DNA of 64,000 nt from an uncultured Spartobacteria bacterium (GTDB taxonomy: Bacteria > Verrucomicrobiota > Verrucomicrobiia > Chthoniobacterales > Chthoniobacteraceae), in the NCBI GenBank assembly GCA_903882875.1, contig CAIRYQ010000072.1, forward strand, positions 62,001 to 126,000, written 5' to 3'. Both the position numbers and the translations under genes were made by a program. This document shows, in pieces, positions 1-64,000 of the stretch. Under the pieces are notes generated by a model that was given only the letters and a program-made list of their open reading frames with translations, had not been told where the DNA came from and made no database searches. Position 1 is the stretch's first letter; every line of letters starts with the position of its first letter.

Positions 1-1487
1 GGCTGGCCTTTGCCTTTGCCCTTAATGCCCAGCACGACTTTACCTTTCGCGTCGCGCTCGGGACGCTCGACGGTGATGGTGCGATAGCCGAAATCCTCAT
101 TCTTGAAGATGCGGCTGATCGGCACGCCGTCGCGCGTGGATTCCGCGAAGCGGCCAAACAGGCGGGTGATTTCCTCAATGTGCTCGGGGCTGAGTTCCTT
201 GCGCTTGCTGCCGAGGCTTTTCCTCATTTTTTGCCAAAAGCTACTGGCGTCGATGAGCTGCACCTTGCCTTTGCGGGCGGCGGGCTTGCGGTTGCTGACA
301 ATCCAAACGTAGGTGCTGATGCCGGTGTTGTAGAACATGTCGGTCGGCAGGCCGATGATGGCCTCGACAAGATCATTCTCCAGCATGTAGCAGCGGATCT
401 CGCTCTCGCCACTGCCTGCGCCACCGGTGAAGAGAGGCGAGCCGTTCAGCACGATGCCGAAGCGGCTGCCGCCGTCCACGGCGGGCCGCATTTTGGAAAC
501 GAGATGCAGGAGGAAGAGCAACGAGCCGTCGCTGACGCGGGGCAAGCCTGGGCCGAAGCGTCCATTGAAACCCTGTTCTGCGGCTTCTTTGCGGATTTCC
601 TTTTCGATCTTTTTCCACTCCACGCCGAAAGGCGGGTTGGAGAGGGAATAGTCGAAATGTTTTCCGTGGAGTCCGTCGGCGGAAAGCGTGTTGCCGAAGA
701 TGATGTTGGCGATGTCCTGCCCTTTGATGAGCATGTCGGCCTTGCAGATGGCGTAGGACTCGGGGTTCAGCTCCTGCCCATACATGACGAGCCGTGCGTC
801 GGGGTTCAGGCTGGCGAGATGTTCGCCTGCCACGCTCAACATGCCGCCGGTGCCAGCGGTGGGATCGTAGAGCGAACGCACGACGCCTGGCTTTGACAGG
901 GCATCATCGTCCTCGATGAAGAGGAGATTGACCATGAGCCGGATCACTTCACGCGGCGTGAAGTGCTCTCCGGCTGTCTCATTGGAAAGCTCTGCGAATT
1001 TGCGGATGAGTTCCTCGAACACTGCGCCCATTTGCGCATTGCTGACAGCGTCGGGGTGGAGGTCGATGTTGGCGAATTTCTCCGTGACGAGATAGAGCAG
1101 GCCGGACTTCGCGAGTTTGTCGATCTGCGTGTGAAACTCGAAGCTCTCGAAAATGTCGCGCACGGCGGGCGAGAATGCCTGCATATAGGCGCGCAGATTT
1201 TCGGCGATGTGATCCTGATCGCCCATGAGCTTTTTCAGGTCGAGCGGCGACGTGTTGTAAAAAAGCTGGCCGGACTTGCGCAGAAGAAACGGCTCGGGGT
1301 TTAGGCCCGACTTGGTGCGCGTGGCGAGTTCGGCGAGCACTGCGGGCTTGGTGGATTCGAGAACGCAGTCGAGACGGCGAAGGACGGTGAACGGCAGGAT
1401 GACCTTGCCGTATTCCGATTGCTTGTAGTCTCCCCGCAGGAGATCGGCAACGGACCAGATGAAAGAGGAAAGATTGGGATCGCTCAT
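1..1487 (-). CDS. hsdM: Type I restriction-modification DNA methyltransferase subunit, 3' end outside window
   Basis: Reading leftwards from the ATG at 1487, about 495 codons run off the window edge without a stop. The N-terminal region starts [20 protein letters not shown], as in the HsdM_N helical domain. The SAM-binding motif I region (DPTAGTGG) lies near 854-880 and the catalytic N6-adenine motif NPPF near 632-645. HsdM methylates adenine in the bipartite target of a type I system together with HsdS, and supports HsdR restriction. The partner genes must lie to the left because none is seen here. The last visible residues are lysine/glycine-rich. The gene shares its strand with the cassette at 1668-5077 but is separated from it by about 180 bp. 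Family assignment is firm; whether the system is complete cannot be judged. Confidence 0.93.
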
Positions 1488-1667
1488 GGGGTGCTCAAAT
1501 ACCTGAAAAAAACGCTAAAAAACCGGGAGGCCATTTTCGACCTTGTTCTGGAATTTCTAACGGTTTTCAGTCTGCAATGCACCAAATAAATGATTCCGAC
1601 TGCTTTCGGACGGGGAACTGAGAAAGCTCCAAACTTTTGGCGCGTTTTTTAGGCGGGAAACGTTGAT

Positions 1668-2369
1668 TCAGTTGGCGCTTAACTTGAACATGCGGATGAT
1701 GTCGCGGTTCAGGCGATCCTCTGTAAGGCCAAGACGGGTCAAGTCGCTACTGGTTTCGGATGCGTGCGCCCGGACTTCGGGGGCGTCAATGGCTTCGGGG
1801 CTGATTTGGTCTGACGCCAATTTTGCGGCGAGCGTCGTCATTTCGGAATGTGCCGCCTGGAGTGCTACCGTTCGTTTGGAAAGGTCCGTTTCAACGGCCA
1901 AAACTCGAAGGTATTGATCCACACTTCCAAGGCGGATGATTAGCTCTCGTTTGGATTGGGCCGCTTTTGAAAGGGCGTCCTGCTTTTCATTGTGGCGGTC
2001 CATGTCTCGCATCTTGCTCTCGAATTCGCGCTGCTCGTGCAGTTCCCTCAATTGCTGATTCTTTTCAGCGATACGCTTTTGGATATTGACGTGCAGTATG
2101 GCGACAAAGTGGCCAACGAAGCATATCGGGTAGATGGCCAGTAGCCCTAGAATAATTGCCCAAGATCGCGCCGCTTCCGGTTCGTTGCTGTGCCACCAAT
2201 GACTAAACCCGGTTTGCGTGGCAAGTTCCGCTGCTTTGTTGTCATGCACCACCTGGGCATGATGAAAGACCCATATCAACCAGATTATGGAGAGAGCTAT
2301 ACACCAAATGACTCGTGGTAGCTTTACCTCGTCATCGCAATCGGGCAGCACGAACTTGTTGGAACTCAT
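1668..2369 (-). CDS. Membrane-anchored coiled-coil protein of the mobilization cassette, unknown function
   Basis: The 233-aa protein has two hydrophobic segments, about residues 19-41 (including WCIALSIIWLIWVF) and 69-93 (including IILGLLAIYPICFVGHFV). A long charged, probably coiled-coil tail follows (about residues 95-200, rich in K, E, R and Q). I do not recognise a family. It is the last of four tightly spaced minus-strand genes beginning with the VirD4/TraG-like ATPase; the start codon lies one base beyond the stop of the upstream gene, so translation is likely coupled. A structural or membrane-tethering role in DNA transfer is inferred only from position. Confidence 0.7.
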   Translation of the reverse strand: MSSNKFVLPDCDDEVKLPRVIWCIALSIIWLIWVFHHAQVVHDNKAAELATQTGFSHWWHSNEPEAARSWAIILGLLAIYPICFVGHFVAILHVNIQKRIAEKNQQLRELHEQREFESKMRDMDRHNEKQDALSKAAQSKRELIIRLGSVDQYLRVLAVETDLSKRTVALQAAHSEMTTLAAKLASDQISPEAIDAPEVRAHASETSSDLTRLGLTEDRLNRDIIRMFKLSAN

Positions 2370-2370
2370 G

Positions 2371-2901
2371 TTATTGTCTGCTTACAAGAGCAAGTGCCTG
2401 TTGGTCCTGATTCGACATGCTCGGCATCGTGCCGCCGATAAGGAGTATGACTTTCGTCATCTCGCGGTATAGGGCCATTGCGTCGGAGCGAATACTGGTC
2501 AAGTGAAGGTCAATATCAGAAAGACGTGTCCGAAGGTTTGCGCGCTCTAAAGGCTCCGTCGCTTTTATTTCGGCATCGGCGTAGCGTTCTTGCTGCGCCA
2601 TGTAATGACGGGATTGCTCGGCATACATGCCGAGCGTATCCTTGAAACCCTGAGTAACGGCATCAACGCGCTGCTCAATCAATGCTTTGATGAGGTCGCG
2701 CATTAAGCCCGCCTTCAACTGAAACATGGTTTCTTCGTGGTAGAGTTGCGTTTCCAATGTGCGTTCGCGGTGGGCAAGCTCTTGTTCCAATGCGCGCAAC
2801 TTGGTGCGCCCATGTTCAACCTGTGCCTTGGTTCCTGCAATGTGTGCAGCCGCTCCTAGCGCGTGCATCAACATTTGAGTGTGCTGTGAGTGTATTCGCA
2901 T
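2371..2901 (-). CDS. Coiled-coil protein of the mobilization cassette, unknown function
   Basis: The 176-aa protein is mostly helical. A charged heptad-like stretch (about residues 25-60) and a further helical region up to about 150 suggest coiled coils. There is no signal peptide and no clear membrane span, only a short hydrophobic patch near residues 150-158 (VILLIGG). It sits 6 bp after the 230-aa membrane protein gene and 1 bp before the next coiled-coil gene, so all are very likely one transcript with the coupling-protein-like ATPase. No family is recognised. It could be a scaffold between the ATPase and membrane partners, which is inference. Confidence 0.65.
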   Translation of the reverse strand: MRIHSQHTQMLMHALGAAAHIAGTKAQVEHGRTKLRALEQELAHRERTLETQLYHEETMFQLKAGLMRDLIKALIEQRVDAVTQGFKDTLGMYAEQSRHYMAQQERYADAEIKATEPLERANLRTRLSDIDLHLTSIRSDAMALYREMTKVILLIGGTMPSMSNQDQQALALVSRQ

Positions 2902-2907
2902 GAGTTC

Positions 2908-3600
2908 TTATTGGGATTTGCGGCGTTTGATTTGCTCCTGAATATCGGGAGCAAGGCCGGTAGGAATACCGGCTGACGGTTGTTGTGGCTGCGATTGGGG
3001 TGGTCCCTCAAAGTGCTCCACAGTTTTACTATGGACTTGTGAAATGATTAAGCTGTCAATGATGTCCATGTCGCGGTTCAACTCCTTGCGATAAACGGCG
3101 TGCTCGTAACCGCGAAGCGATACGGCGGCAAACATGAGCCAGTATGAAAGCACAGATGAAGACGGGAAAACCCAGACTCCGATGCCAGCGCAAAAAATGG
3201 GGTCGAAGATTCGGGCCATTCTTCGGTCGCGGCGGCACCAATCGGGAAGCCAACGGTAATCAAAGGGGGAACTGCCGATGTAGTAAGAGTGCTGCACGCT
3301 TCCAGCTTTAAGCTCTTTCCAGCGTTTGCCACGCTGGGCAAGTCCAAGAGAGAGGGACAATACTGCAAACCAAAACAAATCTTGCGGGTTGGTGCCAGGA
3401 TGAGTCGGGCCGACAAGTGCTGAGAAAATAGCCAAGGGACCCGTTACGCTGAGCAGATGCTTCGGGTTCAAGAAACGGTAGCCCATATCCCTGCGTATAA
3501 ATACCATGACGGTCAGGGCGGGATACATCATCCACCACTGCGCATTCTCGACCTTCTGCCAGTATGAAAGGTTGTTGTTCTGTTGTCCGGGCGGTGGCAT
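2908..3600 (-). CDS. Small membrane protein next to coupling-type ATPase, unknown function
   Basis: The 230-aa protein has hydrophobic segments near residues 22-36 (MMYPALTVMVFI), 47-62 (VTGPLAIFSALVG), 75-88 (FWFAVLSLSLGLA) and 138-162 (FCAGIGVWVFPSSSVLSYWLMF). The C-terminal tail is soluble and proline/glutamine-rich. The stop of the upstream ATPase gene is 1 bp before its start, implying a common operon. Since the ATPase lacks the N-terminal membrane domain usual in VirD4/TraG proteins, this protein could supply the anchor in trans; this is a hypothesis from gene order. I do not recognise a named family. Confidence 0.65.
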   Translation of the reverse strand: MPPPGQQNNNLSYWQKVENAQWWMMYPALTVMVFIRRDMGYRFLNPKHLLSVTGPLAIFSALVGPTHPGTNPQDLFWFAVLSLSLGLAQRGKRWKELKAGSVQHSYYIGSSPFDYRWLPDWCRRDRRMARIFDPIFCAGIGVWVFPSSSVLSYWLMFAAVSLRGYEHAVYRKELNRDMDIIDSLIISQVHSKTVEHFEGPPQSQPQQPSAGIPTGLAPDIQEQIKRRKSQ

Positions 3601-3601
3601 A

Positions 3602-5077
3602 TCAGCTCTGGTTAAAAGTTATCAACCGGTAGGGCAGCGTCTCACTTCCGCCCGTAAAGAGATGACCACCGTTATAGACGATGGCCTCGACTTGGTTGTT
3701 GTGGAGGGGGCCACCACGTTTCAGCGTGGTGAAAAACGACGGCTCCACGAAAAACCGTCGCTGGTCGCTGCGGGCCACGCCCGCACTGTTGCTGCCGTCT
3801 CCGGGAGTCTGAGCGCCTTCGTTTCGGGATTGGCCGGCGTTGGTGCTGGTGATTTTCGTCCAGCGTTCGCCCAAAAGTTTGGCTGCCCATTCGTTCGTCT
3901 CGCCGCTGTTCTGGCAAAAGAACTTCGCCTGAAGGTTTCCGAGCAGGGAATCCACGGCATCGGTATTGCCCAAAACGCGGCGGTAGCTTTCGCGATTTTG
4001 GGTCAGGAACACCGTGCATCCGGCTGCGGAGCGTGCGACGGCCTGATATTCTGCGTCAAAATTGGTGACGAAATTTTGCGCCTCGTCGGCCCAAAGGAAG
4101 ACGGGGCGCAAAAAACTTGTGCGTCCTGCGGGCGGCGTGCGCCTGAGCACGGCGACCTGGAAACAGTATTTCCAAGCGAGGTTGGCGATGCGTCCCGCGA
4201 GCCGGTATTCTTGGACAGGAAGATCCACGATGATGATTTTGCCCTCAAAGGTGTCCTCCGGGGTGATGTTGGTGTCGGTCGAAAAAAGCGTTCGCAGGGG
4301 CCGCGTGATGAGCGGGCGCACCAGCATCGAAAACGACAGGTTGATGATGCTGCGGGTTTTTTCGGAAAGGACGGGGTATTCCTGCAACCAGTAGTTCCGG
4401 CACTCCTCGAAGTCGGCGCGGATGTCGGCGCTGGCTTTGAGGGTGGCACTGTCAGCCTCCCGCAAAATGGCCGCGCAAGCGCTCGTTTCCTGCCATTTTG
4501 AATCGTCCAATTGCTCAAGGTTTTGGGGTGCCGAATTGATGATGGAACGCATCAAGGGGAGCGAAACCCGAAGCCCGGCGAAGACGGGCAAGTCCACCAG
4601 ATTGGTGTTCATGTGATGCAGCGCATCATCCCAAAATTTGTTGTCTCCCTGTCCGCCGTCGGACGAGCCTGCCGAGTGCGCGATGGCTCCGGCGATTTCA
4701 TCAAGAATGGAGACGATGTTTATGGTCAGCCCGCCGCCTGCTTCCGGTCGGCTGGCCTCCCATTCGAGGAAATTGAACCGCCATTTCCCCTCGCCGTCAA
4801 TGATGACAAGGTCGCCCAAGCGACCTGTCTCGGCCGCCCATTGCTCCCACTGACGGCGTTCTTCTTTCTTCGCACAGAGGACCAGCCCGCCAAATCCGGC
4901 GGCAAGGTAGCCGTAGGCCAAGTGCTTGGCGGGGCCGCTGGTTTTTCCACTGCCAGTTGCACCGAATACGCACACGCCGGTTTGCGCATCTGCGATGCGA
5001 AAACCGCTGCCGTTCCCCCAATCTCGCAGCACAGTTTGGGGGTGAAATTCGGGCGCGTCGTGGCTGCCAGCCTTCAT
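3602..5077 (-). CDS. VirD4/TraG/TraD-like conjugation coupling ATPase lacking an N-terminal membrane domain
   Basis: The ATG at 5077 gives 491 aa; a TTG at 5113 in the same frame is an alternative start. A Walker A motif (GATGSGKT) lies at about residues 39-46, a Walker B-like FLWADEAQ motif near residue 310, and a TraM-recognition/TraG-C type segment follows (TVFLTQNRESYRRVLG). Coupling proteins are hexameric ATPases that bring relaxase-bound DNA to a type IV secretion channel. Typical VirD4/TraG proteins begin with two membrane helices, which are absent here. The three genes behind it include two membrane proteins. It is divergent from the MobA/MobL relaxase at 5625, which fits a mobilization module. 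The ATPase class is clear; substrate and partner channel are unknown. Confidence 0.82.
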   Translation of the reverse strand: MKAGSHDAPEFHPQTVLRDWGNGSGFRIADAQTGVCVFGATGSGKTSGPAKHLAYGYLAAGFGGLVLCAKKEERRQWEQWAAETGRLGDLVIIDGEGKWRFNFLEWEASRPEAGGGLTINIVSILDEIAGAIAHSAGSSDGGQGDNKFWDDALHHMNTNLVDLPVFAGLRVSLPLMRSIINSAPQNLEQLDDSKWQETSACAAILREADSATLKASADIRADFEECRNYWLQEYPVLSEKTRSIINLSFSMLVRPLITRPLRTLFSTDTNITPEDTFEGKIIIVDLPVQEYRLAGRIANLAWKYCFQVAVLRRTPPAGRTSFLRPVFLWADEAQNFVTNFDAEYQAVARSAAGCTVFLTQNRESYRRVLGNTDAVDSLLGNLQAKFFCQNSGETNEWAAKLLGERWTKITSTNAGQSRNEGAQTPGDGSNSAGVARSDQRRFFVEPSFFTTLKRGGPLHNNQVEAIVYNGGHLFTGGSETLPYRLITFNQS

Positions 5078-5624
5078 GCAAAAAACGGTGACTGTGCCGG
5101 TTTCCACCGGCAAGGCAAAGTGTTTTCGCTGCGCTGCTGCGGGGGTTCAGGGGCGGCACGCCCCAGGTGCCGGTTCCAAGGGCGCAGCCTTTGGGCAGGG
5201 ATGTTAAGGGCGGCACGCCCTTGCACGCGCCGGTGCCTCCGGCCGTGTCAGCGGGTTCCAAGGGCGGCACGCCCTTGGTCGGGATCGGAAGGGCGGACAG
5301 CCCTTGCATGAGCGGTGGGGACCGCTCAAGAAGCAGGGTTCAAAGGGGTCGGCTTCGGAGACCCCTTGCGAGGGATGTTGCGGGGCAACATATAACCTCG
5401 CCATTCCTCCGCTCGCCTTCGGCTCGCTCCGGCCTGGGCTGTGGTGCTCGCTCACGCTCGCAGCTTGTGTTGAACTGAAAAAAGCGGCTGGGCAAAAAGC
5501 CCGAGAGGGTAAAAAACGCGCAAAGCCGCGCTCAGCCTTATTTTCCAGACTTAGCGGGGCAGATGTGGTAGTATCTTTGTGTTGCCTGTTCGGTAACGAC
5601 TCTGAGGGACGACTGGTAAGGGAG
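5078..5624. other. Divergent intergenic region with hairpin array; candidate oriT/control region
   Basis: This gap separates the divergent ATPase and relaxase genes and contains no convincing gene, although the relaxase frame stays open through its right half. It holds at least eight inverted repeats between 5150 and 5390, listed separately. Further right, a GGGCA(4)GCCC-like hairpin occurs near 5490-5502. Relaxase genes commonly lie next to their origin of transfer, so oriT and both divergent promoters are expected here. I could not identify a nic sequence by eye. Confidence 0.5.
5150..5390. repeat. Array of eight short palindromes, five sharing an AAGGGCGgcaCGCCCTT-like core
   Basis: Five units are variants of one palindrome: 5150-5164 (GGGGCG/CGCCCC arms), 5176-5194, 5206-5222, 5258-5278 (nine-base perfect arms around GCA) and 5289-5305. 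Three unrelated hairpins follow: 5310-5327 (arms GAGCGGT/ACCGCTC), 5343-5367 (AAGGGGTC/GACCCCTT) and 5376-5390 (TGTTGC/GCAACA). The core unit keeps its pairing while its ends vary (one G-T pair in the second copy), consistent with selection for hairpins or a dimeric protein site. It may alternatively be a REP-like element that has amplified locally. Confidence 0.8.
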
Positions 5625-6536
5625 ATGGCACTCTTTAGACTCGAAGCGAAAATTTTTAGCCGTGAGAAACGAGGTCGGTCCGTCGTCGCTGCTGCCGCTT
5701 ACCGCGCCGGAACGAAGCTCCGGGATGAAATTAAGGAAAAAATCTTCGACTACGCCCGCAGGAGCAAGGGGGTAGTCGAGTCCATGATTCTGGCACCTGC
5801 TGGTGCTCCGGCCTGGGCTGTGGATTCCAACCAACTTTGGAATGCGGTCGAAGCGGGCGAGAAGCGCGTGGACGCACAACTTGCACGCGAATTTATTTTG
5901 GCAGTTCCGCCGGAACTGGCCGCTGAAGCCCAATTCCAAACGGCAGTGGATTGGGCGCAAAAGCACTTGGTTGATTCCGGCATGGTCGCCGAGGTCTCCC
6001 TTCATCACACGAAGACGGGCAAGAATCCGCATGTCCACATTCTCTGCACCATGCGGAAACTGGACGGGGAAAAGTTCAGTTCCAAAAAGGCCACGGAATG
6101 GAATGACGTGGGGTTGCTGGTGAAGCAACGCGAGTCCTGGGCGGAGGCGGTCAATGCCGCCTTGGAAAAAGCCGGACGGGATGAGCGGGTGGATCACCGG
6201 TCATTAAAAGACCGGGGCATTGACCGTGCACCCGAGCCGAAAATCGGCGTGGCAGCCACGGCCATGAAGCGCCGGGGCGTCGAAGCAGACCCGGAGCGAT
6301 TTCAAGCCGTCCGGCGCGTGAAAATGCTGAACGAGGTCCGCCCGATGATGAAGGCCATCAAGGGGCATGGGGAAGTGAAGCAAAACGGAGTTGGCGCAAC
6401 GTGGTGGGAAAAATCGGTGGTGTTTATGACCCGCGTTCGCGACCTTGCGCGCGACGTGATTAAGAGCACTTGGCGGAAGCTGCTTGACGTGCGGCGGGAG
6501 CGCGATGAGACGAAAGGGCCTGAACGTGACAGATGA
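5625..6536 (+). CDS. mobL: MobA/MobL-family conjugative relaxase
   Basis: I start the gene at ATG 5625 (303 aa) because the protein then begins MALFRLEAKIFSREKRGRS, the usual start of MobA/MobL (MobQ-class) relaxases. An upstream in-frame extension to 5304 covers the hairpin array and looks non-coding. An early tyrosine (AYRAG, residue about 27) could be the nucleophile. The metal-binding histidine motif HTKTGKNPHVHI lies at about residues 128-139. Relaxases nick one strand at oriT and pilot it through a coupling protein. A purine-rich GGGAG directly precedes the ATG. The C-terminal part is basic and lacks a helicase or primase domain. The stop overlaps the next start (ATGA at 6533). Confidence 0.88.
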   Translation: MALFRLEAKIFSREKRGRSVVAAAAYRAGTKLRDEIKEKIFDYARRSKGVVESMILAPAGAPAWAVDSNQLWNAVEAGEKRVDAQLAREFILAVPPELAAEAQFQTAVDWAQKHLVDSGMVAEVSLHHTKTGKNPHVHILCTMRKLDGEKFSSKKATEWNDVGLLVKQRESWAEAVNAALEKAGRDERVDHRSLKDRGIDRAPEPKIGVAATAMKRRGVEADPERFQAVRRVKMLNEVRPMMKAIKGHGEVKQNGVGATWWEKSVVFMTRVRDLARDVIKSTWRKLLDVRRERDETKGPERDR

Positions 6537-6892
6537 TTATGGCAATTCCTCAAGATGTAAAAAAGCGGTCGATGGACGCGATTTCGCACCCGGAAACGCA
6601 AACTCAAGTGCGGTTGCTCCGGGGCGGTGCGTTGCCAAACGCGCCTGTGCTTGCGAATCCGCCCGCCTCTCCATCGCCGGGACTGACACCGCAAACCATA
6701 AAGCGGATGGCGATGAATGCGGTTTCCAACGTCCAAACCGTGGCACAGGTCGGGGTGCTTCGCCTGACTGGTGCCATTGGTGTTTATGTGGCGCACATCC
6801 GGCAGGTGGACCGCGAATCGAAGCGCGAGCCGCAAAGGGACACCTTCCCGCGTCCATTCAGCGCCGCTCGACATACTTACGACAGGGAATAG
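6533..6892 (+). CDS. Small protein coupled to the relaxase gene, unknown function
   Basis: The 119-aa reading frame begins with an ATG that overlaps the relaxase stop codon, a typical sign of translational coupling; a second ATG follows two codons later. A moderately hydrophobic stretch (about residues 73-87, VLRLTGAIGVYVAHI) and a basic C-terminus are seen. It contains two similar segments (near residues 11-25 and 62-76, each with K-R-x-M-x-A-x-S-x-x-x-T-x-x-Q-V), suggesting an internal duplication. No family is recognised. A frame starting at 6484 over the same bases is less plausible because it overlaps the relaxase more. Confidence 0.55.
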   Translation: MIMAIPQDVKKRSMDAISHPETQTQVRLLRGGALPNAPVLANPPASPSPGLTPQTIKRMAMNAVSNVQTVAQVGVLRLTGAIGVYVAHIRQVDRESKREPQRDTFPRPFSAARHTYDRE

Positions 6893-6893
6893 T

Positions 6894-7349
6894 ATGAATG
6901 ACCCTTTAGCCCAATATCGAAAAAAACCGGTCGGGATGGCGGGGGAAACCACGCCGCCCAAAGAACCGGGAGAGTATGTCGCGTTTGATGCGAAGGACAA
7001 AGTGACCCGACTGAGAATCAGTCGGGCGAATGACCCGACGCGTTCACCGGGGTATGCCTACCTTCTGGACATTGTTTATGATGGGGATTTTGGGACGAAC
7101 TTTGTTCTTGTTTACACCTTCCTGATGGTGCTCGTCCGGGGCAAGAATCTGCAACCTGTCATCATGGCACTCGAAATGGGCACGGCGGATTTCATTCAGG
7201 AATTCGACGCGGACCGTTGGCAAATACCAAAGGACGAAAAAGCACCGTTCATCGAATCCATTGAAGTAGTGGTGCAGGAAAATGGTCCTTCGATTGCGGA
7301 TTCAGAACAGTCGGAGAGCATGAGGGAAAAGGGGAAGACGCGGCATTAG
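6894..7349 (+). CDS. Conserved-looking hypothetical protein of the mobilization cluster
   Basis: Starting at ATG 6894, one base after the stop of the preceding gene, the protein has 151 aa and begins MNDPLAQYRKKPVG. The middle contains a strand-rich hydrophobic region (about residues 55-90, with LLDIVYDGDFGTNFVLVYT) and the C-terminus is acidic then polar. No signal peptide, metal site or known domain is visible. An in-frame extension to 6771 would overlap the previous gene and is not needed. It probably belongs to the relaxase transcript; the function is unknown. Confidence 0.6.
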   Translation: MNDPLAQYRKKPVGMAGETTPPKEPGEYVAFDAKDKVTRLRISRANDPTRSPGYAYLLDIVYDGDFGTNFVLVYTFLMVLVRGKNLQPVIMALEMGTADFIQEFDADRWQIPKDEKAPFIESIEVVVQENGPSIADSEQSESMREKGKTRH

Positions 7350-7398
7350 GATTTGTCGAGTTCTTGGGTTGGGTTTAATGGTAAAAGAGAGGTAGTTT

Positions 7399-7623
7399 AT
7401 GATACACGGCATTCCTGAAACCGGCTTTGTCCGGCTTTCACAAATTTTGGATGTTATACCGCTGGGCAAAACGTGCTGGTGGAAAGGCGTCAAATCCGGG
7501 CGCTTTCCGAAGCCCATCAAACTAACGGAGCGATGCACCGCATGGAAGGCAGAGGACATCCGAACTCTTATAAAATACCTGGGAGAGTCTAAACAAACGC
7601 AGAATGAAACAGATGACATTTAA
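7399..7623 (+). CDS. AlpA-family DNA-binding regulator/excisionase-like protein
   Basis: The 74-aa protein has the layout of AlpA/MerR-like winged HTH proteins. A start like FVRLSQILDVIPLGKTCWW is followed by a GRFPKPIKL wing and a C-terminal W-x-x-x-D-I-x-x-L helix. AlpA proteins are encoded on P4-like prophages and integrative elements, where they activate or assist integrase expression and excision. Its position 1.6 kb before a P4-type integrase fits that role. The start at 7399 is preceded by an AGAGAGGTAG purine-rich ribosome-binding region. Confidence 0.85.
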   Translation: MIHGIPETGFVRLSQILDVIPLGKTCWWKGVKSGRFPKPIKLTERCTAWKAEDIRTLIKYLGESKQTQNETDDI

Positions 7624-7660
7624 ATTTATGCACATATGATGGCTTCACAATTAGGTTGTG

Positions 7661-7690
7661 GGCATACATTGGCAAACGGCATACATTGGC
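7661..7690. repeat. Two 13-bp direct repeats with 17-bp period
   Basis: GGCATACATTGGC occurs at 7661-7673 and again at 7678-7690. The pair lies in the 140-bp AT-rich gap between the AlpA-like gene and the lipoprotein gene. The spacing of about 1.6 helical turns is compatible with a regulator binding site, possibly for the adjacent AlpA-like protein, but there is no direct evidence. Confidence 0.6.
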
Positions 7691-7764
7691 TTTTCGCGTG
7701 TCATTTTAAACATTATTGGATATATGTAACAAGACCGGTTGCAGTTACTCATATTGGAGGCGTT

Positions 7765-8469
7765 ATGAAAAACATATTTCTGATTGTAATGGCTATCACA
7801 CCATTTCTTGCAGGATGTGGTTTAGTTGAAGGGGATCAAGTCAACAAAATGTCATCCAGCGAGTTATCGCAATTAAGCGACGTCAGAATGTGTCAAATGG
7901 CATCCTATTTTGGGGCAACTCTAACTCAAAGTGCCTCATCAGCATTTATTGATGAGTTTAATCATCGTGGCCTTATCTGTGATTTTAACCCATACAAGGG
8001 GGTCTCAGTAGCGGGCTATACCCAGCAAAGATATGCGAGGGAAATGGTGGCAGAGTGCGGTAATGTTAAAAAACTAACTCGAAAGAATATAATGGAGGTT
8101 CTTGGCTGCCGAGATAAAGTAATCCTTGCTGATAGCAGAGCATTGGGCGACCCTAATATCGGATTGTTATATCAGCTAATTGCTGCCAATGAATCTGCCG
8201 CCGCCGCATATGCCGACGGCAAAATAAGCAGGGCGCAGTATGACGCCGCCATTACTCAAAATGCTGCAAATTTCACACAAACTCAACAGCAAGGTCAACA
8301 AGCCGCAATGGCAGGAGAACAGCTACGTCAGGCCCAGGCATGGCAAAATTTGACAAATACCGGCTTGGAAGTCATGAAGCTATCACAGCCTACTACGCCG
8401 GTTGCACAACCCATTACAAATACCAATTGCCGTAATACCACACAGGGAATTAACTGCACGACTTGGTAA
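7765..8469 (+). CDS. AT-rich lipoprotein gene, unknown function
   Basis: I choose the ATG at 7765 because GGAGG lies 4 bases upstream and the 234-aa protein then begins with a classic lipoprotein signal (MKNIFLIVMAITPFLAGC, lipobox LAGC, lipidated Cys 18). The mature part is polar, with a glutamine/alanine-rich helical stretch (about residues 150-195) and two cysteines near the C-terminus (NCRNTTQGINC). Base composition and codon use are much more AT-rich than the flanking genes, which suggests recent transfer, perhaps from a proteobacterium. It is probably an outer-membrane-attached cargo protein; I do not recognise the family. Confidence 0.7.
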   Translation: MKNIFLIVMAITPFLAGCGLVEGDQVNKMSSSELSQLSDVRMCQMASYFGATLTQSASSAFIDEFNHRGLICDFNPYKGVSVAGYTQQRYAREMVAECGNVKKLTRKNIMEVLGCRDKVILADSRALGDPNIGLLYQLIAANESAAAAYADGKISRAQYDAAITQNAANFTQTQQQGQQAAMAGEQLRQAQAWQNLTNTGLEVMKLSQPTTPVAQPITNTNCRNTTQGINCTTW

Positions 8470-8509
8470 TGATGGGTGTTGCTGGGTCAAATATTTTGTA
8501 TGGCGACGC

Positions 8510-8710
8510 CTAGCATTCCACGGCCTCCACATCCAGTAAGCCGGAATTGTCAGCGGCTGTCACAGACACCTGCTCTCGAAAAATTTTGTAATTCGTGCCG
8601 GCGTGAATAAACTCTCGCGAATTTGGGAGGATTTCTGTAATGACCGTTTGCGGTATCTGTTCGGCCTTAGGAATACCTTTTTTGTAAAGTCTTGCGCGTC
8701 TTGTGTTCAT
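8510..8710 (-). CDS. Short hypothetical protein
   Basis: A 66-aa frame begins at ATG 8710 with a basic N-terminus (MNTRRARLYKKGIPKAEQIP) and continues into a strand-like acidic C-terminus. It converges with the lipoprotein gene. The amino-acid composition looks coding-like, but there is no recognisable domain and no clear ribosome-binding site, so this is a weak call. Confidence 0.35.
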   Translation of the reverse strand: MNTRRARLYKKGIPKAEQIPQTVITEILPNSREFIHAGTNYKIFREQVSVTAADNSGLLDVEAVEC

Positions 8711-9187
8711 TGCGACTATCCAGCATGGAAGTGATTTATCAATACATACTACTGGGTGGAATTTGGTAGGTCAACGATGAGCTAATGTGTAAGGTGCATC
8801 CGCTGGCAGATGTGCCTATTCGGCAAGCACATTTCTGAGAGGATTCACAGGCCGACCGTCGAAGGTCGGTCGGCCGTTAGGGTGTGTGTGAGAATGATGT
8901 GCGTAAATGCGTTTAACAGGAAAAATAAGGGGTATAATCGGGGGTATCTTGATTTTGCGTGAATATGATTCCGCATAAAGTTCAATATATTACTTAAGTA
9001 ATGTGATTCCGGCCGCGAGCACCACTTATTAAGACACTGCCGTCCGTTAAAGTGCGCAAGACAAAGGGTGAGAGCCAATGATATAAGCGCTCTCTCAAGC
9101 GGTGGTTCGTTGCGGTTCGTTGACATCCTCGGTGATTTGGGGGTATAGTAGGTCAACGATACCCCCAAGGTAGGAGAAAATACCCCC
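8711..9187. other. Integrase upstream region with repeats; possible attachment/arm sites
   Basis: This 477-bp AT-rich stretch has no supported gene. It contains a hairpin at 8850-8875 (GGCCGACC/GGTCGGCC, possible terminator). TAGGTCAACGAT occurs twice, at 8767-8778 and 9149-9160. GGTTCGTTG is tandemly repeated at 9104-9112 and 9114-9122. Several GGGGTAT motifs occur at 8929, 8941 and 9140 and, inverted, at 9159 and 9180. Phage-type integrases bind arm and core repeats near their gene, so some of these could be attP-like sites. Confidence 0.5.
9137..9168. promoter_or_regulatory. 10-bp inverted repeat just upstream of integrase
   Basis: TTGGGGGTAT at 9137-9146 and ATACCCCCAA at 9159-9168 form a perfect inverted repeat with a 12-base spacer that contains TAGGTCAACG. 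A third copy (ATACCCCCAT) at 9180-9189 overlaps the integrase start codon. The arrangement suggests autoregulation by the integrase or by the AlpA-like protein. The AGGAGA ribosome-binding site at 9172-9177 lies between the second and third copies. Confidence 0.6.
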
Positions 9188-10369
9188 ATGTCTCTTTCGG
9201 ATGCGAAGGTTAAAAATGCTAAAGCGAGGCCCAAGTCATATAAAATAGCGGATGGCGAAGGAATGTTTCTTTTGGTCACGCCATCCGGGGGTAAATGCTG
9301 GCGTTTCAAATACCGCTATGCAGGCAAGGAAAAGCTTCTGGCGCTAGGTGTCTATCCCGAAGTGAGCCTAAGTGACGCCAGAGAGCGCCGTTCGCTGGCA
9401 CGGAAGGCATTAGCTGCGGGTAATGACCCAGGCGAAGTCAAAAAAGAGAGCAAGCGGCTGACGATTTTAAAATCCGAAAACGCGTTTGAGGTGGTCGCCC
9501 GCGAATGGATCGAGCAACGCAGACATACTTGGGCAAAAATAACTGCAAAAACGAGGATTATGCGGTTGGAAAAGCATGTTTTCCCAAAATTAGGAAAACG
9601 ACCTATTGCCGACATTACTGCGCCCGAAGTTCTCACTATGCTGCGAGTGGTTGAAGGCAGCGGTGCCTTAGACACGGCAACGCGTGTCATGCAGACCTGC
9701 GGGCAGATTTTCATGTATGCCATCGCCACGGGACGCGCCGAGCGCAATCCGGTTCCCGATTTGCGTGGCGCTCTCAAAACGCCCGTCATCAAACATCATG
9801 CTTACCTGAAAGCTGCTGAATTGCCCGACTTCATGAAAAGGCTGGAAGCCTATGACGGTGCTTTGCAAACCAAGCTGGCGCTTCGGCTGCTGCTGCTCAC
9901 CTACGTCCGCACGACAGAACTACGGGCGGCGGAATGGACGGAAGTGGATTTCGATAAGGCCGAATGGCGGATTCCAGCCGAGCGGATGAAAATGAAGGAA
10001 TTGCATATCGTGCCGTTGTCGAGTCAGACACTTGCGGTGTTGCGTGAGTTGCAAACGCATTCAGGCAACCGGCAATATGTTTTTCCAAATCAGCACAGCC
10101 CGAATTCCTTTATGAGTGAGAATACCATGCTCTACGCGCTGTATCGGATGGGCTATCACTCGCGCACGACCGGACACGGGTTTCGCAGCACTGCCAGCAC
10201 GATTCTCAACGAACATGGCTTTACGCCCGACGTGATTGAGCGTCAGCTTGCTCATGGCGAGCGCAATAAAGTGCGCGCCGCCTACAACCACGCACAATAT
10301 TTGCCGGAACGTCGAAAGATGATGCAATGGTGGGCGGACTATCTGGATGGCATTGCGTCAAAAATCTGA
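9188..10369 (+). CDS. int: P4-type tyrosine site-specific integrase
   Basis: The 393-aa protein begins with an arm-type DNA-binding domain (DUF4102; SLSDAKVKNAK, about residues 1-85), then a core-binding SAM-like domain (about 95-195), then the catalytic domain. Catalytic residues are visible: R241 (TYVRTTEL), H330 and R333 (HGFR), H356 (AHG) and the tyrosine nucleophile Y366 (AAYNHAQY). Its length is usual for the P4/CP4-57 family, which typically inserts elements at tRNA or other RNA gene 3' ends. AGGAGA lies 10 bases before the ATG. The protein would catalyse integration and, with an excisionase, excision of the element carrying the relaxase. The actual attachment site is not identified. 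Confidence 0.95.
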   Translation: MSLSDAKVKNAKARPKSYKIADGEGMFLLVTPSGGKCWRFKYRYAGKEKLLALGVYPEVSLSDARERRSLARKALAAGNDPGEVKKESKRLTILKSENAFEVVAREWIEQRRHTWAKITAKTRIMRLEKHVFPKLGKRPIADITAPEVLTMLRVVEGSGALDTATRVMQTCGQIFMYAIATGRAERNPVPDLRGALKTPVIKHHAYLKAAELPDFMKRLEAYDGALQTKLALRLLLLTYVRTTELRAAEWTEVDFDKAEWRIPAERMKMKELHIVPLSSQTLAVLRELQTHSGNRQYVFPNQHSPNSFMSENTMLYALYRMGYHSRTTGHGFRSTASTILNEHGFTPDVIERQLAHGERNKVRAAYNHAQYLPERRKMMQWWADYLDGIASKI

Positions 10370-10614
10370 ACGCCGCGCAATTTAGTAGCTACATAAAATC
10401 GAAACAGGTCTTCCCCTTGCCACCTTTGGTGTGACGCGAATCATCTCTAGCCGGTGAAGCAGAACGTCCAAGGCTGTTTGCTTCCGCGCGAGCGCTTGTG
10501 CAGCTTCACCCCGTTTCCACGGCGCTGCGCGGCCTTTCCCGTTCTGCTCTGAAACCGGCTTCTTGCCTCGCTCACGTCACGCCAATTATGGCGGACAAAA
10601 ACGAGGAGAAGACC
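10370..10614. other. Intergenic region after integrase, nothing supported
   Basis: Between the integrase stop and the small frame at 10615 I see no tRNA fragment, no strong terminator and no duplicate of the tRNA-Gly end. If an attachment site follows the integrase, it is not recognisable by eye. Confidence 0.4.
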
Positions 10615-10710
10615 ATGACCACTATTGATTTCGCACTACTGATTGGCGCACTGGCGCATCTTTTTGCGGCTCTTGCCCATCTTGTCACCGTGATTTGGCA
10701 TCGAAGGTAG
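10615..10710 (+). CDS. Putative 31-aa hydrophobic peptide
   Basis: ATG 10615 is preceded by GAGGAGAAGACC, a good ribosome-binding site, and opens a 31-codon frame (MTTIDFALLIGALAHLFAAL at the start) that is almost one continuous hydrophobic helix with a short basic end. The frame stays open upstream to 10498, but the strong ribosome-binding site favours the short form. It could be a small membrane peptide or a type I toxin-like product; there is no family evidence. Confidence 0.35.
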   Translation: MTTIDFALLIGALAHLFAALAHLVTVIWHRR

Positions 10711-10719
10711 CGCGAGGCG

Positions 10720-11844
10720 CTACCGTTGGGCCGTGATGTTCAGGTGGTAGCGTGTGCTTTTCAAACTGCCGGTGCGGATGAGTGCTTTCTTTTCTACGAG
10801 GTCTTGAAGGTCGCGCGTTGCGGTGGCGCGTGACGCGCCGGTGATGGTGATGTATTTCTCGGCGCTGAGTCCGCCTTTGAATCCATCCGGTCCCTCACGC
10901 ATCATGCGTGCAATGGCCTTGTCCTGACGTTCGTTGAATTGCCCGCGCAGACGTTCATAGAATTTTGTCTTGGCGATGATGAAATCCACCATGCTCTGCG
11001 CCTGCGCCTGCGCAGCAAGAACGGTTCGCGCGAAGTAGATGAGCCAGTCAGTAATCTCGTTGTCCTTGTTGCTGCTCTCCAGCATCTCGTAGTAGGTCTT
11101 GCGCCCACGATTGATTGTCTGAGACATGGCAAGCAACGTGGACTGTCCCAATCCTTCGGAGATGGCTTTCTCGGCAATGGCGCGACCGATGCGCCCGTTG
11201 CCGTCCTCGAAGGGATGGATGCAGACGAAATAGAGATGTGCAATTCCGGTGCGTGTCAGAATGGGCAGCGGCGATTTGCCGCCCGGTGCGGTGCGAGAAA
11301 ACCATTGCACGAAGCGTTTCATTTCCTTGGGAACGGCCTTTGAAGGAGGCGCTTCAAAGTGAACCTTCGGTTCGTGAATCGGCCCTGACACAACCTGCAT
11401 CGGGTGCTCGTCGGTGCGGTAGCGCCCGATGTTTTTGAGATCACGCCTGCCGTTCATGAGCATTTGATGGCAGTGAAACAGGAGTTCGTCTGTGAGCGGC
11501 GTGTCGAACTGGCGGTAAAGTTCCACCATCATCCGAGCGATGCCCTGCTCGGCGGGTGGAATTTTGCGATTGTCAGTCGTGAGGCCAAAGTTGCGGCGGA
11601 TGGAAGATTGAAGGCTGTCGCGATTTAGAATTTCGCCCTCGATTTCCGAAGTGTTCAGCGCCTCGTTGCTGATGAGTTCAACGCAAAGCTGCTGCTTGTC
11701 GTCCTCGCCGACATGCCGGATAGCCCCCATGAAGACGCCCGACTGCCGCAGGAATTCAGCTTCAAGCGCCTCTAGTTTGGCGCTGTTGTAGCGAAATTCC
11801 GGCCAATCTTTCTGCTGCCAATTCCAAGTTCGGGCGGTGGGCAT
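10720..11844 (-). CDS. Fic-domain AMP-transferase-like protein with N-terminal inhibitory motif
   Basis: The 374-aa protein has an N-terminal DUF4172-like region, a Fic core with the catalytic motif HPFEDGNGRIGR at residues 210-221, and a C-terminal winged-helix region (GASRATATRDLQDLVEKKAL). The inhibitory helix motif [S/T]xxxE[G/N] is present upstream of the core (T65-S-E-I-E69-G70), placing it in Fic class II. Fic proteins transfer AMP or similar groups to hydroxyl side chains of target proteins, and in this class the glutamate of the helix blocks productive ATP binding. The winged-helix tail suggests DNA binding or self-regulation. It is a common accessory-island cargo gene; the target is unknown. 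Confidence 0.9.
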   Translation of the reverse strand: MPTARTWNWQQKDWPEFRYNSAKLEALEAEFLRQSGVFMGAIRHVGEDDKQQLCVELISNEALNTSEIEGEILNRDSLQSSIRRNFGLTTDNRKIPPAEQGIARMMVELYRQFDTPLTDELLFHCHQMLMNGRRDLKNIGRYRTDEHPMQVVSGPIHEPKVHFEAPPSKAVPKEMKRFVQWFSRTAPGGKSPLPILTRTGIAHLYFVCIHPFEDGNGRIGRAIAEKAISEGLGQSTLLAMSQTINRGRKTYYEMLESSNKDNEITDWLIYFARTVLAAQAQAQSMVDFIIAKTKFYERLRGQFNERQDKAIARMMREGPDGFKGGLSAEKYITITGASRATATRDLQDLVEKKALIRTGSLKSTRYHLNITAQR

Positions 11845-11963
11845 GATTCAAAGCTCCTCTGTTTATAGCTCAAAATAATGGCATATCATGAGCGATAAAG
11901 CTAGCGTTTATTGCTCACGCCGGACCGCTCTCCGGCATCGACGCTTGGGCGATGCTGCCTTTT

Positions 11964-12188
11964 TCAGCGCTCCGGCTCTGGGTCCGGCGGTTTCCGCTGT
12001 GGCTCCTTTGCGGCATCCGGCGCGGGCTTCTTGCCTCGTGCCGCTTCCTGCTCCTGCTCACACTGCTCGCGCACTGCGCCGCGCACGGTCTCAAGATTCT
12101 GCGCGGGGTGCTGTTCGGCCATACCGGCACGCAATCGCTGCCCCAGCTTTTGGAGTGCTGCTTCGGCGTCTGGTTTTTGTTTTGGCAT
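11964..12188 (-). CDS. Small polar protein downstream of sigma factor
   Basis: The 74-aa protein starts 2 bp after the sigma-factor stop. It begins with a basic segment (MPKQKPDAEAALQKLGQRLR), continues with an amphipathic helical stretch rich in Q, E and A, and ends with a lysine/proline-rich tail. It has no membrane span. Its position directly behind a sigma factor gene is where anti-sigma or accessory regulators often lie, but the sequence shows no known anti-sigma domain. Function unknown. Confidence 0.55.
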   Translation of the reverse strand: MPKQKPDAEAALQKLGQRLRAGMAEQHPAQNLETVRGAVREQCEQEQEAARGKKPAPDAAKEPQRKPPDPEPER

Positions 12189-12190
12189 GG

Positions 12191-12754
12191 TCAGGCCACG
12201 AGCGATTTGGCTTCGTCCAAACAGCGTGTGATTCTCATTCGGGCGTTATCGTAGCTGAGATTTTCTGCCTCGGCAATTTCGGCGTAGTCCAGTCCCAGGA
12301 CAAAATGCCGCCAGAGATATTCGCGGCATTCGGGCTTTGAACTGGAAAGCAGGTTCAACGCGTAGTCGAGGTCGTGCTTGTCTGCTGCCGAAAGCGGTGC
12401 GGTCTTTTCGGACGCATCGATCAACTCCAAGATTTCTTCGGGCGGCATCGTTTGCATTCGCTCACTCTCGATGTGCTGCTTGCGGTAGTGGTCGGCCAAC
12501 TTGTAGCGCACGATGCGATAGCACCACGCCCAAAATGCGGCGGGCGTGTCGCCCGCAAATTTTCCCATTGAGGTGGCGACGGCCTTCAGCACTTCCTGAA
12601 GCACGTCGTCAGCGGCTGGGGGTCTGATGGCGCTAAACACAAAAAGCCGCAAGTCCGGCTCGATGCGGCGAAAAATTTCGTCCGCCAAGTGGAGCCGGTC
12701 TGCCAGACCCGCCGTGAGGCGGTAGGTGCGGACAAGTTTGAGGAGGTCGTCCAT
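12191..12754 (-). CDS. ECF-like RNA polymerase sigma factor
   Basis: I start at ATG 12754 (187 aa, MDDLLKLVRTYRLTAGLADR) because the longer frame to 12913 overlaps the divergent gene region. A sigma region 2-like segment is visible (PAADDVLQEVLKAVATSM, then AFWAWCYRIVRYKLADHYRK), with a region 4-like HTH at the C-terminus (LGLDYAEIAEAENLSYDNAR, then MRITRCLDEA). Such sigma factors direct polymerase to a small regulon. It lies on the accessory island, followed by a 74-aa gene and divergent from an HTH protein gene 97 bp away. The regulon is unknown. Confidence 0.82.
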   Translation of the reverse strand: MDDLLKLVRTYRLTAGLADRLHLADEIFRRIEPDLRLFVFSAIRPPAADDVLQEVLKAVATSMGKFAGDTPAAFWAWCYRIVRYKLADHYRKQHIESERMQTMPPEEILELIDASEKTAPLSAADKHDLDYALNLLSSSKPECREYLWRHFVLGLDYAEIAEAENLSYDNARMRITRCLDEAKSLVA

Positions 12755-12851
12755 CGTGTGCGCGCAGGCTAGAAGCTGAGGATTTCCTGCCGCAAACGAT
12801 TTCGGAAAAATCGTCTGTTCGGTTTTGTATGCGGCGACGGACTGACAGGGC

Positions 12852-13190
12852 ATGAAGCCGCTCCACACTGAAATGTTTTCGGCGCAAACGGGGGACAAGC
12901 AGTTGCGAGGCATCGCGCTTGAATCCGTGCTCGAAAAGCGCCGTTTGGATCAGGCCCTCAGCGCCAAAGAATTTGCGGTGCTCGCCGGTGTCTCGTATTC
13001 CACCGCGCGCGGATGGTTCCGCGTTCCTGGCTTTCCGTGCTTTCGCGGCGTGGTCTTCTGGCAGGATTTTGCGCAATGGCGCACCGGTCAGAACGCGGTC
13101 AAGAATTCCGCTCCCGCGAAGTGCAGTAGCGACGGTGTCGCGACTGCAACGCTGCCCGCGCGTGCTGCGCGGATTCTGCTCGAAGCCTGA
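12852..13190 (+). CDS. Small helix-turn-helix (excisionase-like) protein
   Basis: The 112-aa protein contains a MerR/excisionase-like HTH in the middle (SAKEFAVLAGVSYSTARGWF, about residues 37-56) followed by a short wing and an aromatic strand (FRGVVFWQDFAQW). The N-terminal 35 residues are polar and the last 30 are alanine-rich. It is transcribed divergently from the sigma factor and probably controls this region or takes part in excision of the element. The family is only broadly recognisable. Confidence 0.6.
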   Translation: MKPLHTEMFSAQTGDKQLRGIALESVLEKRRLDQALSAKEFAVLAGVSYSTARGWFRVPGFPCFRGVVFWQDFAQWRTGQNAVKNSAPAKCSSDGVATATLPARAARILLEA

Positions 13191-13279
13191 GGCTTCTTCG
13201 GGCATCAGGAACGTGGCTTGAAAAATGGGCGCTCCCGCGTGCTCGACTGCGCATCCGAAACTTTTTTCTGCCGATGCAC

Positions 13280-13301
13280 TTTACTGCACTTTTACTGCAC
13301 T
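13280..13301. repeat. Tandem 11-bp repeat beside tRNA-Gly 3' end
   Basis: TTTACTGCACT occurs twice without spacer (13280-13290 and 13291-13301), about 30 bp from the 3' end of the tRNA-Gly gene, on the island side. A degenerate copy (GATGCACT) precedes it. It may be an integrase arm-type site or simple slippage. Confidence 0.55.
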
Positions 13302-13329
13302 CTGTCGTAAGTCCCTCAGCGAGAGGGGA

Positions 13330-13399
13330 GCGGGTGAAGGGAATCGAACCCTCGTATGCAGCTTGGGAAGTTGCCGTTCTACCATTGAACTACACCCGC
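13330..13399 (-). tRNA. tRNA-Gly (anticodon CCC)
   Basis: The complement folds as a cloverleaf. It has a 7-bp acceptor stem (GCGGGTG/CACCCGC), a D arm (GTTC/GAAC), an anticodon loop TTCCCAA giving anticodon CCC, and a T arm with TTCGATT. The anticodon stem has one A-C mismatch. No CCA is encoded. It reads GGG codons as glycine. Its 3' end faces the accessory island to the left, which is the side where P4-type integrases insert. Confidence 0.92.
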
Positions 13400-13422
13400 A
13401 TTTGCTGCGGCTCAGGATGTTT

Positions 13423-14139
13423 TCACTGCCAGGAGATCGCGTCATCCGGCGTGTCGCTGGATGTTGCGCCGCGGTATTGTTTCGGGGAATTTTTGGTTCC
13501 GAGAATCTGGTCTTTTCCGAGCGAGAATGAGATGGCTCCCATTCGGATGATGTCAAAATCGCCGTAATATTTTTGAACATCCGCCGCGGCAATCTGGTCG
13601 GCACCGGTCGCGTCCAGCACGATGCAATACTGCGTGCCCCAAGGATCCATCAGCGCCCCTGCGGGCGCCCATCCGGGATAACCGGTCCCGTCCACAAAGC
13701 CGCTCCGCGGGTTCTTGAGATCCTTGGCCACGGGGTGTTCAAAGTATTTGATGCCGCGCTTGTTCAGCGCACTGTTGGCATTCAGCCCGGAAGGGATGGC
13801 GCGGAGGATGTTGAAAAGTTCCGAGTTGTCGAGGCTGTAGTCGCCCTGATCGCCGGTCACGCCGACGTTTTTGGTCTTCGGACCAAACGTATAGACTGTG
13901 GCACTTGCGTCCGAGGAAACCGGCGGGAATTTTCCGTAGTCGCTTGCGTAATTCTTGCAGGCGGCGACGATGAGCCGCGCGTCGCTGCCAGCCTCTGCGC
14001 GTCGCGCTTGGTTCTTGGCCGAGATAATCACGGGGAAGAGGAGCTTCATGAGAATCGCGATGATCGCGATCACGGCCAGCAGTTCGATGAGGGTGAAAGC
14101 GCCGTTTGTTGGCTTTCGGAGTGAAGTACGTGCGTTCAT
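13423..14139 (-). CDS. Type II secretion/type IV pilus-like pseudopilin
   Basis: The 238-aa protein has the prepilin N-terminal signature: a short basic leader and then GAFTLIELLAVIAIIAIL, with cleavage by prepilin peptidase expected after Gly 13 or thereabouts and N-methylation after it. The remaining globular domain contains G/P-rich segments (DPWGTQYCIVLDATG, GDFDI), as in the large Verrucomicrobia/Planctomycetes pseudopilin expansion. It would be part of a secretion or pilus-like fibre. A GspF-like gene at 17023 is the only other related component here, so the partners lie elsewhere. Confidence 0.88.
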   Translation of the reverse strand: MNARTSLRKPTNGAFTLIELLAVIAIIAILMKLLFPVIISAKNQARRAEAGSDARLIVAACKNYASDYGKFPPVSSDASATVYTFGPKTKNVGVTGDQGDYSLDNSELFNILRAIPSGLNANSALNKRGIKYFEHPVAKDLKNPRSGFVDGTGYPGWAPAGALMDPWGTQYCIVLDATGADQIAAADVQKYYGDFDIIRMGAISFSLGKDQILGTKNSPKQYRGATSSDTPDDAISWQ

Positions 14140-14299
14140 GGCGGTGGCGGGACGAAGGAACTTACTGGTGCTCCGACGGGTGACAACAAGAAATCATTTT
14201 CCGCAACGGATTGTCATGCGGCCGAAAAATCCGCTTGCGGAGACTCGGCGGCACGATAGCTTCGCGCCCCTTTTTCCAAACACACCCGACCCTTTCACC

Positions 14300-14455
14300 A
14301 TGTCCCAACATCGCAGTCTCAAAGGTGCCGCAACCATCGCGGCAAAGCGTAATGTCCTCAAGCGTTTCGAGCGCGTGGAGGTGCTGAAAAAGCGCGGCCA
14401 GTGGAAGGACGGCGACAAGGTGCTCGCGCTGCGCAAGACGAAGCCGGACGCCTAG
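14300..14455 (+). CDS. Verrucomicrobia/Chlamydiae 'small basic protein'
   Basis: A 51-aa lysine/arginine-rich protein begins MSQHRSLKGAATIAAKRNVL and continues with a helical KRFERVEVLKKRGQW segment. This pattern matches my recollection of a family restricted to Chlamydiae and Verrucomicrobia (the TIGRFAM small basic protein of that group), suspected to act on the ribosome because of its charge and size. The gene is monocistronic. I use it as a phylogenetic marker for the window. Confidence 0.75.
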   Translation: MSQHRSLKGAATIAAKRNVLKRFERVEVLKKRGQWKDGDKVLALRKTKPDA

Positions 14456-14498
14456 TCGGGGCGGATGAAAAAGGGCGCGCGAATGTGCGTGCTCCGGA

Positions 14499-15551
14499 TC
14501 AGTTTTTGGCTCGGCGTGCCCAGCGGAGTTTTGCCGGTGCGGAGCGTGGATTTGAGTGTTGCTCGGCCGCTCTCGCGCGGATGACTCCGTCGCTCACCGC
14601 AGAATAAATTCCGGCGCGCAGTCCGGCGTCGAATGATTTTTTCACACGGCGATCCTCGCCGGAGTGAAAGGTAAGAATCGCGATGCGTGCGCCAGGGTTC
14701 GTGCAGGCCGGGAGCTGGCGGAGCAGTGTGTCGAGCGCGGAGAATTCGTCGTTCACGGCGATGCGCAGCGCCTGGAAAACGCGGCGGACAGAGAGTGTGG
14801 CGGCGTCAGTCTTCACGGTGGGAAGCGCGGCGCGGATCGCGGCGGCCAACTCGGTCGTGCGGCGGAATTTTTCCCCTGCGAGTGCGGCGGCGAGCGTGGA
14901 GGCGTACGGTTCGTCGGCATTTTCGTCGAGCAACGCGGCGAGCGCGGCGGCGCTGATCTTTTCCAGCAATGCGGACGCGGGCTGGCCGCGCAGCGAATTC
15001 ATCCGCATGTCGAGCGGGCCGTCGAGCTTCACGGAGAAGCCGCGTGCGGGATCGTCTATCTGCATCGAGGACACGCCAAGGTCTGCGAGCACGATGTCCG
15101 CGCCCGCGAATCCGTGCGCCGCGAGCACCTGCGCGATGCCGGCGAAATTGCTGCGCTTCGCGATGAATGTCCCCGTGCCGAAGCCGAGCGCGCGCAGGCG
15201 TGCCTCGGTCTTTGGCAACTCGATCGGATCGGCGTCGAGCCCGAGCAGCACGCCGCCGGGCCGGATGCGCGCGATGATTTCCTGCGAATGCCCGCCGTGG
15301 CCGAGCGTGCAGTCCACCGCGATGTCGCCGGGCTCCGGCGCGAGTGCTTCGAGGATTTCGACAACCATGATCGGGCGGTGCGTGCCCGCGGGCGTCTTGC
15401 CGGATGCGATGACCTTTGCGACCGTGTCCGCATAACGCCGCGGATCACGCTCCTTGTATTTCTCTTCGAAGCGGCGCGGGTTTTTTCCGGAATAGCGTTT
15501 TCTCCGCTTGTGCGGAACAGCCGGGGTTTCGGGTGGGATTGCCTCGGTCAT
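14499..15551 (-). CDS. rsmH: 16S rRNA (cytosine(1402)-N(4))-methyltransferase
   Basis: Starting at ATG 15551 the protein has 350 aa. A lysine/arginine-rich N-terminal extension (about residues 1-50) precedes the RsmH domain: GTHRPIMVVEILEAL, then the SAM motif AVDCTLGHGGHS, then DLGVSSMQIDDPARGFS and the C-terminal LTFHSGEDRRVKKSF. The enzyme methylates C1402 of 16S rRNA in the decoding centre. In many bacteria it heads the division/cell-wall cluster, but here no ftsL or pbp gene follows; the small basic protein gene converges instead. The upstream frame to 15662 is dismissed because it overlaps the divergent promoter region. Confidence 0.95.
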   Translation of the reverse strand: MTEAIPPETPAVPHKRRKRYSGKNPRRFEEKYKERDPRRYADTVAKVIASGKTPAGTHRPIMVVEILEALAPEPGDIAVDCTLGHGGHSQEIIARIRPGGVLLGLDADPIELPKTEARLRALGFGTGTFIAKRSNFAGIAQVLAAHGFAGADIVLADLGVSSMQIDDPARGFSVKLDGPLDMRMNSLRGQPASALLEKISAAALAALLDENADEPYASTLAAALAGEKFRRTTELAAAIRAALPTVKTDAATLSVRRVFQALRIAVNDEFSALDTLLRQLPACTNPGARIAILTFHSGEDRRVKKSFDAGLRAGIYSAVSDGVIRARAAEQHSNPRSAPAKLRWARRAKN

Positions 15552-15637
15552 CGTCGTGTGGCGCGAGCGTAGGGCAGGATCTGCGCGTTGCAAATTGCGA
15601 GTGTGACGGCCGTGCGCGGCTTTGCTATGCGGGAAAA

Positions 15638-16363
15638 ATGAGCACGACATTTTCCGGTTCACGCGAAGCGGATCCGCTGGCAGCCGCGCGCCTGCGCACG
15701 GTGCTCGCGACGATCCTTTTGAACATCATCTCCGTCGCGCTGCTCACGCTCGCGCCGTGGTCCGACTGGCGCACGGGACTCGCGCTGAATGCGCTCGACA
15801 ACGCAATCCTGCTCGCATTCGCCGCGCGCCATCGCGACCGGTTCCTCGCGCGGATGATGATCTTCGGCCTCGCCATCGGCCTCACGGAACTCGCCGCTGA
15901 CGCGTGGCTCGTGGACTGGACGCGCACGCTGGATTATTCCGTCGGCGGCGGACCGATGCTCTGGCGCTCGCCGCTGTGGATGCCCTTCGCATGGGAGATT
16001 GTCGCGGTGCAATTCGGCTGCCTCGGGCTGTGGCTGTGGGATCGCCTCGGCGCGCGTGGGCTCGCGGCGATCGGCGTGCTCGGTGCGATCAACATCCCGT
16101 ACTACGAGGAGATGGCGCGGCGCATCCACTGGTGGACCTACGCCGGCTGCCGGATGATTTCGAACACGCCGCACTACATCATCCTCGGCGAATTCCTCAT
16201 CGCCATCGCGCTCGCGATCCTCGCGAAGCAGGTGCGGCGAGGAGGTGCGGGAATCGCGTTGCTCGCCGGAATCCTCGGGGGCGCTGCGATCTTCGTGGGC
16301 TACGTGATCGCATTCGGGATCACGGACGGATTCGCGAGGGCGGCATCAGGCGGCGGACACTGA
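15638..16363 (+). CDS. Multi-span membrane protein, unknown function
   Basis: ATG 15638 (preceded by GGGAAAA) gives 241 aa with about seven hydrophobic segments, for example near residues 20-38 (TVLATILLNIISVALLTLAP), 48-60, 71-90, 115-135, 148-160, 185-205 and 212-232. Arginines in the loops suggest a cytoplasmic N-terminus. There are no conserved catalytic motifs that I recognise. It is divergent from rsmH with an 86-bp gap. Confidence 0.75.
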   Translation: MSTTFSGSREADPLAAARLRTVLATILLNIISVALLTLAPWSDWRTGLALNALDNAILLAFAARHRDRFLARMMIFGLAIGLTELAADAWLVDWTRTLDYSVGGGPMLWRSPLWMPFAWEIVAVQFGCLGLWLWDRLGARGLAAIGVLGAINIPYYEEMARRIHWWTYAGCRMISNTPHYIILGEFLIAIALAILAKQVRRGGAGIALLAGILGGAAIFVGYVIAFGITDGFARAASGGGH

Positions 16364-16418
16364 GCATCCGAGCCTTTTTTGAGAAAAACCCACGCACTGG
16401 CGCGTGGCGCTCCGCCGA

Positions 16419-16934
16419 CTACGAGACCTTCAGTTGCGTCGCCAGAAAGAGCACGGCGAGTGCGGCGAGCGTGGCGAGTATGCCGACGGCCATGATCGCG
16501 ATGCCGACCTTGTCCTTCTTCGCCACGCGTTTTTCGAACGGCGACGCGTTCATGAAGTTCGACGGCTTGATGCTCTTCGCAGCCGGCGCGATTGATCGGT
16601 CCACATTCGTCGGCAGCGCCTGCGCACCCTCCGCCGCATTTTCCGGATCGAAAATCGCATCCACATGTCCGAACCGCACCCGCTCGCCGGGCTTGAGCGT
16701 GTGGTCGGTTACGGGCGCGAGTTCCGCGCCGTTCACGGACGTGCCGTTCGTGGAGCCGAGATCCCGCAGGATGAACTCGCCGTCCGAGGGCACGATCTGC
16801 GCATGGTAGCTCGACACGCTCACGTCATCTATCGGGAACACATTGTCCGGCGCACGGCCGATGGTGAGGGTTTCCTCGGTCAGCTCGTGATCGATCTGTG
16901 AACCATCGTGGCGGACGATCTGGAGTTTCGGCAT
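16419..16934 (-). CDS. FHA-domain protein with C-terminal membrane anchor
   Basis: ATG 16934 gives 171 aa. The FHA domain covers about residues 5-100 with the phosphothreonine-binding signature residues in LTIGRAPDN, SSYHAQI and LGSTNGTSVNG. A linker of about 45 residues follows, then one transmembrane helix near the C-terminus (IAIMAVGILATLAALAVLFL). FHA domains bind phosphothreonine peptides. A tail-anchored form exposed to the cytoplasm would recruit a phosphorylated partner to the membrane. It is divergent from the GspF-like gene. Confidence 0.88.
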   Translation of the reverse strand: MPKLQIVRHDGSQIDHELTEETLTIGRAPDNVFPIDDVSVSSYHAQIVPSDGEFILRDLGSTNGTSVNGAELAPVTDHTLKPGERVRFGHVDAIFDPENAAEGAQALPTNVDRSIAPAAKSIKPSNFMNASPFEKRVAKKDKVGIAIMAVGILATLAALAVLFLATQLKVS

Positions 16935-17022
16935 GGCCCGCAGATAGCGCGGATGCGCGGATGAGGAAAGGGGAAATCGCGGCACCGCTTGCCTTGCGCC
17001 GCCAACCGCGCATCGTCGCACG

Positions 17023-18006
17023 ATGCACCCCAGCGAAAAGGCCCGGCTCTTTCACGAACTCAGCCGCCTCGTTCACACCGGCACGCCATTTCCAAAGGCC
17101 GTCGCCACGCTCGCGCTCCACAGCCGCGGCCAGACCCGCGCATCGCTTCTGCGCATCCGCGCCGCGCTCGATCGCGGCGCACCGGTCGGCGAATCGCTGC
17201 TCGCCGGCTCCCCGCTCGTGTCCCCGCTCGAAGCGTGCGTCTTCACCGCCAGCGATCGCGCAGGCCGGCTCGACACCGGGCTCGAACACGCCTCGCAATA
17301 CCACACCGCCATCGCCGCCGCACGCGCGCGCATCCGCTCACGGCTTGCCTACCCGGCCTTCGTGATTCACTTCGCGCTGCTCGTCCTCCCGCTGCCGCTC
17401 ATGTTCGGGGAAAATGGCGGACTCATCCCGTTTCTGAAAGCCGCCGGCCTCGCCATCGCAGGACTCTGGCTCTGCATTTTCAGCATCGCCGTGATCGTCC
17501 GCGCGCTCATCGCCGCCGCGGAAAATGGCGCGGCTGCCGACCGCCTGCTGCGCGCCGTTCCGGTGTTTGGAAAACTGCGCAGCGATTTCGCGCTCGCACG
17601 ATTCTGCTCCGCCTACCACATGCAGCTCGATGCCGGCGTGAACGTCCTCGCGAGCCTCGAAATGTCCGGCGCCGCGAGCGGCAGCGCCATCCTCCGCGAT
17701 GCGGTCGCCAGCGCGTTGCCCGATGTGCGCGCTGGCGGGCAGGTCGGCCCCGCTCTGGAAAAGACGCGCGCATTTCCTGGGTCGTTCATCCGCGCATTCG
17801 CCGTCGGCGAACAGACCGGCGAACTGGATCAGGAACTTCAGCGGACCGGCGCAGACTGCGCCGCCGCAGCCCTGCGCCGCCTCGACGCCATCGTCGAATG
17901 GCTGCCGCGGCTCATCTACATCGCCGTCATCTGCTACACGGGCTGGCGCATCGTCTCCGCGTACGCCGGGCAGATGCGCGATGTCCAGAAAGTGCTGGAG
18001 CAATAG
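17023..18006 (+). CDS. Type II secretion system F-family inner-membrane protein
   Basis: The 327-aa protein has the two T2SSF repeats (about residues 5-120 and 180-305). Signature-like starts are KARLFHELSRLVHTGTPFPK and FCSAYHMQLDAGVNVLASLE, and a glycine/glutamate-rich GEQTGELDQEL segment lies near residue 265. Hydrophobic spans occur near 113-135, 143-165 and 290-312. GspF/PilC proteins form the inner-membrane platform for pseudopilus or pilus assembly. It is somewhat shorter than the 400-residue classical family, and no GspE or GspG gene is adjacent. Confidence 0.85.
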   Translation: MHPSEKARLFHELSRLVHTGTPFPKAVATLALHSRGQTRASLLRIRAALDRGAPVGESLLAGSPLVSPLEACVFTASDRAGRLDTGLEHASQYHTAIAAARARIRSRLAYPAFVIHFALLVLPLPLMFGENGGLIPFLKAAGLAIAGLWLCIFSIAVIVRALIAAAENGAAADRLLRAVPVFGKLRSDFALARFCSAYHMQLDAGVNVLASLEMSGAASGSAILRDAVASALPDVRAGGQVGPALEKTRAFPGSFIRAFAVGEQTGELDQELQRTGADCAAAALRRLDAIVEWLPRLIYIAVICYTGWRIVSAYAGQMRDVQKVLEQ

Positions 18007-18119
18007 CGCCACGGACGGTCGGGCGGTGATGGCCCGGCTTGATCCACTGCCAGCCAAATGCCGCGCTGATTTTCTCGACTCCCGCGCCCGCGCATGGTTT
18101 CCACACCGCCACTCCCCGT

Positions 18120-18557
18120 ATGACTCCACAGCAAAAAGCAGAAAGCCTCGGCATCAAATTCCAGAAGGTCGCACCCGGCTACCTGAACCTCTGCATCCGC
18201 AGCGGCACGCAGCTCCTCACCTCCGGCCATGTGAGTGATCTCAAGGGCAAGCTCGGCGCCGACCTCGCCGTCACGGAAGGCTATGCCGCCGCGAAAAACT
18301 GCGCGGAAAAAATCCTCCGCTCCGTCTGGGACACGCACGGCACGCTCGACGGCCTGCGCGTCATCAAAGTCCTCGGCTGCGTGAACTCCACGCTCGAATT
18401 CAACGAGCAGCATCTCGTCATCAACGGAGCCTCCGACCTGCTGCACGAAATCTTCGGCAGGGAAGGCGACGGCTTCCACGCCCGCAGCGCCCTCGGCTTC
18501 GCCCAGCTCCCGACCGGCGCGGCCGTCGAGGTCGAGGCGATCTTCGAGATCAAATAA
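18120..18557 (+). CDS. ridA: RidA-family deaminase-like protein
   Basis: ATG 18120 gives 145 aa (MTPQQKAESLGIKF), close to the usual RidA length. The core has SGHVSDLKGKLGADL, an AAKNCAEKIL helix and a C-terminal LPTGAAVEVEAIFEI strand like the RidA signature. RidA proteins hydrolyse reactive enamine/imine intermediates made by PLP enzymes. The last 123 bp (18435-18557) are present a second time at 19649-19771, on the other side of a toxin-antitoxin cassette, so this locus looks like the target of an insertion that regenerated the 3' end. Confidence 0.9.
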   Translation: MTPQQKAESLGIKFQKVAPGYLNLCIRSGTQLLTSGHVSDLKGKLGADLAVTEGYAAAKNCAEKILRSVWDTHGTLDGLRVIKVLGCVNSTLEFNEQHLVINGASDLLHEIFGREGDGFHARSALGFAQLPTGAAVEVEAIFEIK

Positions 18558-18587
18558 CCGCCTGCGCGTAACCCGATGCGGGAAACG

Positions 18588-18857
18588 TTACCGGCGCGGC
18601 AGCGGTGAGACGTAGCCGGGAGGCAATTCGTCGCCGGGCTGGGGTGGCACATCAGGCACTCCGGCCATGATGCGATCGAAGTCCGCCATGTTGCCCCTCG
18701 CGGCGCGGGTGGCCATGTCGTCGCGCACATGCCATGCGGAAACTTGCGACGCCAGTGCGAGCGCCACGATTTGATCCACGGAGACGTTTTCCTTCGCGGC
18801 GACCTCCCGGGCGAGACGGGCGAGATAGTCGGGCACTTGGGCTTCGATGGTCGTCAT
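18588..18857 (-). CDS. Antitoxin partner of the PIN toxin
   Basis: The 89-aa protein starts inside the stop of the PIN toxin gene (4-bp ATGA overlap), the usual sign of a coupled toxin-antitoxin pair, here in toxin-first order. The N-terminal half resembles a ribbon-helix-helix type domain (MTTIEAQVPDYLARLAREVA, then KENVSVDQIVALALASQV) and the C-terminal half is proline-rich and probably disordered until it wraps the toxin. It would neutralise the PIN nuclease and repress the operon. The domain is recognised only by pattern. Confidence 0.8.
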   Translation of the reverse strand: MTTIEAQVPDYLARLAREVAAKENVSVDQIVALALASQVSAWHVRDDMATRAARGNMADFDRIMAGVPDVPPQPGDELPPGYVSPLPRR

Positions 18858-19276
18858 GGCGTTGCGCGGAGCATAGCGAGGAATTCCACGGGTGTCATCA
18901 CCGGAATGCCCCGTTCACAGGCAGGCTTGAAATGACGGATGTTGAAAGTCGCGAGCGCATCGGCACGCGCATCAGCGGCGAGATGCGCAAATGCCTCGTC
19001 GTCCGGATCGGCCAGCAGCGGGATCCAGCCGCAGGAAGGATGGCACTGCTCGGCCAGCAGGCAGAGCGAATCGAGAAGGCGGTCAATCTCCGGCAGCGCC
19101 AGCCCGAGCATGGACGCCTCGCGCTTGAGCACCTCCTCGTATTCGGTGAGCACGGTGTTGCTGAGCACCAGCCTCCAATGCCGCGCGCGCAGGAGGCGCA
19201 ACAATTCATGAGAGGCTCCACGCTGCGAACGCAGGGCAGAGAGAAGCACGTTGGTATCAAGCGTGGCGCGCAGCAT
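18854..19276 (-). CDS. PIN-domain ribonuclease toxin (COG1569/TIGR00305 type)
   Basis: The 140-aa protein has the PIN acidic residues: D in LDTNVLLSAL (about residue 7), E in LTEYEEVLKR, D in ADPDDEAF, and the family-typical C-terminal block ATFNIRHF followed by GIPVMTPVEFLAML. Toxins of this group cleave RNA and are held inactive by a cognate antitoxin, here the overlapping downstream gene. The start codon lies 3 bp beyond the stop of the truncated VapC-like frame, whose end provides the ribosome-binding context. The cassette sits between ridA and a duplicate of its 3' end. Confidence 0.88.
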   Translation of the reverse strand: MLRATLDTNVLLSALRSQRGASHELLRLLRARHWRLVLSNTVLTEYEEVLKREASMLGLALPEIDRLLDSLCLLAEQCHPSCGWIPLLADPDDEAFAHLAADARADALATFNIRHFKPACERGIPVMTPVEFLAMLRATP

Positions 19277-19279
19277 CTC

Positions 19280-19360
19280 TTACTCCATAGCCTCTCCACT
19301 AAGCTTGCTGCTGCCCGCGAAAAACCAAAGCAGCGCATGGGCGTCGAGAATCGCGTTCAC
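19280..19360 (-). pseudogene. Truncated VapC-like PIN toxin (26 codons)
   Basis: A GTG start overlapping the DUF2281 antitoxin stop (GTGA) opens MNAILDAHALLWFFAGSSKL, the exact look of a VapC N-terminus with the first catalytic Asp. The frame ends after 26 codons (stop TAA, 19280-19282), 3 bp before the start of the next PIN toxin gene. The rest of the VapC gene is missing. It is most simply the remnant of a deletion or recombination that joined two toxin-antitoxin modules. It could conceivably act as a short leader peptide that couples translation. Confidence 0.75.
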
Positions 19361-19572
19361 GGGCGATAGTCGGCGAACTCAGGCAGTGGCGCGTCGAAAT
19401 CATCCGCCAGTTCGATGCCCGGCACGGAGCCGAATCCGGGACGAACTGCCGGATGCGCTGGCTGCTCATCGGCTGCCTTGGCCTTCAGGAAATTCAGATA
19501 GTGCCACACCTCACGCAGCAACGGCTCCGGCTGCTGGGAGACTTCGGTGATGAGGAGTTGCTGGATCGACAT
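19357..19572 (-). CDS. DUF2281-type antitoxin (orphaned from its toxin)
   Basis: The 71-aa protein has the DUF2281 pattern: an N-terminal helix with E-V-x-x-x-P-E-x-L-x-x-E-V (TEVSQQPEPLLREVWHYLNF) followed by a polar linker and an acidic, aromatic C-terminus (ADDFDAPLPEFADY). DUF2281 proteins are VapB-like antitoxins normally followed by a VapC PIN toxin. Here only a 26-codon stump of that toxin follows, overlapping by 4 bp. It may remain as an antitoxin against related toxins or as a regulator of the joined operon. Confidence 0.82.
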   Translation of the reverse strand: MSIQQLLITEVSQQPEPLLREVWHYLNFLKAKAADEQPAHPAVRPGFGSVPGIELADDFDAPLPEFADYRP

Positions 19573-19648
19573 GCCCGGCTCTTACCCCATGACGCTTCCG
19601 CTGCCAAGGACGCGTTCTGGCCGGCCCCCGCGCCAAGCCACGGACAAC

Positions 19649-19771
19649 GATCTGTTGCACGAAATCTTCGGCAAGGAAGGCGACGGCTTCCACGCCCGCA
19701 GCGCCCTCGGCTTCGCCCAGCTCCCGACCGGCGCGGCGGTAGAGGTCGAGGCGATCTTCGAGATCAAATAG
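19649..19771 (+). pseudogene. Duplicated 3' end of ridA
   Basis: This 123-bp block aligns without gaps to 18435-18557, the end of the intact ridA, up to and including the stop codon. I count 7 differences: GAC/GAT, CTG/TTG, AGG/AAG, GCC/GCG, GTC/GTA and TAA/TAG, plus none outside codons that I can see; all but the Arg-to-Lys change are synonymous or stop-to-stop. Sequence similarity ends right after the stop. Upstream of the block there is no ridA sequence, so this fragment alone cannot encode RidA. Confidence 0.88.
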
Positions 19772-19853
19772 CGGTCAGCGCGCTATTTGCGATTGAGCTG
19801 TTGCGCTGCGTGAACGGCCGTGCCCCAACCGGAGAACGATCCCTCGCGTTTAG

Positions 19854-20639
19854 TTAGAAACCAAACGGTGTGCTAGTGCCGAAATACTTCCAGGCTTGCA
19901 TGGCGGCAATAATCAGCCAGAGAAAAAGGATTACAATCAAAAGAAGAAATTGCTTGGGGGTTCTATGACTCCTGTTCGAAAAACAAAGTTCAGCCACGAG
20001 GAGGAGTGCAATTACCGCTGTCACAATCAGAGGTGCGACCCCCCACCATCTATCACGTGGCGGTCGTTCGTTTTGGGTTAAGAACATTTTCGCGCCATCT
20101 TGCAGCGAGACGCTGCCTTGCCCTTCCACTACTCCGCGGACTTTTATCGGGGCGGATGCATCGCCCTCGTAGATCAATTGAAGAACTGCTCCATCTAGTT
20201 TTTCAAGAATATCCCATGATAAACTCACCTCACCCCTTGCAAGTTCGGTTTCATCAATGCGGATATGCGTGAGCTCGCGACTAACTTTTTTTAACGCGGC
20301 TTCGAGAATTGGATGATCAGCTCCAATGCTAACGATGATGGGTTCAAGAATCTCACTCTTTCTGATTGGTCTCTTCCCTGCATTCCAGAATGCGATTTGG
20401 ACCGCCGTCACGTCACCGGTGAGTTCTTTTCCCCCAGAACTCACTTTCACGCGAGAGGACTGGCCGCTCTTGACGATGGTCGCCCTGACAGGCTGTGTTA
20501 AAAAGCTAAGCTCACGATTTTCGATTGAATGAAAGTACAAGAAGATGCTTAGGATACTTGCGACGCTCGCTATAAAGCCGACCAGAAGATTCAGAGGATG
20601 CGAAAACCACTCTTGCAACTTTTCAAATCGAGTGCTCAT
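19854..20639 (-). CDS. Membrane protein with central soluble domain, unknown function
   Basis: The 261-aa protein has an N-terminal transmembrane helix (about residues 17-37, LLVGFIASVASILSIFLYFH), a strand-rich soluble domain (about 40-190) and two C-terminal hydrophobic segments (about 200-218 and 229-250). Base composition is lower in GC than its neighbours, suggesting an acquired gene. It begins just after the ridA/toxin-antitoxin locus. No family is recognised. Confidence 0.7.
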   Translation of the reverse strand: MSTRFEKLQEWFSHPLNLLVGFIASVASILSIFLYFHSIENRELSFLTQPVRATIVKSGQSSRVKVSSGGKELTGDVTAVQIAFWNAGKRPIRKSEILEPIIVSIGADHPILEAALKKVSRELTHIRIDETELARGEVSLSWDILEKLDGAVLQLIYEGDASAPIKVRGVVEGQGSVSLQDGAKMFLTQNERPPRDRWWGVAPLIVTAVIALLLVAELCFSNRSHRTPKQFLLLIVILFLWLIIAAMQAWKYFGTSTPFGF

Positions 20640-20700
20640 TCAAGCGCGGTACCTGACGGGAATTTTGGATGATGGATGTGGAAAATATTCATGCCAGGCT

Positions 20701-21294
20701 CTACTTCCTATCTCCGGCCTGCGGGAGATTTGGCACCTGCTTTGGATCATACTTTGCACCTTTGGAGACTTGGATCAGCGTCATCCGGATCTTGGTCGGG
20801 AAGAATTTCTCGTGATCCGGGCGCTTGTGCGCGTGGCCGTTGCCGCCGCTGTTGTCCTTGATGACGAGGTGCATCTCCTTGATGCCTTCGCTCCAGACGA
20901 TGTCGTTGTTCTGCCAGAACTTCGTCATGTCCAAGTCCTTTTCATACACGCCCTTCTCCTTATAGACATCGGTGGCGATGCAGCCATAGCCGTGGCCCTG
21001 ACCTTTGTTTGGGATGTAACAGACGTTCCAGATCGTAGGTTCGCCACCGGTGGGTTTCTCGATGATTTCAAGCCGGACATGCACGGTGCCGTTGCGATAG
21101 TCCACGGGAGCCGTCCAGTCCTTGGGGCGCTGGGCATTGAGCATCGGGCCTTTCACATAATAGTGCGACTTGCTGGGCGTGGCGTTGTCGGCATCGGCCT
21201 TGGTGAAAGGGAAAGTCACATCGAACAGCACGAACTGCTCGGCATGGCTGATGGCCGTGACCATGATGAGAAACAGGAAGGATAAGGGGCGCAT
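20701..21294 (-). CDS. Secreted protein, unknown function
   Basis: I take ATG 21294, which gives a Sec signal peptide (MRPLSFLFLIMVTAISHA, cleavage near HA-EQ) and a mature protein of about 179 aa. The mature part begins FVLFDVTFPFTKADADNA and is strand-rich, with a conserved-looking THVH-like pattern (GTVHVRLEI) and a lysine-rich end. It resembles secreted heme- or polysaccharide-lyase-like beta proteins only in general style; I do not recognise it. It lies 35 bp downstream of the esterase gene in the same direction, so the two may be co-transcribed. Confidence 0.7.
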   Translation of the reverse strand: MRPLSFLFLIMVTAISHAEQFVLFDVTFPFTKADADNATPSKSHYYVKGPMLNAQRPKDWTAPVDYRNGTVHVRLEIIEKPTGGEPTIWNVCYIPNKGQGHGYGCIATDVYKEKGVYEKDLDMTKFWQNNDIVWSEGIKEMHLVIKDNSGGNGHAHKRPDHEKFFPTKIRMTLIQVSKGAKYDPKQVPNLPQAGDRK

Positions 21295-21329
21295 AGGTCG
21301 GTCTGTGATGAGTGATTGAATGACGGCCG

Positions 21330-22238
21330 TCATTTCTGACCGGCCGCGTCGGCTGCGGGGATGATGTTCTGCTTGGCGAGCCATTCGAGGGATTGCGTCT
21401 GCCACGCGTCCCACATTGGGCCTTTGTAACCATTCAGGCCGTGGCCTCCCGAGGGGAGTTCCAGATACTTGCTTTCCACATGGTTCGCACGCAGCGCTTC
21501 GTGAAACATGCTGCTGTTCGCCGCGGGCACCACCTTGTCGTCGAGCGCGTGGGCGAGGAATGCGGGCGGCGTCTGGGCGTTGACTTGTTTCTCGTTGGAA
21601 AACAGATCGATCAAGTCCTGCTTCGCATCCTTGCCGAGCAGGTTGTTCCGAGATCCCGAGTGCCCCTGCGCACCCATGCTGATGACGGGATACACGAGGA
21701 TCATGAAATCAGGACGGCAACTGACCTTCGCGACTGGATCCGCCGACTGCGGATCGCCCGCGTCGAAATGCGTTCCCGCCGTGGATGCGAGATGACCGCC
21801 CGCGGAAAATCCGATGATGCCGATCTTCTTTGGATCGATCCCCCAGTCCGCCGCGCGCGCGCGCGCAGTGCGGATGGCTCGCTGTGCATCGTGCAGCGGC
21901 ACGAATGCGCGGCCTTTCGGCAGCCGGTATTCCAGAACGATGCCGGTGATGCCGTGACCGTTCAGCCATTGCGCGATACGGTCTCCCTCGGCCCCGGTCA
22001 CGAGCCCGCCGTAGCCGCCACCGGGGCAGATCACCATCGCAGCGCCATTCGGCTTCGCCGCTTGGTGGACGGTGATCGCGACATCGCGTTCCTGAAAGTT
22101 GCCTCCGGCCACGGGCGTGCCGCGATCCGACCTCCGCGGGATTATTTCCGGCTTGGCCGCGTTGTCTTCTGCAAATGTGACAGCCTGCGTGAGTGCAACG
22201 ACGCCGACGAGTGAAAGGAAGCGGAGGGATATTTTCAT
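21330..22238 (-). CDS. Secreted alpha/beta-hydrolase (esterase, BD-FAE/acetyl esterase type)
   Basis: ATG 22238 gives 302 aa with a signal peptide (MKISLRFLSLVGVVALTQAV). The hydrolase fold shows an oxyanion-hole region (AMVICPGGGYGGL), the nucleophile elbow GFSAGGHLAS, an acid region (HALDDKVVPAANS) and a C-terminal histidine (SGGHGLNGY). Such enzymes remove acetyl groups from plant polysaccharides. It precedes a secreted protein of unknown function on the same strand. Confidence 0.88.
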   Translation of the reverse strand: MKISLRFLSLVGVVALTQAVTFAEDNAAKPEIIPRRSDRGTPVAGGNFQERDVAITVHQAAKPNGAAMVICPGGGYGGLVTGAEGDRIAQWLNGHGITGIVLEYRLPKGRAFVPLHDAQRAIRTARARAADWGIDPKKIGIIGFSAGGHLASTAGTHFDAGDPQSADPVAKVSCRPDFMILVYPVISMGAQGHSGSRNNLLGKDAKQDLIDLFSNEKQVNAQTPPAFLAHALDDKVVPAANSSMFHEALRANHVESKYLELPSGGHGLNGYKGPMWDAWQTQSLEWLAKQNIIPAADAAGQK

Positions 22239-22420
22239 CCGCAACCATGCGCACATCGGCGCGGCGGATTCCATTTCATTTTGCGCCGTCTCCACGCAAA
22301 GCGGCCCGCAGGACTCATTGCGCAATCAGTTTTAGACCGGCGCAAAAAACCCGGATGCCGCGAATGAGAATGAAATCCGTGGTTCTCCCTCCGCTCCATC
22401 CGTGAATTTCGCAGCGGATT

Positions 22421-23035
22421 TCACTTCTTCTCCAGCAGCCTGCGATACCCGTTGAGCCGCGCGATCAGGAACTCCATGCCCTTCGCAGCCTCGCCGTCGA
22501 GGAGCTTTTGCAGCCCGTCGAGTCGCTGGAAGAGCAGCGGGCGGAAAGTCAGCCACTCCTCGAACACGATCGGATTCCCGCCATTTGCGACTCCGACAGT
22601 GAGCGTATAGTGCGGCTCCTTCGGCGGCACGGGACCCCGGTTTCGGTTGCCGTCGAGAGCCGCATCGCAGAATCCGTCCTTCGCCAGGAACTCCACGATT
22701 TTCGCAGCTTGCGCCTCGGTGATCCGCGCCCCCTGGTGAAACGGATTGTCGCGTTCCTTTTCCACGACAGCCGGCACGCTGAGCAGGAGGCGATAGAACG
22801 GCTTGTCCTCCTCGCCGGCGTAGTTCAGCCGCAACGTGAAAGTCCCGATGTCCGCAGTCAGTTTCGCAGCGCGTGCGGCCGCCTTCGAACCGGGCTCAGA
22901 AGCGTCTCCGGGCGCGGCAGACATGCGCCCGCGGGATATGAAAATCGCCAGGAAGGCGAGTATAAAGAGGCGCGCGAAGGAGCGACGATTGCATTCCATG
23001 GGGGCGAACCGATGAAATGGCAGGAGGGTTTTCAT
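22421..23035 (-). CDS. Secreted/anchored protein, unknown function
   Basis: The 204-aa frame begins at ATG 23035; an alternative ATG at 22999 would place the hydrophobic segment (SFARLFILAFLAIFISRG) closer to the N-terminus and is more typical of a signal peptide. The rest is a helical, charged domain with EAQAAKIVEFLAKDGFCD and a C-terminal NGYRRLLEKK. No recognised domain. It is divergent from the large DUF1549/DUF1553 gene. Confidence 0.65.
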   Translation of the reverse strand: MKTLLPFHRFAPMECNRRSFARLFILAFLAIFISRGRMSAAPGDASEPGSKAAARAAKLTADIGTFTLRLNYAGEEDKPFYRLLLSVPAVVEKERDNPFHQGARITEAQAAKIVEFLAKDGFCDAALDGNRNRGPVPPKEPHYTLTVGVANGGNPIVFEEWLTFRPLLFQRLDGLQKLLDGEAAKGMEFLIARLNGYRRLLEKK

Positions 23036-23240
23036 GGCAGCAGGATCGTTGGCGGCGGATTTCAGTGCGAGCCAGAAAAAATCGCGCCGCGGCGCGACGC
23101 CCGATCACGCCGGGCAAGGACGGAGGACGGCGGGATCGAAAACCTGAACCGACGAGACGCAGCGATGTCCGGACTTCATCCGAACGCGGCATTGTCCGCA
23201 CTCTACGAATCTGGCACGTTGCGGGTGACATCTCTGCGCC

Positions 23241-26200
23241 GTGAACACGCCCCTTTCCCGAATGACGAATGACGAACGCAAAAAGACGAAGGCGCGCATT
23301 TGTTCGTCATCCATCATTCGTCATTCGTCGCTCCTCGCACTTTTGGCGTACACTTTTTCCGCCGCGCACGCTGCCGAGCCGCGCTACCGCGACCTCGTGC
23401 TCGCAGACAAGCCGGCGGCCTACTGGCGCTTCGACAGCATCGAGGAATGTTGCACTTCGAGCGAGACGGACGAGGCGTTGCGCGCGAATGCGGGCGACAA
23501 GGTCTCGCTGGCAGAGGCGGGGCCGCGTCCACCGGTGTTCCCGAATTTCGCGGAGGAAAACACGGCGGCCGATTTTTCCGGCTACTCGCGCGACACGCAT
23601 CTGCGCGTGAAGGACACGGGAGACAAGAGCGTGCTGCGATTTGCCAAGGGCGAGACGATCACGATGGAGGCTTGGGTGCAGGTCCCGAAGCTCTCGGACG
23701 GGCAGCAGTCGTACATCGTGGGCAAAGGGCGCACAGGACTGCCGGGGATGTCCACGGAGAACCAGAACTGGGCGATGCGGCTGCGCGGGCAGGGCGGCGT
23801 GGCGTGCGCGGGATTTCTTTTCCACGACAGCGAGACGCACGGGGAAAAAGGGTGGCATCGGTGGACGAGCACCAGCGGATTCCAGCCGGGCGAGGCGTGG
23901 CATCATGTCGTGGTGAGTTACCAATTTGGCGAGCCGGAGAGCATCCGCGGGTGGATCAATGGCGAGGAAGTGAAGGGCGTGTGGGACATGGGAGGCGCGA
24001 GCGCGGCGGCTCCGGTGGCGGACAACGACGAGGTGTGGATCGGCGGCTCGATGGGCGGCGCGGCGAGCGCGCAGTTCCCTGGGCGCATAGATGAGCTGGC
24101 GATTTACCGCACGGCGCTGTCACCGGAACGTATCGCACTTCACGCAGCGCGCACAGGAGCGGTGCCGACGCTGTTGAGCGTGCCCGCATCGAAGAGCGTG
24201 ACAAAGAGTGAGACGCTGCCGCTTCCTCCCGCGGTGATCGCTGCGGAGGAATTGCCGAAGGGCCAGGTGCGCGTGCAGGTGTTTGAGTTTCCGAAGAAGG
24301 CGGATGAGGAAGTCGGCTGGGCCTCGAATGACTCGGGCAAACCCGCGGCGAAAAAAGCGGATGCCGGCGACGCGGACGAGACGTGGTCGGTGTTGCCGAC
24401 GCTCCGCACGGACGAATACGCGGAGCAGGCCTTCGCGCTCACGGATGTGACGAACAAATACAGCGAGCGCGGGGTGAAGACGGATCGCTCCGCGCCTTTC
24501 CTCGTCCGCGCCGCCGGAGTCGTGCGCGTGCCAGCCGGCGAATACACGCTGCACCTGCGCGCGCTCACGGGAACGCGCGTGGCGTTCGACGGGCACATCG
24601 TCGTGGAGACCCCGCTGAAAAAGGCGAAGGGCGGCGATGTGGAAGGCGTGCCGGATCTCGCGAAAGAACAGCTCGTGCCCTCGATGCCGCTGCTGCCGCC
24701 CGGCCACAAGGAAGTGCAGGGCCGCCTGAGCAGCGACGGCCAGCCGCACGTGCTGCTGGTCGAGGCGCTCGTCGGCGGCAAAGGCATCCGCCCGGAAATC
24801 GGCGAGCTGTTCGTCGCGGTGTCGAAGGACGTAAAGGAGTTCGCGTTGCTAGCGCCCGAGGGCGCGGAGAAGGCCGCGCCACGACTGGCGAATGGCGAGT
24901 GGCAGTCTTTCACGGAAGGCCGGCGCGCACTCATGACTGCGCTGAATGCGGAGCGCCGCCGCAATCCGAAGGAAGAGGCATATTGGAAACAGCGGCACGA
25001 CATCGCACGCAAGAACGCGAAGCCCGCGCCATCGGTGCCATCGGTTGCGGCAGACGCTTCGATTTTCAACGACGTGGATCGCTTCATCGCCGCCAAGCTC
25101 GCGAAGGCCGGCGCGAAGCCCTCGCCCATGTGCGACGACGCCTCCTTCCTCCGCCGCGCGACGCTCGATGTCACCGGCCTCATCCCGACTGAAAAGGAAG
25201 TCGCCGCGTTTCTCGCCGACACATCCCGCGACAAGCGCGCCAAGGCGATCGACCGCCTGCTCGCGAGCGACGCGTGGGCGGATCACTGGACGAGCTACTG
25301 GCAGGATGTGCTTGCGGAAAATCCGAACATCCTCAAGGGCACGCTGAACAACACCGGGCCGTTCCGCTGGTGGATTCACGAGGCGCTGCTCGACAACCTG
25401 CCGATGGATCGCTTCGCCACGGAGCTGATCACCATGGAAGGCAGCGCGAGCTACGGCGGCCCCGCAGGCTTCGCGATTGCTTCGCAAAATGATCTGCCGA
25501 TGGCCGCGAAGGCGCAGGTCGTGTCGTCCTCATTTCTCGCAAACGAGATGAAATGCGCGCGCTGCCACGACGCGCCAAACCATCCCTTCGAGCAGGGCGA
25601 CCTTTTCAAAATCGCCGCCATGCTCCAGCGCGCGCCGCTGAAAGTGCCCGCGTCCTCGCTCACGAAGGGCATGAATGCGAACAGCAAAGTCACCGTGACG
25701 CTTACGCCGGGGCAGATGATTGATCCGCATTTTCCCTTCTCCACCGCAGGCGAGCCGCTGCCCGGTGTGCTGCGGAAAAAGGACGACTCGCGAGAGATAC
25801 TCGCGGCAATCCTCACCGACCCGCGCGACGACCGTTTCGCGCAGGTGCTCGTGAACCGCGTGTGGCGGCAGCTCCTCGGCTTCGGCATCGTGGATCCCGT
25901 GGATGACTGGAGCACCGCGACGCCGTCGCATCCCGACCTCCTGAAGTGGCTCGCGCACGACTTCATCACGCACGACTACGACCTCAAGCACATCGCGCGG
26001 ACTATCCTGAACAGCCAAACATATCAGCGCGTGCCGCAGCCTTCCGCGATGAAGCAGGTGATGAGCAGCGAGCGTCTCTTCGAATCACCCGCCCGCCGAC
26101 GCATGACTGCCGAGCAGCTCGTGGACAGCCTCTTTACCGTGACCGGCCTGCCGATGGATTCCGAGCAGCTCACCTTTGATCCCGAGGCGCGGCAGTCGCC

Positions 26201-26813
26201 GAAAGATCACAACAACCTCGGCACGCCGCGCCGCGCGTGGGAGTTCACGTCGCTGAGCAACGAGCGCGACCGCCCCGCGCTCGCAAAACCGCGCGCGCAG
26301 GTGATCACGGACGTGCTCGCCGCATTCGGCTGGCGCGAGAGCCGCCCCGAACCGCGCAGCACGCGCGACCACGACGCAAACGTCCTCCAGCCCGCGACCA
26401 TCGCGAACAGCACGATCAGCAACCGCCTGACACGCCTGAGCGACGAGCACGCATTCACCGCGCTCGCGATGGAGGAGCAGCCCGTCGCGCAGCTCGTCGA
26501 GCGGATGTTCCTGCGCGTGCTGTCGCGTCCGCCCACACATGAGGAGAGCGCAAAATTTTCCGCGATCCTTGAGCCGGATTTTGTAAAGCGCCGCACCGGC
26601 GCGCCGCCAGCGCCGCCACGCGCGCCATTCTCGAAAGGCGTGTCGTGGGCGAACCATCTAAACCCCGACGCCAGCACCGCCGTGCTCGACGTCGAGCGCG
26701 TCGTGAAGGCCGGTCCGGTGCCATCACCGCAGCTCGCGAGCGACTGGCGCGAGCGCATGGAGGATGCGCTGTGGGCGCTGCTGCTCTCGCCGGAATTCAC
26801 CTACATCCCGTGA
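23241..26813 (+). CDS. Large secreted DUF1549/DUF1553 protein with LamG-like domain
   Basis: The 1190-aa protein (GTG start at 23241; an ATG at 23262 is an alternative) has a Sec signal near residues 25-45 (SLLALLAYTFSAAHA). A concanavalin/LamG-like domain follows at about 50-290 (AAYWRFDS, then WHHVVVSYQ). A long linker leads to DUF1549 (about 605-830, FNDVDRFIAAKLAKAG) containing KCARCHDAPNHPF, a c-type haem-like CxxCH at about residue 771, and then DUF1553 (about 850-1180). This architecture is typical of Planctomycetes and Verrucomicrobia and always pairs with a DUF1501 protein, which follows 5 bp later. A role in extracellular sulfated-glycan degradation is suggested in the literature but not proven. 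Confidence 0.92.
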   Translation: MNTPLSRMTNDERKKTKARICSSSIIRHSSLLALLAYTFSAAHAAEPRYRDLVLADKPAAYWRFDSIEECCTSSETDEALRANAGDKVSLAEAGPRPPVFPNFAEENTAADFSGYSRDTHLRVKDTGDKSVLRFAKGETITMEAWVQVPKLSDGQQSYIVGKGRTGLPGMSTENQNWAMRLRGQGGVACAGFLFHDSETHGEKGWHRWTSTSGFQPGEAWHHVVVSYQFGEPESIRGWINGEEVKGVWDMGGASAAAPVADNDEVWIGGSMGGAASAQFPGRIDELAIYRTALSPERIALHAARTGAVPTLLSVPASKSVTKSETLPLPPAVIAAEELPKGQVRVQVFEFPKKADEEVGWASNDSGKPAAKKADAGDADETWSVLPTLRTDEYAEQAFALTDVTNKYSERGVKTDRSAPFLVRAAGVVRVPAGEYTLHLRALTGTRVAFDGHIVVETPLKKAKGGDVEGVPDLAKEQLVPSMPLLPPGHKEVQGRLSSDGQPHVLLVEALVGGKGIRPEIGELFVAVSKDVKEFALLAPEGAEKAAPRLANGEWQSFTEGRRALMTALNAERRRNPKEEAYWKQRHDIARKNAKPAPSVPSVAADASIFNDVDRFIAAKLAKAGAKPSPMCDDASFLRRATLDVTGLIPTEKEVAAFLADTSRDKRAKAIDRLLASDAWADHWTSYWQDVLAENPNILKGTLNNTGPFRWWIHEALLDNLPMDRFATELITMEGSASYGGPAGFAIASQNDLPMAAKAQVVSSSFLANEMKCARCHDAPNHPFEQGDLFKIAAMLQRAPLKVPASSLTKGMNANSKVTVTLTPGQMIDPHFPFSTAGEPLPGVLRKKDDSREILAAILTDPRDDRFAQVLVNRVWRQLLGFGIVDPVDDWSTATPSHPDLLKWLAHDFITHDYDLKHIARTILNSQTYQRVPQPSAMKQVMSSERLFESPARRRMTAEQLVDSLFTVTGLPMDSEQLTFDPEARQSPKDHNNLGTPRRAWEFTSLSNERDRPALAKPRAQVITDVLAAFGWRESRPEPRSTRDHDANVLQPATIANSTISNRLTRLSDEHAFTALAMEEQPVAQLVERMFLRVLSRPPTHEESAKFSAILEPDFVKRRTGAPPAPPRAPFSKGVSWANHLNPDASTAVLDVERVVKAGPVPSPQLASDWRERMEDALWALLLSPEFTYIP
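23264..23329. repeat. Inverted repeat in the start region of the DUF1549/DUF1553 gene
   Basis: GACGAATGACGAA at 23264-23276 and TTCGTCATTCGTC at 23317-23329 are perfect 13-bp inverted arms, and an additional TTCGTCAT copy lies at 23303-23310. The repeat overlaps the start of the coding frame and the alternative ATG, so a hairpin could hide the initiation region. Similar AATGACGAA repeats are common between genes in this lineage by my recollection. Confidence 0.7.
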
Positions 26814-26818
26814 ACCAC

Positions 26819-28105
26819 ATGAACATCTCCCGTCGCAATTTCATCGCACGCTCCGCACTCGCAGCAGGCGCGGCCACACTGGGTGCGCCGCTCTTCGCCG
26901 AGGAAAAAAAGACACCGCTCGGAAAAGCGGAGCATTGCATTTTCGTCTGGCTCGGAGGCGGCATGTCGCACCTCGACACGTTCGACGCGAAGACCACGAA
27001 GGGCGACGGACTGAAAAAGCCCGGCTGCTATTACGACACGATCGAGACGGCGATTCCCGGCGTGCGCTTCTGCGAGCACCTGCCGCGGCTCGCGAAAATG
27101 GCCGACAAGCTCGTGCCGGTGCGTTCGGTGAACCACACGGTCATTGATGAGCACGCCGCCGCGGTGAACCGCATGCACACGGGCCGCCCCGTGAGCGGCA
27201 GCGTCGTGTATCCGAGCATCGGCAGCATCATCGCGCACCAGCGGCACGCCGCCGCGGAAGGCGTGCCGCCCTACGTGCTCATCGGCTACCCGAGCGCCAC
27301 GCGCGGGCCCGGATTCCTCGGACCAAAAGCGGGCTACGTCTATCTCACCGACACCGCAGCAGGCCCCGCGGGTCTCACGCGCATGCCCGGCATCACCGAC
27401 GAGCGTCAGAGCCGCCGCGAGTCCCTGCTCGCCTCGCTGCGCAGCGACTACGTGGCTCGCAATCCTGGCGACAAGCTCGTGCAGGATTACGACGACGCGA
27501 TTGGCGAAGTTTTCAAACTGCAGGGCGGTGACTTCATGAAGGCATTCGATCTCGCAAGCGAGAGTGGTTCGCTGCGGCAGACGTACGGCGATGAATTCGG
27601 CCAGCGCTGCATGTTGGCGCGGCGGCTCATCCAGCGCGGCGTGCGCTTCGTCGAGGTCGGCTTCAATCTGAATTTCGTGAACGGCGCGGGCTGGGACACG
27701 CACAACGGCGCGCAGAAGCAGCAGCACCAGCTCATCCAGCGACTCGACCAGGGCGTTGCCGCGCTCATCGCCGATTTGGAAAACCAGCGCCTGCTCGACA
27801 AGACGCTCATCGTCATCGCCACCGAGTTCGGCCGCCCCGCGGCATTCGACGCCGGCGGAGGACGCGGGCACTACGGAAAATGTTTTACGAGCGTTCTCGC
27901 CGGCGGCGGACTCCGCACCGGACAGTTCGTCGGCACGACTGACGATCTCGCGATGAACATCGTCGCCGAACCCGTCGGCGTGCATGATCTCTTCGCCACG
28001 ATTTTCGCAGCGATGGGAATCAACCCCGCGAAGAACCTCATGGCCGACGACCGCCCCGTGCCGATCACGGACAAAGGCCAGGCCATGGCGAAACTCTTCG
28101 CCTGA
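26819..28105 (+). CDS. Tat-exported DUF1501 protein
   Basis: ATG 26819, 5 bp after the upstream stop, gives 428 aa beginning with a twin-arginine signal (SRRNFIARSALAAGAATLG). The mature protein belongs to DUF1501, a sulfatase-like alkaline-phosphatase-fold family, with GGGMSHLDTFD near the start, GWDTHNG in the middle and IVIATEFGRP near the end, where metal and substrate residues are expected. It works as the partner of the DUF1549/DUF1553 protein encoded upstream. The biochemical activity is not established. Confidence 0.92.
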   Translation: MNISRRNFIARSALAAGAATLGAPLFAEEKKTPLGKAEHCIFVWLGGGMSHLDTFDAKTTKGDGLKKPGCYYDTIETAIPGVRFCEHLPRLAKMADKLVPVRSVNHTVIDEHAAAVNRMHTGRPVSGSVVYPSIGSIIAHQRHAAAEGVPPYVLIGYPSATRGPGFLGPKAGYVYLTDTAAGPAGLTRMPGITDERQSRRESLLASLRSDYVARNPGDKLVQDYDDAIGEVFKLQGGDFMKAFDLASESGSLRQTYGDEFGQRCMLARRLIQRGVRFVEVGFNLNFVNGAGWDTHNGAQKQQHQLIQRLDQGVAALIADLENQRLLDKTLIVIATEFGRPAAFDAGGGRGHYGKCFTSVLAGGGLRTGQFVGTTDDLAMNIVAEPVGVHDLFATIFAAMGINPAKNLMADDRPVPITDKGQAMAKLFA

Positions 28106-28180
28106 GTGCATCGGCACCCGGAGGCACATCGCACAGTTGCCGCGTGCGCATTCGCGCGCAGTCGTCTAGCATCCGAACGA

Positions 28181-29179
28181 ATGCTCGACCGCCTCCAGCG
28201 CCCGCTCCGCGATCTGCGCCTGTCCGTCACGGACCGGTGCAATTTCCGCTGCGGCTACTGCATGCCGAAGGAAACCTTCGGGCGCGGCTACGACTTTCTG
28301 CCGAAGGATCGCATCCTCACATTCGAGGAACTGGCGCGCATCAGCCGCATCTTCATCACGCTCGGCGTGGAAAAAATCCGGCTCACCGGCGGCGAGCCGA
28401 CGATGCGCCGCGACATCGAGCGGCTCATCGAGCAGCTTGCTGCGATTGACGGGTTGCACGACCTCACGCTCACGACGAATGGCTCGCTGCTCGTGGAAAA
28501 AGCCGCTGCACTCCGCAGCGCGGGACTCCGGCGGCTGACAGTGAGTCTCGATTCGATCTGCGAAAGGACATTCGCCGCGATGAACGATGTGAATTTTCCG
28601 CTGCGCCGCGTACTCGCCGGCATTGACGCCGCGCTTGCCGCAGGCTTCTCGCCGATCAAGCTCAACATGGTCGTGAAGCGCGGCGTGAACGACACGGAAG
28701 TCGCGGAAATGGCGCAGCGTTTTTCCGGTCCTGATTTAATCGTGCGCTTCATCGAATACATGGACGTCGGCAACAGCAACGGCTGGCGGATGGCCGATGT
28801 CGTCCCCTCGTCGGAAATCATCGCACGCATCGGCGCGAAGATGCCGCTCACGCCGCTGCCCCGCAATTATCCCGGCGAGACCGCGCTGCGTTACCGTCTG
28901 GCGCAGGGCGGCGAAATCGGCGTCATCGCATCGGTCACACAGCCCTTCTGCGGCAACTGCACGCGCGCCCGCCTCACTGCGGACGGAACGCTCTTCACGT
29001 GCCTCTTCGCAACGCGCGGCACAGGGTTTTTCGATGTGCTGCGCGCCGGTGCAAGTGACGATGATCTCCGTGAAAAAATCGGCTCCGTATGGAAGGCGCG
29101 CGATGATCGTTACTCGGAAATCCGATCCTCAAAAACCGAGCGCGCTCCGAAGGTGGAGATGTCTCGCGTCGGTGGATGA
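28181..29179 (+). CDS. moaA: GTP 3',8-cyclase, first step of molybdenum cofactor synthesis
   Basis: ATG 28181 gives 332 aa. The radical-SAM cluster motif is C20-N-F-R-C24-G-Y-C27, followed by LTGGEPTMRRDIE (SAM binding). The C-terminal second cluster motif CGNCTRARLTADGTLFTC and the terminal Gly-Gly (RVGG) are all present. MoaA with MoaC converts GTP to cyclic pyranopterin monophosphate. The other genes of the pathway here (mogA, moaC, moeA) are encoded on the opposite strand just beyond, so the two transcripts converge. Confidence 0.96.
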   Translation: MLDRLQRPLRDLRLSVTDRCNFRCGYCMPKETFGRGYDFLPKDRILTFEELARISRIFITLGVEKIRLTGGEPTMRRDIERLIEQLAAIDGLHDLTLTTNGSLLVEKAAALRSAGLRRLTVSLDSICERTFAAMNDVNFPLRRVLAGIDAALAAGFSPIKLNMVVKRGVNDTEVAEMAQRFSGPDLIVRFIEYMDVGNSNGWRMADVVPSSEIIARIGAKMPLTPLPRNYPGETALRYRLAQGGEIGVIASVTQPFCGNCTRARLTADGTLFTCLFATRGTGFFDVLRAGASDDDLREKIGSVWKARDDRYSEIRSSKTERAPKVEMSRVGG

Positions 29180-29198
29180 GACATCCGACAGGATGATG

Positions 29199-29313
29199 GC
29201 ATGTCTCGGGTAGCGCGGACTTCAGCTTGCGAACGAAGTGCTCTCGACGCCCGGATGTGTTCCGCGAGACGCGGAACACGGCAGGCGGGACGCCCGCGCT
29301 ACCCGAGGCATGC
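29199..29313. repeat. MITE-like inverted-repeat element
   Basis: Between moaA and mogA lies a 115-bp element with 20-bp terminal inverted arms (29199-29218 and 29294-29313, one mismatch; core CTCGGGTAGCGCGG/CCGCGCTACCCGAG). An inner hairpin is GTGTTCCGC/GCGGAACAC around 29256-29278. It carries no coding frame. The layout is that of a small non-autonomous dispersed repeat, and its position between converging genes also allows it to act as a terminator. Confidence 0.75.
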
Positions 29314-29333
29314 CGTCCCGCTTCTCGCGACCA

Positions 29334-29837
29334 TCATGGCTGCCCGTCTGCACGAAGCTTCAGCCGCGGATGGCCGAGATGATCGAGGCATTCGACGATC
29401 GCGGGCAGCAGCAGCGGCAGGCATTCGCCGATGGCGCGAGGATTGCCGGGGAGATTGATGATGAGCGATGCACCGCGCGTTCCCGCAGTCGAACGGCTGA
29501 GGATGCTCGTCGGCACCTTCGCGAATGACTGCACGCGTATGATTTCACCGAAGCCGGGAAGCTCTCGCTCCAGCACGGCGCGCGTCGCCTCGGGCGTCAC
29601 ATCGCGCGGCGAAGGTCCGGTGCCGCCGGTTGTCACCACGAGCGCGCACTTTTCCTCGTCGGTCAGCCGGAGTAGCGCGGCTTCGATTTGAGCGCGCTCG
29701 TCGGGAATGAGCACACGTTGCCACTCGATTTCATCCGCCACGCGCTCGGCGAAGAACTGCTCGATGGCCGGGCCGCTGCGGTCCTCGTACACGCCCGCGC
29801 TCGCGCGGTCGCTGAGGGTGATGCGCGCGAACTTCAT
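29334..29837 (-). CDS. mogA: Molybdopterin adenylyltransferase
   Basis: ATG 29837 gives 167 aa (MKFARITLSDRASAGVYEDR), the standard MogA start. The MPT-binding signature TTGGTGPSPRDVTPEAT and the C-terminal LPGNPRAIGECLPLLLPA are present. MogA adenylates molybdopterin before molybdate insertion. The start codon overlaps the moaC stop by 3 bases (ATGA), so the gene is translationally coupled in the moeA-moaC-mogA operon. Confidence 0.93.
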   Translation of the reverse strand: MKFARITLSDRASAGVYEDRSGPAIEQFFAERVADEIEWQRVLIPDERAQIEAALLRLTDEEKCALVVTTGGTGPSPRDVTPEATRAVLERELPGFGEIIRVQSFAKVPTSILSRSTAGTRGASLIINLPGNPRAIGECLPLLLPAIVECLDHLGHPRLKLRADGQP

Positions 29838-30292
29838 TCCTTCACCTTCGCCGTCACACGGATTTCGCCGATGCTCATTCCTTTGTCCACGGCCTTGCAC
29901 ATGTCGTAGATCGTCAGCGCGGCCACGCTCACGGCGGTGAGGGCTTCCATCTCGACACCGGTCTTCGCCGTCGTGCGCGCCGTGGCCTCGATGCGGACGG
30001 CGTTGGCGAGCACTTCAAAATTCACATCCACCGAATCCAACGGCAGCGAGTGGCAGAGCGGGATGAGTTCGTCGCAACGCTTCGCCGCCTGAATCGCTGC
30101 GATCTTCGCGACTGCGAGCACATCGCCTTTCGGAAGCGCCTGCTTCTTCAACGCTCGAATCGTCGCAGTAGCGCAATGCACGAGTCCTTCCGCCGTGGCG
30201 GTGCGGCGCTGGAATGGCTTCGCGCCCACGTCCACCATGCGGGCGGCACCGGCTTTGTCGAGGTGGCTGAATTTCTTCTTCGGCATTTTCAT
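29834..30292 (-). CDS. moaC: Cyclic pyranopterin monophosphate synthase
   Basis: ATG 30292 gives 152 aa. Family motifs are FSHLDKAGAARMVDV, AAKRCDELIPLCHSLPL and TGVEMEALTAVSVAALTIYDM with the K near the end (CKAVDKGM). MoaC works after MoaA to form cPMP. It lies 40 bp after moeA and overlaps mogA. No moaD or moaE gene is in the window, so molybdopterin synthase is encoded elsewhere. Confidence 0.95.
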   Translation of the reverse strand: MKMPKKKFSHLDKAGAARMVDVGAKPFQRRTATAEGLVHCATATIRALKKQALPKGDVLAVAKIAAIQAAKRCDELIPLCHSLPLDSVDVNFEVLANAVRIEATARTTAKTGVEMEALTAVSVAALTIYDMCKAVDKGMSIGEIRVTAKVKE

Positions 30293-30332
30293 TGCATCGC
30301 CCGGTGCGCGGGAAAAAGCGAGCGTTCCGCGA

Positions 30333-31529
30333 TTAGCTGGCGCTGCGGACAAGCCGGGCGGCGATCCTCTCGCCCGGCTTCACGGATTCGATTCCGGCAG
30401 GCACGCGGATGAGTGCATCGAGTCCGATGATGCCCGTGAGGTCGCCGGAACTTTGCCATTTCAGCGGGACCAATTTCACACCGCCGTCCGACCACTCGAT
30501 CCGCGCAGGCCACCATGTCTCGCGTGGATTCCCCTTCATCGCGACATTGCCACCGAGCGGTGCTTCCACGAGAGCGAACTCAATCGCACCGGTGGCGAGC
30601 ATTTCGAGCGCGGCTCGGATGACGAGGTGCCAGCAGACAATGTGTGAGAGCGGATTGCCGGGAATGACGAACGCGAGATGCCGCCCGCGCGTGCCGAATG
30701 TGAGCGGCTTGCCGGGGCGCAGATTGAGCTGCGTGAACTGGAGCGAAAAGCCGATTTCGCGCAGCGTGCGCGCGCCGAAGTCGTGGTCGCCCACGCTCGC
30801 GCCGCCGGAGAGGAGCAACACGTCCCAGCTTTCGATGTCGGCATCGCTGATTGCGGTGATGAGTTGCGCCGGATCGTCGCCGACGCGCAGTTGCCGGGCG
30901 ATTTCCCCTCCAGCTTCCGCGGCAAGCGCGGCGACGAGCGTGGAATTGCTGTCGCGGATTTTTCCAGACGCGGGAATTTCATCCGGCGCGACAAGTTCGC
31001 TGCCGGTCGCGATGTGCAAAATGCGCGGACGCGGTGCGACGAGCGGCGCGCTTTTCCCGAGCTGCGCGCAGAGCGAAAGCTCGACTGGCCCGAGTGCCGT
31101 GCCGCGCTCGATGAGCACGCTGCCCTCGCGCGCATCCTCGCCGCGCACGCGGATGTTGCTCCCTTTTCCACGCTGGGAAAAAGTGACGGTGTCGCTGCTG
31201 CGCTGCGCGACTTCCTGCACGATCACTTGTGTCGCGCCCTCGGGAATCGGTGAGCCGGTGAAGATGCGCGCGCATTCGCCGGGCCCGATTGTGCGCGTCG
31301 GCACAGTGCCGGCGGGAATTTCGCACACGACGCGGAACTCAGTCGCAGGATCATCCGTGCGGATCGCGTAGCCGTCCATCGCCGAGCGATCGAATGCGGG
31401 GATGTCCTCGTCGGCGCTGATTGCCTCGCGGAGCGTGCGTCCATGCGCCTGCGCGAGCGGCACGCGCAGCGGGGGAAGGACATGCACGGTCTGCGCGATG
31501 AGCGCGCGGGCGTCGAGAATGCTGAGCAT
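30333..31529 (-). CDS. moeA: Molybdopterin molybdenumtransferase
   Basis: I start at ATG 31529 (398 aa, MLSILDARALIAQTVHVLPP); an upstream ATG at 31556 is possible. MoeA features are PAFDRSAMDGYA early, IFTGSPIPEGATQVI, then the MogA-like domain with LLSGGASVGDHDF, and a C-terminal beta domain. The enzyme inserts molybdate into adenylated molybdopterin. It is the first gene of the minus-strand moeA-moaC-mogA operon. Confidence 0.95.
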   Translation of the reverse strand: MLSILDARALIAQTVHVLPPLRVPLAQAHGRTLREAISADEDIPAFDRSAMDGYAIRTDDPATEFRVVCEIPAGTVPTRTIGPGECARIFTGSPIPEGATQVIVQEVAQRSSDTVTFSQRGKGSNIRVRGEDAREGSVLIERGTALGPVELSLCAQLGKSAPLVAPRPRILHIATGSELVAPDEIPASGKIRDSNSTLVAALAAEAGGEIARQLRVGDDPAQLITAISDADIESWDVLLLSGGASVGDHDFGARTLREIGFSLQFTQLNLRPGKPLTFGTRGRHLAFVIPGNPLSHIVCWHLVIRAALEMLATGAIEFALVEAPLGGNVAMKGNPRETWWPARIEWSDGGVKLVPLKWQSSGDLTGIIGLDALIRVPAGIESVKPGERIAARLVRSAS

Positions 31530-31571
31530 GGCGGGTGTCGTGATGTGCCGCGGCACGGTCGCGGCACGGCG

Positions 31572-32114
31572 CTAGTTCTCCTTCCCGCCAGCGAGCGCGA
31601 GAGACTTCAGATCGGGATCGGTGCGCGCAAATTCCTTCAGCGTCTTGTCCATTGCGAAGCTCACGTTCAGGTGCGCGCGCGCCTGCTCGATGTTGCCGAG
31701 CGCGGCCTCGTAGCAGGCGAGATTGTAATGGTAGGTCGGCTCGGCTTTCAGCGCGGCGGGGCCGCTGCTCAGGAGTTCGAGAGCCTCGCGGCTTTTTCCC
31801 GTCTCGTGCAGGCAGAATGCCGTGTGGATGAAGCCCGCGGTCTTGTCCGGCGAGATGCGGCACAGCTCGCGGCCGACATCGAGCGCCTGCCCCCACAGCT
31901 TGGCCTGCATGAGCACGGAGAGGCGTGATTCGACGGCGATCGGGCTGGTGCGCACGTCCTCGGGGAGCAGATTGAGTTCATCAAGCGCCAGCTCGGGGAG
32001 GCCAAGCTCGCTGTAGCCCTGCGCTGCGAGGAGCAGCCGCTTGTGCGTTATGTCCAGCTCGGATGTCACGGGTTCAATCGCGCGGAAGAAGCTATGTGAT
32101 GGCATTGCTGGCAA
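31572..32114 (-). CDS. TPR-repeat protein
   Basis: The 180-aa protein carries about four tetratricopeptide-like helical pairs (for example LLLAAQGYSELGLPELALDE, then FIHTAFCLHETGKSREALEL and YHYNLACYEAALGNIEQARA). There is no signal peptide or membrane span, so it is probably cytoplasmic and binds a protein partner. It lies 9 bp downstream of pepF and 42 bp upstream of moeA, all on one strand, but a functional link to either is not evident. Confidence 0.85.
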   Translation of the reverse strand: MPAMPSHSFFRAIEPVTSELDITHKRLLLAAQGYSELGLPELALDELNLLPEDVRTSPIAVESRLSVLMQAKLWGQALDVGRELCRISPDKTAGFIHTAFCLHETGKSREALELLSSGPAALKAEPTYHYNLACYEAALGNIEQARAHLNVSFAMDKTLKEFARTDPDLKSLALAGGKEN

Positions 32115-32123
32115 GTGCGGATT

Positions 32124-33986
32124 TCACGCGAGCAACTGCTCCAGCTCGTCCACGCGGCGTGCGAAAAGGCGAAGCGTCGCCTCGACAGGCGCGGGCGACG
32201 ACATGTCCACGCCCGCCTCGCGGAGCGTGGGGATCGGGAACTTCGAGCCGCCGCTGCGAAGAAATCCAAGGTATCGCTTCACCGCGCCCTGTTCCGTGCC
32301 GCCTGCTCCGTGCTCGGCCAGCACCTGCTCGCTGAGCGCCACGGCGGCGCTGAGGCCGGTGGCGTATTTGTACACGTAGAATGCCGAGTAAAAGTGCGGG
32401 ATGCGCAGGCACTCGAGTTCAAGTTCGGTGTCTATGGAGAAATCCGGGCCGAAATACGCATCGAGCAATCCGCGGTACGCGGTGCGGATCGTGTCGAGCG
32501 TGAGCGGCTCGCCGGCTTCCTCCATCGCGTGCGTGAGCTTTTCAAACTCCGCGAACATCGTCTGCCGATAGACGGTGCCGCGGATGTCATCGAGCTGGCG
32601 GTTGATCAGATACGCGCGCATCGAACGGTCGTTCGTCTGCGAGAGCAGGTGGTGAGTGAGCAGCTCCTCGTTGAACGTGCTCGCGACTTCCGCGAGGAAG
32701 ATCGGGTAGTCGGCGTCCTGCCATCGCTGCGCGCGGTTCGAGTTCCAAGTGTGCATCGAGTGGCCGGCCTCGTGCGCGAGCGTGAAGACATCGGCGAACA
32801 CATCGTCCTTGTAGTTCATCAAAATGTATGGCGGTGCGCCGTAGCTGCCGCTGCTGAATGCGCCGCTGCGCTTGCCCTTGCTCTCGTAACGGTCGCACCA
32901 GCGTCGCGTCCTCATGCCGTCGCCGAGCGCGCTGCAATATTCGTCGCCGAGCGGCTTCAGCGCGCCCATGCACAATTCGATCGCCTCGTCGAAGGTGGTG
33001 ACTTTTTCCACGCTCGGCACAATGGGGACGTAGGTGTCGTAGTGGTGGATTTCCGCGAGGCCGAGCACGCGCTTGCGCAGCGCGTAGTAGCGGAAGAGCG
33101 GTGCGAGATTCGCGCGCACAGTCGAGATCAGGTTGTCGTACACGGAAGCGGGCACGTCATCCTGGAAGAGCGCGGCCTCGCGTGCGCTCGGATAATTGCG
33201 GGCGCGGGCGCGGAAGACGTCGGCCTTGATCGAGTTTGAAAGCGTGGAGGCGAGCGTGAATTTGTGATCGGAAAATTTCGCGTAGAACTGGTGGAATGCA
33301 CGCTTGCGGATCTCCGGGTCGCGCTTTTGGAGGAAGGACGAAAAGCTGCTCTGCGAGAGCGTGCGATCGATGCCTTTTTCGTCGGCGAGCTTGCCGAATT
33401 TCATGTCCACATTGGTGAGCTGCGAGAATGTCTCGTCATGCCCGCTCGTCGCCGTGTGGCCGAGCGCGAGCAGACGCTCCTCGGCGGTGCTGAGCGTGTG
33501 CGCTTTCAGTCGGCGGATTTTCCCAAGGCGGATGCGCCATTCGGCGAGCGCGGGATCTGCGAGGAATGCGGCGAAGGTCGCGTCGTCAATCGCCTGAATC
33601 TCGGGTGTGACGAATGCCGAAATCTCGCCGATCCGCGTAAGCAGATTTTGCAACTGCGACTCGCGCGCGAGGTTCGCGGGATCGGATGAATCCTCCGCGC
33701 AGCGCAGGGATGCGTAGTGATGGATTTTCTCGATCCGCCGGCTGATGCGCTCGTCACATTCCAGCAGCGCGAGAAGCGACGCGGCGGACGCGCCGACCTT
33801 CCCGCGGAATTCCCCGATGGCGGAATATTCCTCCTGCAGCAGCGCGAAGTCGGCGCTCCACTGCTCGGGTGAGGCGTACAGCGGCGAGAGATCCCATGTG
33901 TCGCCGGGCTGCATTTCGTCGCGCGCGGGGATTCCGGAACCGGCTTCGTCCTTGTCGAAAAAGAATGTGAGCATCGCGCGGAACAA
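32124..33986 (-). CDS. pepF: Oligoendopeptidase F-like M3 metallopeptidase
   Basis: The 620-aa protein has the M3 family helical fold and the zinc site HEAGHSMHTW, with the third ligand expected in the following TFNEELLTHHLL helix. An internal start (MLTFFFDKDEAGSGIP) five codons later is possible. Other family blocks are DLSPLYASPEQW at the start and YYALRKRVLGLAEIHHYDTY in the middle. PepF cleaves short peptides in the cytoplasm. There is no signal peptide. Gene length is as expected. Confidence 0.93.
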   Translation of the reverse strand: MFRAMLTFFFDKDEAGSGIPARDEMQPGDTWDLSPLYASPEQWSADFALLQEEYSAIGEFRGKVGASAASLLALLECDERISRRIEKIHHYASLRCAEDSSDPANLARESQLQNLLTRIGEISAFVTPEIQAIDDATFAAFLADPALAEWRIRLGKIRRLKAHTLSTAEERLLALGHTATSGHDETFSQLTNVDMKFGKLADEKGIDRTLSQSSFSSFLQKRDPEIRKRAFHQFYAKFSDHKFTLASTLSNSIKADVFRARARNYPSAREAALFQDDVPASVYDNLISTVRANLAPLFRYYALRKRVLGLAEIHHYDTYVPIVPSVEKVTTFDEAIELCMGALKPLGDEYCSALGDGMRTRRWCDRYESKGKRSGAFSSGSYGAPPYILMNYKDDVFADVFTLAHEAGHSMHTWNSNRAQRWQDADYPIFLAEVASTFNEELLTHHLLSQTNDRSMRAYLINRQLDDIRGTVYRQTMFAEFEKLTHAMEEAGEPLTLDTIRTAYRGLLDAYFGPDFSIDTELELECLRIPHFYSAFYVYKYATGLSAAVALSEQVLAEHGAGGTEQGAVKRYLGFLRSGGSKFPIPTLREAGVDMSSPAPVEATLRLFARRVDELEQLLA

Positions 33987-34034
33987 TGCGGCGCGATGCG
34001 GTGCCGTCGAGGGAAAAACCGATTGCGCGCTATT

Positions 34035-34253
34035 CTAAAATTCCTCGTCCGGCCCCCACAGGTGCTCCTTCTGCCACTTGGTCTCGTAGAGCTTGCACAG
34101 GCCGAGCGCGGGGGCCACTCCGCCGCTGTACGTCGCGGAGGTGGCATACTGCTTTTCCTCATCATACCAGCCGACGGCGACGACAGAATGATCGAAGTGC
34201 TCGCTGAGCAATTCGATCACCTTGTCGAGGACTTCCTGTTGTGCGGCATTCAT
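34035..34253 (-). CDS. Small protein, unknown function
   Basis: ATG 34253 gives 72 aa (MNAAQQEVLDKVIELLSEHF). The sequence reads as an alpha-beta domain with SVVAVGWYDEEKQYATSATYSGG and a tryptophan-containing acidic end (HLWGPDEEF). The longer frame to 34427 is ignored because its first part overlaps the sod promoter region and has no coding look. It is encoded convergent to nothing and divergent from sod. No family is recognised. Confidence 0.6.
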   Translation of the reverse strand: MNAAQQEVLDKVIELLSEHFDHSVVAVGWYDEEKQYATSATYSGGVAPALGLCKLYETKWQKEHLWGPDEEF

Positions 34254-34445
34254 GCGGCGAAGATGCGATGCGACGGGTATGGTGGGAAGCGGAAAGTCGG
34301 CCGCCGGATGCAGGAAATCGGTGGCATCCGCTAGCGCCTTCCCACGCGATACATTACACTGCCCGGCATCCCGGGCGCTTGCCAAGATCGCAACCGCCAC
34401 CGATACTGTCGGTCCACTTTCAACCAACCAAACAACGACACAACC

Positions 34446-35072
<627 letters not shown>

Positions 35073-35105
35073 TCCGATCCCGGCGCAAAAATCGCGCGCA
35101 CTTTC

Positions 35106-35155
35106 AAAAAGCCCGGACGACTGAAATGACGACTGAAATGGTGTCCGGGCTTTTT
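35106..35155. terminator. Bidirectional rho-independent terminator
   Basis: AAAAAGCCCGGAC at 35106-35118 and GTCCGGGCTTTTT at 35143-35155 form a 13-bp stem with a run of T on each strand. The 24-base loop holds two copies of GACTGAAATG. It serves sod from the left and the converging R/G-rich gene from the right. Confidence 0.9.
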
Positions 35156-35173
35156 GCTGCGCGGATTTCGCCG

Positions 35174-36985
35174 CTATCCGAGCGAAGCGACTGACGCCGC
35201 GGTGAGCAGCGGGAGCAGCGCGTAACGGGAGTCGCGGCGCGGCTTCGGCGGCCTTGGTTCCCTCGGTTCACGTTGCTGTTGCTGTTGCTGCGACGGCGGA
35301 CGCGACTCCGCGGCGGCCGGCGCCTCGTGCATCCCGGCGCGCTCGGCGGCGATGTCGTGGCGGTTGTCGTCCGAATGCTCGGCTGCGGCTTCCTTGCGTC
35401 CCGGCGGCAGTTCGAGGCAGCCGTTTTGGAATTCCACGACGTGGCCGAGCTGCACAAGGTAGTGCAGGTCCGCGGCGAGCGCGGCGAGCTTTGCGGCGTG
35501 CTCCTGCTGCGCCTCTTCGGTCGCATCGGCAGCGAGCGTGCCGAGCAGTCGCGCCGCGAGCTGCGGGCGCTTCATGCCGGGATGCTCGCCGACGGCGGTA
35601 AGAATGGCGCTGATGCCGTCGGAAAAAGTCTGCCCCTCGGGATGCCGTTGCGGGCGGATGGCCGACGCGTAGAGGATTTTCCGCTTCCACTTGAAGAGCT
35701 GGAGGCCGGCCTCGTTGAAGTACGGACGCAGCGCATTCACCATCTGCACGGGCACCTCGCGCTCGCGTTCCACGGCGTCGCGCACGGTGTAACCGATGCT
35801 CTTGTCGAGCAGCGAACCCGCAATGGCTCCGCCGACTTCGAGCGAGCGGCCGCTCTTCACGAGCGCGGGCAGATGTGTCTTGCGGAAATGTTCCTCCGCC
35901 TCCTGCTCGGTCTTGAAGACAATCGGCTGCTCGCCAGCCGCGACCTCGGCGACCTTGGCGACCTCGGTGTCTTTCGCGACCGCTGTGACTTCGGTCGCCT
36001 CAGCGACGTCGGTGGTTTTTTCGACTTCGTTCGCTTCGGCGGCCGTTGCGGTGGTCGTTGCGGCTCCGGTCGCTTCGGCGGTTTTCGCACCTTCCGCAGG
36101 TTCAGCGGCAACCTCGGAGCCCGCGACTTTCGTCCTGTAGGTCATCACTCTGCTTACCTGCTGCTTCCACTGCTCGACGGCCACGGGATCGGTCACGTTC
36201 TCGATGTTGCGCGTGAAATCCTGAAACGACATGCGGCGCGCGTACCGCTCCTCGTAAAGTTTGCGCAGCGCGACCTGGTAGCCGTGGTGACTCGACGGCC
36301 CGAGCAATGCACCGCTGAGCCGATCGCGCGCGACGCTCGTGAAGTTGCCCTTCGGCGGTTCGCCCTGCACGATCTCGGTGACGTAGTGCTGATCAAAGTT
36401 CGCCTTGAACGCGCCACTCTCCACGGCGGACCGGTCGAACGAAAGCGGCCCCTCGCCGATCTGGTAAAGCACCGCCGCCGGATCGAGCGCCGTCACGCGC
36501 ACACGGAAACGATCGAAGCGATCCATGAACATGTTCGCGACGCGGAACACTCCGCATGCGCGCGCGCTCAATTTGATCTGCTTTGCGATTCCCGCCGCCG
36601 CTCCGGGCTCGGGGAAAATCTCCACTTTCACCACCGGCACGCGCGGCGCCTGCGGCTCGGGCGGGCGCTGATCGCGAAAGTTGCGCTCGTCGCGCTGCCC
36701 GCGCGGGCCTCCGAATCCGCCCGGCTTGCCGCCCGGTTTTCCGCCACGACCGCCCGGTCCCGGAGGACGTCCGCCGCCGCGATCATCGCGACGCGGCCCG
36801 CGATCCCGATCCCCTCCCGGCGGACGCGGCCCGCGACCCGGAGCACCACGGCCCGGCCCGCGGCGGTCGTCGCGATCTCGGCGCGGCTCCTCGCCGGCAA
36901 AATCCGCATAGCGGTTCGGTGCAGGCGTCTCCTTGAGCCATGCGGGAAGAAATTTCAGATCGAAGTCCAAAGGCGAGTCACTCAT
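35174..36985 (-). CDS. Large Arg/Gly-rich protein, unknown function
   Basis: ATG 36985 gives 603 aa. An R/G/D-rich disordered segment (about residues 33-110, RGG-like) is followed by a globular region (about 120-290) containing KVEIFPEPGAAAGIAKQIKL and SRVMTYRTK. A low-complexity linker of Ala/Glu/Thr/Val repeats (about 300-370) leads to a second globular part (about 370-520), and the end is rich in Q, P and R. RGG-type regions often bind RNA, so an RNA-associated role is a guess; no family is recognised. It converges with sod through a shared terminator. Confidence 0.7.
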   Translation of the reverse strand: MSDSPLDFDLKFLPAWLKETPAPNRYADFAGEEPRRDRDDRRGPGRGAPGRGPRPPGGDRDRGPRRDDRGGGRPPGPGGRGGKPGGKPGGFGGPRGQRDERNFRDQRPPEPQAPRVPVVKVEIFPEPGAAAGIAKQIKLSARACGVFRVANMFMDRFDRFRVRVTALDPAAVLYQIGEGPLSFDRSAVESGAFKANFDQHYVTEIVQGEPPKGNFTSVARDRLSGALLGPSSHHGYQVALRKLYEERYARRMSFQDFTRNIENVTDPVAVEQWKQQVSRVMTYRTKVAGSEVAAEPAEGAKTAEATGAATTTATAAEANEVEKTTDVAEATEVTAVAKDTEVAKVAEVAAGEQPIVFKTEQEAEEHFRKTHLPALVKSGRSLEVGGAIAGSLLDKSIGYTVRDAVEREREVPVQMVNALRPYFNEAGLQLFKWKRKILYASAIRPQRHPEGQTFSDGISAILTAVGEHPGMKRPQLAARLLGTLAADATEEAQQEHAAKLAALAADLHYLVQLGHVVEFQNGCLELPPGRKEAAAEHSDDNRHDIAAERAGMHEAPAAAESRPPSQQQQQQREPREPRPPKPRRDSRYALLPLLTAASVASLG

Positions 36986-37213
36986 GTGTCCGCGAGGGTT
37001 TATGCACACGCGCGGCAAATGGCAACAGCCGCGACGCGTGAACGCCCAATCTTCACACAAAAAAAACCACGGTGACAGCCCGCCCCGGCTGAACGCTTCC
37101 CCCGCATTTCAGCACGGGCATGACGCGCGGAAATTTTTCGCACTTTCGTTGTTGCCAAGCATCGGCACGAACCATAAAGCAACCGCCCGTTTCGATAAAA
37201 CAACCACCTAGCC

Positions 37214-37459
37214 ATGTCCGAAAAATCCATCTCAGAAAAAGTCAAAGACATCATCGTCGAGCAACTCGGCGTGAACCCTGAACAGGTCACGGAATCCGCG
37301 TCGTTCATCGAGGATCTCGGCGCCGACTCGCTCGACACCGTCGAACTCGTCATGGCCTTCGAGGAGGAATTCAGCGTGGAAGTGCCGGACGAGGACGCTG
37401 AGAAGCTCCAGACCGTCGGCAACGTCATTGATTACATCGAGAAGAAGACCGCGAAGTAA
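37214..37459 (+). CDS. acpP: Acyl carrier protein
   Basis: The 81-aa protein has the 4'-phosphopantetheine attachment serine S39 in [18 protein letters not shown] and the usual acidic composition and length. It carries growing acyl chains in fatty-acid synthesis. No fab genes are adjacent here. Upstream, TTGCCA (37152-37157) and CATAAA (37173-37178) with a 15-bp spacer form a weak promoter candidate; no clear ribosome-binding site precedes the ATG. Confidence 0.96.
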
Positions 37460-37692
37460 CCCTCCGCAGAAACTTTCCAAACCAATTTCAGGAAGACCCA
37501 GCTGAAAGGCGGGGTTTTCGTTTTCAGGAGGAATGGGACGCCCCGCCCATCGGAGCTGCTCTTTTGAAAGCGCCAGTTGCTTCATCGCGCGCCTGCAGCA
37601 AAGAGGAGCGCCCGCGCCTTCACAAACGCGAGTGGCAAAATTTTGCAACTGCTGCGCAACTCTGGCGCGCGGCCTGTGTTTCTCCACGCCGT

Positions 37693-38121
37693 ATGAAACA
37701 CTTCACACTCACTCTCAGCGTCGCAGCCGCGGCGCTGTTCACCCTCCCCACAACCAGCTTCGCGGCTGATGAAAAGCCCGAAGGCAAGCGCCCCGGCGGA
37801 CCCGGCGGCGGTCGCTTCAGCCCCGAGGAGCGATTGAAACACATGACCGAGACGCTCGGCCTCTCGCAAGAACAGCAGGACAAGATCAAGGCCATCTACG
37901 AAAAGAACGGGCCTGCGATGAAGGAACTCTTCGCGAAAGGCCGCGAAAACCTCACCGATGACGACAAGACCAAGATGCGCGAACTCATGAAGTCGCAGAT
38001 GGAAGAAATCGGTGCCGTCCTCACTCCTGAGCAAAAGGAAAAAATGAAAGCCGAAATGGAAAAGCGCGGCGGCCCCCGCGGCGGCAAGCCCGGTGAAGGA
38101 AGGAAACCGGACAACAAGTAA
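37693..38121 (+). CDS. Secreted LTXXQ/Spy-like protein
   Basis: ATG 37693 gives 142 aa with a Sec signal (MKHFTLTLSVAAAALFTLPT, cleavage near SFA-AD) and a helical mature part containing ETLGLSQEQQDKIKAIY and EIGAVLTPEQKEKMKAEM, the two LTXXQ-type repeats seen in Spy/CpxP relatives. These periplasmic proteins act as chaperones or stress sensors. The glycine/proline-rich ends are atypical. A terminator follows. Confidence 0.82.
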   Translation: MKHFTLTLSVAAAALFTLPTTSFAADEKPEGKRPGGPGGGRFSPEERLKHMTETLGLSQEQQDKIKAIYEKNGPAMKELFAKGRENLTDDDKTKMRELMKSQMEEIGAVLTPEQKEKMKAEMEKRGGPRGGKPGEGRKPDNK

Positions 38122-38143
38122 CAGAAACCGCATCCAATCTCAC

Positions 38144-38175
38144 AAAGGGCGGGAGGCATCTGCCTCCCGCCCTTT
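38144..38175 (+). terminator. Rho-independent terminator after LTXXQ gene
   Basis: AAAGGGCGGGAGGCA at 38144-38158 and TGCCTCCCGCCCTTT at 38161-38175 form a 15-bp inverted repeat with a TTTTCTTTT tail. Confidence 0.92.
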
Positions 38176-38284
38176 TCTTTTACAGCCGAGGCCATCGCTC
38201 TGCGTTATTGAATGCAGGCGTGGCAGCGCAGTTGCAACACCTCACGCGCGGCTGTTTCTCCACTCAAGACGGCAACCCTTTTCT

Positions 38285-39235
38285 CTAAAAGACCCCGGCT
38301 GACATCGGCACGCCGACACCGGTGCGCCCGACGATCAATCCGTAGTGTTCCGTCCTGCGGTGCAGGGCGAAATTGAACACGGCTTCCTTGTAAATGTTGC
38401 AACGATCCAGATCGCAGCGCGCAACGGCAATCTCGTCGCCGAGCGTCGAACACTGCGCGACGATCTCGCCCGAGGGCGCGATGATGCAGCTCTGGCCGAT
38501 CATATCCACGCCCTCTTCAACGCCGGCCTTCGCGACACCCACGACCCACGTCGCATTTTGATACGCGCCGGACTGCATCGAGAGATGACTGTGGAAATTG
38601 GCGAGGTCATCGGTCTCCGGCGCGGCGGGATTGTGGACGGGCGTGTTGTAGCCGAGCAGGATCATCTCGACTCCCTGCAAGCCCATCACGCGGTAACACT
38701 CCGGCCACCGCCGGTCGTTGCAGATCGCGAGACCGAGCCGCCCGCCCATCGTCTCCCACACGGGGAAGCCGAGATCGCCGACTTCAAAATATCGCTTCTC
38801 CAGATTTTGAAAGGGATGGCCTAGTTTGAATTCGTGCCCGCCCGGCAGGTGAATCTTGCGATATTTGCCGACGATGCAGCCGGACTTGTCCACGAGGATC
38901 GCGCTGTTGAAGCGGCGCTTTTTTCCCGTGGAAAAATCCAGCTCGAAGTAGCCGAGCTTGAAGCCGACGCCCATCTTCCGCGCCGCGTCGAACAGCGGCT
39001 GCGTCGCCGCGTTCGGCAGTTCGCTCTCGAAGAAGCTGTCAATCTCCTCCTCGTCGTCGCTCCACCAGTGCGGGAAAAATGCAGTGAGCGCGGCCTCGGG
39101 ATATACGACGAGATCGGCACCCATCTCCTTCGCATCCGCCATGAGTGCGATCATTCGAGCGACGACGTCCGTCCGCGATTGCGAGCGCGGCACGGGGCCG
39201 AGTTGTGCGGCGGCAACGATCAGCGTGCGGGACAT
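38285..39235 (-). CDS. Nitrilase-family N-carbamoyl-D-amino-acid hydrolase-like enzyme
   Basis: The 316-aa protein has the nitrilase catalytic residues at E47 (YPEAAL), K127 (YRKIHLPG) and C172 (AICNDRRWPE). These positions and the surrounding residues match those known for N-carbamoyl-D-amino-acid amidohydrolase, which opens N-carbamoyl-D-amino acids. The length is as in that family. There is no signal peptide, so it is cytoplasmic. No hydantoinase gene is nearby, so the physiological substrate is uncertain. Confidence 0.88.
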   Translation of the reverse strand: MSRTLIVAAAQLGPVPRSQSRTDVVARMIALMADAKEMGADLVVYPEAALTAFFPHWWSDDEEEIDSFFESELPNAATQPLFDAARKMGVGFKLGYFELDFSTGKKRRFNSAILVDKSGCIVGKYRKIHLPGGHEFKLGHPFQNLEKRYFEVGDLGFPVWETMGGRLGLAICNDRRWPECYRVMGLQGVEMILLGYNTPVHNPAAPETDDLANFHSHLSMQSGAYQNATWVVGVAKAGVEEGVDMIGQSCIIAPSGEIVAQCSTLGDEIAVARCDLDRCNIYKEAVFNFALHRRTEHYGLIVGRTGVGVPMSAGVF

Positions 39236-39403
39236 GATTTAGGAGGAGTGGCCATGCAGTTTATAGACTCACACCGATTGTCCGATGCGCCGCTCGCTTG
39301 CAAACAAAAGCCACGCCTGCTCGCGCTGCCGCTGCACGACTGACGATTATCCCGCCATTCGCGAATTCTCGCAAAATGCGGCGCACTTGTGTCATCTCGG
39401 CGA

Positions 39404-40558
39404 ATGTTCCCAAGTCTGTGCCCCGTCCTCTCCGCGTTTTTCCTCCTCGTCGCTGTAGCAGCGACTGCCGCGGAATCCTCCGATTCTCCGCACCTGCTCG
39501 CACTGCCCGGCAGCGACGGCGATCCTGCGCACATTGACTATGCAAAACTGCCGGTGCTCAAAGGCATGCATGCCGTGGTGTGCCCGCCGGATGAGCAGTG
39601 GAAATTCCAGCTCCATAATTATCTGCTGCATCACGACGGAAAGTATTGGTGCATGTGGAGCCACGGCCCGGTCGTGGAAGACATGCCGACGCAGCACGTC
39701 CGCTACGCCACGAGCGAAGACGGGCTGAAATGGAGCGAACCGAAAATGCTGACCGGCGCACCCGCGGAGGGACGCGCATACATCGCGCGCGACTTCTGGG
39801 TACGCGATGGCGAACTGCTCGCGCTCGCGGCGAACTACAAGGGCAAGGGCGCGTTCGGCGTGGACAAGGATCTGCGTCTGGAGGCATTCGCGTGGGATAA
39901 GCAGGATGCGTCATGGAAGCGCAAGGGCCTCGTCTTTGAAAATGCGATTAATAATTTCGCGCCGCAAAAACTCTCGACCGGCGAGTGGATGATGACGCGC
40001 CGCGATCCGCGCTTCAATGTCTCGATGCTCATCGGCGGAGTGAAGTCGTTCGGCGACTGGCGTTTCGTCCCTGTCGTGGATCGGCTCGCAATCGCGCGCG
40101 CCACGCGATTCAGCCCGGACGAGCCGGTGTGGTGGGAGCAGCCGGACAAGAGTCTCGTCGCCCTCTTCCGCGACAACGGCGGATCGAATCGGCTCTTCCG
40201 CGCGTTTTCAAATGATCACGGACAAACGTGGAGCGCGCCGGTGAAGACGGATTTTCCAAACGCGCCAAGCAAAATTTTTTCCCTCCTCACCAGCGGCGGC
40301 TACCGCGTGCTGATTTCAAATGCAAATCCCGCCGCAGGACGGCGCGAGATTTATCTCTCCATCTCGGAGGACGGGATCACTTTCACGCGGATGGCGAAGC
40401 TCGACATCCCGTCCGATAAGGCGACGACATTTCAATACCCGCACGCGATCGAGCATGACGGGCATCTGCTGATTGCGTTTTCGAACAAGAAGAACTTCAC
40501 CGAGCTTCTAAAAATCCCGCTGGCCGAAGTGGAACGGCTGCGCGGCAACACGCGCTAG
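39404..40558 (+). CDS. Secreted sialidase-like beta-propeller protein
   Basis: ATG 39404 gives 384 aa with a signal peptide (MFPSLCPVLSAFFLLVAVAA). The mature part has sialidase-type features: a YATSEDGLKWSEPKM repeat (Asp-box-like S-x-D-x-G-x-x-W), a second AFSNDHGQTWSAPVKTD and an ISEDGITF copy. Enzymatic function as a sialidase or a related glycan-binding propeller is inferred from these boxes; catalytic residues were not mapped. It precedes other sugar-related secreted proteins. Confidence 0.8.
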   Translation: MFPSLCPVLSAFFLLVAVAATAAESSDSPHLLALPGSDGDPAHIDYAKLPVLKGMHAVVCPPDEQWKFQLHNYLLHHDGKYWCMWSHGPVVEDMPTQHVRYATSEDGLKWSEPKMLTGAPAEGRAYIARDFWVRDGELLALAANYKGKGAFGVDKDLRLEAFAWDKQDASWKRKGLVFENAINNFAPQKLSTGEWMMTRRDPRFNVSMLIGGVKSFGDWRFVPVVDRLAIARATRFSPDEPVWWEQPDKSLVALFRDNGGSNRLFRAFSNDHGQTWSAPVKTDFPNAPSKIFSLLTSGGYRVLISNANPAAGRREIYLSISEDGITFTRMAKLDIPSDKATTFQYPHAIEHDGHLLIAFSNKKNFTELLKIPLAEVERLRGNTR

Positions 40559-40611
40559 CAGACAGTTGCAACGGCGTTACTCCGCGTTTTCGACAGGCTG
40601 CCAAGCCCGGC

Positions 40612-41625
40612 TCACTTCGATTCCTTGGCGTACGCCTCGAATGCTTCCGCGATCTTTCCGGCCTTCTCGTCGCCTTTGTGAAAGACGAGGCGGTGGCGGA
40701 GCTTGATGCGCTCGCCTTTTTTCAACTCGAGCGTGCCGTCCTCCGCAGTCTTGTCGAGGCTGTGCGGGCCGAAGGCATTCGCCGTGAAGAGCCCGTAGGT
40801 GCGCGAATGCCACGGCGTCGGATAGCGGAAGCTCGACGGGTGGTTCAGGATCGCCACGCCGACTGTCTCGCCTTCCACGGGGCCGTTGTAGTCGCACCAC
40901 TTTGCGCGCTTGCCCCACGTCGCGGCGTCGGTGATGCCGTCGCTGTTGATGAGCTTGCCACCCTGCTTCGTGTCCACCGCCATCGAACTCGGCACGCGGA
41001 TGCTGAAGCCCGCGTCCTTCGCGTCCTTGATCGTGATCGGGCCTTCGCTCGCGATGTAATCAATGTCGAAATCAATCGTCCGTGTGTCCGCATCGGCGCG
41101 GAAGGTCATGCGGTGCTCCTCCGAGAGAAGCTTCTTGCCGTCCACATCCGTGATGTCATCCGCGGCTGCGACCACGGCCTCCTTTGCGTCGGCCTTCAGC
41201 TCCTTGTATTCGCGGTGCTTGATGAAGCCGATCAATTTCGCGCGGGCGGCGGTCGAGCCCGGCTTCTTCGCCTCGGCGGCTTCGAGCGACTTCATCTCCA
41301 TCCAAGTGTCCACGCCTGCGATGCCCTCGTTTCCGAAGCAGATGCCGCGATGGTGCGGGTGATCCGTCTGCTCGCCCGCGACGGTTTTCATCGGGTAGTT
41401 GCGCGTCATCTGCTTGCCCGTTGGTCCAAAGACGGGCGCGAGATACGGCTTGTTCGCCTGGTCCACGACGTATTCGGCGAAGACTTGGCCGTTGATTTTC
41501 ACCGTCACGCCGTCGCCCGAAGTCTTCTCGATCGCGAAGCCGGCGTCGGCGGTGAGTGCGGGCGATTGGAGGCGGAATAGCGCGGTGGCAAAGAGGGCGG
41601 CGAGGGGGAACTTGGTGGAAATCAT
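40612..41625 (-). CDS. Secreted DUF6807-family protein
   Basis: The 337-aa protein begins with a signal peptide (MISTKFPLAALFATALFRLQ) and is beta-rich. Motifs include TDHPHHRGICFGNEG, SFRYPTPWHSRTYGLF and LRHRLVFHKGDEKAGKI, which match my recollection of DUF6807 (formerly called PmoA-like). Such proteins are common next to glycan-degradation and dehydrogenase genes in Verrucomicrobia and Planctomycetes. The activity is unknown. Confidence 0.8.
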   Translation of the reverse strand: MISTKFPLAALFATALFRLQSPALTADAGFAIEKTSGDGVTVKINGQVFAEYVVDQANKPYLAPVFGPTGKQMTRNYPMKTVAGEQTDHPHHRGICFGNEGIAGVDTWMEMKSLEAAEAKKPGSTAARAKLIGFIKHREYKELKADAKEAVVAAADDITDVDGKKLLSEEHRMTFRADADTRTIDFDIDYIASEGPITIKDAKDAGFSIRVPSSMAVDTKQGGKLINSDGITDAATWGKRAKWCDYNGPVEGETVGVAILNHPSSFRYPTPWHSRTYGLFTANAFGPHSLDKTAEDGTLELKKGERIKLRHRLVFHKGDEKAGKIAEAFEAYAKESK

Positions 41626-41743
41626 GCGGAGATAATGATGAATGGCAAAGAAGCGTAGAGACTAAGTGCGTGCGCGGTTGCGGACTCAATCACATTCACG
41701 CGCCTAGCATCACCGCCAATCCTCGCTTCATCTCCCCACGCTT

Positions 41744-43576
41744 ATGCCCCGCACATTCCTCCTCTCACTTGTTTTCGCGTTCTTCGTCAGCGCGGATTTT
41801 CCACATGCCGCCGCCGCGGATGCGCCGCGCGTGCTCTTCACGCGGATGATCGCGCACTGGGATTCGTATGGCGATCCCGAGTATCTGAAATTCGTGGACG
41901 AGGCGCGGCCCGAGGTGGCGCAGGTCGGATTCTACGGCGGGCATTTCTGGAGCCTCTCGCACACCGCGCAATTCGCGGGCTACCCGTCTCATTTCCCCGT
42001 GCGCGGACTCGCGGAATGCGGCGACTGGTTCACCGAACTGAACCGCCAGCTTCACGCCCGAAATGTGAAAGTAGTCGGGCATTTCAACATCAAGTTCCTC
42101 GTCGGCGATCCTGACGGGCCGGAAGGGCCTCGCGGCTTCTTCAAATTCTACCGCGACCTGTGGGACGAGCGCGAACTCGGCCCGAAGCCCGTCGCCGATG
42201 CGAAAGATCTGCTCGAAGTGGACGCGAACGGCGCTCCGATTGTGGACAACAACTACAAGATCGGTGGTATGAAAGAATACTGGGGCTGCCTGCTGAATCC
42301 GCACTGGCGCGCAGTGCTGAAGGCGTGGGCAAAGCGCGGCATCGAGCGCGGTGTGGACGGCTACATGATCAATTATTTCTACCGGCACAACTGCCTCTGC
42401 ACGCACTGCCGCAAGGCGTTTTCCGAATACATGCGTGAGCGTTTCACCGCGGAACAGCTCCGGGAAAAATTCGGCATCACGGACATCGCCACCCACGTCT
42501 TCACCGAGATCGTCGCGTGGCATCCGCCCGCGGAATCCACGCCGCTCCGCCGCGAGATGCTCCGCTTTTCGCAGATCGCAAACAAGCGCGCGTATGACGA
42601 GGTCTTCGTGGACTACGCGCGCAAGCTGAAGCCGGGACTGATCCTCGGGCAGTGGAATCACCTCGGTGATTTCAATCAGGTGAGCGGCGACGAGCGATGC
42701 CTCCTGCCCGCGGAACTCTGGGCGCGTGGCGAGGACTACGCGTGGTACAGCACCGGCGCGAGCGCGTGCTACACCGACCTCGCGAACGGCTGGCTCGGCG
42801 AAGGCACACTGCAGGCGCGCTACGTCGCCGGCGCGCTTGGCGGACGGCCGTTCACGCTCGGCAAATACGAGAGCACGCGCACGCGCGTTGCGATCTCGGA
42901 ACTCGCGGCGAATGGCGGCGTGCCGATGGGCTTCTACACGCGCTTCAAGGATCCCGCAGCCCGCGCGGAGATCGTCCGCTACTACCGTTTCATCGAGCAG
43001 CACGACGCCATCTTTCGTGGCGCGCGTCCGCATGCCGAGTCGGTGCTGATTTATCCGCGCACCTCGATCCACGAGGGGAAAATGGATGCTCTGCTGCATT
43101 TTAAGGATCTCGGCCACAGCCTGCTCGATGCGCACCGGCTCTTCGCGATCCTCCCGGATGATGTCGCCGTGCCGGAGCATCTGAAGACCGCACGCGCCCG
43201 CAGCGATGCAAAAACGGAGGAAAAATCCTGGAGCCGTTTCGACGCGCCGAAGACCGTGCGCGTCTCAGCCTCCGTGCCCGCGGGCGGCGGCAGGCTCCAC
43301 TTTCACTTTGTGAACTACAACCGCACCGAACCCGAGAAGCCGAAAAGCCCCGGTCGCGGGATCGAGGACGAAAAGCCGATCGCGACCGCCCCAATCGCGT
43401 GCGACGTGCCACTGCCCGCGGAGTTCAAAAATCCGCGCGTCACCATCTTTACGCCGGAGTCTCCGGCAGCAGTGCAGATCGCGGCGAAGTTTGAAAACGG
43501 CCGGCTCAAATTCGATGTGCCCGGGTTCCTTGTTTACGCGATCGTGGAGATTCAGCCGGGCGCGGAGGAAAAGTAG
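41744..43576 (+). CDS. Secreted TIM-barrel glycoside-hydrolase-like protein
   Basis: The 610-aa protein has a signal peptide (MPRTFLLSLVFAFFVSADFP). The N-terminal 380 residues look like a TIM-barrel hydrolase (VGFYGGHFWSLSH, then NVKVVGHFNIKFLVG, RGVDGYMINYFYRHNCLC with a CLCTHC cluster, and LKPGLILGQWNH). A beta C-terminal region follows. The fold resembles GHL10- or beta-galactosidase-like barrels, but I could not assign a CAZy family. It probably acts on oligosaccharides in the periplasm together with the neighbours at 39404 and 40612. Confidence 0.75.
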   Translation: MPRTFLLSLVFAFFVSADFPHAAAADAPRVLFTRMIAHWDSYGDPEYLKFVDEARPEVAQVGFYGGHFWSLSHTAQFAGYPSHFPVRGLAECGDWFTELNRQLHARNVKVVGHFNIKFLVGDPDGPEGPRGFFKFYRDLWDERELGPKPVADAKDLLEVDANGAPIVDNNYKIGGMKEYWGCLLNPHWRAVLKAWAKRGIERGVDGYMINYFYRHNCLCTHCRKAFSEYMRERFTAEQLREKFGITDIATHVFTEIVAWHPPAESTPLRREMLRFSQIANKRAYDEVFVDYARKLKPGLILGQWNHLGDFNQVSGDERCLLPAELWARGEDYAWYSTGASACYTDLANGWLGEGTLQARYVAGALGGRPFTLGKYESTRTRVAISELAANGGVPMGFYTRFKDPAARAEIVRYYRFIEQHDAIFRGARPHAESVLIYPRTSIHEGKMDALLHFKDLGHSLLDAHRLFAILPDDVAVPEHLKTARARSDAKTEEKSWSRFDAPKTVRVSASVPAGGGRLHFHFVNYNRTEPEKPKSPGRGIEDEKPIATAPIACDVPLPAEFKNPRVTIFTPESPAAVQIAAKFENGRLKFDVPGFLVYAIVEIQPGAEEK

Positions 43577-43594
43577 TGATGCTTGAAACCTCGC

Positions 43595-45022
43595 CTACCG
43601 TGCCGTCGCCCCGAGCAACGTGAGCACGCTCTTCGCGGGGATGGCCTCGTGCAGGTTCATGTAGGTCGGATTCGCCTCCGGCGGACGCGGCTGCGCGCCT
43701 GCGGAGACCCCCGGATTCTGCACTCCTTTCGAGATGGCCTGGATGCGCGCGACATGGCCGATGACGTTGCCGCATTCGTCGAGAACCGCGGAGCCGCTGC
43801 TGCCCGGCGCCCAGTCGGTGCTCACATTCAGCCGCTGGAAGCGCGGGTCGGACGGCGCAGATGCATTCACCGAAAAGAAACGGTTGATGATGCCGTTGCT
43901 GAAGTAACCGCGCGTGTTATTCGGATCGCTCAGGCAATAGGCCGCATCGCCGATCTGCGGCTCGGCTGCGAGCGCGAGCGGCGTGAGATCCGTCGCGCGC
44001 ACCCGCACGATTGCGGCGTCCATTTCCTTGTCCGCGCCGAGCACGGTGGTCACGGCCAGCACTTCGCTGTCGCCGCGGATCGCGATGGGGTCCCCTTCGC
44101 CCGCGCGCATGTTTGCGGGCTGTTCGAACACATGAAACGCCGTGGCCACGGTGTCCTTCGCAATCGCGTAGCCTCCTGCGGCGTTGAGGTGCCAGTTGTT
44201 GCAGCGCGTGCAGCGGAAAAACCAGCCGACACGCACATGTGCGGTGCGCGCGCGCTCGGCGATTTCGTGGCCGCGCAGCGGGCGCGTGGAGACTGGCACG
44301 AGATCGATCTTCTCGCGTTTCGGCGATTGCATCTGCGCGGCGAATGCCTCGGCACCGGTGAGTCTCCCCTCCTTCGCGAGCTGCTCGGCCTTCGCGATAG
44401 CGGGATCCAGCGGACGAGGAGGCGCGACGGGGGCACCGGACACCGGCACCTCGGACTTCGCGACGGAGACGGGCGGCTTGCCGAGATTTTTCAGGCAGCG
44501 GTCCACCGTCTCGCGCAGCGCCGCACCGCGAAGCTCGTTCCTTTCCGCAACGACAAGTCCGGTTCCGCCGTCAATGAGCCACGCCGCCGGAATGGAATGC
44601 ACGTCGTATTTTTGTGCGAGCGCCGCCTTCCAAGCCTGGCCGTCGGCGATCTGCGGCCACGGCATGTGATTCTCCTCGGCAAATTTTGCGAGCGCTGGCA
44701 GCGACTTCTCACTGTCGAGGCTGATGCCGACGATCTCGAAGCCCTTCGCGTGGAACTCCTCATAGACTTTCACGAGATTCGGAAGTTCAGCTCGGCACGG
44801 CCCGCACCATGTCGCCCAGAAATCGAGCATGATGAGCTTTCCCTTGAAGCCGTCGGGCACCGCGATTTCCTGGCCCTTCGTGCTCTTCTCGGTGAAGGCG
44901 GGCGCCTTTTTTCCCACACCCGGCGCAGTGGACGCGGCGATCTGGGCGGAGACGTTTCCGGCGAGGAAAATCGCGGCGATTAGGAGCAGCTTGAGGATGT
45001 TCATGTTGGGTTTGCGGTTCAT
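43595..45022 (-). CDS. Secreted fusion of TlpA-like thioredoxin and trypsin-like serine protease
   Basis: The 475-aa protein has a signal peptide (an alternative start at 45004 gives MNILKLLLIAAIFLAGNVSA). A TlpA/ResA-type thioredoxin domain covers about residues 35-185, with the redox pair WCGPC (C73, C76) and the cis-proline region HSIPAAWLI. A linker is followed by a trypsin-like protease domain (about 255-440) with the triad H297 (ATAFHVFE), D335 (EMDAAIV) and S409 (GSSGSA). A further CTRC pair lies at 271-274. The combination suggests a redox-controlled or disulfide-handling periplasmic protease; this reading is inference. Confidence 0.85.
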   Translation of the reverse strand: MNRKPNMNILKLLLIAAIFLAGNVSAQIAASTAPGVGKKAPAFTEKSTKGQEIAVPDGFKGKLIMLDFWATWCGPCRAELPNLVKVYEEFHAKGFEIVGISLDSEKSLPALAKFAEENHMPWPQIADGQAWKAALAQKYDVHSIPAAWLIDGGTGLVVAERNELRGAALRETVDRCLKNLGKPPVSVAKSEVPVSGAPVAPPRPLDPAIAKAEQLAKEGRLTGAEAFAAQMQSPKREKIDLVPVSTRPLRGHEIAERARTAHVRVGWFFRCTRCNNWHLNAAGGYAIAKDTVATAFHVFEQPANMRAGEGDPIAIRGDSEVLAVTTVLGADKEMDAAIVRVRATDLTPLALAAEPQIGDAAYCLSDPNNTRGYFSNGIINRFFSVNASAPSDPRFQRLNVSTDWAPGSSGSAVLDECGNVIGHVARIQAISKGVQNPGVSAGAQPRPPEANPTYMNLHEAIPAKSVLTLLGATAR

Positions 45023-45085
45023 TTTTGGGAACGGGAAAAAGCGGGCTCAGTTTCGCATCGCGCGCCCCGGCGACAAGACTCGGCG

Positions 45086-45955
45086 TTATTTTTTCTTCGC
45101 CGCCCACGCGTCGAACTGCGCGCGGTATTCGGGCGTCATCGGTGTGAAGGTGATCTTCACCTTCGGCAGATCCGCCTTGAGTTTCTCGAGATCCTCCGGC
45201 GAGAGCGCGACGTCCTTCAGATCGAGCGTGGCGAGCGCGGGGATTTCCTTCAGCCGGTTCATCCCGCCCGCGTAGGTGAAGACGGCAAATTCCAGCGAGA
45301 GCTTGCTGAGTTTCGGGATGCTCGCGAGCGTCGCGAGCGAGGCATCGGTGAGTCCGGCGTAGCCTTTTGCCCACAGCCGCACGGATTCCAGCGACGGATG
45401 GTTTTTCAAAAGCGCGACGAACTCATCGCTCGCAGCGCCGTGCTTCAAATCCACGCGCTGGAGCCTCGGCGACGTGATTGCCTCGATGCAGAACGCGCCG
45501 TCGCTCGAAAAAACTTCGAGCGCGGGATGCGCCGAGAGCGACGCCTTCGCCTCGGGCGTCGGGCGCGTGATGTGCATTGTGTGCAGCGTCTTCAGCGATT
45601 TCATGTCGCCAAATTTCGCCGCGCCGTTTCCCGTGACGGTCGAGCCGTTCACCGCGACTGTCTCCGGATTCATCGCCGCGAGCCGTTGCATCCCGGCATC
45701 GTCGAGCGCCGCGCCGCTGAACGAAAATGACCGCACATGGAGTGCTGCAATCGCGTCCCACTGCTCGGGAGTGAGCACCGTTTTGGATTCGACGGTCAGT
45801 GTCAGCCCCGCGGGCTTGCGGTCGGCGAGCGTCGCATTCAGCGGCTTCAGCACGGCTGGCACTTCGGGCAGCGGTGCCGGTTTGCTCTGTGCCGAAACAA
45901 TGCCGGAGAGCGCGAGGCTGCTGAAAAGCGAAATGAGCAAGGACGTTCGGATCAT
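45086..45955 (-). CDS. Secreted leucine-rich-repeat-like protein
   Basis: ATG 45955 gives 289 aa with a signal peptide (MIRTSLLISLFSSLALSGIV). Several degenerate LRR units are seen (VRSFSFSGAALDDAGMQRLA, then ASIPKLSKLSLEF and IPALATLDLKDVALSPEDLE), as in the LRR proteins widespread in Planctomycetes and Verrucomicrobia. It probably mediates binding outside the inner membrane. It lies 63 bp upstream of the TlpA-protease fusion on the same strand and may be co-transcribed with it. Confidence 0.75.
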   Translation of the reverse strand: MIRTSLLISLFSSLALSGIVSAQSKPAPLPEVPAVLKPLNATLADRKPAGLTLTVESKTVLTPEQWDAIAALHVRSFSFSGAALDDAGMQRLAAMNPETVAVNGSTVTGNGAAKFGDMKSLKTLHTMHITRPTPEAKASLSAHPALEVFSSDGAFCIEAITSPRLQRVDLKHGAASDEFVALLKNHPSLESVRLWAKGYAGLTDASLATLASIPKLSKLSLEFAVFTYAGGMNRLKEIPALATLDLKDVALSPEDLEKLKADLPKVKITFTPMTPEYRAQFDAWAAKKK

Positions 45956-46146
45956 GGCGAGAGAACCGGGCGGACGATCAAAACTAAGAGTTCGTATTTC
46001 GGGCAAATGCAGGGTGAGCCGTAGTCGCCCCACGGTGAATGAACCCCGGCTTGCCTTTCCACCTCGGGACTGCGTGAATGCCCGCACCCGCCGGATTCGC
46101 AATCCGGTGGCCTCAAAGTCATATCCCCCAATTCTCCCCTGCCAAA

Positions 46147-46722
46147 ATGAATCCCGCAAAACTCACCGTCGCGCTCGCGATTTGCATGGCCTCCGTGCCA
46201 ATCCTAATGAAAGCGGAAGACGCAAAGAGGGCGTCAACTGAAACGACAGCCAAGCCTGCAATCGCCAGCTCGGAAAAGTCAGCCGATCGCGCTGCGAACA
46301 CCTCAGTTTATGCAAAGATCATCATTCCCCTGGACAAGCCCGCCGAAGGCAAGCAGGCGGTCGAGGCATGGATAGCCAAGGAACTGGCAAGCCGCGGCAA
46401 GACCCATGTGACGGCGGCCAGCGAGTGGGTTCGCCTTGGTGAACCTGGCGCGGACAAGGATGGCACCACCATCTGGAACGGCGTCCTCGGGGGAAAAACA
46501 TGGGGTTGTCCCGCATGGGGGCAGGTGATGAAGCGAACGGCCGACGGGATGGTGAAGGTCAAACTCGACGGCTTTCTGCCAGTCGTGCCTTCCGTGAAAG
46601 GCGCGACTTTGGCCGCGAAACCAGGTAGCACCGCCATCGCAGAGATTCAAAAGGGGATGGCCTATGCGGCTTTGCGAATCGGCCCGCCAGACGAAACACC
46701 GACGCCGCCAACGGGCAAATAG
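46147..46722 (+). CDS. Secreted protein, unknown function
   Basis: ATG 46147 gives 191 aa with a signal peptide (MNPAKLTVALAICMASVPIL). The mature part contains FYAKIIIPL-like strands (SVYAKIIIPLDKPAEGKQAV) and a G/W-rich stretch (GGKTWGCPAWGQVM). The end is proline-rich. No family is recognised. It is divergent from the LRR gene and precedes the esterase gene by 74 bp. Confidence 0.65.
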   Translation: MNPAKLTVALAICMASVPILMKAEDAKRASTETTAKPAIASSEKSADRAANTSVYAKIIIPLDKPAEGKQAVEAWIAKELASRGKTHVTAASEWVRLGEPGADKDGTTIWNGVLGGKTWGCPAWGQVMKRTADGMVKVKLDGFLPVVPSVKGATLAAKPGSTAIAEIQKGMAYAALRIGPPDETPTPPTGK

Positions 46723-46796
46723 CTTTCCATCACAAAGGAAGGCTCCTCAATCGAATCACATCACAGCGGATATCCATTATGCCTAACTTCCACTCC

Positions 46797-47846
46797 ATGA
46801 CTAAGTCATTCTTCCTACTATTAAGCATCGGCACCATCGGATTGTTGGCTGCGACGATGCGTGCTGTCGAAACTTATGCCGAAAATCCCGGAGCGGATGG
46901 CGACGGCAGCTTCACGATCGGCCCGGATTATCAAATTGACCCTGACCTCACAGACAAAGGCAACCCGAAGGGCAAATTGTTCACGTTCTCGATGGCACTT
47001 GCCGACAGTAAGATCTTCCGCGGCGATGACAAGACGCTCGATCCCGCAAAGAAGCCGGTGAAGAAGGAACGTAAGATCACGGTCTATGTCCCGACAAGCT
47101 ACAAGGACGGCGTAAAGGCTCCTCTGCTGATCATTCATGATGGTCCCGGACAGCTAAGCCTCATCCGCAATGCGCTTGATAACCTGACTATTTCCAAGGA
47201 TCCGAAACGCACATTGCCCGCATTTGTCGCGATAGCTGTTGAGAATGGAGGCAACGATGGAAAGAAGAGCGAGCGCGGCCTGGAGTATGATACGATGTCC
47301 GACCGGCTCGCGCGCTTCGTCCATGATGAAGTCTTGCCGGCGGTGCTGAACAATGCGGAGATCAAATCCGCATACCCGCACTTTGCCCTCACCGACAACC
47401 CGTGGGGTCGCGGCGTCATCGGGTGCAGTTCCGGCGGAGCGGCGGCATTGACGATGGGATGGTTCCGGCCCGACTGGTTCCGCCGTGTGATTGCCTATTC
47501 CGGCACCTTTGTCGATCAGCAGGATGATGATGCACCCGAGGAGGCGAAGTATCCGCTCGGAGCTTGGGAATACCACTCCGGCTTGAAACTTATCGAAACC
47601 AGCGAAGCAAAGCCGCTGCGCATTTTCACCCATGTGTCGGAGAAAGACATTCGCCCGAATGATGCCGAGGAAACGCATCATAACTGGGTAATGGCCGGTC
47701 AGCGCACGGCAGCGGCGCTGAAGGCCAAAGGCTATCATCACCGTTTCATTTTCAGCAAAGTAACAGGGCACTGCGACAGACGGGTCTTTGAGCAGACGCT
47801 GGCGGACACGCTGGTGTGGGTTTGGCGCGGCTACCACGCGGACTGA
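46797..47846 (+). CDS. Secreted alpha/beta-hydrolase, esterase-D/enterochelin-esterase type
   Basis: ATG 46797 gives 349 aa with a signal peptide (MTKSFFLLLSIGTIGLLAAT); an upstream ATG at 46779 adds six residues. The fold shows RKITVYVPTSYKD and LLIIHDGPG near the start, the nucleophile elbow IGCSSGGAAA (Ser), an acid region and a C-terminal histidine block (TGHCDRRVFEQ). Enzymes of this type cleave feruloyl or acetyl esters or trilactones. It fits with the other glycan-related secreted enzymes around it. Confidence 0.82.
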   Translation: MTKSFFLLLSIGTIGLLAATMRAVETYAENPGADGDGSFTIGPDYQIDPDLTDKGNPKGKLFTFSMALADSKIFRGDDKTLDPAKKPVKKERKITVYVPTSYKDGVKAPLLIIHDGPGQLSLIRNALDNLTISKDPKRTLPAFVAIAVENGGNDGKKSERGLEYDTMSDRLARFVHDEVLPAVLNNAEIKSAYPHFALTDNPWGRGVIGCSSGGAAALTMGWFRPDWFRRVIAYSGTFVDQQDDDAPEEAKYPLGAWEYHSGLKLIETSEAKPLRIFTHVSEKDIRPNDAEETHHNWVMAGQRTAAALKAKGYHHRFIFSKVTGHCDRRVFEQTLADTLVWVWRGYHAD

Positions 47847-47963
47847 AAACGCGCGGAGCATTCAGCCGAGATTCAGACAGGCGCAATGCGCGGTCGCTTT
47901 CCGCCAAACGGTGAGAAGACAGCGGGGCATCTCCGCGCATCATGCGAGGTGGAGGTAATCGCC

Positions 47964-48170
47964 ATGAAAGCAAAAAAGCAAAAAGCCCTGCCTGCGCACA
48001 AAAGACCGGAAGCCCTGCCACCGCATGAGCCCGGTCACGATGAAATCGCACTCGCCGCCTACCACATTTGGGTGGATTGCGGGCGCCCCGAGGGCGACGG
48101 TGTCGCTCATTGGCTGGAAGCCGAGGCGCAACTGCGCGGCGCTTGGAACGTCATTGCCTTCGAGCTTTGA
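47964..48170 (+). CDS. DUF2934 protein
   Basis: ATG 47964 follows a good GGTGGAGG ribosome-binding region and gives 68 aa: a lysine-rich N-terminus and the DUF2934 helix with IALAAYHIWVDCGRPEGDG and HWLEAEAQL. The function is unknown; such genes occur next to stress genes. The leader at 47896-47920 resembles one upstream of the universal stress protein gene at 49091. Confidence 0.85.
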   Translation: MKAKKQKALPAHKRPEALPPHEPGHDEIALAAYHIWVDCGRPEGDGVAHWLEAEAQLRGAWNVIAFEL

Positions 48171-48247
48171 TCACTGCCCAATTTCCGCTCTGCATTTCAC
48201 AACCGGCGACGAGCGAACCGACGGACGCGCGCGTACGCTGCGCGCCT

Positions 48248-48739
48248 ATGCTACACGAAGTCTCCGGCGACATTCTCCTCTCCCGCGCATCCGCCATCGC
48301 ACATGGCGTCGCGCCAAACGACCACATGGCCACCGGCCTCGCGCACAACCTGCGCGAAGACTGGCCGGCGATGCACAAGGACTTCCGCCACCACTCACAC
48401 ACGAGCCATCCGAAGCCCGGTTCGATTTGGGCGTGGGCTGGTGCGGGCGGACGGCGGATCATCGCGCTCTTCACGCAGCAACCGGCCCCGAATGAACACA
48501 CGCACCCCGGCAAGGCGCGCATTCAGGATGTGAACCACTGCCTGCGTGCGCTGCGTCATTTCATTGACGAGGAAAAAATCGCGAGCATCGCGCTGCCCCG
48601 CCTGGCAAGCGGAGTCGGCGGGCTTTCGTGGGATGAAGTCAGGCCGCTCGTTGAGCAGCATCTCGGCACGCTGAAAGTCCCGGTCTACCTCTACACAACT
48701 TTTCAAAAAGGCGTGCAGGCCAAGGAACCGGCGGTGTAG
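48248..48739 (+). CDS. Macro-domain-like ADP-ribose-binding protein
   Basis: ATG 48248 gives 163 aa. The macro-fold pattern is visible: VSGDILLSRASAIAHGVAPN at the start, a H-x-x-T-H-P central region, ALPRLASGVGGLSWDEVRPL and a C-terminal strand. Macro domains bind ADP-ribose or its derivatives and may remove ADP-ribosyl groups. The match is by pattern; the loop after the first strand lacks the usual NAAN. Neighbours are DUF2934 and a universal stress protein. Confidence 0.72.
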   Translation: MLHEVSGDILLSRASAIAHGVAPNDHMATGLAHNLREDWPAMHKDFRHHSHTSHPKPGSIWAWAGAGGRRIIALFTQQPAPNEHTHPGKARIQDVNHCLRALRHFIDEEKIASIALPRLASGVGGLSWDEVRPLVEQHLGTLKVPVYLYTTFQKGVQAKEPAV

Positions 48740-49090
48740 CGCACCGGCATCCCCGCCTCCCAAATTCACACCTGACTGTACGCGCTGGCGAATATCCGCG
48801 CGGGTGTCGGCTGCCGTCATGCACGGGCACGACGAGGCAGGGGGCGGCAGTGAAAATCCCGAGGGCGCGGAGCCGGAACATTTTCATGGAGAGGGCGACG
48901 CTTCTCGCAGGACAAAAGCTGCAAGCCAGGAAGCTGACTCGCGGGAAGGGATTGCGCGAGCCTTCCGCGTGGCAACCCGCGGCTGGCTTCCGCCAACGTC
49001 GGTGAAGACTCGCAAACGAGGAGCACCGATGCTTGATTGCAGGCAGGCCAATCCGCCAACGACCCGATTCCTCCACCAAAAAACAAAGCC
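48740..49090. other. Intergenic region upstream of usp, no supported gene
   Basis: This 351-bp stretch has open frames on the minus strand but no convincing start or family. It contains the conserved-looking leader segment GCTTCCGCCAACGTCGGTGA near 48987-49006, which resembles the leader of the DUF2934 gene, and an AACGAGGAGCACC purine-rich block near 49015-49028. Confidence 0.5.
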
Positions 49091-49648
49091 ATGAAAACAA
49101 AACCAACCTCCACTTCATCCGGCAGCGCCAAACTCATCGTGACCGACAAGGCGGGCCGAAAGAAGGCATCGGCACCGGCGTCTCAGATGACGCCCGCGCA
49201 GTTCCACATCGGGCGCATCCTCGTCCCGGTAGATTTTTCCGAGCACTCCCAGAAGGCGCTCCGCTACGCGCTTGCATTTGCAAAGCAGTTCGGCGCGGAG
49301 GTCACGCTCGTCCACATCGTCGAGCAGATGGTGTATCCCGGCGACTGGATGTATCCGCCGCTCGCCGTCACGGATTTTGCGACGGAGAAACGCGCGGAAA
49401 TGATCTCGCGGCTGCAGGCGCTCGATGCGGGCTCGGGCGTGAAGACGCAGCACATCGTCCGCCTCGGCCGGGCGTGGCAGGAGATCGGCGAGATCGCGGA
49501 GGAGATGAAGTCCGATCTGATCATCCTCGCGACCCATGGCTACACCGGGCTGAAGCACGTCCTCCTCGGCAGCGTCGCGGAAAAAATCGTCCGCCACGCC
49601 CCTTGCCCGGTGCTTAGCGTCCGGCCTGACGAACGCGATTTCGTGTAG
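49091..49648 (+). CDS. Universal stress protein (UspA family)
   Basis: ATG 49091 gives 185 aa. A polar N-terminal extension of about 38 residues is followed by the Usp domain: RILVPVDFSEHSQKALRYAL at its start and the ATP-binding motif G-2x-G-9x-G-S (GYTGLKHVLLGSVAEKIVR) near the end. Usp proteins bind ATP and respond to starvation, oxidative or other stress. The unusual N-terminal tail is rich in S, K and T. Confidence 0.93.
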   Translation: MKTKPTSTSSGSAKLIVTDKAGRKKASAPASQMTPAQFHIGRILVPVDFSEHSQKALRYALAFAKQFGAEVTLVHIVEQMVYPGDWMYPPLAVTDFATEKRAEMISRLQALDAGSGVKTQHIVRLGRAWQEIGEIAEEMKSDLIILATHGYTGLKHVLLGSVAEKIVRHAPCPVLSVRPDERDFV

Positions 49649-49744
49649 CGTGCAGCATGTTGGCTCGAATGCCCTCGTGAATTCCCGCCGCACCGCAATA
49701 CGGCACCTTCATCCAAGAACGGCTGCGCTTTGACTGAAACCGCA

Positions 49745-50659
49745 TTAACGGATGATTTCGCCCTTCGTCACGTCGCCGGGGATATCGAGGAGCTGGATCT
49801 GGTTGATGGTCTTGAAGTGCGCGTGGTCGTCGAACTGCCAGACGACCTTTTTGTCGCGCGTGACCTCGATGACTTGCGGCTGTTCGCCGATGTGGCCGTG
49901 GCCGAGATAGACGCAGAGGACGGTGTTGCCGTTTGGCAGCCGCTGCGCGCCGGCCATGAGGCGGAGCGGATTGCCGGGGAGATCGTTTTCGTTCAGCTCC
50001 CAGACGACTTTCTGTTCCGCATCCAGCTCGATGACCTTGTGTGCGTCGCCGCAGGTGACGAGCAGGTGGCCGTCCGGCAGAACCCACGCGCCGTGCGGGT
50101 CGCCGGGCACCTTGATTTCGCGCAGCACGCTGCCGCTGCCGTCGAGTTCCACGATTTTGCCCTCGCCTTTGAAAGTGACCATGTAGTGCCCGTTCGCGAG
50201 CTTGCGCGTGCCGCGGAACTGGTTGTGCAGCTTCACTTCGGGCGCGGTGGTGAGCTTGATTTCCTTGGCGATTTTCCCGTCGCGCCCGACTTCAATGATG
50301 CGGCTGGTGCCGCACTCGACGATTAAGACGTTCCCATCCGGCAACGGCTGGCATGCGTCCACCTCGACCTTCACGTCCGTCGGCGCCTTGTACTCCCACG
50401 CGACCTTTTTGTCCGGCGTGAGTTCGACCGCGCCGGTCGCGAAGCAGAAGAGCGTGTTGCCATTCGGGAGCCGCCAGCAGTCCTGCGGGGCTTTGCATTC
50501 GTAGAGCACTTCGATTTTCCCGTCGGCAGAGACGGTGGCGACCTTTCCGCCGTTGTAATCGCAGCAGAGGAAAGGGTGCGCGGCGCGCGTGCTGAAAGTG
50601 GCGGCGATGAGGAGGAATGCGAGCAGGGGGATTCGTGCGAAGTGCATGGGAGTTTCCAT
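49745..50659 (-). CDS. Secreted beta-propeller protein, NHL/PQQ-like
   Basis: The ATG at 50659 (or 50647) gives about 304 aa with a signal peptide (MHFARIPLLAFLLIAATFST). Repeated blade motifs of the type W-x-L-P-x-G-N and V-I-E-V are seen (CWRLPNGNTLFCFA, LPDGNVLIVEC, LPDGHLLVTCG, LPNGNTVLCVYLGHGH). This resembles NHL or PQQ-type propellers that bind ligands or carry out dehydrogenation. I see no cofactor motif. The end has VTRDKKVVWQFDDH. Confidence 0.8.
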   Translation of the reverse strand: METPMHFARIPLLAFLLIAATFSTRAAHPFLCCDYNGGKVATVSADGKIEVLYECKAPQDCWRLPNGNTLFCFATGAVELTPDKKVAWEYKAPTDVKVEVDACQPLPDGNVLIVECGTSRIIEVGRDGKIAKEIKLTTAPEVKLHNQFRGTRKLANGHYMVTFKGEGKIVELDGSGSVLREIKVPGDPHGAWVLPDGHLLVTCGDAHKVIELDAEQKVVWELNENDLPGNPLRLMAGAQRLPNGNTVLCVYLGHGHIGEQPQVIEVTRDKKVVWQFDDHAHFKTINQIQLLDIPGDVTKGEIIR

Positions 50660-50858
50660 CGCGGAAAGCGGGCCGCAGTGCCAGCACAACGTCGCGTCGC
50701 GGTCTTCGGATTTCGGACGCAGATTCCGCGCTGGACAAAGGGGAGTCGGTTTTGAAACTCCCGCGCCGCATGAATTTTCAACTCCAGACGGATGCCGGAA
50801 GCGCCGCTGCGGCCCCGCACGCGGGCTGCACGACGATCGCAGGTTCCGTAATCGAATA

Positions 50859-51017
50859 ATGGCAGGTTCCGGCGTGCCGCTGAAACTACGGATCGGCGCG
50901 ATGCTCGCGATGGCCGCGCTGATCGTGGGGCTGATTTTCCTGTTGCGCGAATGCCGCCAGCGCATCGTCGGTCCCGGACGCGAGACGCCACAGCCATCGC
51001 AGGTCGCCCCGCGCTGA
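50859..51017 (+). CDS. Small single-span membrane protein upstream of prfB
   Basis: The 52-aa frame from ATG 50859 has one hydrophobic helix (MLAMAALIVGLIFLL) between basic residues, followed by RECRQRIVGPGR and a proline-rich end. It lies 56 bp before prfB. It looks coding because of the clean helix with flanking charge, but no family is recognised. Confidence 0.45.
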   Translation: MAGSGVPLKLRIGAMLAMAALIVGLIFLLRECRQRIVGPGRETPQPSQVAPR

Positions 51018-51073
51018 GGCCGCGTCTTTTCCCTCGCCACGTCTTGCAAGCCACGTATCGTCCGCGACCCTTT

Positions 51074-52214
51074 ATGGCATTTGACTCCTCTCTTTTTGAC
51101 TCCTCCGCACTGAAGGCCCGCGTGGCCGAGCTGCGGAGGTTCCTTTGACGTCCCAAAACTTCAGGCGCGGATAGCGGAGCTGGATGCGCTCATGGCGGCG
51201 CAGGATTTCTGGAACAGCCAGGAGCGCGCGCAGGCGACCATCGAGGAGGCCACGGGGCTGAAGAAAAAAGTCGAGCCGCTGCTGGAACTTGAGCGGCGTG
51301 CGGACGACCTCGAAGTGCTCATCGAGCTGACGGCGGCGGAAACCGATCCCGCGCAGCAGGACGCGGCGGCGGCGGATGTGAAAAAGGAGCACGCGGCGTT
51401 CGTCTCGGCGCTGGAGAAATTCGAACTTCAGCAATTTCTCTCGGGGCCGGCGGATCGCTGCAATTGCTTTCTCATCATCCACAGCGGCGCGGGCGGCACT
51501 GAGTCGTGCGACTGGGCGGACATGCTCATGCGGATGTACGTGCGCTGGGCGGAACGCAGCGGCTTCAAGGTCTCGACGGTGGACATCCAGCTCGGCGAGG
51601 AAACCGGCATCAAGGGCGCGACGCTGCGCATCGAGGGCGAGCACGCGTTCGGCTACCTCGCGTGCGAACGCGGTGTTCACCGGCTCGTGCGGATTTCGCC
51701 GTTCGACTCGAACAAGCGCCGCCACACGAGCTTCGCGAGCGTGGATGCGGTACCGGAGATGAAGGAGGATGCGCCCATTGAAGTGAACGAGGCGGACATC
51801 CGCGTGGACACGTATCGCGCGGGCGGCAAAGGCGGGCAGAACGTGAACAAGGTGGAGACAGCGGTGCGCATCACGCACATCCCCACGGGCATCGTCGCCG
51901 CGTGCCAGGTCGAGCGCAGTCAGGCGCAAAACAAAGTGACCGCGATGAAGATGATCAAGTCCAAGCTCTACCAGATGGAGCAGGACAAAAAGCGCGCGGA
52001 GATCGAAGCCGCGTACGGCGCGAAGCTGGACATCAGTTTCGGCAGCCAGATCCGCAGCTACGTCTTCCAGCCGTACCAGAAAATTCTGGATCTGCGGACG
52101 GGCGTCGCGACGAGCGACATCGCGGGCGTGATGGACGGCGACATCGAGAAATTCATCGAGGGAAAACTGCGCGGCCTCGTGCGGCAGAAGGGTGCGAGCG
52201 ACGAGGAGGAGTAG
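51074..52214 (+). CDS. prfB: Peptide chain release factor 2, with programmed +1 frameshift
   Basis: Translation starts at ATG 51074 and the first 24 codons end in an in-frame TGA at 51146-51148. The site GGAGG-TTC-CTTTGAC (51135-51149) then allows the ribosome to slip by +1 and continue to 52214, giving about 379 aa in total. RF2 signatures follow: the stop-codon recognition SPF motif ([14 protein letters not shown]) and the GGQ catalytic motif ([13 protein letters not shown]). RF2 releases peptides at UGA and UAA. The frameshift makes its synthesis depend on low RF2 activity. Confidence 0.97.
51135..51149 (+). promoter_or_regulatory. prfB: prfB programmed +1 frameshift site
   Basis: A Shine-Dalgarno-like GGAGG (51135-51139) sits 3 bases before CTT, followed directly by TGA and C, exactly the spacing of the known prfB shift site. 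The slow decoding of UGA by RF2 promotes slippage from CUU to UUU. Confidence 0.96.
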
Positions 52215-52297
52215 CAAGGAATTGGAGCCGGCTCCCCGTCGCGCGCGATGTTCCCATTTGCCTCGCGCGCCGCGTGCCCCGATGCTCCGCGTCCTTC

Positions 52298-53077
52298 ATG
52301 GGCGATTGCACTTTTACCTTCCTCGGCACGGGCACCTCGCAGGGCGTCCCGATGCTGACGTGCGACTGCGCAGTCTGCCGCTCCGCAGATCCGCGGGACA
52401 AGCGCACGCGCACCGCGGCCTACGTCGAGACCCCGGAATGCGCGTGGGTCGTGGACACGGGGCCGGACTTCCGCACGCAGGCGCTGCGCGAGAACATCCT
52501 GCGGCTCGATGCCGTGCTGCTCACGCACGCGCACTCGGATCACATCATGGGTTTCGACGACCTGCGGCCATTCTCGCATGGCGGAAAGGTGCTGCCGATC
52601 TACGGCTCGGAGCCCACGCTCGCGCAGTTGCGACAGACGTTTGCGTTTGCGTTTGACGGGCAGAACCGCTGGCCGGGCTACCTGCACCCCGAGGCGCATC
52701 CGGTGAATGGCCCGTTTCGCTTGGGCGAAACGGAGATCGTCCCGCTGCCGGTGCCGCACGGGCGCGTGACGACTTTCGGCTATCTTTTCATCCGCAGCGG
52801 ACGACCGCTCGTCGCCTACCTGAGCGACTGCAAATCCGTGCCCGACTCCGTGTGCGCTCAGATCGCCGGGGTGGACACGCTCGTGCTCGATGCGCTGCGC
52901 CACCGGGAACATCCCACGCACATGAGCCTCGCCGAATCTCTCGCGACCGCCGCCGCAATCCGTCCGCGCCGGACGCTGCTCACGCACCTCTGCCACGATC
53001 TCGGCCACGCTGCGACCTCGGCTACGCTTCCCGAAGGCGTGAGCATCGCGACGGACGGCTTAAAACTGACGTTCTGA
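52298..53077 (+). CDS. MBL-fold metal-dependent hydrolase (PhnP-like)
   Basis: ATG 52298 gives 259 aa. The beta-lactamase-fold metal motif THAHSDHIMGFDDL is present, with FTFLGTGTSQGVP at the start, an early CDCAVCRSAD cluster as in PhnP-like phosphodiesterases, further ligands in LSDCKS and a late LLTHLCHDLGH. Such enzymes hydrolyse phosphodiesters, including cyclic ribose phosphate. The longer frame from 51902 is rejected because it overlaps prfB. Confidence 0.9.
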   Translation: MGDCTFTFLGTGTSQGVPMLTCDCAVCRSADPRDKRTRTAAYVETPECAWVVDTGPDFRTQALRENILRLDAVLLTHAHSDHIMGFDDLRPFSHGGKVLPIYGSEPTLAQLRQTFAFAFDGQNRWPGYLHPEAHPVNGPFRLGETEIVPLPVPHGRVTTFGYLFIRSGRPLVAYLSDCKSVPDSVCAQIAGVDTLVLDALRHREHPTHMSLAESLATAAAIRPRRTLLTHLCHDLGHAATSATLPEGVSIATDGLKLTF

Positions 53078-53130
53078 CCGCTAACCGTGTTCGCTTTTTT
53101 CCCGCCCGCCATGTACCTCCGCACCCGCAA

Positions 53131-53343
53131 ATGAAAACCGTCCGTGTCCCATGGATTCGCTGCCGCGCCGACGAGGTGGATGCCGTCCCGACCGAGATGG
53201 AATGGCGCGGGCGCAGTTTTGTGCTGCTCGCCTACTCGGAAAAGGAGGCATCCGACTGGTGGCGCGGCCTCTCCGATCGCGACCGCGAAAGCGCGCTCGG
53301 CATGGCCTCCGAAGCGGTGGACGACGGGCTGGGGCTTTTCTGA
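53131..53343 (+). CDS. Small hypothetical protein
   Basis: ATG 53131 gives 70 aa (MKTVRVPWIRCRADEVDAVP). The short alpha-beta sequence contains RGRSFVLLAYSEKEASDWWR and an acidic C-terminus. No family is recognised. It lies between the MBL gene and the glycosyltransferase gene. Confidence 0.6.
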   Translation: MKTVRVPWIRCRADEVDAVPTEMEWRGRSFVLLAYSEKEASDWWRGLSDRDRESALGMASEAVDDGLGLF

Positions 53344-53471
53344 AATCCGCGACAAATTCTCCGGCGTCTGCTTTGGCTCAAAGCACGGGCTGTGGGATTT
53401 GCTCTTGACCGGTTCCGCACCGCCTTCATCATGCGCCCTTCTTTTTGCCGGAAACGGCTTTTTTCAACCGC

Positions 53472-54986
53472 ATGCCCGACAATCTGGGAACTATCATCTG
53501 GACGCTTTGCTACTCCGCCGTGTTGCTGGGAATTTCCCTGTATGGCCTGCATCGCTATCTCATCGTTTATCTCTTCCTGAAGAACAGGCGGAACGCACCG
53601 CAGCCGCTCGCGAAGCTGGAGAGCCTCCCGCGCGTCACGGTTCAGTTGCCCATCTTCAATGAGCTTTACGTCGTCGAGCGCCTGCTCGATTCCGTCTCGA
53701 AACTCGACTACCCGCTCGATCTTCTCGACGTGCAGGTTCTTGACGACTCGACCGATGAGACGCGCGAACTCGCCACAAAACTCGTCGGCGCGCTCCAGGC
53801 CAAGGGCTTCGACATCACCCACATCCACCGCACGGATCGCACGGGCTTCAAGGCCGGTGCCTTGGAAAACGGGCTCCAGACGGCCAAGGGCGAGTTCATT
53901 CTGATCCTCGACGCCGACTTCGTCCCCACGCCGGACGTCCTGAAGCGCACCGTGGATTATTTTTCCGATCCCAAGGTCGGCATGATCCAGACTCGCTGGG
54001 GCCACCTGAACCGCACTTACTCCATGCTCACGCGCGTGCAGGCGATGTTCCTCGACGGCCACCTGCTGCTCGAACAGACAGGCCGCAACCGCTCGGGCCG
54101 CTTCATCAATTTCAACGGCACCGCAGGGGTGTGGCGCAAGTCATGCATCGTCGAAGCTGGCGGCTGGCAGCACGACACGCTCACTGAGGATTTGGATCTC
54201 AGCTACCGCGCGCAGCTCAAAGGCTGGAACTTCGTCTTCCTGCCCGATCTCGTTACGCCCGCCGAACTGCCCGTGGACATGAACGGTTTCAAGAGCCAGC
54301 AGCACCGCTGGACGAAGGGAAGCATCCAGACGTGTCGCAAACTCCTGCCCGCCGTCTGGCGTGCCGAGCTTCCGCTCAAGGTGAAGCTTGAGGCCACGAT
54401 GCATCTCACTTCAAATTACGCATTCCTGCTCCTCGCGGCCATCTGCGTCCTCATGCAGCCGAGCATCGCCGCCTCGACAAACGGGAGCTGGGGCATCTGG
54501 CGCACCATCCTGCTCGACATCCCGATCTTCATCACCGGCTCGCTGCCCGCGATCGTCTTCTATGTCGTCTCGCAGCGCGAACTTTATCCGCGGTCGTGGT
54601 GGCGTGAAGTCCTCTACCTCCCCGCACTGCTCGCGCTCACGATCGGCCTCGCGGTGAACAACGCGTGGGCCGTCATCCAAGGAATGTTCGGCGTCACCGG
54701 AGAATTCACGCGCACGCCGAAATACGGAATCCAGACCAAGACGCAGGCGTGGAAAAAGACGAAATATTCCGTCGCAAAAAATCTCCTGCCCTTCATCGAG
54801 ATCGCCTTCGCAGCCTACTTCATCTACTTCTTCGCCCACGAAGTCGCCGCGCACAACTGGCTCGCGATTCCCTTCCTCGCCCTCTTCGCCAGCGGCTTCA
54901 GCTACGTCGCCATGTGCTCCCTCGCACAGTGGTTCCCGCAGCTCCGCAATCCGTGGCGTGACAACGACGAAGCCCTTTCCGCATAA
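53472..54986 (+). CDS. Processive family 2 glycosyltransferase (cellulose/mannan synthase-like)
   Basis: ATG 53472 gives 504 aa; a TTG 27 bases earlier is a possible alternative start. One N-terminal transmembrane helix (LCYSAVLLGISLYGLHRYLI) leads to a GT2 domain with the motifs DDSTDET, DADF, TEDLDLSY and QQHRW (D,D,D,Q-x-x-R-W). Four or more C-terminal membrane helices follow. Such enzymes polymerise beta-linked sugars from nucleotide sugars across the inner membrane. A PilZ domain or BcsB-like partner is not visible. An L,D-transpeptidase follows 48 bp later. Confidence 0.9.
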   Translation: MPDNLGTIIWTLCYSAVLLGISLYGLHRYLIVYLFLKNRRNAPQPLAKLESLPRVTVQLPIFNELYVVERLLDSVSKLDYPLDLLDVQVLDDSTDETRELATKLVGALQAKGFDITHIHRTDRTGFKAGALENGLQTAKGEFILILDADFVPTPDVLKRTVDYFSDPKVGMIQTRWGHLNRTYSMLTRVQAMFLDGHLLLEQTGRNRSGRFINFNGTAGVWRKSCIVEAGGWQHDTLTEDLDLSYRAQLKGWNFVFLPDLVTPAELPVDMNGFKSQQHRWTKGSIQTCRKLLPAVWRAELPLKVKLEATMHLTSNYAFLLLAAICVLMQPSIAASTNGSWGIWRTILLDIPIFITGSLPAIVFYVVSQRELYPRSWWREVLYLPALLALTIGLAVNNAWAVIQGMFGVTGEFTRTPKYGIQTKTQAWKKTKYSVAKNLLPFIEIAFAAYFIYFFAHEVAAHNWLAIPFLALFASGFSYVAMCSLAQWFPQLRNPWRDNDEALSA

Positions 54987-55034
54987 AAACGCGATGACAC
55001 GAATGCCTGAAGAAAAGCACCGGAGGCAGGCCGC

Positions 55035-55622
55035 ATGAGGCTCCGCATCCTCCTCGCCATCCTCCTCTCCCTTCAGACATTCATCGTTCTACAGTCGGCA
55101 TCCGCGGCCGGTGCCGCATCCGTCATCGTCAGCGTACCCGAGCAGAAGCTCTACGTCTTCGATGAAAGCGGCCGCAAGATCACCAGCTACCGCGTCTCCA
55201 CCTCAAAGTTCGGCCTCGGCGACTCCCGCAGCAGCTACGCCACGCCCGTCGGGCAGCTCGCAGTCGCCACGAAAATCGGCGGGGGTGCGGAACCCGGTTC
55301 CGTCTTCCGCCATTGCCGCCGCACGGGTGAAATCTGTCCGCCCAACGCCCCCGGCCGCGATCCCATCGTCACCCGCATTCTCTGCCTGCGCGGCCTCGAA
55401 CAGCAGAACGCCCACGCGCTTTCGCGCGGAATCTTCATCCACGGCACGCCCGACGAACGCAACATCGGACGTCCCGCCAGCTACGGCTGCATCCGCATGA
55501 AATCCCGCGACGTCGTCGAACTCTTCGACAAGATCGCCGCCGGCACGCGCGTCGAGATCACCACCGAGCGCGTCGGCGGGCTCTTCGGCTCTCTCCCGCG
55601 CATCGCAGCAGGACGCGGGTAA
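55035..55622 (+). CDS. L,D-transpeptidase (YkuD domain)
   Basis: The 195-aa protein has a signal peptide (MRLRILLAILLSLQTFIVLQ). The catalytic block is IFIHGTPDERNIGRPASYGC, with the conserved H and the Cys nucleophile in SYGCIRM. L,D-transpeptidases make 3-3 peptidoglycan cross-links or attach lipoproteins. It is on the same strand as the GT2 gene with a 48-bp gap, so co-transcription is likely. Confidence 0.93.
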   Translation: MRLRILLAILLSLQTFIVLQSASAAGAASVIVSVPEQKLYVFDESGRKITSYRVSTSKFGLGDSRSSYATPVGQLAVATKIGGGAEPGSVFRHCRRTGEICPPNAPGRDPIVTRILCLRGLEQQNAHALSRGIFIHGTPDERNIGRPASYGCIRMKSRDVVELFDKIAAGTRVEITTERVGGLFGSLPRIAAGRG

Positions 55623-55650
55623 AAATTCGCCGGCTCCCTTTCTCCGGCGC

Positions 55651-56574
55651 TCAGTCCTCGATCACCTCGAAGTGGCTGAACAGCTTGAAGCTCTCGTAGC
55701 GCGCCGCGATGTCCCCATCCGTCAGCGAACGCATCCGCTCGAGACTGAACTGCTCGACATTGTAGCTCGCGAGCACGGAACCAAAGACGACCGCCTTGCG
55801 CAGCGCGGCGAAATTCACGTCGCCCTTCGTGTTCGCGGCGAGATGCCCCGCGAGGCCGCCGGCAAAAGTGTCGCCCGCACCGGTGGGATCATGCACGTCC
55901 TCGAGCGGATACGCGCTGCAAGAAAAGAAGTCGCCATTTTGCCCGAACAGCAGGCATCCGTGCTCCCCCTTTTTCAGCGCCACAAATTTCGGCCCCAGCG
56001 CCTGAATCTTCATGCCGGCCCTGATCAGCGAAGTCTCCTGCGTCAGCAGGCGTGCCTCGCTGTCGTTCAAAATGAGCATGTCCACGCGCTTGAGCAGCCG
56101 CTTCAGCTCGTCGAGCGCGATGTTGATCCAGAGGTCCATCGTATCCGCGATCACGAACTTCGGCCGCTCCATCTGATCCAGCACGTGGTTCTGCAGATTC
56201 GGCCCGATGTTTGCCAGCAGTGCGAGCGACGGCTTTTTGTAGGCCGCCGGCAGCACGGGATTGAAATGCTCGAACACATTCAGCGCCACGCTGCGCGTCT
56301 CGCGCACATTCATGTCGAGCATGTATTCGCCCGACCAGCGGAACGTCTTCCCCGGCACGATCTGCAGGCCCGTGAGGTCAATTTTCCGCGACTTGAAAAA
56401 CTCCACATGCTCCTCCGGAAAGTCATCGCCCACGACGCCGACGAGATTCACAGGCGAAAAAAACGACGCCCCCACCGCCGCGTAGCTCGCCGAGCCGCCG
56501 AGCAGATCAGCGTGCTCCTCAAACGGAGTCTTGACGGTATCGAGTGCGACGGAACCAACGACGAATACGGACAT
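55651..56574 (-). CDS. PfkB-family sugar/nucleoside kinase
   Basis: ATG 56574 gives 307 aa (MSVFVVGSVALDTVKTPFEE). PfkB features are the early GGSASYAAVGASFF, a LLTQETSLIRAGMKI region and the C-terminal anion-hole motif DPTGAGDTFAGGLAGHLA with the catalytic Asp. The substrate (sugar, adenosine or similar) cannot be told from the sequence. Confidence 0.9.
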   Translation of the reverse strand: MSVFVVGSVALDTVKTPFEEHADLLGGSASYAAVGASFFSPVNLVGVVGDDFPEEHVEFFKSRKIDLTGLQIVPGKTFRWSGEYMLDMNVRETRSVALNVFEHFNPVLPAAYKKPSLALLANIGPNLQNHVLDQMERPKFVIADTMDLWINIALDELKRLLKRVDMLILNDSEARLLTQETSLIRAGMKIQALGPKFVALKKGEHGCLLFGQNGDFFSCSAYPLEDVHDPTGAGDTFAGGLAGHLAANTKGDVNFAALRKAVVFGSVLASYNVEQFSLERMRSLTDGDIAARYESFKLFSHFEVIED

Positions 56575-56700
56575 GGCAGGAGCTTTGGATTTTGAATTCT
56601 GAATGACGGAATTCCGCAATGCGCGGAAGATGAAGGGCGGACGAGTTACATGCGCCCACCGACGGCGTCCATTCCTTTGTAGCCGCAGACGGCAGGCGGG

Positions 56701-57366
56701 CTACGGAAGGATCGCCTTCGCCTCCCGGCAGTACGCCGCCACATCTCGCGCCTGCAAAATGCCGCTCACGATCACCACGCGCCGCGCGCCTGCGGCGATC
56801 ACCTCGCCGAGGTTTTCCAGCTTCACGCCGCCGATGCAGAAAATCGGCACGTTTACGAGCGAATGCACGCGTGCGATTTCCGCAAGGCCGATGGCCGGGC
56901 GGCCCGCTTTCGTAGGCGTCGGAAAGAGCGGGCCGAATCCGATGTAGTCCGCACCTTCCGCCGCGGCGGCGACCGCCTGCTCCACCGAGTGCGTGCTTTT
57001 TCCAATGATCGGCAGCGGCACTTCGCCATCGAGCGCACGTCCGGCACGCCAGCGCGCATCGGCGACGGAAAAATCTTCCTGCCCCACATGCGCGCCGTCC
57101 GCGCCGACGCTTGGCACCAGTTCGGGAAAATCATTGATGATGAACGGCACGCCTGCGTCGTGCAGGATCGGCGCGACACGGTTTGCCATCTCCTCGATCG
57201 CGCGCTCGTCGCGCCCTTTTGCCCGGAGCTGCACGATGTCCACACCGCCCTCGCAGAGCTGCGCCGCTGCGCGTTCCAGCGAATCCTCGGCCACGTAGCC
57301 GAGATCGAGAATTCCGTAGAGCCGCGCATTCGCGAGCCGCGCTCCCACTGTGGTTTCGCCGATCAT
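56701..57366 (-). CDS. thiE: Thiamine phosphate synthase
   Basis: The 221-aa protein has ThiE features: DIVQLRAKGRDE at the substrate site, PFIINDFPELV, ADGAHVGQEDFS, DYIGFGPLFPTPTKAG and IFCIGGVKLENL near the end. It joins the pyrimidine and thiazole phosphates to thiamine monophosphate. The start overlaps the stop of the upstream 445-aa gene (ATGA), so it is probably coupled to that gene, although no functional link is evident. Confidence 0.94.
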   Translation of the reverse strand: MIGETTVGARLANARLYGILDLGYVAEDSLERAAAQLCEGGVDIVQLRAKGRDERAIEEMANRVAPILHDAGVPFIINDFPELVPSVGADGAHVGQEDFSVADARWRAGRALDGEVPLPIIGKSTHSVEQAVAAAAEGADYIGFGPLFPTPTKAGRPAIGLAEIARVHSLVNVPIFCIGGVKLENLGEVIAAGARRVVIVSGILQARDVAAYCREAKAILP

Positions 57367-58700
57367 TTTTTGCCCGTGGTCGCGTTGAACTGGACGGCAT
57401 CGGACGTGATGATCGTGGTGCCGCTGTTGAACGTATTCCCTCCGCCGAGGACCAGTGTGCCGCTGCCGGTCTTCGTCAGTTGCTGCGGCGGATTTGCGAT
57501 CGCCTTCTGCAATTCAGCCCGCGCATCCTGAAGCCGTTCCTGCAGCACCGGCGTCGTGATTTGCGGCGCGATCTGATCGAGGAACGACAGCCGTCCCTGC
57601 AACCGGGTGATGCGGTCGGCGACGGGATCGTTCGCGGCCGAGCCGCCCGACATTTCGAGACCGGCGCCGGAATACGTCACCGTCTGCGTGTTTCCAAAAG
57701 TCTGGAGAAAATTTTCGCGGAACCGCTTGTCCGTGTTTCCCGCGAAAATCTGCGCGACATTCTGCGCGACGACCGGCTCCGAGTAGTTGAGCTGCTGCAG
57801 GCTCCACGGGTTGGACGCCAGGCTGTTCCTCGTTGCCTCATTTGCAAAAAGCCGCTGCATTGCGGGCGTCCGCACATCCGCAGGCAGCGCATCCAGCGAT
57901 GCGATGAACTGCGTGGCGGTCATCGGATTCCTGTTCACGAATGCCTCCGCCGCGGGCAGCAGCTCCGTCGCCTTGTATCGCTGCATCGCCTCGAAAATCA
58001 CCGCGCCGCTGTTCAGCGCCCACACGTCCTTTTCCACCGGCTTGTCCGCGAGCTGTTGGATCGCCTGGATTGCCTCGGAGCGGTACACGCCCGGCGCCTG
58101 CTTCTCGAGTATCGCGATGACGGCCGAAGCCTCGGGCAACTGAGCCGTCGTTTTCAGCACGTCGCGCGCGAGATCGATCGCCTCGTTGCCCGGCCAGTCG
58201 CGGAGTGAATTCAGCAGCGACGCGCGCAGCGATCCGGTCTGCACCACGCGCCCGTCCACAATCGCGTATCCGCCGTTGGGAAATTTCACATCCTGCCCCG
58301 CGCGGAAATAATCGCGCAGCACCTGCAAGCCCTCCGGCCCCATTCCGCGGAGCTGCTTTACCAGCGAATCAATCGCTGCCTGCCTGCGGTTCGGATCCAT
58401 GTCCTTCAGTTTCCCGATCGCCTCGTGGAAAGTCTCCGCCGCGCCCTTCGGCCCCGGCGCGCCTTCGTTCGCCGGTGCAACAACGCCGCTGTCGCGCGCC
58501 GAAACCGTGAGCCCGCGTTGTGAACGCTCGCCCGGCACGGCCGATGAGGAAACGCGCGACGAGGGAGCGTCCGCCGCAGCGGTGGAAGCAGCGGGCTTCG
58601 GCTCACCATCCGGCGGCGGGACAGGCTGCCAGAATACGATGGCGGCAAGAACGAAGCCACCGAGGAAGCCGAGGAGGGAGAACAGAATTTCGCGGCGCAT
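57363..58700 (-). CDS. Exported protein with C-terminal autotransporter-type repeat, unknown function
   Basis: The 445-aa protein begins with a signal or membrane segment (ILFSLLGFLGGFVLAAIVFW) and a low-complexity A/P/S-rich linker. An alpha-helical region of HEAT-like character follows (about 90-330), then a second helical part. The last 40 residues (TGSGTLVLGGGNTFNSGTTI) match one unit of the autotransporter-associated beta strand repeat common in Verrucomicrobia, here as a single copy. The gene overlaps thiE by 4 bp. Function unknown. Confidence 0.72.
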   Translation of the reverse strand: MRREILFSLLGFLGGFVLAAIVFWQPVPPPDGEPKPAASTAAADAPSSRVSSSAVPGERSQRGLTVSARDSGVVAPANEGAPGPKGAAETFHEAIGKLKDMDPNRRQAAIDSLVKQLRGMGPEGLQVLRDYFRAGQDVKFPNGGYAIVDGRVVQTGSLRASLLNSLRDWPGNEAIDLARDVLKTTAQLPEASAVIAILEKQAPGVYRSEAIQAIQQLADKPVEKDVWALNSGAVIFEAMQRYKATELLPAAEAFVNRNPMTATQFIASLDALPADVRTPAMQRLFANEATRNSLASNPWSLQQLNYSEPVVAQNVAQIFAGNTDKRFRENFLQTFGNTQTVTYSGAGLEMSGGSAANDPVADRITRLQGRLSFLDQIAPQITTPVLQERLQDARAELQKAIANPPQQLTKTGSGTLVLGGGNTFNSGTTIITSDAVQFNATTGKK

Positions 58701-58814
58701 GGTTTTCCCCTACCTCCGAACCTGCCTGTCGGCAAGCCGCACAAGAAGGCGGCAGCGGGTTTGATAACGTCAACCCGGTTGTCAGAACCGCCCGTCCGGC
58801 GCTAGCCTCGCAGA

Positions 58815-59672
58815 ATGCCCGCAGACACCGCAGTCCTCCTCGTCTATTGCCCCGACCAGCCCGGCCTCGTCCACGCCGTCACGCATTTCATTTTCGAGCA
58901 CCGCGGCAACATCCTCGACCTCGAGCAGCACATTGACCACGAGGACGACGTCTTCTTCATGCGCGTCGAGTGGTCGCTGGAAAAATTCACCATCGCAAAG
59001 GCCGACATCGCTTCGCATCTCGCGCGCATCGCCGAGAGCCGGCTCATGTGGTGGCGGCTGCAATTTTCCACCGAGCGCAAGCGCCTCGCGATTTTCGTCT
59101 CGAAGGAAAGCCACTGCCTCTACGACATCCTTTCGCGCAACGACACCGGTGAATTTCCTGCCGATGTCGCGCTCGTTGTGAGCAACCACGAGACGCTGCG
59201 CTCCGCCTCGGAACGGTTCGGGATCGCCTTCCACCATTTCCCGATCACAAAGGAGAACCATGCCGCGCAGGAGGAAAAGCAACTCGAGCTGCTAAACGAA
59301 CGCCGGATTGATACCGTAGTGCTCGCCCGCTACATGCAGATCATCGGCAGGCCGATGATCGAAGCCTTTCCACATCGCATTCTGAACATCCATCACTCGT
59401 TCCTCCCGGCCTTTGTCGGTGCGAAACCCTATCATCAGGCATACGAGCGCGGTGTGAAACTCATCGGCGCGACCAGCCATTATGTTACCGAGGATCTCGA
59501 CCAGGGACCGATTATTCACCAGGACGTGATGCCCGTCTCGCACCAGCATAGCGTGGATGATCTTGTAAGGCTTGGTCGCGACTTGGAAAAGACAGTGCTC
59601 TCCAATGCGCTGCGCTGGCATGTGCTGAACAAGGTGCTTGTCTATCGGAATAAGACCGTCGTGTTTTCCTGA
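58815..59672 (+). CDS. purU: Formyltetrahydrofolate deformylase
   Basis: The 285-aa protein has an N-terminal ACT domain (LLVYCPDQPGLVHAVTHFIF) and a formyltransferase-fold catalytic domain with IAFHHFPITKENHAAQE, the active site NIHHSFLPAFVGAKPYHQA and the conserved DQGPIIHQDVMPVSH. It hydrolyses 10-formyl-THF to formate and THF, supplying formate for purine synthesis. The length is typical. Confidence 0.96.
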   Translation: MPADTAVLLVYCPDQPGLVHAVTHFIFEHRGNILDLEQHIDHEDDVFFMRVEWSLEKFTIAKADIASHLARIAESRLMWWRLQFSTERKRLAIFVSKESHCLYDILSRNDTGEFPADVALVVSNHETLRSASERFGIAFHHFPITKENHAAQEEKQLELLNERRIDTVVLARYMQIIGRPMIEAFPHRILNIHHSFLPAFVGAKPYHQAYERGVKLIGATSHYVTEDLDQGPIIHQDVMPVSHQHSVDDLVRLGRDLEKTVLSNALRWHVLNKVLVYRNKTVVFS

Positions 59673-59695
59673 GCACTTAGGGAGACACTGATTTT

Positions 59696-59773
59696 TCCGC
59701 AGATTGCGCAGATTTGCGCAGATGGCAAGGCAGCGCGCCTGCTTCTTCTGTGAAAATTTGCGCAATCTGCGGA
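59696..59773. repeat. Dispersed inverted-repeat element after purU
   Basis: TCCGCAGATTGCGCA at 59696-59710 and TGCGCAATCTGCGGA at 59759-59773 are perfect 15-bp arms around a 48-bp spacer. The left arm continues into GATTTGCGCAGAT. No gene lies inside. Similar 'GCAGATT' repeats between genes are familiar in Verrucomicrobia by my recollection. It may also serve as a terminator between purU and groEL. Confidence 0.75.
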
Positions 59774-59894
59774 TGAAAGCATCTCTTCTTGGTTAAGTCA
59801 GAGGTTCATTAGTTTCAGGTTTGAAGTGCGATAACGGCTAATGACGGATGCAACATTAGCCAAACTGCTGTTTCTTCTTTCGTCGAAAAGCAAA

Positions 59895-59922
59895 CCGCCG
59901 CGTCCTTTTCGGAACGCGGCGG
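59895..59922 (-). terminator. Terminator of groEL
   Basis: CCGCCGCGT at 59895-59903 and ACGCGGCGG at 59914-59922 form a 9-bp stem downstream of the groEL stop, with TTTGCTTTTCG following on the minus strand. The position and stem fit the end of the groES-groEL transcript. Confidence 0.75.
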
Positions 59923-59969
59923 CTGTGATTTGATCCGCGCGAAAATGCGCGGGTGATTTTTAGCGGAGT

Positions 59970-61622
<1,653 letters not shown>

Positions 61623-61641
61623 TTATGAGTTAGTTTGTTGC

Positions 61642-61938
61642 TTAGCCGATGATGCCGAGGATGTCGTCTTCGCGCATGATGAGATAGCTGGTGCCATCTA
61701 CCTTGATCTCGGTGCCGCCGTACTTGCTGATGAGCACGGTGTCGCCGGTCTTCACGACGAAGGGGATGTTCTTCCCGTCTTCATCGCGCTTCCCGGTGCC
61801 GAGGGCGACGATTTTGCCTTCCTGCGGTTTTTCCTTTGCGGTGTCGGGAATGATGATCCCGCCTTTTTTGACTTCCGCTTCTTCAAGCGGCTGAACTAGC
61901 ACGCGATCCCCGAGGGGACGAACGTTGACTTTTGCCAT
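61642..61938 (-). CDS. groES: 10-kDa chaperonin
   Basis: ATG 61938 gives 98 aa ([20 protein letters not shown]) with the mobile loop region around [18 protein letters not shown]. It caps the GroEL ring. The same frame is open 49 codons further upstream, to 62085, and there encodes a signal-peptide-like sequence; I prefer the internal ATG because it gives the standard GroES length. No Shine-Dalgarno motif precedes it. Confidence 0.96.
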
Positions 61939-61981
61939 GGTATTTGTGTTGTTGGTTTGTTGTTGCTTGTGGGTTTTTAAC

Positions 61982-62011
61982 GAACCCAAGCCGGCATTGC
62001 AGCTTAGGTTC
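61982..62011. promoter_or_regulatory. Imperfect inverted repeat upstream of groES
   Basis: GAACCCAAGC at 61982-61991 and GCTTAGGTTC at 62002-62011 form a 10-bp inverted repeat with one mismatch around a 10-base spacer, 44-73 bp before the groES start. It is not the CIRCE element of HrcA (TTAGCACTC-N9-GAGTGCTAA). It may be an alternative heat-shock operator or a 5' hairpin. Confidence 0.5.
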
Positions 62012-62095
62012 GATAAATTGTGAGAGGCGAATGCCGGGACTGCGAAGGCAAGGCAGCCGATGGCGAGGGAAAGGCGACGTTTCATGTGGGGTGTT

Positions 62096-62491
62096 CTAGC
62101 TCTTCTTAGCTATGCAGTCGAAAGCTGCAGTTACGCTTGCGCAGATTCTTTCTGTCCATTCCTTTTCGTTACCAGCCAACACGAACGTCTCGGGCGCGTC
62201 CGCCATAGTTGATGCGACAGATGCGAGCGCGTTCCATGATTCGTTGTGACCAATGTTTATGTCAATGATCTCCAAGCCTCCGGCTGGCGAAAGCATTTCA
62301 AAATGGGCCACATTTATCTGGCCGCGCAGTGTGTTTTCTTGTGGCCGTCCTTCAGGAGTATCGATTCGTGACTCGAATTTTTGGCACGTAATATCCTTAC
62401 GCCTGATCTGCTGAGTGAGCAGCGGATCAAGTGCAGATTGGATCCGACGACGAACGTGCGAAAATTCGATTTCTGGAATACTAGGTTCCAT
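62096..62491 (-). CDS. Hypothetical protein between dnaK and groES
   Basis: The 131-aa frame begins 6 bp after the dnaK stop and ends about 160 bp before groES. It has [20 protein letters not shown] at the start and [20 protein letters not shown] in the last third. No signal peptide and no recognised domain. Its place in a chaperone cluster suggests a role in stress, but this is only from context. Its base composition is slightly more AT-rich than dnaK. Confidence 0.65.
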
Positions 62492-62497
62492 CCGGAA

Positions 62498-64000
62498 TTA
62501 TTTCTTTTTGTTCTCGTCCACGACCTCGAACTCCGCGTCCACGACGTCGCCGTCTTTCTTCGGCGCTTCGGCGGCACCCGCCTGGCTCGCGCCTTCGGGC
62601 TGCGCTCCGGCTCCGGAGGCGGCGGCGTTCTTGTAGAGTTCCTCGCTGGCCGCCTGGAATTTGTTCTGGAGTTCCGTGTAGGCGGTCTTGATGGCGTCGG
62701 TGTCGTTGCCCTTCAGCGTCTCGCGGACGGTGGCGATCTTCGTCTCGATCTCGGCCTTCACATTGCCGGGGATTTTCTCGCCAAGTTCCTTGAGCTGCTT
62801 CTCGCACTGGTAGGCGAGGTTGTCGGCATTGTTGCGGACTTCGGCGGCTTCCTTGACCTTCTTGTCCTCCTCGGCATGGGCCTCGGCGTCGCGCTGCATT
62901 TTCTCGACCTCGTCCTTCGAGAGGCCGCTGCTGCCGGTGATGGAAATCTTCTGCTCCTTGCCCGTGCCGAGATCCTTCGCGGAGACGTGCAGGATGCCGT
63001 TCGCATCAATGTCAAACGTGACTTCGACCTGCGGCGTGCCACGGGGCGCCGGCGGGATGCCATCAAGGTGGAAGGTGCCGAGCTTCTTGTTGTCCTTCGA
63101 CATCGGGCGCTCGCCTTGGAGCACGACGATTTCGACGCCGGGCTGGTTGTCGCTGTAGGTCGAGAATGTCTGCGATTTGCGCGTGGGGATGGTCGTATTG
63201 CGCGCAATCATCGAGGTGGCCACGCCGCCTGCGGTTTCGATGGCGAGCGTGAGCGGCGCGACGTCGAGCAGGAGCACGTCCTTCACGTCACCCTTCAGCA
63301 CGCCGCCCTGGATGGCAGCACCGATGGCGACCACTTCGTCCGGGTTCACGCCCTTGTGCGGCTCCTTGCCGATGATGGCGCGCGCGGTCTCGACGACCTT
63401 CGGCATGCGCGTCATGCCGCCGACGAGCACGAGTTCGTTGATCTCGTTTTGCGTGAGCCCCGCGTCCTTCATACAGGCGCGGGTCGGTGCGAGTGTGCGC
63501 TGGAAGAGCGAATCCGTGAGCTGCTCCAGCTTCGAGCGCGTGAGCTTCTTCTGGATGTGCTTCGGCCCGCTCTGGTCGGCGGTGATGAAGGGCAGGTTGA
63601 TTTCGTATTCCTGCGTGGATGAAAGCGCGATCTTAGCCTTCTCGCATTCTTCCTTGATGCGCTGGATGGCGTCGGGCTGCTTAGTCAGGTCGAGGCCGCT
63701 GTCGGCCTTGAACTCGGCGAGCACCCAATCCATGAGCGCGTGATCCCAGTCGTCGCCGCCAAGGTGCGTGTCGCCGTTCGTGGCCTTCACCTCGAAGACG
63801 CCGTCGCCGATTTCGAGCACCGAAATATCAAACGTGCCGCCGCCCAAGTCATAGACCGCGATCTTCTCGTCCTTCTTCTTATCGAGGCCGTAAGCCAGCG
63901 AAGCCGCCGTCGGCTCGTTAATGATACGGAGCACTTCGAGGCCTGCGATCTTACCCGCATCCTTAGTTGCCTGGCGCTGCGAGTCATTGAAATAGGCTGG
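62498..64000 (-). CDS. dnaK: Chaperone DnaK (Hsp70), 5' end outside window
   Basis: The visible 500 codons enter from the right edge with [20 protein letters not shown] and continue with [17 protein letters not shown], the ATPase signature [14 protein letters not shown] and [14 protein letters not shown]. The substrate-binding domain follows ([20 protein letters not shown]) with a helical lid and the charged tail VVDENKKK. About 140 N-terminal codons are missing. DnaK binds unfolded segments with DnaJ/GrpE, not seen here. A 131-aa gene and groESL follow on the same strand. Confidence 0.97.

Follow-up and report, generated by a model that had tools for sequence, protein, structure and literature searches.

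Here, we address the question of why a cluster of hairpins lies between the divergently oriented genes for a coupling ATPase (minus strand) and a MobQ relaxase (plus strand) in the window, i.e., the 64-kb stretch of DNA analyzed. A sequence-only reading had described this cluster as eight hairpins, five of them copies of one palindrome, within 240 bp in a gap where an origin of transfer (oriT) is expected, and had offered a multi-site relaxosome binding region, attenuation or antitermination, and a REP-like element as explanations. We propose, with a probability of roughly 0.55, that the region is an expanded MOBQ oriT of an integrative mobilizable element, the hairpins of which act in single-stranded transferred DNA (T-DNA), most plausibly as a start site for the complementary strand.

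Between 5150 and 5391 on the plus strand, we found nine hairpins in total, i.e., an array of eight (5150-5367) and the inverted repeat of the oriT (Table 1). The clustering is real: the window hairpins include eight with a stem of at least 6 pairs, whereas 200 Markov shuffles gave 1.65 on average and never more than 4. Nowhere else in the 64 kb are such hairpins so densely clustered, and the folding z-score of the array is −4.8, with none of 200 shuffles being equally stable. The repeated unit of the family to which this array belongs is a GGGGTT linker followed by a hairpin. The five palindromes are related to each other; only two are exact copies of the 17-base core AAGGGCGGCACGCCCTT and the remaining three are variants, while the G-T pair said to preserve one stem is present. 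Short GC palindromes in an intergenic gap could represent a REP-like dispersed element amplified at this locus. However, in a whole-genome pattern search of the 5.78-Mb genome, AAGGGC-N5-GCCCTT occurred three times, each time in the array, and no further copy of this pattern, or of the core with one mismatch, was found. Because the palindrome occurs nowhere else in the genome, the array is not a REP element; the search that had been suggested as a check refutes this explanation in the window's genome and leaves it with next to no probability.

Table 1. Features of the oriT region and its host element (window coordinates)
Feature	Position	Strand	Basis or remark
TraG/VirD4-like coupling ATPase	3602..5113	-	PF12696, PF10412
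Eight-hairpin array	5150..5367	+	Linkers of GGGTT/GGGGTC type; 5' of nic on transferred strand
Hairpin GGGGCG-GCA-CGCCCC	5150-5164	+	
Hairpin CCAAGGGC-GCA-GCCTTTGG	5176-5194	+	Contains G.T pair
Hairpin AAGGGCG-GCA-CGCCCTT	5206-5222	+	
Hairpin GCCGG-TGCCT-CCGGC	5229-5243	+	
Hairpin AAGGGCG-GCA-CGCCCTT	5260-5276	+	Extends to 5258-5278
Hairpin AAGGGC-GGACA-GCCCTT	5289-5305	+	
Hairpin TGAGCGGT-GGGG-ACCGCTCA	5309-5328	+	
Hairpin AAGGGGTC-N9-GACCCCTT	5343-5367	+	
Hairpin ATGTTGC-GGG-GCAACAT	5375-5391	+	Ninth; oriT inverted repeat
Two-level oriT fold	5368..5401	+	Outer stem GCGAGG (5368-5373)/CCTCGC (5396-5401) around inner repeat 5375-5391; unpaired ATAA
Inferred nic TATAACCTCG^CCATT	5400..5401	+	Homology to TAAGTGCG^CCCT (RSF1010) and to L016, L122, L123
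MobQ-family (MobA/MobL) relaxase, 303 aa	5625..6536	+	PF03389, E=2.8e-64; NCBIfam MobQ equivalog, 214 bits (cut-off 200)
Tyrosine integrase of host element	9188..10369	+	PF22022, PF13356, PF00589
35-bp direct repeat in 3' end of tRNA-Gly(CCC)	13321..13355	+	
tRNA-Gly(CCC)	13327-13399	-	

At the right end of the array, the inverted repeat ATGTTGC/GCAACAT is followed by ATAACCTCG^CCATT. RSF1010 is cut at ...GAGAAACCGGTAAGTGCG/CCCTCCC (PMC4814116). In the window, a degenerate match to the TAAGTGCG^CCCT-type nic follows the inverted repeat within ~9 nt and is connected to the canonical site by intermediates; moreover, the adjacent gene encodes a relaxase above the NCBIfam MobQ cut-off and matching PF03389. 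Near matches to TAAGTGCGCCCT are present in loci L016, L018, L023, and L024 and plasmids L118-L122, nearly all with a hairpin just 5'. L016 has the canonical form GTAAGTGCG^CCCTTC after GCAAAC-GCA-GTTTGC, while intermediate forms are TATAAGCGCG in L023 and L131 and TATAAGCGTG in L121; TATAACCGCGCTATT is common to L025 and the Salipiger plasmid L123 (annotated MobQ), identical over 15 bases. In all array relatives except L016, one array end has an inverted repeat, then TATAA and a nic-core variant, which is mostly TATAACC(G/T)CGC(C/T) and is TATAAGCGCGC in L023. Because the intermediate forms link the canonical nic to that of the window, they support that the putative window nic is homologous to MOBQ/RSF1010-type TAAGTGCG^CCCT sites. 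The oriT expected in the gap is thus marked by a MOBQ-type nic site, and we consider it very likely that the array region is a MOBQ-type origin of transfer. Just after nic lies GCTCCGGCCTGGGCTGTGG (5424-5450), which recurs inside the relaxase gene (5803-5825); a similar stretch also follows nic in L012 and L013. In L013, a stretch of nearly 200 bp that lies downstream of nic, between array and relaxase (about 3240-3660), is tandemly duplicated and includes the promoter-like TATAATGTTC.

The fold extends into nic itself. The outer stem is formed by six bases around nic and a partner segment immediately 5' of the inverted repeat; its two arms read GCGAGG/CCTCGC in the window, GCGCGG/CCGCGC in others, and GCGCAC/GTGCGC in L118 and L119. 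Because the arms vary among loci while remaining paired, a change in the nic sequence is matched by one in its pairing partner. Pairing in the outer stem is 100% in alignment A2, and A-U is replaced by C-G in 4/8; the same two-level plan is present in MOBQ plasmid oriTs, while RSF1010 itself (L133) has no outer stem. Scans of single loci for the outer stem were not significant (p from 0.04 to 1), and the evidence that counts is the concerted change of the two arms from locus to locus. The pair counts on A2 use the correct structure and not the drawing in covariance models R1 and R2, in which the 3' arm of the outer stem is one column off and which served only for finding relatives. R2 matches in G384, G163, G164, and G255 appeared to be chance matches when read, and 24 viral-contig matches to the nic core, none of them with an outer stem, were also judged to be chance.

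A coupling-protein scan of 84,980 genomes yielded 72 loci, and arrays of the same arrangement were found in L012-L016, L018-L020, L023-L025, and L115. The array-bearing elements with related coupling proteins belong to Verrucomicrobiota, Armatimonadota, Chloroflexota, and Burkholderiales, the taxonomy of loci from metagenome-assembled genomes (MAGs) being open to binning errors. In five close loci from Verrucomicrobiota (L012, L013, L014, L015, and L025), the genes diverge as in the window with the array in the gap, and two loci from Burkholderiales MAGs (L023 and L024) have a sparser array. In three further MAG loci, L018 (Armatimonadota) and L019 and L020 (Verrucomicrobiota), the array is beside the relaxase gene, with no divergent coupling gene on the far side of the gap. 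In L016, from a Thermogemmatispora isolate (Chloroflexota), the relaxase gene is inverted and located on the opposite side, so that the array separates it from nic. L115 (1300-1760), the second copy of the array in genome G295, adjoins a Fic gene and the mere remnant of a relaxase start and is, judged from its sequence, a decayed or satellite oriT with its hairpins retained. Whatever the side of the relaxase (L016) or the coupling gene (L018-L020), the array is always 5' of nic on the nic-bearing strand. This fixed orientation with varying flanking genes argues that the array follows nic and not the genes. The number of hairpins (at least 6 pairs, oriT repeat included) per 300 nt 5' of nic is 7-9 in the six closest loci and 3-6 in the remaining loci, compared with 0-3 on the 3' side. 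GGG(N)T stands no more than 9 nt ahead of 40/72 family hairpins versus 15% of random array positions and 8% in shuffles. The complete family relaxases found have 298-345 aa; their starts fall between +98 and +439 relative to nic, on the T-strand, while those of the three plasmid relaxases located are on the opposite strand, at −73 to −156.

The same observations bear on readings that connect the array to expression of the flanking genes. An attenuator or leader of the relaxase gene, or antitermination as previously suggested, is disfavored because promoter-like sequences for the relaxase, read by eye, are downstream of the array, no T-runs were seen after the array hairpins, and the array of L016 is opposite to the relaxase while its orientation to nic is unchanged. 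That the array is a single-stranded promoter serving the leftward gene was rejected as not general, because the orientation of flanking genes varies.

Which form of the DNA is under selection is suggested by the stems, which differ in sequence between copies and species while pairing is kept. In the A2 module, we counted 16 double-changed cells (90% paired), whereas column shuffles gave 5.4 and slid controls no more than 3. Among single mismatches in stems of at least 8 pairs, G.T outnumbered A.C by 20 to 2, which, because some hairpins are shared by descent, we estimate to represent about a dozen independent events; the control ratios were 39:33 in the window and 365:282 in shuffled arrays, and an initial count with short stems included gave 21:6. 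Because a G.T pair on one strand is an A.C mismatch on the other, what is selected seems to be the fold of the T-strand, i.e., the folding of one strand rather than duplex palindromes. Conservation of pairing on one strand rather than of stem sequence suggests a single-stranded substrate, and the array probably acts as one folded strand. The T-strand also folds better than its complement in 13/13 family arrays; however, dinucleotide shuffles of the window array gave an equal difference, showing base composition, and this argument was dropped. If the palindromes instead functioned in duplex DNA, as operators or an insulator between divergent operons or as cruciforms helping to melt oriT, this would agree with the divergent genes in the window and with the commonness of palindromic operators; however, about equal numbers of G.T and A.C mismatches would be predicted and the arrangement is not divergent in L018-L020, making such a function improbable.

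The G.T bias and the covariation are equally compatible with RNA and single-stranded DNA. A structured small or cis-regulatory RNA could, therefore, be transcribed through the array, placed like the sgm-sRNA of SGI1, which requires an RNA encoded beside its oriT (PMC9299015). Against this, an Rfam 15 search of the array gave no match above the gathering score, the relaxase promoter-like sequences are downstream, a terminator-like hairpin with a T-run precedes the array in L020, the flanking genes flip while the orientation to nic stays, and the fold includes nic; we consider this RNA unlikely, and less likely than a role in the relaxosome (see below).

The host element (G000:C72:49746-75355, in the window up to 13355) is integrated at tRNA-Gly and has a length of ~25.6 kb; the second copy of the 35-bp repeat is at G000:C72:49746-49780. 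Its cargo is of the defence type, comprising a ThsB-like TIR protein, two more TIR proteins, a SLOG protein, HsdR and HsdS (type I restriction), ArdC (anti-restriction), and Fic (DUF4172); the element also encodes two tyrosine integrases. Because no mating-pair apparatus was recognized in the scanned part, the element looks mobilizable rather than self-transferring. The true start of the coupling ATPase is probably at about 5077. Between this gene and the array lies a conserved CGGCAAGGCAAAACG stretch (5095-5125), which is also upstream of the array in L015 and L025, is palindromic in L015 (CGTTTTGCC-CGGCAA-GGCAAAACG), and is a possible operator.

We infer nicking, transfer direction, single-stranded action, and priming role as follows. 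The array would have arisen by expansion of a linker-hairpin unit present once in many MOBQ plasmids. The relaxase would recognize the inverted repeat and nick at about 5400^5401, and, with the orientation deduced by homology, the plus strand would be transferred such that the relaxase gene enters first and the hairpin array last. The array would be last to arrive in the recipient or last displaced in the donor, and the single-stranded T-strand would snap into hairpins spaced by short G-rich linkers. This folded tract may be a structured landing site, most plausibly for starting complementary-strand synthesis, i.e., a single-strand origin (sso). We found no helicase or primase domain in the window relaxase, and the family relaxases are too short for such an added domain, arguing that other enzymes must prime the second strand; the short relaxase together with an array that is 5' of nic and exposed last fits an sso role. 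In the window, AAGCAGGGTT precedes the last hairpin of the array, and its counterpart AAGCGGGGTC is conserved in L012-L015, L025, and L115; within it, AAGCGG is kept ahead of the last hairpin in these six loci and is AAGCAG in the window. We take AAGCGG to be a primosome assembly site motif and treat it as a lead only, no known sso or primosome motif having been demonstrated in the array. Judged by position and shape, the priming role is tentative, at somewhat less than even odds.

The main rival is that the hairpins dock the relaxase, an accessory protein, or the coupling ATPase and thereby raise their concentration at oriT or mark the T-strand end for re-ligation in the recipient. The array adjoins the oriT repeat, its linker-hairpin unit resembles the single hairpin of MOBQ plasmids, and GGCAC-type loops are conserved in many of its hairpins. 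By contrast, no MobC-like gene was identified beside the array, and stems that vary while pairing is kept fit the reading of a structure over that of a duplex sequence. Thus, the multi-site relaxosome binding region of the sequence-only reading survives as a rival, although the conservation of pairing instead of stem sequence points to a single-stranded substrate; we regard it as rather unlikely.

Literature searches found no paper on hairpin arrays at oriT and no description of a GGGGT-linker hairpin ahead of many MOBQ oriTs; it is the expanded form that was not found in the literature searched, whereas the MOBQ oriT itself is known. To our knowledge, chromosomal elements of Verrucomicrobiota, Armatimonadota, and Chloroflexota have received little attention with respect to their oriTs. 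The array oriT can be recognized from its sequence and fold, and its repeated T-strand structure expands from a single unit in plasmids to eight. Second-strand synthesis of integrative elements was described in 2015 as almost unknown (PMC4595007); if the array is an sso, it would reveal how such small elements are made double-stranded in unrelated hosts.

Comparison with known systems places the array closest to MOBQ oriTs (RSF1010/R1162, pYAN-1-like, and Acinetobacter/Acetobacter MobQ plasmids), which have the same inverted repeat, an 8-9 nt spacer, and a TAAGTGCG^CCCT-type nic, mostly with stem pairing across the inverted repeat with the nic region and often with one hairpin at −44 to −58. 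Distant blastn gave no plasmid matches to the window or L023 arrays, while 53 plasmids match the oriT part of L016, and those fetched adjoin MobQ genes. Among 20 MOBQ oriTs sampled outside the family (18 on plasmids, including RSF1010-type ones, and L128 and L131), 7 have no proximal hairpin, whereas a single hairpin immediately 5' of the inverted repeat is present in 13, with a GGGGT-type linker in six of them; the hairpin at −44 to −58 with such a linker is seen in L124-L126, L134, L139, and L142. The array, therefore, looks like this one linker-hairpin unit, repeated and diversified. Unlike these plasmids, the window family shows as many as eight hairpins in addition to the oriT repeat, a nic pentamer of CCTCG/CCGCG with the outer stem changed to match, and, in most members, the relaxase gene on the leading side of nic. 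A minimal RSF1010-type oriT is not known to need upstream hairpins, arguing against a general requirement for the array in nicking.

The array resembles the SGI1 sgm-sRNA in being a conserved non-coding stretch adjoining the oriT of an integrative mobilizable element; however, the SGI1 relaxase is tyrosine-recombinase-like and the sgm-sRNA is transcribed, while the array is known from sequence alone. With REP/BIME elements, it shares short GC-rich palindromes between genes; unlike them, it is bound to one locus and one orientation. With the ssos of rolling-circle plasmids and ICEBs1 sso1, it shares several stem-loops on the displaced strand with an orientation fixed to the nick, as in the definition of an sso (PMC4595007). 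In most rolling-circle plasmids, the sso is upstream of the nick and exposed last, as the array would be, whereas ICEBs1 sso1 is downstream of oriT (PMC4595007). In contrast to these ssos, the repeated units of the array join the oriT directly, and the likeness is one of position and shape rather than sequence. We speculate, with more doubt than for priming as such, that the array may be a structure-read, sequence-tolerant sso, in which as many as eight linker-hairpin units in tandem, joined to a MOBQ oriT, would allow small integrative elements that have a minimal relaxase to turn their T-DNA into duplex in hosts of different phyla.
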